Source: an uncultured Nitrospiraceae bacterium (GTDB lineage Bacteria > Nitrospirota > Thermodesulfovibrionia > Thermodesulfovibrionales > Thermodesulfovibrionaceae). From it: a stretch of DNA of 40,590 bases. Of the stretch, positions 1 through 40,590 are shown in pieces. How positions within the stretch are numbered: position 1 is the first letter of the stretch; each line of letters begins with the position of its first letter. The position numbers and the translations under genes are program-made. The stretch lies in assembly GCA_937139565.1 (NCBI GenBank), contig CAKZQH010000023.1:1-40590 (forward strand). Direction: 5' to 3'. A model generated the notes under the pieces. That model was not told where the DNA came from. It was given only the letters and a program-made list of their open reading frames with translations, and did not search any database.

Positions 1-109
1 GTTTCAATCCTTGTTTTTATGGAAGTTGGTCTTAGACTGGTAATCCGAAGCTGAAATACCTTGCTATAACATGTTTCAATCCTTGTTTTTATGGAAGTTG
101 GTCTTAGAC
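1..109 (-). CRISPR. CRISPR array 1, leader-proximal end (37-nt repeat)
   Basis: Two identical 37-nt repeats lie at 1-37 and 73-109, separated by one 35-nt spacer at 38-72. The array continues off the left edge. Read on the minus strand the repeat starts GTCTAAGACC and ends GGATTGAAAC, and the ATTGAAAC end is the typical 8-nt crRNA handle of type I-B and III repeats. Together with cas4-cas2-cas1 to the right, this orients the array leftwards: the repeat at 73-109 is the leader-proximal one and 38-72 is the newest spacer. The same crRNAs probably serve both the I-B and III-B complexes encoded next door. Confidence 0.95.
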
Positions 110-333
110 AGCAATTTTTGTGTTTTCCATTGATAAATAAGGATTTTTGTTATTTTTTCTTGAATCTTTTTTTGTATTTTTTCACTCTCTCTGCCCTCTT
201 AAAATGCAAAAAATTTTTCTCTTTTACATAACCTTTAGTTCATTTTTTTCTTATTTAACAATAACTTACAAATATGTTTACCCACCTGCTCTATAATTTT
301 TTGAAACTAGTAACTCACACTTGTCAAAGACCA
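110..333 (-). promoter_or_regulatory. CRISPR leader between cas4 and array 1
   Basis: This is a noncoding, very AT-rich stretch with long T and A runs between the cas4 stop and the first repeat. By position it is the leader that should hold the array promoter and the adaptation signals. A TTGACA-like box is visible on the minus strand (327-322), but no TATAAT-like box lies at normal spacing from it, so I do not assign a precise promoter. Confidence 0.7.
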
Positions 334-2289
<1,956 letters not shown>

Positions 2290-2365
2290 GATTATTCAAA
2301 TATCAAAAACGCACAAAAAATAGCCCGAGGATAACAAAAATTATCTCTAAAACATGAGAAACTTC

Positions 2366-2707
2366 TCAAACTCCTCTCCACTCCCAATCTTTCCCTTTCA
2401 CAAGAAGAATAGGTTTAGGATCCTCTTCTGCATCTTCAAAAAAAAGACTTTTGAGCACATAGTAGAGATTGATTCCTGATGAGGTAAATCTTTTCTTAAA
2501 AATCACACATGCTTCTTTGATTGACAATTTAAGTTTCAAAACAGCATAAAGGTCGTAAAAATCTTTCTTTGTGCAGCGCTGAGAGATGGCTTTTATTCTT
2601 TCAGCAGTAATATCTTTAAAATCTGCAACTGGAACTTTTCGCCATGATATTGTTGGATAGATGAGAGGATGGCTGTAATAAAGAAAGGACAATTTAACCC
2701 TATTCAC
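2366..2707 (-). CDS. AbiEii-like nucleotidyltransferase, C-terminal half of a split gene
   Basis: This 113-aa product matches the second half of AbiEii/AbiGii-type nucleotidyltransferase toxins. It has VKLSFLYYSHPLIYP, then ADFKDITAERIKAISQR and KKDFYDLYAVLK, the usual helical segment with conserved K-K-D-F-x-D-L. It has no nucleotidyltransferase active site of its own; that lies in the upstream fragment at 2704-2913. The GTG start overlaps the TGA of that fragment (GTGA), so coupled translation of two pieces is possible. A frameshift with loss of a short middle section is equally likely. Whether the two pieces assemble into an active enzyme cannot be told from sequence. Confidence 0.7.
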   Translation of the reverse strand: MNRVKLSFLYYSHPLIYPTISWRKVPVADFKDITAERIKAISQRCTKKDFYDLYAVLKLKLSIKEACVIFKKRFTSSGINLYYVLKSLFFEDAEEDPKPILLVKGKDWEWRGV

Positions 2708-2913
2708 AGTGCACTGAGCCTTCCTGCAACAAATTTGTCAAGGATGACATCTGCATTGAATATTCTTTGAGAGAAAAAATCTAAATCAAGCGATTTTCTA
2801 TGCCCAAGTTGTAACGCCAGAGCAGTTCCACCAGCTAAATAGAAATCATTAAGTTTATCTGATAGTTGATCGATTACTTCGATCGCATTTTCTGGTGATA
2901 CATTTTCAAACAT
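2704..2913 (-). CDS. AbiEii-like nucleotidyltransferase, N-terminal half of a split gene
   Basis: A 69-aa product carries the nucleotidyltransferase signature of the AbiEii family: FYLAGGTALALQLGHRKSLD followed by LDFF, with the GG-T motif and the D-x-D metal-binding pair. Family members continue without a break through a linker into the half encoded at 2366-2707. Here a stop follows GRLSAL, and part of the linker is missing on comparison with the family layout. The two fragments together give about 180 residues, short for a complete AbiEii-type toxin. The gene begins inside the 3' end of the DUF6922-like gene, the arrangement expected of an antitoxin-toxin pair. Confidence 0.7.
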   Translation of the reverse strand: MFENVSPENAIEVIDQLSDKLNDFYLAGGTALALQLGHRKSLDLDFFSQRIFNADVILDKFVAGRLSAL

Positions 2914-3182
2914 GCAATCTCCTTTAAAGGAATTCCAAAATACACTGCCCAGAATTTTGCTGTTTTAGGCATTAATCCACGTCTTTTTTTAATTACCTCT
3001 TTGATCTTTTCATCTGGATATATCGCCCTCAGGGTAGCAACATCTTTTTCATCGCCAAAATCAAGCACCCGTGCAATAATGTAACTTGAGTTTTTTTCAA
3101 GATCGATATCTTCTGCATCCCAGAATAGGGTTGGGTTAAATATCTCCCTTACATTAACCTTCTTAGTTCGACTGTTTTTCAT
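2874..3182 (-). CDS. DUF6922-like small protein, candidate antitoxin partner of AbiEii-like gene
   Basis: A 102-aa protein with the pattern LFWDAEDIDLEKNSSYIIAR, then VLDFGDEKDVATLRAIYPDE, KIKEVIKKRR and PKTAKFWAVYFGIP. I recognise this as the DUF6922-like family that is commonly encoded directly upstream of AbiEii-type nucleotidyltransferases, where it is thought to act as the antitoxin side. Its 3' end overlaps the downstream toxin fragment by 40 nt. It starts 26 nt after the cas6 stop, in the same orientation, so it is probably read from the cas promoter. The antitoxin role is inferred from context. Confidence 0.65.
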   Translation of the reverse strand: MKNSRTKKVNVREIFNPTLFWDAEDIDLEKNSSYIIARVLDFGDEKDVATLRAIYPDEKIKEVIKKRRGLMPKTAKFWAVYFGIPLKEIACLKMYHQKMRSK

Positions 3183-3207
3183 AACTAATTATATCATTTT
3201 GAATTCT

Positions 3208-3879
3208 TTAACTTGAATTCTTTAACGTTTTTACCGTCCCAAAACCCCTCGACACTGACTTACCAATGCCCCAGTAATCAGGAATTTCAAAATTCACTGA
3301 GAATGTGCCTAAAAACCCGAGCATCGGAGTGCCTTTGAGTCTTGTCTGAATCTCTTTTAACCTGCCAATGTTTGCCTTAATCGGCTCAGGTACAGTGTAT
3401 CCAAGGCTTTTCGAGATTGAGATGATGTTGCCTATAAGAATGCTTTCGAGGAGTTTTTTTCTTTTTGCCCATGTACCGAGTTTCTGGTATCTCTCATAAT
3501 TCTTTTCATTCAATGCAAGCCAGGGGGTGAGGAAGGTGTAGGTGATTTGATCCGAGGTTAATGAAAAGGTTGAAGTATAACTCTCCATTCCTTTGGTTAA
3601 GATATCCTGCCATTTACCACTCAGATTTATTCTCTTTAAATTAAAAAAAATCTTTTCAAGAATATCTAAACCTTCATTGAATCCTATCAACATGCATGCG
3701 TTGTCTACAATTTTATACTGCACACATGGATAACGATATACAAAGCCACTTTCCATATGATTGTGAGCATAAGGATTATCCCAAAATAAATTACCAAGAT
3801 ATCCTCTTATTTTTTCGGCATCACTTTTATTTAGATCAGAGTCTAAGCTAAGAATAAGTTTTAATATCCTTACCTCCAT
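3208..3879 (-). CDS. cas6: CRISPR pre-crRNA endoribonuclease Cas6
   Basis: A 223-aa RAMP protein that should cut the repeat transcript to release crRNAs for both effector complexes. The glycine-rich loop near the C-terminus (GIGKSVSRGFGTV, about residues 203-215) is the Cas6/RAMP signature, preceded by GFLGTFSVNFEIPDYW. The sequence is divergent from textbook Cas6, and I cannot name the catalytic histidine with confidence; H39 and H41 in YAHNHME are candidates. It sits 4 nt after cas3 and is the only Cas6 candidate in the locus. It might be classed in databases as a Cas6-like protein of unknown subgroup. Confidence 0.75.
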   Translation of the reverse strand: MEVRILKLILSLDSDLNKSDAEKIRGYLGNLFWDNPYAHNHMESGFVYRYPCVQYKIVDNACMLIGFNEGLDILEKIFFNLKRINLSGKWQDILTKGMESYTSTFSLTSDQITYTFLTPWLALNEKNYERYQKLGTWAKRKKLLESILIGNIISISKSLGYTVPEPIKANIGRLKEIQTRLKGTPMLGFLGTFSVNFEIPDYWGIGKSVSRGFGTVKTLKNSS

Positions 3880-3883
3880 ATCT

Positions 3884-6220
3884 TCACCAAATGATCACAG
3901 ATTTTGTATCTTTAGTAATAAATCCAGTCTCTCTGTCATAATAATCATCAAGAGTAGATTGCTTAACATAGCCTATTCCGTTAAAAATTTGTGGCTTATT
4001 ATTAATACTCATTGGAATGGATATAACATATTGATAAAATTCTGCTTTTATAGCGTCAAAAGCTATTTTTCTTCGAAACAGATCATCTATATTTTTTAAA
4101 GCCTTAAAATCCTCCCAGGCCTTACAAGCTTCTTCATCTGTTTCTATAAAAACATCTAACTTTTTATAGTCCTCTTCTATGAGTTCAAAATCAGACACAG
4201 AAATCGTATCATACAAACTGTCGTATCGTAACTTTGCAATCGCTTCTAATAGATTTTGCGATTTCTGCTGTGTTTTCTTTTTACTTGTTTCCTTGTAATA
4301 AAAATCTATTAATTCTAAAAATTCACCTTCTTTAATTTCATCTTTCGTAAGAAGAATCTTTTTTGTTATGTCAAGTAAAACAGCATCGTATATATATGAT
4401 GCATATTTTCTTCCATTCTCACTTTCTAACTCAACGACATATGTTATGCCCTTATTCCTACCATTTCTATTGCATCTACCTGATGCCTGATTAATAGAAT
4501 CAAGTGGAGCCATGTCTCTCACAACAACATCAAAGTCTATATCCACACCCGCCTCAACAAGTTGTGTTGTCACTACAACTTTATATTTTTTCTCTTTTAT
4601 CTCTCTTATCCGTTTTAGACGTTCTTTTGGTATTAAATGGGTTGAAAGATAAGTAACTGTGATCCCTTTGTTTTTTATTAGATTATAGAAATCCTTTGCA
4701 GATGTTATAGTGTTAAAGATAAATAGATATCTTCTTTCATCGGTTAAATCAAAATATTCACTGAGGTCATTTATTTTCATGGGGCTATGTAGTAAGGGTT
4801 TTATAGAAACCCTATCTAATGCTTTGAAATACCTGTCTCTATCCACGAGTCCTATAGTTTCTCCCCTTTCAAAAATCAGGGGTTCAGTTGCTGTGACAAA
4901 TATTATGTAAGCATTAAGCATCTCAGCCACTTCTTTTAATATATTTCTCAAAAGCAACCAGTATTTAACAGGTATTGATTGAACTTCATCGAGGATGATT
5001 ATTGAATTGGCAAGTTTATGAAATTTTCTTATACTTTTATTTTTGTTCGAAATCAATGTATGAAAAAGCTGAACAAAGGTAGTTACTATTATTTCAGCAT
5101 TCCATCCTTCAATTAGAATCTTTGCCTCATCAGATTCGAATTCATTGTTTTCTTTTTTGTAAAAGATGTCTGATAAATGATGATGCTTTAAAAGAATGTT
5201 TGTGTCGGGTTCAATATTGTTTGTTTTTATCACTGATTCAAATACTTCTGAATTCTGGTCAATTATGCTCAAGAAAGGAAGTGCATATACAATTCGTGGT
5301 GCTACACCTTTTGTAGATTTTATGAGTTCCTTTAATTTCAATGCAAAGGCAAAAGAGGTTAAGGTCTTTCCAAGTCCGGTCGGAAGGTTTAAAGAATAGA
5401 ATTTCTTATTCAACTCAATCTCATGAGTCAATGTCTCCTTATAAGCCTTTTCTCTTAAAGTGTTGATGGGAGATTCTGGAAAAACGACCTGTTTTTTATA
5501 ATTATTCATCCAGTCAGAACTATTTAACACTTTTCTATCAAATACAGTCTTTTCTCTAATAACTACATCACTTTTATCAGCATCAAGGAGTGTCGAATAT
5601 ATAAAATTAAATATTATGTAATTAAAAACAGTATGATCCATATTTCTTAAAAGTTTACTAATTTGCCTTAATTCTCCACCAAATTCATCAATCCACTTAG
5701 ATATAATCTCTTTGTTCAATAAAAGAGGTAGTCCTGCAGAATGGAGCCTAATGCTAAGCTTAAGAAAACCATCATCTGCTATACTTACAAGTTGTCTATG
5801 CAATAAATTTCTGTCGTTATCGTCAAATATGACTTCATCTCGAATATCTTGTAAATCTCCATGATGCCTCCTAACAGCAAGGTAGGCAAAAAATGGATAA
5901 AGCTTATTGAATAAACACAGTTCCTTCGTTAAGTAATAGGCACAAACTGCTGAAAAAAGACTATGCCATGTCTCTTTATTTTTCTTGAGTTTTTCTCTTT
6001 CTTTTTCATTTGCGTTTATATAACATTGAAAATAACTGGTGGCTTTGCCGATGTCGTGAGTAAGTGCAATAATTCTGCATATGCTGGATAATCTATCTCT
6101 TATTTTATCTGGTTTCTCAGAAAGAAATAAATCCGAAAGCTCAGCAACACCTATAAGATGGTCTTCAAGCAGCACTCCAGGATGGGAATACAAATTAGAA
6201 GAAATTAATGATTTCTCCAT
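3884..6220 (-). CDS. cas3: CRISPR-associated nuclease-helicase Cas3 (type I)
   Basis: Cas3 (778 aa) is recruited by the DNA-bound Cascade complex and unwinds and degrades the target. The N-terminal HD nuclease domain shows H13, H21, the HD pair at H55-D56 (LTHDIGK), H86 and H119-H120 (RRHHGD). The helicase follows: Walker A PTGLGKT (280-287), DEVQ box (411-414), FVTATEP and motif VI QASGRCNRNG. HD and helicase are fused in one chain in the usual order. The gene overlaps the cas5 3' end by 26 nt, so it is coupled to the Cascade genes. Confidence 0.95.
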   Translation of the reverse strand: MEKSLISSNLYSHPGVLLEDHLIGVAELSDLFLSEKPDKIRDRLSSICRIIALTHDIGKATSYFQCYINANEKEREKLKKNKETWHSLFSAVCAYYLTKELCLFNKLYPFFAYLAVRRHHGDLQDIRDEVIFDDNDRNLLHRQLVSIADDGFLKLSIRLHSAGLPLLLNKEIISKWIDEFGGELRQISKLLRNMDHTVFNYIIFNFIYSTLLDADKSDVVIREKTVFDRKVLNSSDWMNNYKKQVVFPESPINTLREKAYKETLTHEIELNKKFYSLNLPTGLGKTLTSFAFALKLKELIKSTKGVAPRIVYALPFLSIIDQNSEVFESVIKTNNIEPDTNILLKHHHLSDIFYKKENNEFESDEAKILIEGWNAEIIVTTFVQLFHTLISNKNKSIRKFHKLANSIIILDEVQSIPVKYWLLLRNILKEVAEMLNAYIIFVTATEPLIFERGETIGLVDRDRYFKALDRVSIKPLLHSPMKINDLSEYFDLTDERRYLFIFNTITSAKDFYNLIKNKGITVTYLSTHLIPKERLKRIREIKEKKYKVVVTTQLVEAGVDIDFDVVVRDMAPLDSINQASGRCNRNGRNKGITYVVELESENGRKYASYIYDAVLLDITKKILLTKDEIKEGEFLELIDFYYKETSKKKTQQKSQNLLEAIAKLRYDSLYDTISVSDFELIEEDYKKLDVFIETDEEACKAWEDFKALKNIDDLFRRKIAFDAIKAEFYQYVISIPMSINNKPQIFNGIGYVKQSTLDDYYDRETGFITKDTKSVIIW

Positions 6221-6914
6221 TTTCTAATTGGTAATACTCCTTTACATTAGCCTTGATAGTTTTCCCATCAGGCTCAAAGATTACATCATCATATTTCTCT
6301 ATTATTCTTTCACTATTCATTTTAATTGGCATCTTCTCTTTGAAGTATCTCTTATTCATCTCAATTTCAATCCCATTTTCTCTTAAATTCGTTTCCTTAA
6401 TGGGTGTGTGAATCTCTACTAATTCAGTACCTGACTTTTGCTCAAAATCAAACACACCAACATATTTAAAGTCTGCAATTAGCTCACTTAATCCAAGAGA
6501 GACTGTGTATGTGCATTTATGTTCTTTCAAAAGTTTTTCTAGTCGCTCAAATACCTCTGGGACTTCGTGAGCAAAATAAATCCTGAAACAGGGGTTTTTT
6601 AAAAATTCAGTTAGAATTTGGGTTCTCGGCTCATGGTATTGACTACTATAAAGAGTCCAGTGTCCATCTTTTGTGTTTATAAGATTTATTCCCATCCTGA
6701 CCTTTTTAACTGGATTTATGATCCTGAGTGCAATTTTGCATCTATCCATTGAAAAAACTTTTAAATATTCATCTTTTCCACTTCCATAAATAGCACCTAA
6801 AATACCTGCTATAGTAAAAGGTGGGGGAAAGGAAAAAGTAAGAGGGGACGAAGTTGTATAAAATTTACGGAAATGACCGTAATCTCCCCATATGTCAAAT
6901 ACTAGAACCTTCAT
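6195..6914 (-). CDS. cas5: Cascade subunit Cas5 (type I-B)
   Basis: A 239-aa RAMP-fold Cas5 that caps the 5' handle of the crRNA in Cascade. The N-terminus VFDIWGDYGHFRKFYTTSSP and the FPPPFTIAGILGAIYG segment are the family signature of the Cas5h/Cas5b type. The start at 6914 follows a weak AGAGG-like ribosome site and gives the normal N-terminal strand. It lies 11 nt after cas7 and overlaps cas3, in the fixed I-B order cas8b-cas7-cas5-cas3. Confidence 0.92.
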   Translation of the reverse strand: MKVLVFDIWGDYGHFRKFYTTSSPLTFSFPPPFTIAGILGAIYGSGKDEYLKVFSMDRCKIALRIINPVKKVRMGINLINTKDGHWTLYSSQYHEPRTQILTEFLKNPCFRIYFAHEVPEVFERLEKLLKEHKCTYTVSLGLSELIADFKYVGVFDFEQKSGTELVEIHTPIKETNLRENGIEIEMNKRYFKEKMPIKMNSERIIEKYDDVIFEPDGKTIKANVKEYYQLENGEIINFF

Positions 6915-6925
6915 TGACTACCTCT

Positions 6926-7840
6926 TTAAAAAGTAAGGCTCTCAACAGGTAAGCCAGACAATGCATCCTGTATCGAAACACTCTGCCCATCTTTTATAAA
7001 AGCAATCCTCTCATCTACCTTGAGGCTAATCTTTTCAATTCTGTCTGTATGGTCATTCAGTGCTTTAATAAGATTTGTGATATCAATTTTGATCTCTGAA
7101 ATGTCCCGAATTGCCTCGTGAGTTTTTTCTGCCTGTAAAGCTATGCGTTTATCTAACTCTCCGATAAAGTAATTTCCTTCTTTGTATTTTACCTGCATAA
7201 GAAGTCTTGGCATCTGACCAAATTTGGAGCCAGAGATGAGGTTTTTAGTTCCATTCCACATAGCCTCAAGCATTAAGGAGATATCATCCTCGGTTAATTC
7301 AAGTTTTTGTATTAAAGCAGCATTTTCATTTACCACCCCATAAAAAACTATGAGGGAATATGGCAGGATATACCTTTCGGTAAATGTGCCCTGCCTACGC
7401 TCTACTGCTGATGGCATAACAGTAGTCCCTTTTATGTAAGTAAGGTCAACCTTATGTAGAGACCTACCGTATTTGAACTGAACTGGTCCTGTTAATGCCA
7501 TTGTTTGATCTTTAACTGCCGTCGTGGCGCCAAATAATCTTATGTCAATACAATTTTTTATCACCTCTACTGGATTATCATTAAAATCTTTTAACCTATC
7601 TTCTTTTGTTTTTAGACTGCCCTTTTCATCTCGTATCTCCCGAATAAAGATATCTTTCTTTTTATACTCATAGAGATAGTCCCTTATAGTCCTTTTTAAC
7701 CTCACATCCGTAACAATATTCACTCCTGTTTCCTCATCAATTCTTGGTTTATTCTCATCCACCGGATCGCCATTAGGATTTGCATCTGTTACATCATAAA
7801 GAAATAAAATCTCTGAACGATTTTTTACTAACTCTGACAT
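6926..7840 (-). CDS. cas7: Cascade backbone subunit Cas7 (Csh2-type, I-B)
   Basis: Cas7/Csh2 (304 aa) polymerises along the crRNA to form the Cascade backbone. The N-terminus has ILFLYDVTDANPNGDPVDEN, the most recognisable Cas7 motif, followed by DEETGVNIVTDVRLKRTIRD. The gene has a good ribosome site (GGAGG) upstream of ATG 7840 and sits 3 nt after csh1. Its length and motifs are ordinary for the family. Confidence 0.95.
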   Translation of the reverse strand: MSELVKNRSEILFLYDVTDANPNGDPVDENKPRIDEETGVNIVTDVRLKRTIRDYLYEYKKKDIFIREIRDEKGSLKTKEDRLKDFNDNPVEVIKNCIDIRLFGATTAVKDQTMALTGPVQFKYGRSLHKVDLTYIKGTTVMPSAVERRQGTFTERYILPYSLIVFYGVVNENAALIQKLELTEDDISLMLEAMWNGTKNLISGSKFGQMPRLLMQVKYKEGNYFIGELDKRIALQAEKTHEAIRDISEIKIDITNLIKALNDHTDRIEKISLKVDERIAFIKDGQSVSIQDALSGLPVESLTF

Positions 7841-7843
7841 AAT

Positions 7844-9574
7844 TTATTCCTCCTTCTTAAATTTATGATAAGCTATACCAGCAATGCTATCAGAGAGATT
7901 CATTCCACAGGCAAAATAAAAGTTTATCTCATCAACAGACATGTTCCACCTCTCCCCAGCCTCAATGAGGTATTTCGAAGCTTCTGATGCTATCAATCTT
8001 TTACCTAAATCAAAGGAATCATATTCCTCAAGTTTATTTTGCACTTCTGGTAAAAGTGCCTTAATATCTCTTTCGTCCATCTTTAAGCCTTTAAGTTTTT
8101 TCATAAATGGTTTGGCATTCCTCTCAGCCCACTGTTTATTAAGAAGCAATTGGGTTAAGGCTCCTAACAAAAAGATTCCCCTCTTGGCAGGATTGGCAAA
8201 TGATTTTCCATAACGGATAAAAATATCATTAAATATACTTTCCTCCATCTTTACCTCCTCAAAAGTTATTAAACCAAGATTTTCAAAGAACACTGTATTC
8301 ATTAAGGCATCTTTTACCCTAAAAGTAAAATAGCCGTCATTTATAAACTCTTTTCTGATTACTGCCATGTAAAACTTCAAAAGAAATGCAAAATCAAGCT
8401 GTTTCCCTTTAAAGACACTATCAACTATCTCAAGAAAGTATTTATTTAAATCGCTGTCTCTTTTGTTTTCATCGGATTTGGAAAAGAATGTCCTTATCTT
8501 CCCAAAATTAAACTCCTCATTAAAAAGTTTATCAACTTGATCTTTTATTGCAAAGATTTTCCTGATTCTTGAAGGGAAAACATCTTCAATCATCAATAAA
8601 ATCCTTTCAGCACCTTGATCCTTCCTTAAAAAAAGAAAGTTAAGAGTAAGAATGTCTTTTTTTTCTGAAAGATATTCAAGTATTTCGTTTTCATCATTTG
8701 TAATCCTCTTTTTTATTCTTTCCTTTAGATTAATTGTTTTAAGAGTATCCGACATAATGTTAAGAATTTCTTCTAAGAGAACTTTGTCGCCTATTAGTAG
8801 CTTGGGTATCAAATAGTAGTTTAATCCGTAAAATTTGAAATTCAATTTAGCATCAAGAAATTTTTTCCCTTCTTCTAATTCAAGTTTGCATTCAGGACAA
8901 ACAGGGAAATTCTTCCAGGCAAGATTTTTATCAAACCCTCCTGTTATAAATCCTAACTTATCTATGGTGTAAAACTTAAAAACATTCACATCTCCAGACA
9001 CAAGCACTTTTTGCATCCCGCAAATAGAGCACACTTTGTTATTTACAGAAATCTTGCCAGTTTTTTGGGATTCAATCCTTCTGAGTGATTCTTTAAAGAT
9101 ATCTAACTCTCCGATATACTTCCATTCATTGTCCTGCTTGATTTTTATTGTCAAAAGCTTACCATCTTTTTTATTCAAATTTTTGATGTGTTTTTGTATT
9201 GATTTAATTATGCTATCCTTATTAGCGTTTAAAATATCTCTAATTTTCCCTAAAAACTCATTTTTTTCCTCTGCCCCATATTTTATAAACCATTTTTGTA
9301 TTTTGTTCTCAAAAGTTTTCCTAACCTCTGTAATAATTGCAGCAGGTGTCGGATTTGGACCATTAGAGGGTCCTTTTCTAAAAATATATTTCATCTTTCT
9401 TGATGAATCATAGTCTTCCAATTCCACATCGACAAAATCATTTGTATCGATATCAACCTTTATAAAGAATATTTTTCCTCCTGATCTAAATGGCTCGTGA
9501 ATGAGTGTATCTAACTCATCTTTACTGTATTTATCTCTCTGCCATTTCCCTATTTCTCTTATTGTAGAAAGCAT
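7844..9574 (-). CDS. cas8b: Cascade large subunit Cas8b (Csh1 / TM1802 family)
   Basis: A 576-aa protein placed as the large subunit of the type I-B complex, which recognises the PAM. It has a zinc-binding pattern C182-x2-C185 (VCSICGMQ) with C226-x2-C229 (PVCPECK), typical of the Csh1/TM1802 group. The rest is poorly conserved, as expected for Cas8. The start is supported by a strong AAAGGAGA site 5-6 nt before the ATG. It begins the I-B block after a 162-nt gap from cmr6, so this block may have its own promoter. Confidence 0.88.
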   Translation of the reverse strand: MLSTIREIGKWQRDKYSKDELDTLIHEPFRSGGKIFFIKVDIDTNDFVDVELEDYDSSRKMKYIFRKGPSNGPNPTPAAIITEVRKTFENKIQKWFIKYGAEEKNEFLGKIRDILNANKDSIIKSIQKHIKNLNKKDGKLLTIKIKQDNEWKYIGELDIFKESLRRIESQKTGKISVNNKVCSICGMQKVLVSGDVNVFKFYTIDKLGFITGGFDKNLAWKNFPVCPECKLELEEGKKFLDAKLNFKFYGLNYYLIPKLLIGDKVLLEEILNIMSDTLKTINLKERIKKRITNDENEILEYLSEKKDILTLNFLFLRKDQGAERILLMIEDVFPSRIRKIFAIKDQVDKLFNEEFNFGKIRTFFSKSDENKRDSDLNKYFLEIVDSVFKGKQLDFAFLLKFYMAVIRKEFINDGYFTFRVKDALMNTVFFENLGLITFEEVKMEESIFNDIFIRYGKSFANPAKRGIFLLGALTQLLLNKQWAERNAKPFMKKLKGLKMDERDIKALLPEVQNKLEEYDSFDLGKRLIASEASKYLIEAGERWNMSVDEINFYFACGMNLSDSIAGIAYHKFKKEE

Positions 9575-9605
9575 GACTGTCTCCTTTAATCCCTCTAAAA
9601 GAATA

Positions 9606-9611
9606 GTTATA
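9606..9611 (-). promoter_or_regulatory. Candidate internal promoter -10 box ahead of cas8b
   Basis: The 162-nt gap between cmr6 and cas8b (9575-9736) holds no convincing gene. On the minus strand it contains TATAAC at 9611-9606, about 32 nt upstream of the cas8b ATG, followed by the strong ribosome site. No good -35 box is visible. Seen directly: the gap and the box. Inferred: independent transcription of the type I-B block. Confidence 0.3.
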
Positions 9612-9736
9612 CCATTTCTTACAAATAATATTACTTTTACTTATTCCCATCTCTCTTTTCTATCCATTTCCTTAAAAGCGCTAGACATTGACACTTTCAT
9701 TAATATTGCATTGAACTTTAATTATGTTCTTTTGCC

Positions 9737-10606
9737 TCACTCAAAATACCCATAGCCAATTGCAGTCTTTGCACCTATGCCGTGCTCTTTTAATGCCTCT
9801 TTTAACCATTCTGAAGCCTTCTCCAATAAATTCTTATCCTTTGACGCTAAATAGAATTTAAATTTTGTTCTTTCTACTGTCAAAAACTTTATTGGCACAG
9901 GTGATTGCCAATCTGCTGGTGGTTCTTTACCTGAATAATAATCAGAATAATGAGGTGTCATTACATCAATCTTTAAATTTATCGTTCCTACTGGATAGGC
10001 ATCAAAGAATATGACTTTGCCTTGATTCTCCTGTGTCCCAAAGATTTCACAAAAATTGGGGTCCTGTATTGCTTTATCTTCATCTCCTTCAAAATAATTT
10101 ATTATCACCCAATGCCTTGTAACTCCTTTTATTGCGCTTCCTGGAATGTATGGAATACCGTAAATATGATGGAGTGTCATTGATGTTTCCTGTGGATGCG
10201 ATGCACCAAGACCTATAACCATGCGCCAATAAAGCATTAATTCAAATTCTTCAAATCGCATCCCATTGTTTTCAAGCATCATTTTAAGCTGAGTGTTACG
10301 TCCTTCAAGGTATTCAAGAATTTTTTCATCTTTAATTAATTTATTAATCTCATTTATTATAAGTCCAAGGGATTTATCCTTATTTTCACTCTCATCGTTT
10401 CTGCGTGCGTAAGGAATTAACTTACTAAAAATAAGAGCAGGATTTATAGTAAAATCAGCTGAACGATATTCCCATTCTATCCTTTCTTCTTTTTTCTTTT
10501 TTTCATTCCACCTATATTTTCCAATTTTCTTTATTACTTGAAAAAGTATAGCTGACAGATCACTAGGATTGTAAAATTCATAGTTAGTTTCATATCTATT
10601 TTTCAT
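9737..10606 (-). CDS. cmr6: Type III-B RAMP protein Cmr6
   Basis: Cmr6 is the Cas7-like subunit at the 3' end of the crRNA in the Cmr complex. I place the start at ATG 10606 (MKNRYETNYEF) because a GGAG site lies 6 nt upstream; a longer frame starting with TTG is less likely. This gives 289 aa. Signature segments are LYWRMVIGLGASHPQETSMT, then YGIPYIPGSAIKGVTRHW, and a C-terminal GIGAKTAIGYGYFE glycine loop. It follows cmr5 by one base and ends the III-B gene block. Confidence 0.93.
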   Translation of the reverse strand: MKNRYETNYEFYNPSDLSAILFQVIKKIGKYRWNEKKKKEERIEWEYRSADFTINPALIFSKLIPYARRNDESENKDKSLGLIINEINKLIKDEKILEYLEGRNTQLKMMLENNGMRFEEFELMLYWRMVIGLGASHPQETSMTLHHIYGIPYIPGSAIKGVTRHWVIINYFEGDEDKAIQDPNFCEIFGTQENQGKVIFFDAYPVGTINLKIDVMTPHYSDYYSGKEPPADWQSPVPIKFLTVERTKFKFYLASKDKNLLEKASEWLKEALKEHGIGAKTAIGYGYFE

Positions 10607-10607
10607 T

Positions 10608-11021
10608 CTACTCTCCTTCAATCATTCCTTCTGCAAATCTTTTAAGCCAGTTGAAAAATGTTAATATCTCCTGTGTAACATATCTATATTCGGCAGAAGA
10701 AAGAGAAATAACCCATTCGGTAAGGTCTTTTCCTCCCTCCATCTTTATTCTTGATGTAGAATCGCTCTTAAGATAGTCTGTTATTTGTTGATAAAGAAGG
10801 TCATAAGCGTTCCCATTACTCTTTTTCGATAAAATAAAAGCAAGGGTCTGCCCAAGCCCATTACTTAAAATCATCTGAGGAATTTTTCTGGTATGGGAGC
10901 GATATTCTTTTTGTTTTTTACTGTCCCCTTTAAATCTTTCCAATGCCTCATTAACGCATTTATAAGCAAAATCTGCCCTTCCTCTTTCAAGTTTATTTAT
11001 TAAAGTCTCTTTTTCACTCAT
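10608..11021 (-). CDS. cmr5: Type III-B small subunit Cmr5
   Basis: A 137-aa helical protein with the Cmr5 pattern: an N-terminal ERGRADFAYKCVNEAL helix, RSHTRKIPQMILSNGLGQTL in the middle, and a C-terminal helix EWVISLSSAEYRYVTQE. Cmr5 lines the target RNA groove of the complex. The ATG lies within the 3' end of cmr4 (8-nt overlap) behind a GGAGG site, so its translation is coupled. Confidence 0.92.
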   Translation of the reverse strand: MSEKETLINKLERGRADFAYKCVNEALERFKGDSKKQKEYRSHTRKIPQMILSNGLGQTLAFILSKKSNGNAYDLLYQQITDYLKSDSTSRIKMEGGKDLTEWVISLSSAEYRYVTQEILTFFNWLKRFAEGMIEGE

Positions 11022-12090
11022 CTTTGCCCTCCAACAATTTTATTCTTACCATACCTTTGCCAATTGTCTGGTTACCACCAAGATGAATCACCTCGGGGAT
11101 ACCTTTTTTGAAAAACTCAATAACATTCTGTGCCTCATTATCAGGACTATCATTTTGAAGAACACCTTTCTTTTCCTTTGTATCAACTCTTAAGGGTGTT
11201 GCCATTGCAATTGAATAAAGAATGGTATCCTGCGGAAGATATTCCTCTGTCCAGAGTGCCCCTGATTCAACTGTCCCTGTCTCTGATGAGATCTTCGTCC
11301 TTGTAATAACCTCAGTAGAAATATTTACAAAGTCAGTAAAGTCATCATCCGAGAGAATGACAAGATCTTTTTTTAGTTTGTCCTTCCAGAAGTTATAAGC
11401 AGAGTCATCAGGAAAAATCATTTTTGAAAGTTTATTAACGATTTTAGTCGTTTCTTCGCTTTCAGTAACCTCAAAAGTGAACTCTTCAAGGACTAATTTC
11501 CCAGACACTAAGAGGTTGGTTTGTCTTGGTACAGTATTTTTAATATTTGTCAGATTCCAATCCTTAACTTCTTCTTCATTTCCTGATATTTTCATATCCT
11601 CAATAAATCTATTCAATACCATTGGACATGTAATCCAGGCAAAGACACCTTTCAGGGATTTAACAGGAAAAAGCAAAATCCTTGCATCTGTAAAGGCAAT
11701 CGCACCTGCATGCTCGTCGCCATCTTCTGGACCAAAGATAAGATGTATAAATCTATCGTAATTGATTAATTCTTCATCTTTTATATTTTTTTTAGTTACT
11801 TCCTGGCCTTTTTCGTTTTTCTCTTTCCACTGTTCTTCAGCATCTGGATATTTTTCCTTCAATCTTCTAGAAATTTCACAATCAATAAGCTTTCTTTTTC
11901 CACCAATTTTTTCCACAAGTGATTCAAATGCCTCTCTTATACAACCTTTAAGTCCTGAGCCCTCAATCTTTGGAAACTTTGTATGTCTTTCCCTCTGTAT
12001 GGGAAGGTCAACAATACCAAGCTCACTACCACTTCCTGCATGAATGGGAGTCTCTGCTATTAAGAAAAATGGCTGAAATTTACGAAACAT
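11014..12090 (-). CDS. cmr4: Type III-B backbone ribonuclease Cmr4
   Basis: Cmr4 is the repeated Cas7-like backbone subunit that cuts target RNA every six nucleotides. The start MFRKFQPFFLIAETPIHAGS is preceded by a near-perfect AAGGAGG site. D28 in GIVDLPIQRERHT is in the position of the catalytic aspartate known in Cmr4, so target cleavage should be intact. KIEGSGLKGCIREAFE is the typical RAMP glycine motif. Length (358 aa) is slightly above average because of charged insertions around residues 80-105. It directly follows the CARF gene. Confidence 0.94.
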   Translation of the reverse strand: MFRKFQPFFLIAETPIHAGSGSELGIVDLPIQRERHTKFPKIEGSGLKGCIREAFESLVEKIGGKRKLIDCEISRRLKEKYPDAEEQWKEKNEKGQEVTKKNIKDEELINYDRFIHLIFGPEDGDEHAGAIAFTDARILLFPVKSLKGVFAWITCPMVLNRFIEDMKISGNEEEVKDWNLTNIKNTVPRQTNLLVSGKLVLEEFTFEVTESEETTKIVNKLSKMIFPDDSAYNFWKDKLKKDLVILSDDDFTDFVNISTEVITRTKISSETGTVESGALWTEEYLPQDTILYSIAMATPLRVDTKEKKGVLQNDSPDNEAQNVIEFFKKGIPEVIHLGGNQTIGKGMVRIKLLEGKDE

Positions 12091-12091
12091 T

Positions 12092-12925
12092 TTATACCTC
12101 CTTTTTCTTCACAAAATTATAATAAGTTAGACCTTTTTCTGTGATTCTAAGCCCATAATATTTACCAGATTCATCCTCTTCAATCTCTACAAGTTGATAG
12201 ATCCTTAATCTCTCTACTTCATTTCCATATTGTTCTAAGAGTTTATTACACTCTCCACCACTTCTTAGCTTTTTATCTGACAGTTCATTAAGCAAATCAA
12301 TCTCATTACCTTTTGGCAGATAGAATAGTTTTGGCATTAAAATTATATCCTGAAATTCTTCGTGGATGTAATATACATTACAGTCAGTTAAAAACCCTGC
12401 AAGTGCTGATACAACTACATGGGGCTTGAATCCGCCTGTAGGATTCATATAGACTTCATAACCCTCTTCCTTCTTCTTTTTCACAAGATAAAGTAACCTA
12501 TCAAGAATAGTATTTATATCCTTTGAAAATTGTTCTTTTGCATAATTTGTATCATAATTTTTTTCTTCCCAGAAATATCCTGAAACTTGAGCTGGTGTAT
12601 ATAGACTGTATCCATTTTCTTTAAAATATCTTTCAATTGTGACTCTACAGATTTCATTTGAGGCTGTCTTTGTTCCTAATAGATAGACAGAAATATCTTC
12701 GGGGTCTTTGTCCTTAACTATTTTTTTAAAAGAATTCACTTCAGCAGAGCCTCTTAATGGATCTTTCAGTAAGAAACTGTAGATCTCATTTAGAAAACTC
12801 ATGTCGTCAAGATAAGCGCTCCATCTCTCTTCATCAGAAAATGGAATATCTTTTATCCTATCATTTATCTTTTTAAAATTACTCAAAAGCGAATTTCCAA
12901 TATTTATTATGTGAAATTCTTTCAT
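12092..12925 (-). CDS. CARF-winged-helix protein (APE2256-like; possible ring nuclease)
   Basis: A 277-aa protein with an N-terminal CARF domain, the sensor of cyclic oligoadenylate made by Cas10. The motif NPTGGFKP (161-168) with ALAGFL and VYYIHEEFQDIILMPKLFYL is typical of the APE2256-type CARF family. No HEPN R-x4-6-H motif, nuclease or membrane segment follows. The C-terminal region (about 215-277), ending in YYGLRITEKGLTYYNF, looks like a winged helix. CARF-wHTH proteins include Crn1 ring nucleases, which degrade the messenger, and Csa3-type regulators. K167 in GGFK is at the position of the lysine implicated in Crn1. A messenger-degrading off-switch for the neighbouring CARF-RelE toxin is my preferred reading, by inference only. 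Confidence 0.75.
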   Translation of the reverse strand: MKEFHIINIGNSLLSNFKKINDRIKDIPFSDEERWSAYLDDMSFLNEIYSFLLKDPLRGSAEVNSFKKIVKDKDPEDISVYLLGTKTASNEICRVTIERYFKENGYSLYTPAQVSGYFWEEKNYDTNYAKEQFSKDINTILDRLLYLVKKKKEEGYEVYMNPTGGFKPHVVVSALAGFLTDCNVYYIHEEFQDIILMPKLFYLPKGNEIDLLNELSDKKLRSGGECNKLLEQYGNEVERLRIYQLVEIEEDESGKYYGLRITEKGLTYYNFVKKKEV

Positions 12926-12927
12926 AA

Positions 12928-14121
12928 TTACTTCCTCTCTTTTTCAATTCTATAAGATTTGTAGTCATCAGTAGCGTCTATTTTTCCACGGTTATTTTCA
13001 AAATCTTTTACATACTCGTTCTCAACATTATGAACATCACTTCCTATTCTCAATAATCCTATGTAAATGTCGATTTCTTTGGTTGCATATCTTGTGTTCC
13101 GCTCATTAGTTGTGTATAAGATTCTTATCTGAAGATTTTCCTCCTTATGTTTAAAAACTTTAAAATCTTTAAAATCAACACCGGATAACTTATGGTTCAG
13201 ATCAGGATCTTCTGGATTTTGTGAAATTCTTCTTTTCAGTTCTATAAATGACTTCTCAGCAATTCTTTTATAGTTTGGATCACTTTCTATATAACTTTTT
13301 GCTATTTCTGAAATATAGAAAATTGAATATCTCTGTTTGTATCTTTCCCACAATACGATCCCCAATGGGTTTAGAGCATACATGTCATCAGCCTTTTCTA
13401 ATAGACTCATGACATCATTATAATCATCTTCATTCCCACCCTTTATCTCAGACACTTCCTCCATTTCAAGCCTTGCAAAGAAGGCTTCATGTTTCTCAAA
13501 TAAGTCCCATTTTAAGTCGATTGGAATATAAGGGATTTCGATCAATGTGTTAGTATTTTCAAATATGTAGTAGAGTGGGCATCTACTGACCTGTCCTAAG
13601 ATCGTCAAATAAGGTATTGTTGCCTTGTAGCCTCCTGTTATGTTGATAACGACATTTCCAAAGTATTCATTTGTTATGCTATAAATTTTGTTTATCAGGT
13701 TTTGCATCCCAGTCTTAAATCTGTTGCTATCTTTTACTTGTAAATCTTCAACTCCTTCTAAATAAATATTCATTTTCTCAAATTTTTGATTTAGATTTTC
13801 TTTTATAATTTCACCTGCAAGTTTACTTAAAATAGTATCCGAGGCAAGAAGATAAATTTCAAAATTATCTTTATAAAACTCCTTCAATTTCTCAATGCTC
13901 TTTATTTCAGCAGAGGCATTTGAAATAAACCTTTTGTCATTATGTAGCCAATTGTTTATTTCTCTTTTTAAGTAATTTACTCTATATTGCTCATCCTTAT
14001 ATTGATTTGAATCCCTATCCCTTAAGTCATCAAAATAATTTTTAAATGTGTAATCCTTTTTGTTTGCCTCCATATAATTTTCAAATATTGATGTTCCAAC
14101 CATTGTTATAATTTTCTTCAC
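12928..14121 (-). CDS. CARF-RelE fusion, Cami1-like cOA-activated mRNA interferase
   Basis: The N-terminal CARF domain (about 1-205 of the longest frame) shows ITMVGTSIFENYM, LLASDTILSK and NITGGYKATIPYL. A linker rich in acidic residues leads to a C-terminal RelE-fold domain (about 300-385) with HKLSGVDFKDFKVFKHKEEN, then LQIRILYTT, IYIGLL and HNVENEYVKDF. CARF-RelE proteins are known as Cami1, which cleave mRNA in the ribosomal A site when bound to cyclic oligoadenylate. I choose the GTG at 14121 as start because a GGAGGTG site lies 5 nt upstream and CARF proteins start close to KKIITMVGTS; a longer ATG frame begins at 14139. The gene sits between cmr3 and the second CARF gene inside the III-B operon. 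Confidence 0.8.
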   Translation of the reverse strand: MKKIITMVGTSIFENYMEANKKDYTFKNYFDDLRDRDSNQYKDEQYRVNYLKREINNWLHNDKRFISNASAEIKSIEKLKEFYKDNFEIYLLASDTILSKLAGEIIKENLNQKFEKMNIYLEGVEDLQVKDSNRFKTGMQNLINKIYSITNEYFGNVVINITGGYKATIPYLTILGQVSRCPLYYIFENTNTLIEIPYIPIDLKWDLFEKHEAFFARLEMEEVSEIKGGNEDDYNDVMSLLEKADDMYALNPLGIVLWERYKQRYSIFYISEIAKSYIESDPNYKRIAEKSFIELKRRISQNPEDPDLNHKLSGVDFKDFKVFKHKEENLQIRILYTTNERNTRYATKEIDIYIGLLRIGSDVHNVENEYVKDFENNRGKIDATDDYKSYRIEKERK

Positions 14122-14125
14122 AATT

Positions 14126-15196
14126 TCACCTCCCCACAAAACCTAATCCAAACCCTTCTTCGGGATTAATATCTGACATGTTTTTTAAATGAAATGTTTC
14201 TTTAATCTTTGAAAACTCTGATGAATCAAGTATCTCAAAATAATATACACTTCCTGCTGGAACTGCTTTTCTTAATGGTTTTGGTCTTTTGCTGGCAATA
14301 TCCCAACCACCAATATGTAATGGTTTCCCGATGCAAGCACCTATTAGTTTTAATTTTATTCCATTAAATTCGCCTTCATAGTTATCATTTATCCAATCTG
14401 GTAACCATCCCTTTTTAAATATCGCTGGGGTTGCAAGATAGATTTTGAATAATCTATTCTCAAGGTTAAAATCCATATTATTAAATTTTTGCAATTTATC
14501 TTCTATCCTTCTGAACTTAGCACCTTTACTTTCTCCCCCTAGTTGAAGTATGCCTACATCAGGGATATCATTTACTCCTTCAATTTTTACTACAATTGAC
14601 ACTTTATCATTAAGCCTTATCATGGGTATCCTGTACAGATGTCCTTCTTTTGTTGTATTGGTGTTTCTCTCCCTTGCAATGCCTGTTTTGTTTTCATAGA
14701 GAAATAAACCCTCCTTGCAGGTAATCTTAAACTCAGACTTTTTATTGTTCAAATATTCTACTAATTCAATATCTGTTATCCATCCCTTTGCCTCTTCTGC
14801 TTTTCCCTTTGGTTTATGAATATGGATATAAGGAAGTGTATGGTCTGATATGAAAATTGACGGTTTTTCAATAAAATCAAGTCTTCTAAGTGTCGTATTT
14901 TCATCTACGATTAAATCAAGAGGTGCAGGGAAAAGAAGTTGATCATCATTTAATATAATTGGTCCTGTAACTTTAAGTGAGCCTTTATCTGTTTTAGTTC
15001 CGAGCTCGTCTTTGTATTTGCCAGCCCAAAACTCCTCCAGACCTCCTCTTTGAAAAATCAGAAAACTTCTGATTGCACCATAGATAGTTGATGGAGATGG
15101 TGGAAAAAAAACCTCTGCAAAGGTGTCTTCACCCATTGTGAATGGTTTTCCTGTTCTAAAAAATAAGGTATCAAGTGGAGTTATTTCTATCATCAT
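14126..15196 (-). CDS. cmr3: Type III-B RAMP protein Cmr3
   Basis: Cmr3 is the Cas5-like subunit that binds the crRNA 5' handle next to Cas10. The N-terminus ITPLDTLFFRTGKPF, then FFPPSPSTIYGAIRS, are diagnostic. KPLHIGGWDIASKRPKPLRK and the C-terminal EEGFGLGFVG glycine loop complete the family pattern. The start is ATG 15196, in a TAATG overlap with the cmr2 stop and behind AAGGAG; a GTG three codons upstream is less likely. The product is 356 aa. Confidence 0.94.
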   Translation of the reverse strand: MMIEITPLDTLFFRTGKPFTMGEDTFAEVFFPPSPSTIYGAIRSFLIFQRGGLEEFWAGKYKDELGTKTDKGSLKVTGPIILNDDQLLFPAPLDLIVDENTTLRRLDFIEKPSIFISDHTLPYIHIHKPKGKAEEAKGWITDIELVEYLNNKKSEFKITCKEGLFLYENKTGIARERNTNTTKEGHLYRIPMIRLNDKVSIVVKIEGVNDIPDVGILQLGGESKGAKFRRIEDKLQKFNNMDFNLENRLFKIYLATPAIFKKGWLPDWINDNYEGEFNGIKLKLIGACIGKPLHIGGWDIASKRPKPLRKAVPAGSVYYFEILDSSEFSKIKETFHLKNMSDINPEEGFGLGFVGR

Positions 15197-17859
15197 TAGA
15201 TACACTCCTTTTCTATGAAGGCTGATATTTCAATTATGTTCAGAAGATTATTTACATTTCCGCCCAGACTTTCCCAGAAAAGTTCTCTTAAAAAGTCATA
15301 ATGTGCCTTAATAAAACTCTCTTTCATCCATATTGGACCATTGTAGACCCTCTTAAGTACCCTTTTAAGTTGGCTATCAAAAATCCCTTGCGCTCCACTG
15401 TATCTCCCTTCCTCATAGATGAGTCTTGAAAAATCAATCCTTAAGTTATAGATAAACTTATCTGAAAAACGGGGTGAAGCATCTTTCCTCAAGCACTTAC
15501 CAAACTTTTGAAGATAGCTCAATACATCAATAATTTCCTCATTACTTGCTTTAAATCTCCAATTACTTAACCCTATTCTTTCCCCTCCCGAATGCTTCAC
15601 AAGTGCAATGCAGAATGCATCCTTATCCTTAATCCCTTTAGATTGCTTTTCAACCTCTCTTAGCCTTTTAAAAACAATTCTAAGAGGCATCTTGTAATGG
15701 GCAATTACAACACCCATTGAAGCAGTTGCATTCTTTCCCATTGTAAGAAGCCATCTTCTATCTTTTTCTACAAAACCAGTGGTATTTTCCCAGTCTACTT
15801 CAATTCTGCCATTTTCAATTTTTATGTGCCCTGAAAATGCTGCACGCAATTTTCTCATTACAGGAAATAAATCCCTCAGGTTTACAAAAGCAAGGACATC
15901 ATCTCCACCTGAATATACAAGTTTCCCAAGGTGTTCCTCTTCAACTATTTTTCTTACAAATTCCACACTATAATTTCTTAAAGCGTGAGAAATAGCAGAA
16001 TGAATGGCTGGAGTAAGTATTTTCTGAGAAGATGCATTAATCAGCACATCTTTAAAATCTCCTGCCAAATTTTTCCATACTTCAGAATTATACGCAAATT
16101 CTATTGAAGGAAGATTTTCACCAGAAAGCCATTTTCCCATATTATCTCCATCAAGAAGGATTAAAGCATAATACGGGTTGGGATTTCCTATCTTTTTTGT
16201 CAATGCTGAGAGCTTGTTTTTTAACTCATTTAGCTCTTCATCTGTTATGTCAATATCAAGTTCCTTCTTAAAAAACTCCTTCCTTAAATTCTCTTTAAAA
16301 AACCACTCGCCTTCAAGATTTTTGATATTTTCAAATTTTGATTTTATTTTTGGCAAAGGATTAACAAAAGAGAACTTACAATTATGGTTGTCACATATTT
16401 CCCTAAATCTCTCAACATATTCATTAAATTCTTCTTTTCCATCCTCAAGAGCTTTCTCTTTAAAATCTGACAAAGCAACCTCTGCAGTGGATGGAAAACT
16501 GAGTTCTATATTTTTAATCTTTTCTCTAAAATACTCCTCAAATCCTCTTTTTACAAAACACAATCCACAAAGCCCTTCCTTTTTACTTATGAATTTCCCA
16601 ACTTTTAAACTTCCTGTGTTAGCAATTATTATTGCCTCTTTTTCACCACAGATTGAGCATTTTTTACCTTCTTCTTCTATCTGATTGAATGTCCGCAAAT
16701 TTTTCCTTGAACCCATTGACTTTTCAAGGGCTGTGTAAAGAAGCTGGTAAAGAAGTCCTATATTGGCCTTGTGTTTCCCCTTAGAGTTTGCAACCCCCCA
16801 TAAATCTTCAAGTTTTTTAATCTCTTCACCACTGACAAAGGTTGATAAATCGGAAAAGTCTACATCCTTGTCTCCTTTTCTCCAGGGAATGGCAACCCAA
16901 TAGATTTCAGGAAAATCTTGAATATGTGATCTTATTTTTTCGTTCCTGGGAATATTGAATTCTTTAAATACAATCTCTGCAATTTCATTCCATTTATCAT
17001 TGACCTTTTGTTTTACAGCATCGGCTACTTTTGCAATTTTATCATGCTCTGTTTCAGGGATAATTGCAACAAACCTATTTGGAATGGTTGGTGTATCTAC
17101 CTGTGATGAGACAGAATTTTTTACTGCCAATCCAATATTTTCCAGATGCCAATCCATAAGGGGTTGTGAGAATAAGTCTGGATAGATTATTGCTGTTGGT
17201 CCATATTTATCAACTATTTCAGTTATACCCATAAATGTAAGATATGAAAGAATAAAGCTACCATTGAACAAATCCATCGCCTTTCTTGCTTGTGAGATAA
17301 ATGACTGCACAGGACCAATCTTAAAGAGAAATAGGGAGTTGTTCTGTAACAAAGTGTTATTTAATAAACTGGCATTTATTGCTGATGAAATCTTAATGTG
17401 TTCCCATATTGAATGGTCTGGAATGCGAGTATCTGCTGGAATTAATGGTAAAAATTTGCTGTATGGTTTATCCTTTGTTTTCTCAATAAGTTCTTCAAGG
17501 AGACCCCGCCAGAGAAAGAAAAATTTTTTCTTATCATCATAATTTGCAATTTTATTTTCTATATCTTTGAAGACATCTTTTACAATTTCTTCTACTTCCT
17601 CAATCTTAGGGCAGGTGATGGTTACCTTTTCATCACTTAAAGGATGCCTAATTTCAGTAAATTCCTGTTTTATATCTTTTGGAAGCAAACTTCTTTCCAT
17701 ACAGGAGGCAATAATATCAGAACCACTTGCCTCTTGAATGTTAGATATTCCAAAGATTTCAGCATAATCTTGAGCCCTGCTTTCGTGAGTTTTTATATCG
17801 AACGGTTTATCAACGGGGTCGTGAAGGAACCTTTTGAGTAATAAATCAAAATCACTCAT
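15196..17859 (-). CDS. cmr2: Cas10/Cmr2, type III-B signature protein with intact GGDD
   Basis: An 887-aa Cas10. The N-terminal part keeps the HD-type residues H13-D14 (FLHDPVDKP) and H25 (THESRA), and the conserved IPDHSIWEH segment (146-154). The first palm domain has GPVQSFISQARKAMD. A zinc site is formed by C401-x2-C404 and C431-x2-C434. The second palm has LILLDGDNMGKWL and the catalytic GGDD at 651-654 (VYSGGDDVLAF). With GGDD intact it should synthesise cyclic oligoadenylate when target RNA is bound, which explains the two CARF genes downstream. It overlaps cmr1 by 4 nt. Confidence 0.96.
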   Translation of the reverse strand: MSDFDLLLKRFLHDPVDKPFDIKTHESRAQDYAEIFGISNIQEASGSDIIASCMERSLLPKDIKQEFTEIRHPLSDEKVTITCPKIEEVEEIVKDVFKDIENKIANYDDKKKFFFLWRGLLEELIEKTKDKPYSKFLPLIPADTRIPDHSIWEHIKISSAINASLLNNTLLQNNSLFLFKIGPVQSFISQARKAMDLFNGSFILSYLTFMGITEIVDKYGPTAIIYPDLFSQPLMDWHLENIGLAVKNSVSSQVDTPTIPNRFVAIIPETEHDKIAKVADAVKQKVNDKWNEIAEIVFKEFNIPRNEKIRSHIQDFPEIYWVAIPWRKGDKDVDFSDLSTFVSGEEIKKLEDLWGVANSKGKHKANIGLLYQLLYTALEKSMGSRKNLRTFNQIEEEGKKCSICGEKEAIIIANTGSLKVGKFISKKEGLCGLCFVKRGFEEYFREKIKNIELSFPSTAEVALSDFKEKALEDGKEEFNEYVERFREICDNHNCKFSFVNPLPKIKSKFENIKNLEGEWFFKENLRKEFFKKELDIDITDEELNELKNKLSALTKKIGNPNPYYALILLDGDNMGKWLSGENLPSIEFAYNSEVWKNLAGDFKDVLINASSQKILTPAIHSAISHALRNYSVEFVRKIVEEEHLGKLVYSGGDDVLAFVNLRDLFPVMRKLRAAFSGHIKIENGRIEVDWENTTGFVEKDRRWLLTMGKNATASMGVVIAHYKMPLRIVFKRLREVEKQSKGIKDKDAFCIALVKHSGGERIGLSNWRFKASNEEIIDVLSYLQKFGKCLRKDASPRFSDKFIYNLRIDFSRLIYEEGRYSGAQGIFDSQLKRVLKRVYNGPIWMKESFIKAHYDFLRELFWESLGGNVNNLLNIIEISAFIEKECI

Positions 17860-18731
17860 AGCAACTCCTTTATAAATTTTTTCTGTTTTTCATAATCCCA
17901 TCGGGGATAAACTGATGGAAATGCAGAATTCAAAATAGTTATGATTGGTCTATAGAATTTATCAGCTCTTAACACAGATACATAGACAGGAGATGCCATT
18001 CTTGGAGATGCATTACCCAAGGAAGGATCACACCATTTATGGCTTGCTTCACCAATTACTTTTAATATTTCATCGAAAGAAGAAAAATCTTTTCCTAACA
18101 AAATCTCTCTAATAAATGGATAATTAGAAATTATCGTAGTTTTTATTTTGATCTTGCCATATTTGAGCTCGTATTTAGGATTAATCTGATTTAAGCTTGT
18201 CAATATACCGTTTAGCAATTCATCTCTCTTAACCACTTCCTGCATCCCATCATATTCAATGCTCCCAAACCCTCTCCTTGACCTTTTTCCAAAGCCTCCT
18301 AATGTGAATGTAATAAAAATCAGGCTCTCTAATATATTTTTTAACTCTTCAGGAAATGTGAATTCTATTCTAAAAGATGTGTCAGGTTTAATTGCACTAA
18401 GCACAAAACTTTTTCTACATCGGGATTCACAGAATTTACAATTGTTTTTTGAGTGATGTGGCAATGGCTGATACTTAAATACACCATCATTTCCAATTTG
18501 TTCCTTTAAAATCATCTGTACCTTACTTTTTCCTTCACCCTCTCCAGTTCCACCAAACATTTCTGCTTCTTCTTTTCTTAATTTCTCTATATTATCCTCT
18601 GCCCTTATTGCCCGCCACCAGAATCGCATCATACCTTTAAACTCAAATGGTCTTAACTCAGGCGTATTTCCATCTGCTCCATACATAAACATGGGGGTAA
18701 TCACCTTACAGCTTAGTTTCAACCTATACAC
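17856..18731 (-). CDS. cmr1: Type III-B RAMP protein Cmr1
   Basis: Cmr1 (291 aa) caps the 3' side of the Cmr complex and helps engage target RNA. The N-terminal CKVITPMFMYGADGNTPELR is followed by PFEFKGMMRFWWRAI, the RAMP signature of this subunit. KRSRRGFGSIEYDG is a glycine loop. A CxxC-type pair (NCKFCESRC) suggests a local metal site. The GTG start at 18731 has a TGAGGTGAG ribosome site upstream and matches where Cmr1 homologues begin. It is the first gene of the whole minus-strand CRISPR locus. Confidence 0.94.
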   Translation of the reverse strand: MYRLKLSCKVITPMFMYGADGNTPELRPFEFKGMMRFWWRAIRAEDNIEKLRKEEAEMFGGTGEGEGKSKVQMILKEQIGNDGVFKYQPLPHHSKNNCKFCESRCRKSFVLSAIKPDTSFRIEFTFPEELKNILESLIFITFTLGGFGKRSRRGFGSIEYDGMQEVVKRDELLNGILTSLNQINPKYELKYGKIKIKTTIISNYPFIREILLGKDFSSFDEILKVIGEASHKWCDPSLGNASPRMASPVYVSVLRADKFYRPIITILNSAFPSVYPRWDYEKQKKFIKELL

Positions 18732-18803
18732 CGCTCACCTCACCTAAGAAGCGTTATTGAAACATAATTTTCCAGTTCTTATTTTCCTCAAAGTAGGTTT
18801 TAG

Positions 18804-18995
18804 ATATGATACAACACCCTTACTTGCAACAAGCGCCGCTCTCGAGCTTTTACCGACTTAGTAAAAGTTATACTGCCATCCACCATATCTACAGCACTAG
18901 ACCCTTTTAGGTTTACTTTGCCATAGAAAAAATACGAAACACTTTGATCATACCCCACTCGATAAACTTTCTTAGCCAACCAGGCATTTTCATGC
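18804..18995 (-). pseudogene. Decayed coding remnant upstream of cmr1
   Basis: On the minus strand an open frame without its own good start reads AWLAKKVYRVGYDQSVSYFF, then KVNLKGSSAVDMVDGSITFT and a basic ending, before a stop near 18804. Its composition is protein-like, and an upstream piece with an AGGTG ribosome-like site at about 19025 breaks off after a few codons. I do not recognise the family. It may be the 3' remnant of a lost accessory gene of the CRISPR locus. Confidence 0.3.
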
Positions 18996-19736
18996 TACGA
19001 TCTTAGTGAAATTTCATTTTTTTCACCTCCATCTAATTAATAGGTTTTATAACCCCACGTTTAATAGGGCAGCTTTCTTGTTTACAACATTGGAAAAAGT
19101 AGTGCACAACTTTAGTGCAATCTATAATTTAGCATTCTTCTCAATAAGCTCAATAAGTATTAATGCCTCTTTCTTAAATTCAAAAATCACCGCTAATTCC
19201 TTTCAATCAGATACATTCTTGGCATTTTGACTCCCCTCGCCTAATACTAAAGTCATTCTTTCTTATAGAATGCTTAATGTTAGCTCGCATTTTAGCCCTT
19301 GTGAATGCAAACTCTGGTTTCAATACATGTTTTCCTTAAAATAGTTTTAAACTAATCCTCAGTATGGTCATCTTCCTCCGTAACATCATACTCTAAAATC
19401 TCTTTCTTTAAAAATAAGAATATGCAATGACCAAAGCTAAAGCAATTTGATACCTAAATATAACTTTCTCCCTTTTTTTCAGATTAAGGGACTCTTAATT
19501 TTTCGATCCTTCTTTTTTCTTTTTTCTTAAGACATCTTTAGTTTACTCAAATTATACCAGAAAATTTTTTGATGTCAAGTATCCGGTGTTCCTCAAAAAT
19601 GATCTACACTAAATTTTATTTTTTCCTGAAAATTTACAAAAACTTAAACCGCTTAAATTTTAAACACTCCCTAAAAGAAAATTAAGGAAATGGTTGCCAC
19701 AATACCAAACAGAATATCCAACATAAAAAAAATATT
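18996..19736. other. Gene-poor AT-rich interval
   Basis: No open frame here has credible coding character on either strand. The stretch is AT-rich, with pyrimidine runs (for example around 19470-19540). It must contain the promoter for the 18-kb minus-strand cmr-cas operon unless that lies closer to 18750-18830, where weak TTGCAA / TATCTA boxes occur at 17-nt spacing. I see no tRNA, riboswitch or terminator I can support. Confidence 0.4.
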
Positions 19737-19794
19737 TCATTGTAAATCACAACCAATAGCTGAGGGAAAGGCAAGTATCTGAAGCTTGATTTCA

Positions 19795-19945
19795 TAGGAA
19801 GAGACTACTTCGAGCACTTCGTGGTCTCCAAGTTCCATCCCAGCTCTGTCATTCCGAGCTTTTTTCGTTATTACGAGCCTTCTTTCTTCATTACGAGCCT
19901 TCTTTTTTGTCATTCCGAGCGTAAGCGAGGAATCTCCTCTCCTCT
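19795..19945. repeat. Palindromic intergenic repeat cluster (GTCATTCCGAG type)
   Basis: Several short related modules are packed here: GAGACTACTTCGAGCACTTC with GTGGTCTC, then GTCATTCCGAGC, TTATTACGAGCC and GTCATTCCGAGCGTAAGCGA ahead of GGAATCTC. They belong to the same family as the GTCATTGCGAG modules at 29040-29680, 36430-36760 and 40180-40262. Each unit can fold into a hairpin. An open frame across them has the Arg/Lys-rich nonsense character usual for such repeats and is not a gene. Confidence 0.7.
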
Positions 19946-20350
19946 TTAAGAAGCTCATATATAAAAGGAAGAAATTCTATGTGTAAAGATTATACTATTT
20001 CAGGTAGATTTATTTTTGAGGAAAGAGGTACTGAGGAAATATTTTAATGACGATATGAAATTAAATAAAAAGTACCAATGCAAAAACTTCCTTTAAGAAC
20101 TACTTGATGAAATCATGAAGGGGGAGCGTAACATATTCCTTATGCTACAGGTTGCTTGACTTAAACGGGGAAAAATGGAAGAATCCTATGTCTATTATCA
20201 GAGTGAAAGCATATGAACTTTTACGGCTCTTTAATATGAGGTTTTACCATGAGAGACAAAATTTTTGACAAGTGCGAGTTATTTAAAGCTGAGGAAGGAT
20301 AAATTTTAAAAAGCCCTGTATCTTGATTTGGGATTTTAGGTATAATTGAT
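19946..20350. other. Non-coding interval with decayed sequence
   Basis: No complete gene. A plus-strand frame near 20150-20270 reads DLNGEKWKNPMSIIRVKAYE and further protein-like residues with no start and early stops, which suggests an old gene or transposase remnant that I cannot name. A TATAAT box at about 20341 (TTAGGTATAATTG) belongs to the promoter of the next gene. Confidence 0.35.
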
Positions 20351-20372
20351 AAAACTTTAAGGGAGGAGAAGG

Positions 20373-20939
20373 ATGAATCAGACAGGCAATGAAAAAATTT
20401 TGGGAGGTCTTGGAGCTTTATTTGTAATTTTAGCTATCGTTCCTTACTTGGGTTGGCTATTGTGGATAGCTGGAATGGTTCTTTTACTTATAGCTCTTAA
20501 CAAATTTTCAAAACTGTTTGGAGATAAAGATATTTTTGATAAATTTCTTAGAGGGTTTATAATTTCAGTTGTAGGAGGATTAGTTGCGATTGTGTTTGGA
20601 ATTTTCTCATTAATTCCTCTTTTCATGGGGTATGGAGCTAGAGAGAATTTAGGAACTTTATCTATTGGTGTCGTTATTGCGGTTTTGCTTATTGTTTATA
20701 TTTTAACAGTGATTAGCAGCCATTACTACAGAGAGTCTTTCAATTTATTATACAAATACACAAATGTTAATCTCTTTAAGCTTGCAGGTACTTTTATTTT
20801 CTGGGGCGCTGTTGCACTTATAGCTTTTGGAATTGGTGCAATTGGAATTTTTGTTGGATGGATAATTCTTGTTATAGCCTTTTTTACTCTTCCACCAACA
20901 TATCAGACGAGCGAGACTGTGAAGGAACCAACGGAATAG
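20373..20939 (+). CDS. DUF996-family membrane protein
   Basis: A 188-aa integral membrane protein of unknown function. The pattern MNQTGNEKILGGLGALFVIL, then PYLGWLLWIAGMVLLLIALN, matches the DUF996 family found in archaea and thermophilic bacteria. About five hydrophobic segments are visible (residues 10-45, 60-85, 95-115, 130-155, 158-178). The start at 20373 has a strong GGGAGGAG site 6-7 nt upstream and a TATAAT about 25 nt further up. It converges on the hmc operon, with 79 nt between the two stop codons. Confidence 0.85.
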   Translation: MNQTGNEKILGGLGALFVILAIVPYLGWLLWIAGMVLLLIALNKFSKLFGDKDIFDKFLRGFIISVVGGLVAIVFGIFSLIPLFMGYGARENLGTLSIGVVIAVLLIVYILTVISSHYYRESFNLLYKYTNVNLFKLAGTFIFWGAVALIAFGIGAIGIFVGWIILVIAFFTLPPTYQTSETVKEPTE

Positions 20940-21018
20940 TATTCTCGTTGCTAAAAATTTAGTGGATTGATGGCTTAAAAGTAATAACAACGTAATGACA
21001 CCAAGCTATATATCTCAT

Positions 21019-22191
21019 TCAAAGTATTTCCATTCGACGAACTATAAATCGGTAGGAGAGTATAATCATCGTAACAATGCCAGCAGAAAGCGAGACTTCC
21101 ATCCATGTGGGATAGTATTTCTCAGAAAGGGGTATATACCAGTTATAAGCGATTAGGCTTACATTTACTCTGTTAAGTATAACTCCTAATACAACCAGTA
21201 AAGCAGAGACTCTCACAAGTTTAGTATTATTCTCTTTCACAGCAAAAGCTAACAAAATTACAGGAATGAAAACAAAGCCTAATATCTCAAACATATACCA
21301 ATAGCCATAGGGAGTTATAAGATAATGCCAGTTGTTATAGTGAGTAATATCAAGGAGTTTAAGAATTAAATAAGCACAAAGTATTACAAATAGAGCTTTG
21401 CCTAATCCTATGGTGCGTTTATTGAATTCTACATCATCAAAGTCTTTTACGAGATTTTTAAATATCTTATGGGCTATGGTACTTTCAAGAATGACCATTG
21501 AAATTCCTGCAAATATAGCTGAACCTAAGAAAAATATTGGAAGTAAAGAGGAATACCAAAGGGGATGCATTTTATTGGATGCTACAAGAAAAAGTGCTCC
21601 AAGGGCTGACTGGTGTCCACCTGCGATAATTACTCCGAGAGCTGTTGCCCATACTCCAAGTTTTGAAAAGTAATCTCTGAGTCTATTCAGTCCCAGCCAT
21701 TTAAAAAACGCCGGTGACCATTCAACAAAGCAGATAATTATGTAAAGGAAGAAATGCCAGGCAATCAGAAATAGGACAGAGCTAAGCCCCCATGACCAGC
21801 CGATTACATAAAAAACTCTGTAGTATCTACCTAAGTCAAACATGAGGGCAAATACTGCAAAGACATATCCTATAAGACTTGAAAGAACTGCTGGTTTTGC
21901 AAATTTTTTGTAATCTTTTAATCCAAAAAGATACACCGCTGTTGCTACTGTAAGTCCCGGAGCTGCAAGAGCTATTCCAACCAATATGTCAAATGAAATC
22001 CACAGACCCCAGGGATAGGTGTCTGAAAGATTTGTTGCCGGACCAAGTCCATAAATTAGTCGATATGCCATTGAGTAAAAGGAAAGACAAAGTATAATAA
22101 ATGCAAGGATGAACATAGGATTTTTATGCTCAGCCAGATACTCTGAAAAAGTTTTTCCAAGAAATATTTTTTCCCTTATCCAACTACTCAT
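21019..22191 (-). CDS. hmcC: HmcC-like NrfD-family quinone-site membrane subunit
   Basis: A 390-aa polytopic membrane protein of the NrfD/PsrC/HmcC family, which anchors the periplasmic FeS subunit and exchanges electrons with menaquinone. Around ten hydrophobic helices are visible, with conserved WGLWISFDILVGIALAAPGL, then GRYYRVFYVIGWSWGLSSV and a GYWYMFEILGFVFIPVILLA segment. I place the start at ATG 22191 (MSSWIREKIF), which overlaps the hmcB stop; an open frame extends upstream to 22257 inside hmcB but lacks a ribosome site. It is the last gene of the operon. Confidence 0.9.
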   Translation of the reverse strand: MSSWIREKIFLGKTFSEYLAEHKNPMFILAFIILCLSFYSMAYRLIYGLGPATNLSDTYPWGLWISFDILVGIALAAPGLTVATAVYLFGLKDYKKFAKPAVLSSLIGYVFAVFALMFDLGRYYRVFYVIGWSWGLSSVLFLIAWHFFLYIIICFVEWSPAFFKWLGLNRLRDYFSKLGVWATALGVIIAGGHQSALGALFLVASNKMHPLWYSSLLPIFFLGSAIFAGISMVILESTIAHKIFKNLVKDFDDVEFNKRTIGLGKALFVILCAYLILKLLDITHYNNWHYLITPYGYWYMFEILGFVFIPVILLAFAVKENNTKLVRVSALLVVLGVILNRVNVSLIAYNWYIPLSEKYYPTWMEVSLSAGIVTMIILSYRFIVRRMEIL

Positions 22192-23143
22192 CTTTTTCTT
22201 TATCTCCCTTGCTTGATATGGCTTTATATGCAGCATAAACAAGTGGAACTGATGCAACCACCTCTAAAACCTTTACTGTAAAAAGAAAAGAAGCAGTCTT
22301 TTCCGTATCGGGCTTTTTGGAAAGCTTTGGAAATCCGAGTTTTTCAAAAGGTACAGGTGATAGATATAGCCAGCTTGTTCCACCTGTCTCATATTCTCCA
22401 TAAACATGTGGGATGTATCTTTCCGGATTTTCATCTAATTTTCTGTGTGCAAGTTTGATAATATCACTTCTTTTGCCAAATATCAGTGCATCGGCCGAGC
22501 AAATCTCTACGCAGGCTGGTGGTTTTCCCTCTATGATTCTATCAAAACACATGGTGCACTTTGTAATTTGAGGCCTAAGAGGTTCAAAATATTCATAGGC
22601 AGGGATGTCAAAAGGACAGGCTATCATACAGTAACGGCATCCAACGCATAAAGAAGGATTGTAAAGAACAGAGCCTTCTTTAGTTTTTTCAAAGGAGGAA
22701 ACAAAACAGGCGCTCAAACAAGCAGGTTCAAGGCAATGCATGCACTGTTTCTTTACATAAATAGGTGTAACATCCTCTTTATAAAATCTATTTACAATTG
22801 TAAAGGTCTCTGCATCGGTTCTACGAATTCGGTCAAAAACAGACGGCTTTTCACTAGCCGACTTTTCAAATTCACTGAGAGGTTTATTGGGATTTTTATT
22901 CCACTCATTACATGCCCATTCACATCTTCTACATCCTATGCACTTGGTAATATCAACAAGCACAGCATAGGATTCACCTTGAACTGCTTCCCTTGTTTTT
23001 TTCTCAGCTTCATACTTTGCCCAGTTTATTTCATTTGCCCTGTTTCCCCTTTGAGTTTCTTTTCCGGTGGCATGACTTTTTTCAGCCATAAGAAGTGTTA
23101 AAGAGGAGATTAAGGTTCTTTTTAAAAACTCCCGTCTATCCAT
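22184..23143 (-). CDS. hmcB: HmcB-like periplasmic ferredoxin-type subunit, Tat-exported
   Basis: A 319-aa electron-transfer protein. The N-terminal DRREFLKRTLISSLTLLMA is a twin-arginine signal, so the folded FeS protein is exported. Four cysteine groups follow: CIGCRRCEWAC, CMHCLEPACLSAC, CVGCRYCMIACPF and CTMCFDR...CVEIC, sufficient for four [4Fe-4S] clusters as in DsrO/HmcB. A C-terminal hydrophobic helix (FLFTVKVLEVVASVPLVYAA) would tie it to the membrane, a feature of HmcB. It should take electrons between HmcA and the quinone-reactive HmcC. Confidence 0.92.
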   Translation of the reverse strand: MDRREFLKRTLISSLTLLMAEKSHATGKETQRGNRANEINWAKYEAEKKTREAVQGESYAVLVDITKCIGCRRCEWACNEWNKNPNKPLSEFEKSASEKPSVFDRIRRTDAETFTIVNRFYKEDVTPIYVKKQCMHCLEPACLSACFVSSFEKTKEGSVLYNPSLCVGCRYCMIACPFDIPAYEYFEPLRPQITKCTMCFDRIIEGKPPACVEICSADALIFGKRSDIIKLAHRKLDENPERYIPHVYGEYETGGTSWLYLSPVPFEKLGFPKLSKKPDTEKTASFLFTVKVLEVVASVPLVYAAYKAISSKGDKEKDE

Positions 23144-23145
23144 CT

Positions 23146-23262
23146 CTAATATCTTCTCCTGTCTTTCAAAATACTAAAGATTAATATCAATAGGAAGAAA
23201 GCTCCGCCAGCTAATAAATACTCAAGACCATGATGGGAAAAAAGCTGATCAATTAGTGGCAT
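23146..23262 (-). CDS. hmcD: HmcD-like small membrane protein (38 aa)
   Basis: A short gene: ATG at 23262, stop at 23146-23148. It encodes MPLIDQLFSHHGLEYLLAGG, then one hydrophobic helix AFFLLILIFSIL, and a basic tail KDRRRY. The start overlaps the hmcA 3' end by 14 nt, and the stop is 3 nt from the hmcB start. Size, single membrane span with positive C-terminus, and position between hmcA and hmcB fit HmcD, a very small membrane subunit of the Hmc complex. Sequence similarity in such short proteins is weak, so the name rests largely on context. Confidence 0.75.
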   Translation of the reverse strand: MPLIDQLFSHHGLEYLLAGGAFFLLILIFSILKDRRRY

Positions 23263-24841
23263 TGGATCTCTCCGTTAATTTTTTTACTCTTACCTTTTTT
23301 TCTTCATGACAATCAGTGCATTTCTTTGGTTTTTCAAGCTTCATATTTTCATGACATTTTATACACATGCCATGATACGCAGACTGAAGTCTAAGCTTTT
23401 TTGGATTTTCTAAATCAAAGGATACTCCGTGACAACTACTGCAAAGGGGTGGCTCGTATTTTCTGGCTTCAGCTTCTTCTTTGCTTTTATGGTGACATCC
23501 CTTGCATAGGGTGCTAATGTCTTTGTGAAAGTATGTAGCAAGATGACTCCTATTTGATATCTCAGTCAGTCTCGCTAATATCTTAAAATGGGGCATTTTT
23601 GCAGGCTCAAACTCCTCTGAAAGTTTATCTATTCTTATTTCCTTCTTTATTTTCTCGATCTGAGGCTCTGATACTGAAAATGGCTTTACCTTCTCTAATT
23701 CTTTTTTATCACTATGGCATCTCTCACAGGTTGCTCCTTTTCCTCTTTCACTTACATCAGACTTTTTTATAAAGTAGTGGCAACCCATGCACTGAGACTC
23801 TTGAACTATAACTAAATGACAGCCTTTACAGCTGCCTTGAGAACTTAGTGAGTGATAGGCTGTGTGAAGGGTTTTAAAGTTAGCTTCGCTTGAGCCTTTT
23901 ATGGTATGACAGTTTGAACATTTTTCAAGGCTTTCGTGATGGCATACTCTACAGCTCTTTGAATTCTTCTCGTGAAATAGATGATCCATGGGAACACCTT
24001 TCATCTTTGCATCTTCTACTTTCATAAATACCATTTTGGGTTGGTATCTATCTGGTCTTGGCACATCTTTAAGTTCAGCTAAGCTTCTATATTTTCCTGT
24101 GTGACATTTGGTGCAAACAGTAGGTCCTGCTTGTTCACCTTTTTCCAATTTCCTTAAATGGCAGTTAATACAAAGCTTGTGAAATGAGGTCTCAAGGTTT
24201 AAATTCTTTTCCTTTGCAACTTTTACAATCTTACTCAAATGGGGACCTCTTTTTTTTGTAAAATCATGGCAGTAGTAACAGGATTGCTCCGTTCCCTCTT
24301 CGTAAAAAAGGGCAAGAGTTTTATCCTTTTCTTCTGGGTCATAGGTGTGATGGCACAGACTACAATCGTTGTTTTGCTTTTTTACATGTTTGTCATGTAG
24401 GAAAAAATCAAACTCAAATTTGGGATAGGTTATATTTATTTTTTCATATTCTCTTCTGTGACATTCTCTACACATGAGCACAGTTGGTCCTGTTTTCTTT
24501 TTTTCTGATGCAAGCTCAAGATGACATCTAAGACACTCTCTATGGTATGCATCCTTAAGAGCTTCACTATTTTTTCTGTTAATACCTTTTGGAAAGGTAA
24601 AATTATAATCTCCAAAGGAATCCCTCATATGACAGACTTCACAACTCTTCCCCTTTAGGGCATCTATATGCTTTTGATGCTCAAAAATCACCTTTCCGTA
24701 TTCAAGCTTTCCAAAAACTTCCTTATGGGCTATTTCCACTCGGTTTTCAGGCTGCAAAGTCCTTTGCGTGTTATCCTTTGCCTCAACCAGTAGAAGTAAC
24801 ACAAACAAGAAAAATAATCCCCATGGTAATATTTTTTTCAT
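23249..24841 (-). CDS. hmcA: HmcA-like 16-haem high-molecular-weight cytochrome c
   Basis: A 530-aa periplasmic cytochrome. The N-terminal KKILPWGLFFLFVLLLLVEA is a Sec signal peptide. I count exactly sixteen CxxCH haem-binding motifs (CEVCH, CLRCH, CRECH, CSLCH, CYYCH, CINCH, CTKCH, CRVCH, CSNCH, CKGCH, CMGCH, CERCH, CKGCH, CSSCH, CIKCH, CTDCH), with spaced extra histidines as axial ligands. Sixteen haems and this length are the hallmark of HmcA, built of class III cytochrome c modules. It would accept electrons from periplasmic hydrogenase or formate dehydrogenase through small cytochromes and pass them to the membrane complex. The ATG overlaps the hmcF stop by 4 nt. Confidence 0.95.
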   Translation of the reverse strand: MKKILPWGLFFLFVLLLLVEAKDNTQRTLQPENRVEIAHKEVFGKLEYGKVIFEHQKHIDALKGKSCEVCHMRDSFGDYNFTFPKGINRKNSEALKDAYHRECLRCHLELASEKKKTGPTVLMCRECHRREYEKINITYPKFEFDFFLHDKHVKKQNNDCSLCHHTYDPEEKDKTLALFYEEGTEQSCYYCHDFTKKRGPHLSKIVKVAKEKNLNLETSFHKLCINCHLRKLEKGEQAGPTVCTKCHTGKYRSLAELKDVPRPDRYQPKMVFMKVEDAKMKGVPMDHLFHEKNSKSCRVCHHESLEKCSNCHTIKGSSEANFKTLHTAYHSLSSQGSCKGCHLVIVQESQCMGCHYFIKKSDVSERGKGATCERCHSDKKELEKVKPFSVSEPQIEKIKKEIRIDKLSEEFEPAKMPHFKILARLTEISNRSHLATYFHKDISTLCKGCHHKSKEEAEARKYEPPLCSSCHGVSFDLENPKKLRLQSAYHGMCIKCHENMKLEKPKKCTDCHEEKKVRVKKLTERSNATN

Positions 24842-26163
24842 GGTCTCATCTCTTCTGGTATTTCCATTGTCTCAGCGATTATATCGGTTAAAAATTTGAC
24901 ATGCACACCAAGTTTGTAATACTGATTTAAATCTTCAATTCCCTTGTGACAGGTATGACATGGTGCTATTACGAGTTTCGCTCCTGTGTCTTTAATTTGT
25001 TCTGCTTTCGTTTTTCCTCCCTCTATTCTTGCCATCTTCCATGGAGGACCAGCATCAATCATTCCTCCACCAGCAGAGCAGCAGTAGTTGTATTCGAAAT
25101 TGGGATTAATGTCAATAAAGTTCTCACAGGTAGCTTTTACAATATATCTAATCATCTTTCCCATTCCTCTATATCTGACTATATTACATGGATCTTGCAC
25201 AGTTACAGGTTCTTCAATTTTTTTCCTTATTTTTATCTTTCCAGAGCGAATTAATTCGTAGAAGAACTGGACACCATGGATATAAGGAATTGGCGAATCT
25301 TTCCATCCAAGATATCTTACTCCTTCGTAAACTCCTGTTCTAAAGGCATGGCCACACTCGCCCATGACTATTCGTTTGACATTTAGTTTAAAAGCAACTT
25401 CATAATGGGTTTTTACAACTTTTCCAAGAGTTTCATGATCCTGAGCATAGAAGGCCTTGTTTGTATAATCCCAGCCATCCATGTCAGGCATTGTCCAGTC
25501 AACTCTGGCTACATTCATTATTTTTGCCATGCCTGTAAGAAGACCTGTCATGTATTTTGCTTCAAGGCCATGGGCAAGATATAGAATTTCTGCATCCCTC
25601 TTACCAAGGGGGATTCTTGCATCCTTAATCTCTGCTCTTAGTTCATCTTCAAGCCAAAGCACTGTATCAAGCCATTCGTCCTGTCTAAACCAAAGCATAT
25701 TGGTGGTCTGCATATGACTTAAAGCCTGGTCTTGAATGTATTGCGGAACTACTCCAATGAGACAACAAATCCGTCGAACAAGAGAGATGAGATAGGCAAT
25801 GTCTATTCCAAAAGGACAAAACTGAACGCATCTTCTGCATAGGTTACACTCAGTAAAGGCAATTCTGGCATATTTTTTAACATCCTCTTTGCTTACTTTT
25901 CCTTTTTTTCTTATCATATCCCAAATTGTTTGCTTTACCTTTGCAGCTGGCGCATAGGTGGGATCATTATCGTGAGAAAGATAGTGATGGCAGGAGGTGG
26001 TGCACATTCCGCATCTCATACAGGTTTCTACAAAGACTTTTAACCTTGCAGAGGCTTCTTTTTGTAAGACCCAATCAATAGCCTTTTTTATCTTTGTTTC
26101 ATCAACTCTCCTTAAAGTTTCATCAATGCCTATATCGTTTACCTCTTTTCTTACAAATTCCAT
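24838..26163 (-). CDS. hmcF: HmcF-like (DsrK/HdrD-type) cytoplasmic iron-sulfur protein
   Basis: A 441-aa cytoplasmic protein related to HmcF, DsrK, TmcB and the HdrD subunit of heterodisulfide reductase. Two [4Fe-4S] motifs are CMRCGMCTTSCHH near residue 47 and CNLCRRCVQFCPFGID. Two CCG-type domains follow, seen in MGECGHAFR, DPCNIVRYRG, YNYCCSAGGG and APCHTCHKGI; these bind the special catalytic cluster. It is the cytoplasmic end of the electron path and may act on a disulfide partner such as DsrC. It overlaps hmcA by 4 nt and follows hmcE closely. Confidence 0.92.
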   Translation of the reverse strand: MEFVRKEVNDIGIDETLRRVDETKIKKAIDWVLQKEASARLKVFVETCMRCGMCTTSCHHYLSHDNDPTYAPAAKVKQTIWDMIRKKGKVSKEDVKKYARIAFTECNLCRRCVQFCPFGIDIAYLISLVRRICCLIGVVPQYIQDQALSHMQTTNMLWFRQDEWLDTVLWLEDELRAEIKDARIPLGKRDAEILYLAHGLEAKYMTGLLTGMAKIMNVARVDWTMPDMDGWDYTNKAFYAQDHETLGKVVKTHYEVAFKLNVKRIVMGECGHAFRTGVYEGVRYLGWKDSPIPYIHGVQFFYELIRSGKIKIRKKIEEPVTVQDPCNIVRYRGMGKMIRYIVKATCENFIDINPNFEYNYCCSAGGGMIDAGPPWKMARIEGGKTKAEQIKDTGAKLVIAPCHTCHKGIEDLNQYYKLGVHVKFLTDIIAETMEIPEEMRP

Positions 26164-26171
26164 ATCATACC

Positions 26172-26849
26172 TCAGTAATCCCTTGAGTGTCTTACTGCAC
26201 CAAATTCACTTCCTGTATGGGCTCTTGTAAGGAAAAACAAGAACATATGGCTAATCTTAGTAAATGGAATAAGAATAAGTAAAATTTCACCTGAAAGCAT
26301 ATGTATTGTAAGCATTAATCTATAGTCAAATAGAAGTTCGTGGTGTGAAAGAAATCCTGTCAAAAAGGGCATGCTTACCAACGCAAGGATTAGATAATCC
26401 ATTGGAGAAGTTAAAAAGCTTACATCCCTCTGAAAGATTCTGCGAAGTAAAAGCAAGAAAAGACATGCTAACACAACAAGCGTTAGATAGTCTCCTAATT
26501 TTGCAGAAAGAGCCCACAGGTTTATTCCCCATGACTCCTTCCAAAGTTCAATATGTCCTGGAGCAAATAGGACTGTAAGTAAAAGGCAGATATGAAATAA
26601 AAAACTTATAAAAGTAAACCACGGATGCTTTTTCATGCTTATGCTACCGTATGGAATAAGCCAATGAAGTAGAGACCTGAGAGCGTATTTAAGGCTGAGA
26701 TAGGGATATATAACCTTTTCTTCCTTTGCCATTTTTAAAATAACTGAGACTCGATAAAGCATTCCTCCTATAAACAGGATGAAAGAAAGCCAAACTAAGG
26801 GTCCTCTAACTAAAGTATATATTGAAGGGTCTTTAAAAAATTGTTCCAT
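26172..26849 (-). CDS. hmcE: HmcE-like (DsrM/NarI-type) cytochrome b membrane subunit
   Basis: A 225-aa membrane protein of the NarI/DsrM/HmcE/TmcC family, with about five helices and histidines in the second to fifth (LHWLIPYGSISM, HPWFTFISFLFHICLL, HHELLFDYRLMLTIHMLSGE) suitable as haem b ligands. It should pair with HmcF on the cytoplasmic side. The length equals that of Hmc-type E subunits. It starts 3 nt after the tmcD-like gene. Confidence 0.9.
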   Translation of the reverse strand: MEQFFKDPSIYTLVRGPLVWLSFILFIGGMLYRVSVILKMAKEEKVIYPYLSLKYALRSLLHWLIPYGSISMKKHPWFTFISFLFHICLLLTVLFAPGHIELWKESWGINLWALSAKLGDYLTLVVLACLFLLLLRRIFQRDVSFLTSPMDYLILALVSMPFLTGFLSHHELLFDYRLMLTIHMLSGEILLILIPFTKISHMFLFFLTRAHTGSEFGAVRHSRDY

Positions 26850-26852
26850 TTG

Positions 26853-28094
26853 CTATAATAACTCCTCTAACGTTAATACTTCCCTTATATAATGTCCTTC
26901 TTTCACATACCGAAGGAGAATTTTTTTACCGTCAGGACTAAAAATTGGTTCCCACATCCTTTCGTATTTTTCTGCTCTTATTCTGCCATCTATTGCAAGG
27001 TAGTATTCATTTGCAATTTCAACCTTAGCAATAACATGATTTCCCTCTGGGTTAAATTGAGGAGACCATATTCTTTCAAATCCTTTCTCCCAAGCCTTTC
27101 CATCAATCGCAACTGTCCATTTATCTTTTTCTCTTACTAATGCTGCAATGTGTTTTCCATTAGCGCTGAAAAACGGAGGAAGCACAGCCTGCGAAAAAGT
27201 TATCTTCCATGGCTCTCCATTAACTGCTACAGTCCATTTTCCAAACTCAGTGCAAACAACAGCAGCAATTCTTTTGTCAGGTCCTACTTGAGGATGCCAC
27301 AGTTGAGTAAATGTTTTCCACTCAGGTTTTCCATTGACTATGAGGCTCCATCCCTTTTCGGTTTTAGCAGGAACAGCAAAAGTACTGTCATCGACAAAAA
27401 CTCCTTCCCATGCATTGAGAAAAGTTTCACCCCATATCTTACCATCTGTTACAACAGAAAATTCCTGTTGGCCCAATCTAACAGTAGCAGCGACTTTATC
27501 ACCTTCACTGAAAGTGCAACCATACACTGATAAAAAACTCATTGGCCAGGCTTCACCATTTACTGCTAATGTCCAAACTCCCTCTTTAAAGCTGAATATA
27601 TCAAGAAGAGGAGGATTTTTTACTCTCACATAGGAAGCAGAAGTTTTCCCGTTGGGTGAAATAAAGGTTTCTCGTGCATCAAAAAATAGATTGTCCCAGG
27701 CTTTACCATTAAGGCAAACTCCATACAGATCACCTTTTTTTATATTAAAGGCAATGGAATTATTCTTTGGATGACACTTTAGATTCCATGCATAATCGAA
27801 GGTTTCTTCCAGCGTTTTTCCTTCTTCTGCTAATGTCCACTCATAGTTTTGTAACACTAGACAAATAAAACTTCCAGATGTGGAGAAGCTGGGAAAACTT
27901 ATCCGCTCAAAGGTTTGTTCCCAAGTTTTATTATTTATACATACCGAACATTGACCCTTATCAACCTCAACTACTGCTGCAATTTTTTCTCCGTCAGGGC
28001 TTGGAATAGGTTCATATACCTGGTGGAATTTTTCTTTCCATTCTCTTACATTTGCTACAATTTTCTTTCCTCTTTGCCAATCCACAGTGATCAT
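26853..28094 (-). CDS. tmcD: TmcD-like tryptophan-rich repeat protein
   Basis: A 413-aa soluble protein without signal peptide or membrane span. It is built of about eight beta-propeller-like repeats around W-T-V-A-V-N-G-x-x-W followed by F-x-x-x-W-x-P-x-F-S-x-D/N-G-K, for example at FGKWTVAVNGEPW and DKWTVAIDGKAWEKGF. Length and tryptophan richness fit TmcD of the Tmc complex of sulfate reducers, where it stands next to HmcE/F-like TmcC and TmcB. Here it is the first gene of an operon that is otherwise Hmc. Its role is unknown even in model species; a cytoplasmic scaffold is possible. Confidence 0.8.
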   Translation of the reverse strand: MITVDWQRGKKIVANVREWKEKFHQVYEPIPSPDGEKIAAVVEVDKGQCSVCINNKTWEQTFERISFPSFSTSGSFICLVLQNYEWTLAEEGKTLEETFDYAWNLKCHPKNNSIAFNIKKGDLYGVCLNGKAWDNLFFDARETFISPNGKTSASYVRVKNPPLLDIFSFKEGVWTLAVNGEAWPMSFLSVYGCTFSEGDKVAATVRLGQQEFSVVTDGKIWGETFLNAWEGVFVDDSTFAVPAKTEKGWSLIVNGKPEWKTFTQLWHPQVGPDKRIAAVVCTEFGKWTVAVNGEPWKITFSQAVLPPFFSANGKHIAALVREKDKWTVAIDGKAWEKGFERIWSPQFNPEGNHVIAKVEIANEYYLAIDGRIRAEKYERMWEPIFSPDGKKILLRYVKEGHYIREVLTLEELL

Positions 28095-28108
28095 GTTAAT
28101 CGTTATCT

Positions 28109-28137
28109 ATTAAATAAAACTTTTAAAAAAAAGTCAA
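28109..28137 (-). promoter_or_regulatory. Sigma70-type promoter of the hmc operon
   Basis: On the minus strand TTGACT (28137-28132) and TTTAAT (28114-28109) are separated by exactly 17 nt. The -10 box ends 14 nt before the tmcD-like ATG, so the transcript has a very short leader, and no ribosome-binding site is visible ahead of that ATG. Confidence 0.6.
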
Positions 28138-28301
28138 GAGCTTTTTGTGTTAGATCAAAATTGAATGTCTCCCAATTACTTTCCTGCTTAGATCACAATT
28201 TTTGTCTCCAAAATCTGATCTTCTCTCTCCTCCTATCTTGACTATCACTCCTTGCATGAGACTTTCATTCAATAGAGGTTATTAGATTTCGTTTAGATTT
28301 T

Positions 28302-28800
28302 TTAAATGAGGCAATTCGCATGAGCATTGATACACTCTGTTACATTGTCAGAGTGTATCTTCTTAACAGAAACTGGTATCACTCTTATGAACTCTTTCAA
28401 CGCTTGCCTTGTCCAAACCATTGCCTTGTTCTTAAGAGCCCTTAACTCTGTCCACCCTGTCACGATCTCCGTTGCTGTCAATGTGTAGATAAACTCTCCC
28501 TCACCTCTGACTCCACTATGATGTACCAGGTCTATCTCTACTGTGCCTAACTCCTTGGATCTGTCAAACAAGGGCTCTATCCTGATTGACTTCTCAAACT
28601 CCTTTGTCTTTTCACCTATCAAGCTTAGCTTTTAATTCTTAAAAAGCATCTCCCGGTTGAACCTAATGAAGGCAACAAGATGCTTGGATGAGGCAAATCC
28701 TGTAAGTGGCCATATCACACTTAAAGCCTCCTCTACATCCCCCCATAGATCTTCTTTCTTCCCCTCTTAGAAAGCTCTCTGAGAGTTGGATCAGCTACAA
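28302..28800 (-). pseudogene. Broken DDE transposase (ISNCY/IS481-like)
   Basis: The minus strand encodes the catalytic core of an integrase-type transposase: VEIDLVHHSG, GEFIYTLTATEIVTGWTELR, ALKNKAMVWTRQALKEF and HSDNVTECINAH. The last pieces are the first and second acidic motifs of rve-type enzymes, with the usual N-G-S/T-E-F replaced by NVTEC. Upstream, out of phase and interrupted by stops, come RELSKRGRKKIYG, EEALSVIWPLTGFASSKHL and FIRFNREMLF, the matching N-terminal part. Frameshifts, internal stops and loss of the C-terminus make it inactive. It abuts the repeat element at 28828. Confidence 0.8.
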
Positions 28801-28827
28801 CTACTACTTTACCCTTCCTACATATCA

Positions 28828-30087
28828 CCCAACTTTATCGCCAGAAACTTAAAAACCTTTGTAAATCAATAAGTTATCATCTACAAATTAGTCTACATGT
28901 TCTCTAAGCTATTTTTAAACCATCCGATTTTCCTCTAACAGTCTATATTTTCCTCCTCCCGTGTTATCTCATTTGCGAATCTGATCATCTCTCTTTGTTT
29001 CGCTCTATTCTTGCAATTAGAGCCTCTTTCCCTTTCTTTCATTGCAAATCCCTCTTTTCTGTCATTGGGAGGAGCGGGATTCCTCACTACGTTCGGAACA
29101 GGCTCCGCAATCTCGTCTCTCCCCTCTTCTGTCATTGCGAGCCCCCTTTTCCGTCATTGCGAGCGAAGCGAAGCAATCTCGTCTTTAAAATTAAAACGGC
29201 CTTTGGAGACTGCCACGGCCACTTCATGGCCTCGCAGTGACAAAAAAAGGGTGTCATTGCGAGCGAAGCGAAGCAATCTCGTCGTTCCTGCTACTTGGAC
29301 GAAATGAGATTCCTCACCTCGTTCGGAATGACGGTTGAGGAGGAGTCATTGCGAGCGAAGCGAAGGGATCTCGTTGTTGTCTTTTCGCAGGATTTACTTA
29401 GAGACCCCTTCGGGGCATCGAGTCCCTCGCAGTGACAGAAAGAGACTGCCACGGCCACTACGTGGCCTCGCAGTGACACCCTCTCCGTCATTGCGAGGAG
29501 CGTAAGCGACGAAGCAATCAGGTCGTTTCTTCTACTTGGACGAAATGAGATTCCTCACTTCGTTCGGAATGACGGTGGAGGAGGAGTCATTACGAGCGAA
29601 GCGAAGGGATCTCGTTGTTGTCTTTTCGCAGGATTTACTTAGAGACTGCTTCGGGGCATCGAGCCCCTCGCAGTGACATGTGGGGGTGTCAGAGACTCCT
29701 TCGCCTCATCGAGAGGCTCGCAGAGACAAAATTCATACGCTATGTTCTCAGAGATCCCCTTCCTGCCTTTATTCTCTTCCTCATAGCTTACTCTATCCTT
29801 TACCAATCTCATTAGAACCTTGTATTTCGTTAATCGTGATACTCTCATAGCAGAAAGATTATGTGTAGAATACAATGGATTAAAACCAGAAATCAACGGA
29901 GATAGTATTCATCTTTTGATTTAAGTTTTCAGGTAAAGATTATTGATATTAGTAAACGAAGCAAGAGAGAAATTGGCTTTAAGAGGAGTAAAAGACATTA
30001 GACTACATTAGGTGGGAAAGGAAAATATTAGTCTTTGAAATATTTAGTTTTTTTAAATAAAATATGCCCTAAATTGATGAAGTCGAG
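28828..30087 (+). mobile_element. Repeat element copy A (1260 bp, inverted ends, expanded palindromic interior)
   Basis: The left end CCCAACTTTATC at 28828 and the right end TGATGAAGTCGAG at 30087 match the inverted ends of the complete copy C (39767-40473, CCCRACTTCATCA). The first 200 bp or so (to about 29040) and the last 400 bp or so (about 29680-30087) align with copy C in inverse orientation. Between them copy A has about 550 bp extra made of GTCATTGCGAG palindromes. No intact transposase is present. I see no matching target duplication (flanks TATCA and TAAAG), so it is older than copy C or rearranged. Confidence 0.75.
29283..29680 (+). repeat. Tandem duplication of palindrome-rich unit, period 241
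   Basis: A block of about 150 bp starting at ACTTGGACGAAATGAGATTC (29293) recurs at 29534, 241 nt later, with few changes. Each copy holds GTCATTGCGAG or GTCATTACGAG, GAAGCGAAGGGATCTCGTTG and a TCGGGGCATCGAG palindrome ending in CTCGCAGTGACA. Other single modules fill 29040-29280 and 29440-29520. Open frames running through this area are repeat artefacts. Confidence 0.8.
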
Positions 30088-31025
30088 TAAAGGGAAAGCT
30101 TCATTTTTCCAATTGATAATATTTGCGCCTCAGAAAGTTTGGTTACTAATTCACCCTTTTTTCTTATTTCTGCTATTACTGACTCATCATCTTCAAGAGA
30201 TTTGGCAGCTTCTTGCATTGAAGATGAGATATCCGAAGAGAGTTTCTCAAGAAAAACCGTTGAAGATAGCACATCTTCAGATTGCTTTAATAGAACCTTC
30301 ATGGATTCAAGTATACTTTCTAGATGGGTACGAACATTTGCTGAAGTTTCAGATACCAACTTATTGGCCTCTTTTGCACCTTGAATCATTTTTAATAATC
30401 CTTCGAAGTCTTTGTATATCTCAATCAATGCCTTGCTAACGAAGGTAGATTCATTAAAGGTTTTCATTGATAATTTTCCTATTTCCTGTGCAATTACAGA
30501 AAAGACCTCTCCATTTGAACTCTGTCGGGCTGCTTCAATGGATGTATTTAGAGAAAGAAGTTTAATCTGTTCAGCTATACTCTCGATTATCTCAATTATC
30601 TTTAGAGCTCCTTTGATTTTTGAGAATACAGTCTCTACAAAGTCATCAATACTTTGAAGTACTTTTTCCACTGAAACTATTTCCTCTCCAAGAGAATCTA
30701 ATGATTTTCCAAAGCTCGCTGTGCTTTCGCAGACTTCCCTGCAAATCTGTCTCTCCTTCTGGGCACTCTCAGCTATTGTACGGACACTCTCTACAATTTT
30801 GAGAGCATTGCTTATGGTGTTACCTATACGCTCTCTGCGTTGGATTATCCTCTCATTCATTTCTAAAACCACTCTTTCAAGCTCTGGCGCGGTGTTGGCA
30901 AGCTCAAAGGAATTTTGTAAAGCCTGAGCAAGCAGGCTTTCTTCCCTTGGAGTTATTAAACAGGTTTCACCGTTTGAATTGAACTTTTTTTTCTTCACTA
31001 TATTTCCAATCATAGGCCCCTCCAA
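30069..31025 (-). CDS. Soluble methyl-accepting chemotaxis-type protein, 3' end changed by repeat element
   Basis: A 318-aa, nearly all-helical coiled-coil protein. The segment IKLLSLNTSIEAARQSSNGE, then VFSVIAQEIGKLS, is the signalling hairpin of methyl-accepting chemotaxis proteins, where family members read IxLLALNAAIEAARAGE. There is no transmembrane segment and no recognised sensor domain in the N-terminal 90 residues, so it would be a cytoplasmic receptor or signalling adapter. Its last residues (S-T-S-S-I) and stop codon lie within the inverted end of repeat element A, so the natural C-terminus has probably been replaced. No other chemotaxis gene is near. Confidence 0.75.
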   Translation of the reverse strand: MEGPMIGNIVKKKKFNSNGETCLITPREESLLAQALQNSFELANTAPELERVVLEMNERIIQRRERIGNTISNALKIVESVRTIAESAQKERQICREVCESTASFGKSLDSLGEEIVSVEKVLQSIDDFVETVFSKIKGALKIIEIIESIAEQIKLLSLNTSIEAARQSSNGEVFSVIAQEIGKLSMKTFNESTFVSKALIEIYKDFEGLLKMIQGAKEANKLVSETSANVRTHLESILESMKVLLKQSEDVLSSTVFLEKLSSDISSSMQEAAKSLEDDESVIAEIRKKGELVTKLSEAQILSIGKMKLSLYSTSSI

Positions 31026-31286
31026 ATGTATTTTCTATGACATTAAATCAAAAGAGATGCCAAATAATTTTTCAAATTTTTCAAAGGAGATTTCTTGCTT
31101 CTGTTCATACAATTTTGTTAAATCCTACAAAATTGTATTTTTTGTCCTATCGTCGTTGGATTTGTAAGCAGTGTGAGCGGATTTAAGAAAATATAGTTTA
31201 CAATACATGAAAAATGACAATGTTAGGGGAGATTTTCTTTTAAGTTAAGTTAAAATAGACTAAGACAGCCTTAAAGGAGGTGTATT

Positions 31287-34169
31287 ATGCCAAAAATTGA
31301 AGGGACTGAAAGAATTGATCCATTCAGAATTAAAGTGCCGAAGGGTTTTGTGCCTGGTATGAAGACAGAAGGCATTATATATTTAGATGAAACTCTTGAG
31401 GAGGAGCTTGAGATAGAGGCTGTGAGACAGGTGGCAAATGTGGCCACTTTGCCAGGAATTGTTGGTAAGTCTCTTGCCATGCCAGATATCCATACTGGAT
31501 ACGGTTTTCCAATTGGAGGTGTGGCAGCTTTTGATATAGAGGAAGGTGTTATATCTCCTGGAGGGGTTGGATATGACATTAACTGCCTTGCACCAGGAAC
31601 AAAAGTTCTCTCTTATAATGGATACTCAATTGAAATAGAGAAATTGATGGAGAGAATTTTAGAGGAAAGATTGTTAATTTTCGATGAAAATGCAAAGAGT
31701 GCTGCCAGTTCAAATCTAAATCTCTTTTCAAGTAGAAAAATAGATTCCAATGAAAAGATAATAAGAATCACCACAGAGTTAGGAAAAGTTATTGAAGGAA
31801 GCCAAGACCATCCAGTGTTTACTGATAAAGGATATGTAGATTTAGGAATGATTGTGGAAAATGACTTTGTTCTAATCTATCCATTTGAAGGAGTTGAATA
31901 TGAAGAGAAAGAGGGAATATTACTTGAGGAAAGAGATTTTTTAGAGGAAGATGGCCAGATTATTGAAGATCTTAAAGAGAGGAAGCTTTTACCCCTTTAC
32001 TGGAACTCTCCTCAGTTGGGAATAATTGCAAAGATAATTGGTTTTGCAATGGGCAATAGACACCTCAGATTTATGAAGGGAAAATCCGTTCTTACTTTTT
32101 ATGGAAATGAGGAATCCTTAATGGAAATAAAAAGGGATTTGGAAATCTTGAGAATTAAATCAAATATTTATGCAAGCAAAAGGAAATATAAAATAGAAAG
32201 TCTAAGTGGACTTTATGATGACTTGAGTGTTAGCTCAGAATTGAGGATACCTTCCATAGCCTTTGTATATCTTTTAAAAAAGCTTGGCTTGCCCATTGGA
32301 AATAAAACTGAGATGAGTTTTAGAGTTCCAAAATGGATAATTGATGCACCTCGTTGGATAAAGAGAAACTTTATTGCAGGTGTCTTTGGAGCTGCCGGTA
32401 GTATCTTAAACTTTAAAGGATATAAACCTTTGCCTATAAATTTAACTCAAGTTAAAAAAAGAAACTGTGAAGCGAGTTTAAATGAATTTTTGCAGGACAT
32501 AAAACTTCTCCTTAAAGAATTTGATATTGAAAGCATAATCTATGAGATAAGAGCTAAAGAGGGCATAATAAAAAGACTTTCAATTGTTGGAGAGAAAAAT
32601 ATAAGGAATTTTCTCTCAAGGATAAACTATGAGTACTCTGCAAGAAAAAAAGAAAGAGGGCTTTTCTGTTATGCCTATTTACTACAAAAGGCATCAGTAA
32701 AGAAGATTATAGCTGAGGAAGCTAAATTAGCAAGTGAAATACACTCGCAACAAAGAAGTATTGCAAGTGCCTTTGTATCATTTGTTAATAGAACATTTGT
32801 TGAGAAACCCATATATGATTCAAGGCAAGAGCGCAGATTACCGATTGATTTTCCAACCTTAGATGATTTTATTAAAGAACATGGATTAGCTGGAGGATTT
32901 GTTTTTGACAGAGTTGTAAAAGTGGAAAGAATAAAACCCGCATATAACAATCTTTACGACATAGGTGTCATCCATGATGCTCATAACTTTATAGCAAATG
33001 GAATTGTAGTTCATAACTGCGGAGTAAGACTTCTTAGAAGTAATCTGACCAGAGATGATGTGGAGCCAAAGATCAGGGAACTTGTGGATTTGCTCTATAC
33101 ACACATTCCCTCTGGAGTTGGTTCAACAGGTAAGATTAAGCTCTCACCGCAGGATGAGAAAGAGGTTGTCCGAAAGGGAGCAATCTGGGCTGTTGAGAAT
33201 GGATATGGAGAGCCCGATGACCTACAAAAAATAGAGTCCCACGGCTGTCTTGAAGATGCTGATCCCAGTGTAATAAGTCAAAAGGCCTATGAGAGAGGTA
33301 GAGCCCAGCAGGGAACCCTTGGAAGTGGTAACCATTTCCTTGAGGTTCAATATGTGGCAGAGGTCTATGAACCAGAAATTGCGGATGTAATGGGACTTTT
33401 TAAGGGACAGATTACTGTAATGATTCACAGTGGCTCTCGTGGGTTTGGACATCAGATATGCGATGACTATGTAAGAGTTATGCTTAATGCAGCAAAAAAA
33501 TACGGCATTGAGCTTCCCGATAAAGAACTTGCCTGCGCTCCCTTTAAGAGTAAAGAAGGACAGGACTATTACAGAGCCATGTGTGGTGCGGCAAACTATG
33601 CATGGGCAAACAGACAGTGTCTTATGCACTGGACAAGGGAGGTTTTTTTAAGGTTGTTTAAATTGTCACCAAGAGACCTTGGCATGAAAGTCATATTTGA
33701 TGTCGCCCACAACATAGCAAAAGTGGAGTTTCATTTAATAAATGGGAAGAAAACTCGGCTTGTGGTTCATAGAAAAGGTGCTACGAGAGCATTTCCAAAA
33801 GGACATCCCGAGCTTCCTGAGATTTATAAAAACATAGGTCAGCCAGTGCTTATTCCTGGAGACATGGGGAGGGTTTCCTATGTTCTTGTGGGAACAGAGA
33901 AAGGAATGGAGGAAACCTTTGGCTCAACTTGTCACGGAGCTGGAAGGGTTTTAAGCCGTAATCAAGCTATTAAGCAAGCCCGAGGTAGATCAATAAAGCA
34001 GGAGCTTGCAGAAAGGGGCATAGTAGTTCGTTCTGCTGGAAAGGAGACTCTCGCAGAGGAGATGCCTGATGCCTATAAGGATGTTTCTAATGTAGTTGAG
34101 GTTGTTCATAATGCTGGAATAGCTAAAAAAGTGATTAAACTAAAGCCAATGGGGGTTATAAAGGGTTAA
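31287..34169 (+). CDS. rtcB: RNA-splicing ligase RtcB, interrupted by an intein
   Basis: The precursor has 960 residues. The flanking parts (1-99 and 578-960) join to a 482-aa RtcB, the normal length. RtcB joins RNA 2',3'-cyclic phosphate ends to 5'-OH ends using GTP and Mn2+. Visible motifs are SLAMPDIHTGYGFPIGGVAA, GGVGYDIN joined to CGVRLLR, GTLGSGNHFLEVQ, IHSGSRGFGHQ and STCHGAGRVLSR; the last contains the histidine that is guanylylated. The ATG at 31287 follows a near-perfect AAAGGAGGTG site. The mqnA start overlaps its stop (TAATG). No archease gene is in the window. Confidence 0.95.
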   Translation: MPKIEGTERIDPFRIKVPKGFVPGMKTEGIIYLDETLEEELEIEAVRQVANVATLPGIVGKSLAMPDIHTGYGFPIGGVAAFDIEEGVISPGGVGYDINCLAPGTKVLSYNGYSIEIEKLMERILEERLLIFDENAKSAASSNLNLFSSRKIDSNEKIIRITTELGKVIEGSQDHPVFTDKGYVDLGMIVENDFVLIYPFEGVEYEEKEGILLEERDFLEEDGQIIEDLKERKLLPLYWNSPQLGIIAKIIGFAMGNRHLRFMKGKSVLTFYGNEESLMEIKRDLEILRIKSNIYASKRKYKIESLSGLYDDLSVSSELRIPSIAFVYLLKKLGLPIGNKTEMSFRVPKWIIDAPRWIKRNFIAGVFGAAGSILNFKGYKPLPINLTQVKKRNCEASLNEFLQDIKLLLKEFDIESIIYEIRAKEGIIKRLSIVGEKNIRNFLSRINYEYSARKKERGLFCYAYLLQKASVKKIIAEEAKLASEIHSQQRSIASAFVSFVNRTFVEKPIYDSRQERRLPIDFPTLDDFIKEHGLAGGFVFDRVVKVERIKPAYNNLYDIGVIHDAHNFIANGIVVHNCGVRLLRSNLTRDDVEPKIRELVDLLYTHIPSGVGSTGKIKLSPQDEKEVVRKGAIWAVENGYGEPDDLQKIESHGCLEDADPSVISQKAYERGRAQQGTLGSGNHFLEVQYVAEVYEPEIADVMGLFKGQITVMIHSGSRGFGHQICDDYVRVMLNAAKKYGIELPDKELACAPFKSKEGQDYYRAMCGAANYAWANRQCLMHWTREVFLRLFKLSPRDLGMKVIFDVAHNIAKVEFHLINGKKTRLVVHRKGATRAFPKGHPELPEIYKNIGQPVLIPGDMGRVSYVLVGTEKGMEETFGSTCHGAGRVLSRNQAIKQARGRSIKQELAERGIVVRSAGKETLAEEMPDAYKDVSNVVEVVHNAGIAKKVIKLKPMGVIKG
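31584..33017 (+). other. Intein in RtcB (478 aa) with mutated LAGLIDADG endonuclease
   Basis: The intein runs from C100 (CLAPGTKVLSYNG) to N577 (ANGIVVHN), followed by C578 of the host as +1 nucleophile. The splicing blocks look intact: C1, block B GKVIEGSQDHPVFT, block F NLYDIGVIHDAHNF, and the terminal H576-N577. Two LAGLIDADG-like motifs are present at IIGFAMGNR (250-258) and IAGVFGAAG (363-371). The catalytic aspartates of both are replaced, by N257 and A370, so DNA cleavage should be lost. The insertion is directly before the RtcB metal-binding cysteine, an active-site position also used by archaeal RtcB inteins. Confidence 0.93.
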
Positions 34170-34957
34170 TGAAACTTAAAGTAGGCTGGATTCAGTATGC
34201 CAATGTATATCCTATTTTCTATGTTCTTGAAAAAGAAGGTCTTTTAACCGATGATATCCATTTTGTAAAGGGAGTGCCATCACAGTTAAATTGGGCACTT
34301 AGAAATGAGCTAATTCATTTAAGTCCTTCATCATCAGTTGAGTATTTATTGAATGAGGAGCTATACGACTATATTGATGAAATTTGCATAGCCTCTAAAG
34401 AATATGTAGGAAGCGTGCTCTTTTTCTCAAACAGGGATTTACGAAGTCTTGATGGAGAAAAAATTCTCCTTACGGACCAATCAGCGACCTCTCATCTTCT
34501 CCTAAGGGTGATACTTGAGAAGTTTTATGGTCTTAATCCTAAATACGATATTTCACATGCTCCTCAACTTGGCAATTCTTTTCTGCTCATTGGAGATGAT
34601 GCTTTAAGGATGAATAAAAGTTGTAGAGATAAAAAAATATACGATTTAGGAAACATCTGGTATAGAGAAACGGGGCTTCCTTTTGTGTTTGCTCTTTGGA
34701 TTATAAGAAAAGAGATTTTAAGTCCTGATCACGAGGTTCACAATAACTATATTATATTCAAAGACAAACTTCTCTATGCAAGAGATAGAGCAAAGGATTA
34801 CTTTAAAGAAATGGTGAAGGACTATTATTTAAGGGATTTTATGACAGAAGAAGAGATAATTCGCTATTGGATGGAAAATATGGACTACTATCTTACAGAT
34901 GCTCATAAGAAAAGCCTTAACCTTTTTAAAGAATATCTTCTTGAGATTGTAAAATGA
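34169..34957 (+). CDS. mqnA: Chorismate dehydratase MqnA (futalosine menaquinone pathway)
   Basis: A 262-aa protein of the MqnA/MqnD periplasmic-binding-protein fold. KLKVGWIQYANVYPIFYVLE at the N-terminus, then VKGVPSQLNWALRNELIHLS, SPSSSVEYLL and GLPFVFALWIIRKEI, are typical of MqnA. It dehydrates chorismate to 3-enolpyruvoyl-benzoate, the first step to menaquinone by the futalosine route, and so supplies the quinone used by complexes such as Hmc. It overlaps rtcB by one base and the next gene by 4 nt (ATGA), so it is in one operon with them. Other mqn genes are not in the window. Confidence 0.9.
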   Translation: MKLKVGWIQYANVYPIFYVLEKEGLLTDDIHFVKGVPSQLNWALRNELIHLSPSSSVEYLLNEELYDYIDEICIASKEYVGSVLFFSNRDLRSLDGEKILLTDQSATSHLLLRVILEKFYGLNPKYDISHAPQLGNSFLLIGDDALRMNKSCRDKKIYDLGNIWYRETGLPFVFALWIIRKEILSPDHEVHNNYIIFKDKLLYARDRAKDYFKEMVKDYYLRDFMTEEEIIRYWMENMDYYLTDAHKKSLNLFKEYLLEIVK

Positions 34958-36093
34958 TTATTTTTTTTATAACTTTTTTTACCCTGTATGGATTGCTTCA
35001 TGTTAACTTCTTCTTTCGATTAAAGAAAGCTATTGGTTCAATGAATTTTTTTGCTCAGTTAGCATTAATAATTATTCTTTTTATTCTCTGGCTTTCTCCC
35101 TTTCTTATAAGAATTCTTGAAAGAAAAGGTTATGAAACCCCGGTTGAATTTCTTGCATGGATTGGCTATGTTTGGATGGCCTTTGTATTTCTTTTCTTCT
35201 TTTTTTCAATTGTATTAGACCTATTAAGAATTGGCATATATTTAGCTAAAAAGATTTCCGTTATTGATTACTCGCAGCCATTTATTAATAACAAAAATGC
35301 TTTTATTCTCAATTTTATCCTTTGCTCAATTCTTATTTTTTATGGTTATTTAGAAGCTAAGAACATTAGAGTAAAACCAATTGAAATCCACTCAGAAAAA
35401 GTAACAAGAGAAGTAAAGATCATACAGATATCTGATTTACATCTTGGTTTAATTGTAAGGGAAGCAAGATTAAAGAAAGTTACAGAGCAAATAAGGCAAT
35501 TTAATCCCCATATTATTGTTTCTACCGGTGATTTAGTTGATGGACAACTGGATAAAATAGAGCCTCTTTCTGAATTATTTAAAGAGCTTACTCCTGCTTT
35601 TGGTAAATATGCCATATTGGGTAACCATGAAGTTTATGCAGGACTTGAGCGGGCAGTGAAGTTTACCGAGATGAGCGGTTTTAAGATTTTAAGAAACGAA
35701 GGAATTCATATAAAGGAACTTAATTTAAATATAATAGGCGTTGATGATAACACGGTTCTCGGTGTAAGACCAGATGAGACTTTTTCCCTTGAGATGGAAT
35801 TACTGAAAAAATTTAAAGGCACATCTTTTAATATTTTTCTTAAACACAGGCCTCTAATAAGAGATGACATTTCAAAACTTTTTGACCTACAATTATCAGG
35901 CCATACTCATGGTGGTCAACTATTTCCATTTTCCCTTATCACACGATTATATTATTTAAATCACAACAGCCTGCTTAAACTTCCATCAGGTTCCTATCTC
36001 TATACAAGCTCCGGAACAGGTACATGGGGACCGCCCATTCGTATAGGATCTTCTCCAGAGATAACTTTTATTGTTATAAAACCAACAAGATAA
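34954..36093 (+). CDS. Membrane-anchored calcineurin-like metallophosphoesterase (YkuE/YaeI-type)
   Basis: A 379-aa protein with about four N-terminal hydrophobic helices (residues 1-20, 33-53, 65-95, 115-133) followed by a metallophosphoesterase domain. The metal-binding motifs are complete: ISDLHLGLIV, STGDLVDGQ, LGNHEVYAG, LKHRP and SGHTHGGQLFPF, ending in TSSGTGTWGPPIR. Related proteins such as YkuE and YaeI act on phospholipid or phosphodiester substrates at the membrane. The substrate here is unknown. It is the last gene of the rtcB-mqnA operon. Confidence 0.88.
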   Translation: MIIFFITFFTLYGLLHVNFFFRLKKAIGSMNFFAQLALIIILFILWLSPFLIRILERKGYETPVEFLAWIGYVWMAFVFLFFFFSIVLDLLRIGIYLAKKISVIDYSQPFINNKNAFILNFILCSILIFYGYLEAKNIRVKPIEIHSEKVTREVKIIQISDLHLGLIVREARLKKVTEQIRQFNPHIIVSTGDLVDGQLDKIEPLSELFKELTPAFGKYAILGNHEVYAGLERAVKFTEMSGFKILRNEGIHIKELNLNIIGVDDNTVLGVRPDETFSLEMELLKKFKGTSFNIFLKHRPLIRDDISKLFDLQLSGHTHGGQLFPFSLITRLYYLNHNSLLKLPSGSYLYTSSGTGTWGPPIRIGSSPEITFIVIKPTR

Positions 36094-36227
36094 GATTTAT
36101 AAAAAATTCCTTAATAGAGATTCTAAGAGGTAACCAAACAAAAAGCGGGAAGGAAAAGCAGTCCCAAGGTAATTAAATTTTGTCAATTCAAAATCCTCTC
36201 GACATAGCTTACTACCGAAAGTACATC

Positions 36228-36790
36228 CCCGCTTCCATCTTATAAACTTAAAAACCTATGTAAATCAATGAGTTATTATCTATATATTATCTACATGCCC
36301 TCTAAGCTATTTTTAAACTATCCGATTTTCCTCTAACTGTCTATATTTTCCTTCTCCCTTATTATCTCATTTGCGAATCTGGTCATCTATCTACGTTTCG
36401 CTCTATTCTTGCAATTAGAACCTCTCCCCCTTTCTGTCATTGCGAGGCTTCTCTTTTTCTGTCATTGCGAGGAGCGCAAGCGACGAAGCAATCTCATTCC
36501 GTTGGTCTTTGAGACTGCCACGGCCACTTCGTGGCCTCGCAGTGACAAGAAAAAGGTGGTCATTGCGCCTTCATATTATTCGTCATTGCGAGCGAAGCGA
36601 AGCAATCCCTCCACATCGTCATTGCGAGGAGCATAAGCGACGAAGGGATCTGGTCACATCGTCATTGCGAGCGTCAGCGAAGCAATCTCCTGACCACTCG
36701 CCTTGGAGAGAGACTGCTTCGGGGCATCAAGCCCCTCGCAGTGACTGAAGGAGAGGTGTCATTGGCGAGAAGCGGGATTCCTCCCTACAC
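36228..36790 (+). mobile_element. Repeat element copy B (right end missing)
   Basis: The left end CCCGCTTCCATCTTATAAAC with the following AACTTAAAAACC, and about 200 bp after it, match copies A and C. The sequence then enters GTCATTGCGAG palindromes (36430-36760). The right part found in A and C, with its TGATGAAGTCG end, is absent. The copy is therefore truncated or fused to other repeats. No coding capacity is left. Confidence 0.65.
36430..36760 (+). repeat. GTCATTGCGAG palindromic repeat cluster
   Basis: At least five units with GTCATTGCGAGG or GTCATTGCGAGC, GCAAGCGACGAAGCAATCTC or GCGAAGCGAAGCAATCCCTC, and closing halves GACTGCCACGGCCACTTC with GTGGCCTCGCAGTGACA or GCTTCGGGGCATCAAGCC. 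Paired halves form strong hairpins. Open frames across them on both strands (Arg/Ser/His-rich) are artefacts. Confidence 0.8.
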
Positions 36791-36849
36791 TCGGTACAGG
36801 CTCCGCATGGAAGTCTGCCATCGGTGCTAAAGCCAAAATATTCCCTGAA

Positions 36850-36880
36850 CTTTATATCCCACACATGGTTCAGATGGAAG
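36850..36880 (+). repeat. Orphan copy of array-2 CRISPR repeat with 2-nt insertion
   Basis: CTTTATATCCCACACATGGT followed by TCAGATGGAAG equals the 29-nt repeat of array 2 except for a duplicated AC in the centre. It stands alone, 2.8 kb left of the array and about 60 nt after the last palindrome of element copy B. No second copy occurs at the 65-nt period on either side. Confidence 0.8.
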
Positions 36881-37120
36881 TTCAGGTATGCTTTTCAATG
36901 ATATGCCCCCGTTTTCAGGAACAAAATAAATACGAATTCTTAGTTTCTCATCTTTCACGTACCCAAACATTGAAACAACATTCTTATGCACCATGCCTAA
37001 ATACCTTAGTTGGCATCTTGCCCTCAAGACTACTGTGAGGTCTCTCTACCACCTACTTCGCCTCAATTGAACTATCAAAAACTCTGCCCAAACACTCATC
37101 CCAAACACTCATCCCTAAGC

Positions 37121-37750
37121 TTACCACCTTAGCTCTAAGGTCCTCATAAGAGAATCAAAAAGAAAATCTAATGCCCACACATAATTACTAAACAAAGGCT
37201 CTGTGAGTGGCATATTGACAGTGTTCTTCTTTTTATCCCTCCTTGGTCTTTGTCTCTGTAAGTTAAAAGATTTGTAGATACGATAAACTCCTTTTCGGTT
37301 AACAGAGAAGCCTTCTTTTTGTATGGCAAGATGGATGCGTCTGTAACCGTAAAAAATGTACTTAAAAGCTATATGTTGAATCATCCAAGCAAGCTCTCTA
37401 TCCTTTTCTGCCCTTACAGATTGAAAGTACATAGTGCTGACTGGAATTTGGAGTATCTCAGAGGCTTTTCTTGCAGTTATCCCTGCCTTGATCCTCTCTC
37501 AAGCTATGAGCCTCCACTCATGCCTCTCAAGCACCTCTATATCGAGCTCTTTTTCAGCTAGGATTCTTTTTGTCTCATGTTTTCATTCTCGAGGATTTTA
37601 AGCCTTTTGGCTTAAGTAGCAGACATACCGTTGAATTTCTGTCTTTACTTGTCAGAGCTGCTTCTTAGAGATAGAGTACTTACGGCATATCTTGAGCTTA
37701 AGAGTTACCTGTTCGATTCTTTCAACGGGATAATTTGATCCTTTCATAAC
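37121..37750 (-). pseudogene. Decayed IS3-family element (OrfA and OrfB remnants)
   Basis: The minus-strand frame 37432-37121 encodes part of an IS3-type OrfB: AWMIQHIAFKYIFYGYRRIH, then LAIQKEGFSVNRKGVYRIYK, LQRQRPRRDKK and NYVWALDFLFDSLM. These are the HTH_21 part and the start of the DDE domain; the rest of the catalytic domain is gone. Upstream, in several frames with stops, come MKGSNYPVERIEQVTLKLK and KICRKYSISKKQL near 37745-37670 (the OrfA helix-turn-helix), then ENMRQKRILAEKELDIEVLE-like pieces. The element is clearly dead. I see no clean terminal repeats. Confidence 0.82.
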
Positions 37751-37800
37751 TTTCACCTCCGGCTTTCGTATATTTGTTGTTCCAAAAATAGGGAGCAGGT

Positions 37801-37851
37801 AGACAACACTACGTTAGGATTGCAGTATATGCAATAGAAAGGCTAAAATAA
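37801..37851 (+). pseudogene. Possible 3' remnant of a gene cut by the IS3 remnant
   Basis: Directly after the decayed IS3 element a plus-strand frame reads RQHYVRIAVYAIERLK and then stops, ten bases before the next gene. It has protein-like composition and no start. It could be the tail of a gene destroyed by the insertion. Too short to identify. Confidence 0.2.
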
Positions 37852-37860
37852 TTACTACTT

Positions 37861-38253
37861 ATGACTGACAAAAAACCTCATACCCTCCCACCATCCATAA
37901 TCTACTGCTTCTTTGCACTGGGCATTATCTCGGCTATTGCCTTCAGGGCAATTATAATTTTTCAGCGTATTGAGCCTTCATGGGTTAGACCCGTATGGTA
38001 TGTGGGAGTCATCGGCTACATGGCTTTTTTCCTATACAGGTATTATATTTCTGAAAAGAGGAAAAAGGTCATTGAAAATTTCCAATTAATTGAAAAGGTA
38101 AAGGCAAATGCGTGCCTTACTGATCAGGACAGGGAAGTGGTTCTTTATCTCCTTTCATCCATCAGAAAATCTCCAGAGAATGTTAATTATTTCATTATTT
38201 TCCTGCTCTCCATCCTTGCGATCGTTGTGGATATCTATTTCGCACTTTCTTAA
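37861..38253 (+). CDS. Hypothetical three-helix membrane protein
   Basis: A 130-aa protein with hydrophobic helices at about 12-32, 43-60 and 108-129. Between them lies a charged cytoplasmic-type loop with SEKRKKVIENFQLIEKVKAN and ACLTDQDREVVLYLLSSIRK. Codon pattern and residue composition look like a real gene, and it stands in an otherwise gene-poor stretch. No good ribosome-binding site precedes the ATG. I do not recognise a characterised family. Confidence 0.65.
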   Translation: MTDKKPHTLPPSIIYCFFALGIISAIAFRAIIIFQRIEPSWVRPVWYVGVIGYMAFFLYRYYISEKRKKVIENFQLIEKVKANACLTDQDREVVLYLLSSIRKSPENVNYFIIFLLSILAIVVDIYFALS

Positions 38254-38315
38254 ACCAGACCGCTATTTGCTGATTCATATTTAGACCTTGCTGTCTATCA
38301 TGCTATAATTACCTT

Positions 38316-38516
38316 ATGAGCTTTTTTAAGTGGATGTTCATAATTTTTGTTGCTCCACTGCCAGTAATGTTGGGGATATTGCTGAGTATACCAGTTCTTA
38401 TCCTGATGGGTATTGGTGGTTTTACTGCCATAACTTTATCGCTTATTGTTAGACACATCAAAAACCGTCTTCATCCCTTGAGAAGAAAGACTCCTCCTCC
38501 TGTTTATTGGCGTTAG
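38316..38516 (+). CDS. Hypothetical small membrane protein
   Basis: A 66-aa product with two overlapping hydrophobic helices (FFKWMFIIFVAPLPVMLGIL, then SIPVLILMGIGGFTAITLSL) and a basic proline-rich tail ending RRKTPPPVYWR. A TATAAT lies at 38302-38307, only 8 nt before the ATG, which suggests a leaderless or very short-leader transcript. It follows the three-helix membrane protein by 62 nt in the same direction. Function unknown. Confidence 0.5.
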   Translation: MSFFKWMFIIFVAPLPVMLGILLSIPVLILMGIGGFTAITLSLIVRHIKNRLHPLRRKTPPPVYWR

Positions 38517-38570
38517 GCTAACTATTACATCAAAAGGCATGAATCCTCAATAGTCAATGCCTTTAATCTC

Positions 38571-38660
38571 TCAACTTCTCCACATGATTCAGATGAGAGA
38601 TTAAGAGACCATAAGCGTTTGATAACATGCGCTTTATATCCCTTAGGGTTTAGATGAAAA
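38571..38660 (+). CRISPR. Decayed CRISPR repeat pair related to array 2
   Basis: Two degenerate copies of the 29-nt repeat are visible. At 38581-38599 CACATGATTCAGATGAGAG differs at three positions from the last 19 bases of the repeat, and the preceding ten bases are diverged. At 38632-38660 the copy begins CTTTATATCCC exactly and continues TTAGGGTTTAGATGAAAA, with about 23 of 29 positions shared. The intervening segment is 32 nt, near spacer length. A still weaker copy may lie at 39267-39297 (CCGCCGTGGTTCAAATGAAAG). Confidence 0.55.
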
Positions 38661-38752
38661 AGCGTTGTGCACCATGCCCGAAAGTTGCTTCGTGATTAGT
38701 CGGAAGTTTGTGGGTGTGTTTAGAACGGTGCGAAATGCTTCTTTTGGCGTCT

Positions 38753-38974
38753 TTATTTTCTGTCTCTCGTTCGATCGTGAGGTGTAAAGGTTATGCCGTT
38801 GTCGCCAGGGTATGGCTTCCGGTGATCGTTGTGGCCAAGCCAGATTTCGTCCGGTATTCTCTCAAAGGCTTTACACTTACGATGCTCAATTAAGTGTTTG
38901 CAAAAAGTGCATACTGGACTAAATACAATATCATATATCTCTGAGTCGTCTAAAATAAAAACTTCATCAGACAT
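38753..38974 (-). CDS. Small cysteine-containing conserved hypothetical protein
   Basis: A 73-aa protein starting MSDEVFILDDSEIYDIVFSP, then CTFCKHLIEHRKCKAFERIP and DEIWLGHNDHRKPYPGDNGI. The C-x2-C-K-H...C-K-A-F-x-x-I-P-D-E-I-W...D-H-x-x-P-Y-P-G-D-x-G-I pattern is a small conserved protein family of unknown function that I recognise from many bacterial genomes. The three cysteines plus histidine could bind a metal. I take ATG 38974 because AGAGAG stands before it; an in-frame ATG at 38995 is possible. It is a lone gene among CRISPR and transposon debris. Confidence 0.7.
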   Translation of the reverse strand: MSDEVFILDDSEIYDIVFSPVCTFCKHLIEHRKCKAFERIPDEIWLGHNDHRKPYPGDNGITFTPHDRTRDRK

Positions 38975-39000
38975 GTCATCTCTCTGATCTGACATACTAT

Positions 39001-39370
39001 GAGTTTAAACTTTTGCAACTCTATTCCGTAGCAAGTGGACAAGTAAACCCCAAACCTTTGGAGTATATTTTATAATTTTGCTTCACAATTCCTCAATTAG
39101 TTTGCTTTAAAATTTTTTATGGCCTTTTTAACATGCTTCAGAGGGTGGTTACATCTCTTAATGTGAAATCAAAAATTTCGAATTCCTCCAACATCTACAG
39201 AACTCTGATAAACCTCGACCTTTACTTTACATCTTATTAACCTTACTCTTAACCTCAACCTCTACCTTTTCATATACCGCCGTGGTTCAAATGAAAGTCT
39301 TTACAATCATTTGCGCGTATAAATGATATACGAAGGGTAATACAAAGGCTAAAGAGAGAGTAGGGCGCAG
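39001..39370. other. Non-coding AT-rich interval
   Basis: No gene seen. It holds a pyrimidine-rich run with repeated ACCTC, ACCTT and CTCTACC words (about 39215-39270) and the weak CRISPR-repeat-like copy at 39267-39297. Confidence 0.4.
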
Positions 39371-39393
39371 AGGTATTAAAAAAGGAACTTTAG

Positions 39394-39494
39394 AAGCCTC
39401 ATGGCGGGGCCTCCCATTGAACCCCGCATAGCGATCCGTCCTTTGATCAGGACGTCCTACGGCCGGGAGAATATCACCGTGTCACATGAGGCTT
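39394..39494 (-). ncRNA. Candidate structured RNA with pseudoknot
   Basis: On the minus strand AAGCCTCATG (39494-39485) pairs with CATGAGGCTT (39403-39394), a 10-bp closing stem around about 80 nt. Inside are hairpin CGTCCT/AGGACG (39454-39449 with 39442-39437) and hairpin GCGGGG/CCCCGC (39427-39422 with 39409-39404). A possible 5-bp pseudoknot joins CTCCC (39469-39465) to GGGAG (39415-39411) in the loop of the latter. A consensus-like promoter places the transcript start at the first base of the closing stem, and six Us follow about 10 nt after the structure. The segment is notably GC-rich for its surroundings. It resembles none of the RNA classes I can check from memory; an IS605-type omega-RNA relic is an alternative. 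Confidence 0.5.
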
Positions 39495-39500
39495 ACTTTC

Positions 39501-39529
39501 ACTATATTGTACCATGATTGAGATCACAA
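39501..39529 (-). promoter_or_regulatory. Sigma70-type promoter of the candidate RNA
   Basis: Minus-strand TTGTGA (39529-39524) and TATAGT (39506-39501) are separated by exactly 17 nt. Transcription would begin near 39494, the first base of the RNA closing stem. Confidence 0.5.
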
Positions 39530-39717
39530 GAATACGACGAAGAGGTAAACAAGCACCTCGCAAAGCTCTAAAGGAGAGTATAGAACCCTCCCCCTCAAGC
39601 TACAACTCGAGGACATAATGCACAACGTCGTAGGATAGGATTTAGAGCAGCAGGATTCCCGAATTGGAAACCTTTGAAGCATGCATTCATGCAAGGCGGC
39701 AAGACGCTTCAAGACAT

Positions 39718-40588
39718 TTTTATATCCCACATGGTTCAGATGGAAGAGAAACTCATCTTGCATTAACCCGACTTCATCAATTTAGGGTATATTTTATTTA
39801 AAAAAACTAAATATTTCAGAAACTCATATTTTCCTCTCCCACCTAATGTAGTCTATTGTCTTTTACGCTTCTTAAAGCTAATTTCTCTCTTGCTTTGTTT
39901 ACTAATAACAAAAATCTTTACCTGTAAAACTTGAATCAAAAGATGAATACTATCTCCGTTGATTTCTGGTTTTAATCCATTGTATTCTACACATAATCTT
40001 TCTGCTAAGAAGGTATCACGATTAACGAAAGACAAGGTTCTAATGAGATTGGTAAAGGATAGAGAGAGCTATGAGGGAGAGAATAAAGGCAGGAAGGGGA
40101 TCTCTGAGAACATATCGTATGAATTTTGTCACTTTGAGTCTCTCGATGAGGCGAACAGTCTCTGACACCCCCCACATGTCACTGCGAGGCCACGAAGTGG
40201 CCGTGGCAGTCTCAAAGACCAACGGAATGAGATTGCTTCTTCGCTTGCGCTCCTCGCAATGAGAGAAAGGAGGAGAGGTTCTAATTGCAAGAATAGAGCG
40301 GAACGAAGAGAGATGATCAGATTAGTAAATGAGATAACAAGGGAGGAGGAAAATATAGACAGTTAGAGGAAAATCAGATGGTATAAAAATAGCTTAAAAG
40401 GCATGTAGACTAATTTGTAGATGATAACTCATTGATTTACTGTGGTTTTTAAGTTCCTAGTGATGAAGTTGGGATTAATAGAATAACCTTTAAGCTTTAT
40501 ATCCCACATGGTTCAGATGGAAGCTATTTCCATCATATATTTTGCATAATTCTTTTCTTCTTTATATCCCACATGGTTCAGATGGAAG
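39718..40588 (+). CRISPR. CRISPR array 2 (29-nt repeat), interrupted by a transposon-like element
   Basis: Repeats of 29 nt lie at 39718-39746 (first base T instead of C), 40495-40523 and 40560-40588. The repeat starts CTTTATATCCCACATGG and ends TTCAGATGGAAG. One intact spacer is 40524-40559 (36 nt). The first two repeats are separated by a spacer split by a 707-bp element: 20 nt at 39747-39766 and 16 nt at 40479-40494. The array runs off the right edge. The repeat differs from array 1, so it belongs to another Cas6 or system outside the window. The transcription direction is not certain; the strand given is that on which the repeat is written. Confidence 0.9.
39767..40473 (-). mobile_element. 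Repeat element copy C (707 bp, complete, 5-bp target duplication)
   Basis: The ends are inverted repeats: CCCGACTTCATCA at 39767 and, on the other strand, CCCAACTTCATCA from 40473. The 5-bp direct repeat ATTAA flanks it exactly (39762-39766 and 40474-40478). Its interior aligns with copy A in inverse orientation, with one GTCATTGCGAG-type palindrome region (about 40165-40262). The minus strand has a 60-codon frame (40035-39853) with LAERLCVEYNGLKPEINGDS and a lysine-rich end, also recognisable in decayed form in copy A. It could be a transposase tail, but I cannot name the family. The element looks non-autonomous. Five-base duplications and C-rich ends are known for some IS families such as IS1380 and IS1634, but this assignment is a guess. 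Confidence 0.85.
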
Positions 40589-40590
40589 GC

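Follow-up and report, generated by a model that had tools for sequence, protein, structure and literature searches.

The type III-B CRISPR operon described here probably produces, together with its Cmr complex, a Cami1-like effector and a ring nuclease of the winged-helix (wHTH) subtype of Crn1, although ligand, activities and regulation are inferred. Support for an effector plus ring nuclease co-transcribed with Cmr comes from three agreeing lines: the comparison of structures, the conservation of catalytic residues and the genes found nearby. The operon lies in what we call the window, the whole stretch of 40,590 nucleotides that was analysed, which is one contig of the 1.99-Mb genome of a thermophilic, uncultured Nitrospiraceae bacterium. 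Both proteins belong to known families and nothing about them is categorically new; their arrangement is unusual but understandable. If our explanation is right, a sensor, a translation-stopping effector and a means of signal removal are carried on one transcript, and the locus offers a thermophilic bacterial wHTH-type Crn1 that could be assayed beside its natural effector.

The type III-B operon is complete and lies on the minus strand, in the order cmr1-cas10-cmr3-[CARF-RelE]-[CARF-wHTH]-cmr4-cmr5-cmr6:

17856-18731, minus strand: cmr1 (TIGR01894, 65.7 bits)
15196-17859, minus strand: cas10/cmr2 (TIGR02577, 276 bits; GGDD at residue 651, HD at residue 13)
14126-15205, minus strand: cmr3 (PF09700, 3.4e-70)
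12928-14121, minus strand: CARF7-wHTH-RelE effector gene, 397 aa, GTG start (PADLOC PDLC01936, CARF7--CARF_RelE, 381 bits; best Foldseek match Cami1)
12092-12925, minus strand: CARF7-wHTH gene, 277 aa, predicted Crn1-type ring nuclease (Sis0811/SSO1393 by hmmsearch of the PDB and by Foldseek)
11014-12090, minus strand: cmr4 (TIGR02580, 251 bits)
10608-11021, minus strand: cmr5 (TIGR01881, 93.5 bits)
9737-10621, minus strand: cmr6 (from its place after cmr5 and homology to relatives' cmr6, including Cmr6 as annotated on plasmids of Runella and Allochromatium)

The original prediction had placed both CARF genes between cmr3 and cmr4, made together with the complex, and had taken the GGDD motif of Cas10 to be intact; both statements are borne out. 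All of these genes share one strand. From cmr3 through the two CARF genes to cmr4 the gaps measure no more than 1-4 nt, which makes co-transcription of the four very likely. The gene coordinates given earlier were also right. The open reading frame program starts the 397-aa protein at TTG 14139, whereas we prefer GTG 14121, a few bases past the cmr3 stop, because homologues begin at the same residue and the ribosome-binding site GGGGAGGTG precedes it. These two proteins are the only PF09651 members found in the whole genome, and no HEPN protein is encoded in the cmr operon. On the 3' side of cmr6 follow the I-B operon genes cas8b, cas7, cas5 and cas3, and the open reading frames beyond them are read as cas6, cas1, cas2 and cas4; every cas gene lies on the minus strand. 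Past the cas4 end, the contig opens inside a CRISPR array (positions 1-109 of the window), with the 37-nt repeat GTTTCAATCCTTGTTTTTATGGAAGTTGGTCTTAGAC at 1-37 and 73-109, 72 nt apart.

The effector can be divided into three parts:

13510-14121, minus strand: CARF domain, residues 1-204 (PF09651; conserved S11, E72 and K166)
14089-14091, 13906-13908 and 13624-13626, minus strand: codons of the ring-nuclease residues S11, E72 and K166, in that order
13330-13509, minus strand: winged-helix linker, residues 205-264 (AlphaFold2 secondary structure, pLDDT 62-93; also aligned to Cami1 by hmmsearch)
12931-13329, minus strand: RelE-like domain, here called type A, residues 265-397 (PDLC01936 match, structure model, alignments A6 and A7)

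Its match to PF09651 (98.6 bits, 3.5e-28) marks a CARF7-family sensor, and the PADLOC CARF7--CARF_RelE model spans the full length of the protein. An AlphaFold2 model, built from an alignment of six sequences only, reached a mean pLDDT of 84, and its top four Foldseek matches are Cami1 chains (8phb and 8phj; E 6.5e-18 to 1e-15, 416-427 columns), in keeping with the proposal that the protein is Cami1-like. The query TM score is 0.62 to cA4-bound Cami1 (8phj_X) and 0.49 to Sis0811, which has only the CARF and wHTH parts; since the score is higher with Cami1 than with the RelE-less protein, the C-terminal domain seems to add to the match. The CARF domain, the winged-helix linker and the overall Cami1 architecture are thus present (PF09651 and PADLOC; Foldseek). 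Cami1 of Allochromatium vinosum likewise combines a CARF7 sensor, a middle winged helix and a C-terminal RelE-like domain in a type III-B operon. However, it is only about 22% identical to the effector despite being its best full-length structural match, belongs to a different PADLOC family (PDLC01939, CARF_RelE_like, instead of PDLC01936), has a RelE domain that cannot be aligned by profile with that of the effector, and is encoded before cmr1 instead of between cmr3 and cmr4.

We read the C-terminus as RelE-like from its predicted structure, its PADLOC assignment and the spacing of its motifs. In the AlphaFold2 model, this part runs strand-helix-helix-strand-strand-strand-helix, the order of RelE toxins, and the last 133 residues alone match PDLC01936 at positions 255-356 (E 3e-11). 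Among six type A homologues (alignments A6 and A7), K324, H325, K326, R333, H364 and Y370 are among the invariant residues. In E. coli RelE, whose sequence we confirmed against PDB 4v7k before using it as a yardstick, R61, R81 and Y87 are the active residues, with K52 and K54 nearby (PMC2807027). The spacing of the K-x-K...R residues (9 and 7) and of the H/R...Y pair (6) is equal in the two proteins; read from this spacing and not from a significant alignment, the general-acid position held by R81 in RelE would be a histidine in the effector. Pfam and NCBIfam scans did not detect a RelE domain in the effector. With hhalign, the RelE piece gave no significant match to E. coli RelE or to the corresponding domain of Cami1, and only chance matches came back when the PDB was searched with an HMM of this piece. 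The structural comparison with RelE and Cami1 that had been proposed earlier gives a full-length fold closest to Cami1 and a RelE-like order of strands and helices. The sequence link of the type A domain to RelE passes through another form, type B: the two profiles (A7 versus A8) match with E 9e-5 and 59% probability, and the invariant arginine of type B falls in register with RelE R61, in a weak alignment only. A PD-(D/E)xK nuclease was also considered for the C-terminus, since other proteins encoded in the same position seem to have one, and was rejected on the absence of the D...ExK motif from type A sequences.

This divergence leaves some room for a domain that is RelE-shaped but has another RNA or protein target and does not cut mRNA at the ribosome. 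The failure of type A to align by profile with Cami1 or RelE, and its replacement of type B on closely related CARF sensors, would fit such a change of target, which we nevertheless regard as unlikely: the full-length fold match is Cami1, and the invariant basic residues and the His and Tyr stand at the expected places.

The neighbouring 277-aa protein is probably a Crn1-type ring nuclease of the wHTH subtype, as its sequence and predicted structure suggest and as had been put forward as a possibility before. Its features are:

12314-12925, minus strand: CARF domain (S12, E62 and K167 invariant in 11/11 homologues)
12890-12892, 12740-12742 and 12425-12427, minus strand: codons of S12, E62 and K167, in that order
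12095-12313, minus strand: C-terminal winged helix, residues 205-277 (in the model, helices 207-214, 224-242 and 263-276, strands 246-250 and 256-261)

The protein matches PF09651 (7.5e-26) and combines a CARF fold, a C-terminal wHTH and the catalytic Ser and Lys, without a fused effector domain. When an HMM built from eight homologues was used to search the PDB, Sis0811 came first (8e-24), followed by SSO1393 (2e-21). The ten best Foldseek matches of the structure model (pLDDT 83) are chains of the same two proteins over the full length (E 1e-15 to 1e-13), well ahead of Cami1 and of Csa3, which ranks below Cami1 too. The top entries include Sis0811 structures whose titles name S12A and S12G/K169G, and the residues mutated according to these titles, S12 and K169, align with S12 and K167 of the 277-aa protein. 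Sso1393 and Sis0811 are stand-alone ring nucleases with an extra C-terminal wHTH, which is auto-inhibitory in Sis0811 (PMC10018336). Together (PDB 3qyf and 7pq2), they resemble the 277-aa protein in domain composition, catalytic Ser and Lys and fold, and Sis0811 is close to it in size (275 aa); they differ in being archaeal, with about 25% identity over the structure alignment and winged-helix parts that align loosely by sequence. Recent tandem duplication as the origin of the two CARF genes was considered and rejected on the low (23-29%) identity between the families and their separate PADLOC subfamilies.

Csa3 also joins a CARF domain to a wHTH and binds cA4, and differs in being a transcription factor. 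The 277-aa protein could accordingly be a cA4-responsive regulator of the cas operon of this kind instead of a remover of cA4, a reading encouraged by its C-terminal winged helix and by the Csa3 structures in the fold search (E 3e-5 to 8e-5). We consider it quite improbable, as Csa3 falls far behind Sis0811/SSO1393 (query TM 0.36-0.37 versus 0.58-0.62), the Csa3 model TIGR01884 does not match the protein, the Ser, Glu and Lys of ring nucleases are invariant in all 11 homologues, and SSO1393 and Sis0811 are themselves wHTH proteins and yet ring nucleases (PMC10018336). Least likely, and by our estimate very improbable, is that the 277-aa protein binds cA4 uncut, or pairs with the CARF-RelE protein in mixed dimers, and so serves as a sponge or antitoxin-like partner. 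CARF proteins act as dimers and both of these are CARF7 proteins made side by side, but identity between members of the two families is low (23-29%, roughly one residue in four), the homologues accompany unrelated effectors, and the catalytic residues are intact.

The company kept by the 277-aa family bears on its predicted role as a ring nuclease. Members are found after cmr6 (L043, L045 in genome G007, L052, L059 and G010), in loci shared with a CARF9-HEPN (Csx1) protein (G008, G011 and G021), and next to a CARF5 protein (G012 and a second locus of G010). Because the family accompanies several effector types, an enzyme acting on the shared messenger fits better than a RelE-specific partner. 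Within the phylum the family is rare, with matches in 6 of 296 genomes, one of them marginal. In the five other loci with both families, the 277-aa homologue follows cmr6, and direct adjacency of the CARF-RelE and CARF-wHTH genes is found only in the window genome. Conservation thus concerns the slot after cmr3 and the fact that the genes belong to the operon, not their lying side by side.

The effector too carries ring-nuclease residues, which probably makes the off-switch double. S11 is kept in 48 of its 50 relatives (the other two have gaps), and E72 and K166 in all 50; the Ser and Lys of both window proteins align with S12 and K169 of Sis0811. In SyCsm6, a CARF7-RelE protein of Synechocystis, S12, E70 and K167 have been linked to the breakdown of cA4, which the K167A mutant no longer cuts (PMC9676260); Cami1 is also listed with ring-nuclease activity (PMC12409355). 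The effector is thus probably self-limiting, as reported for these two proteins. SyCsm6 is like the effector in domain order, in the Ser, Glu and Lys and in degrading cA4 (PMC9676260), and differs in belonging to a type III-D operon and in having shown no RNase activity in vitro.

We propose that binding of the Cmr complex to a foreign transcript that matches would lead the palm domain of Cas10 to make a cyclic oligoadenylate, most likely cA4. Binding of cA4 to the CARF dimer of the 397-aa protein would then free the RelE domain, which would cut mRNA in the ribosomal A site and halt translation, both steps being modelled on Cami1. The 277-aa protein, acting as a slow ring nuclease of the Crn1 type, would bind cA4 in its own CARF dimer and then cut it, so that all cA4 effectors of the cell would receive less signal. 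This cutting is probably held back by the winged helix of the 277-aa protein, as reported for Sis0811, and the effector probably cuts its own activator too, through S11, E72 and K166.

The original prediction that the system lacks a HEPN effector holds for the cmr operon, and no CARF9-HEPN relative was found in the genome. The same genome carries a Csm-type (III-A) operon on contig C76 (L108:18-5852), with a GGDD-bearing cas10 followed by csm2-csm5-like genes; the contig starts 17 bases before this cas10. On contig C59 (L110:1486-4095), a CARF5 protein, a Can2/Card1-type CARF-nuclease (PF23400, PF09002) and Csx3 (Crn3 family) are encoded in a row that adjoins cas1- and cas2-like open reading frames and reads as a second set of cyclic-oligoadenylate effectors with an off-switch. 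Given this second type III system and the Can2/Card1-Csx3 cluster, the cell does not depend on the CARF-RelE effector alone. Should both Cas10 proteins make cA4, there would be cross-talk between the two systems: the 277-aa protein and Csx3 would act for both, and the CARF-RelE protein would respond alongside the Card1-type nuclease.

The most interesting by-products of this analysis are a probable under-count of ring nucleases and a possible conserved effector socket after cmr3 with interchangeable ends. In one survey, ring nucleases were capped at 250 aa and 30% of Cami1 loci had an extrinsic ring nuclease (PMC12409355). This share may be too low, because the limit would leave out the present family of about 270-280 aa, and ring nucleases longer than 250 aa have probably been under-counted.

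Our own survey covered one genome per species (84,980 species) with alignment A3 as the query and yielded 61 loci; a contig scan with a single-protein query had given no match where the A3 query succeeded, and no relatives were found in the phage records searched. Of the 48 loci, from many phyla, that show both cmr3 and cmr4, 43 carry a CARF7 gene between the two, a count that describes the kin of the window protein and not all type III-B operons, because the loci were picked by similarity to it. The CARF7 gene directly follows cmr3 in 50 of 51 loci and overlaps it in 32. This position is thus a widespread arrangement with a varying effector domain: type A RelE ends occur in the window and five other loci, type B RelE ends in about 17, and PD-(D/E)xK-like ends, with a conserved E...D...ExK pattern and weak matches to PD-(D/E)xK families, in about 17. 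The CARF7-wHTH proteins of this last group look like nuclease-bearing effectors in the same slot. We found no name for this variant in the PADLOC models, Pfam models or literature searched, and it may still have been described.

In a quick tree of the sensor part, several forks of which are weak, the PD-(D/E)xK group needs one change, and type A ends replace type B ends on closely related CARF sensors. Type A requires at least two changes, forced by well-supported branches, which suggests that RelE ends were swapped or reshaped on more than one occasion. We tentatively suggest, while giving it less than an even chance, that the slot after cmr3 serves as a general socket: the CARF7-wHTH sensor would stay, while its effector end would be exchanged in evolution between RelE forms that can hardly be aligned and a PD-(D/E)xK-like nuclease annotated as RelE. 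The window would then hold a divergent RelE form, whose ribosomal target or cut site may differ from that of Cami1.

The PD-(D/E)xK-like loci are L069, L070, L074, L076-L078, L080, L082-L086, L088, L090, L092, L093, L096 and the Runella locus L041, and PADLOC models label their slot proteins CARF_RelE despite the E...D...ExK pattern. Further RelE-like ends in the slot (L064, L066, L079 and L030:9608-10855), several of them with IR[IL]LY ... FDHxxY, fit both the type A and the type B profiles poorly. Locus L033 contains partial copies of the cmr6 3' end away from the cmr operon, around 1569-3789, 6587-7717 and 16595-16795.
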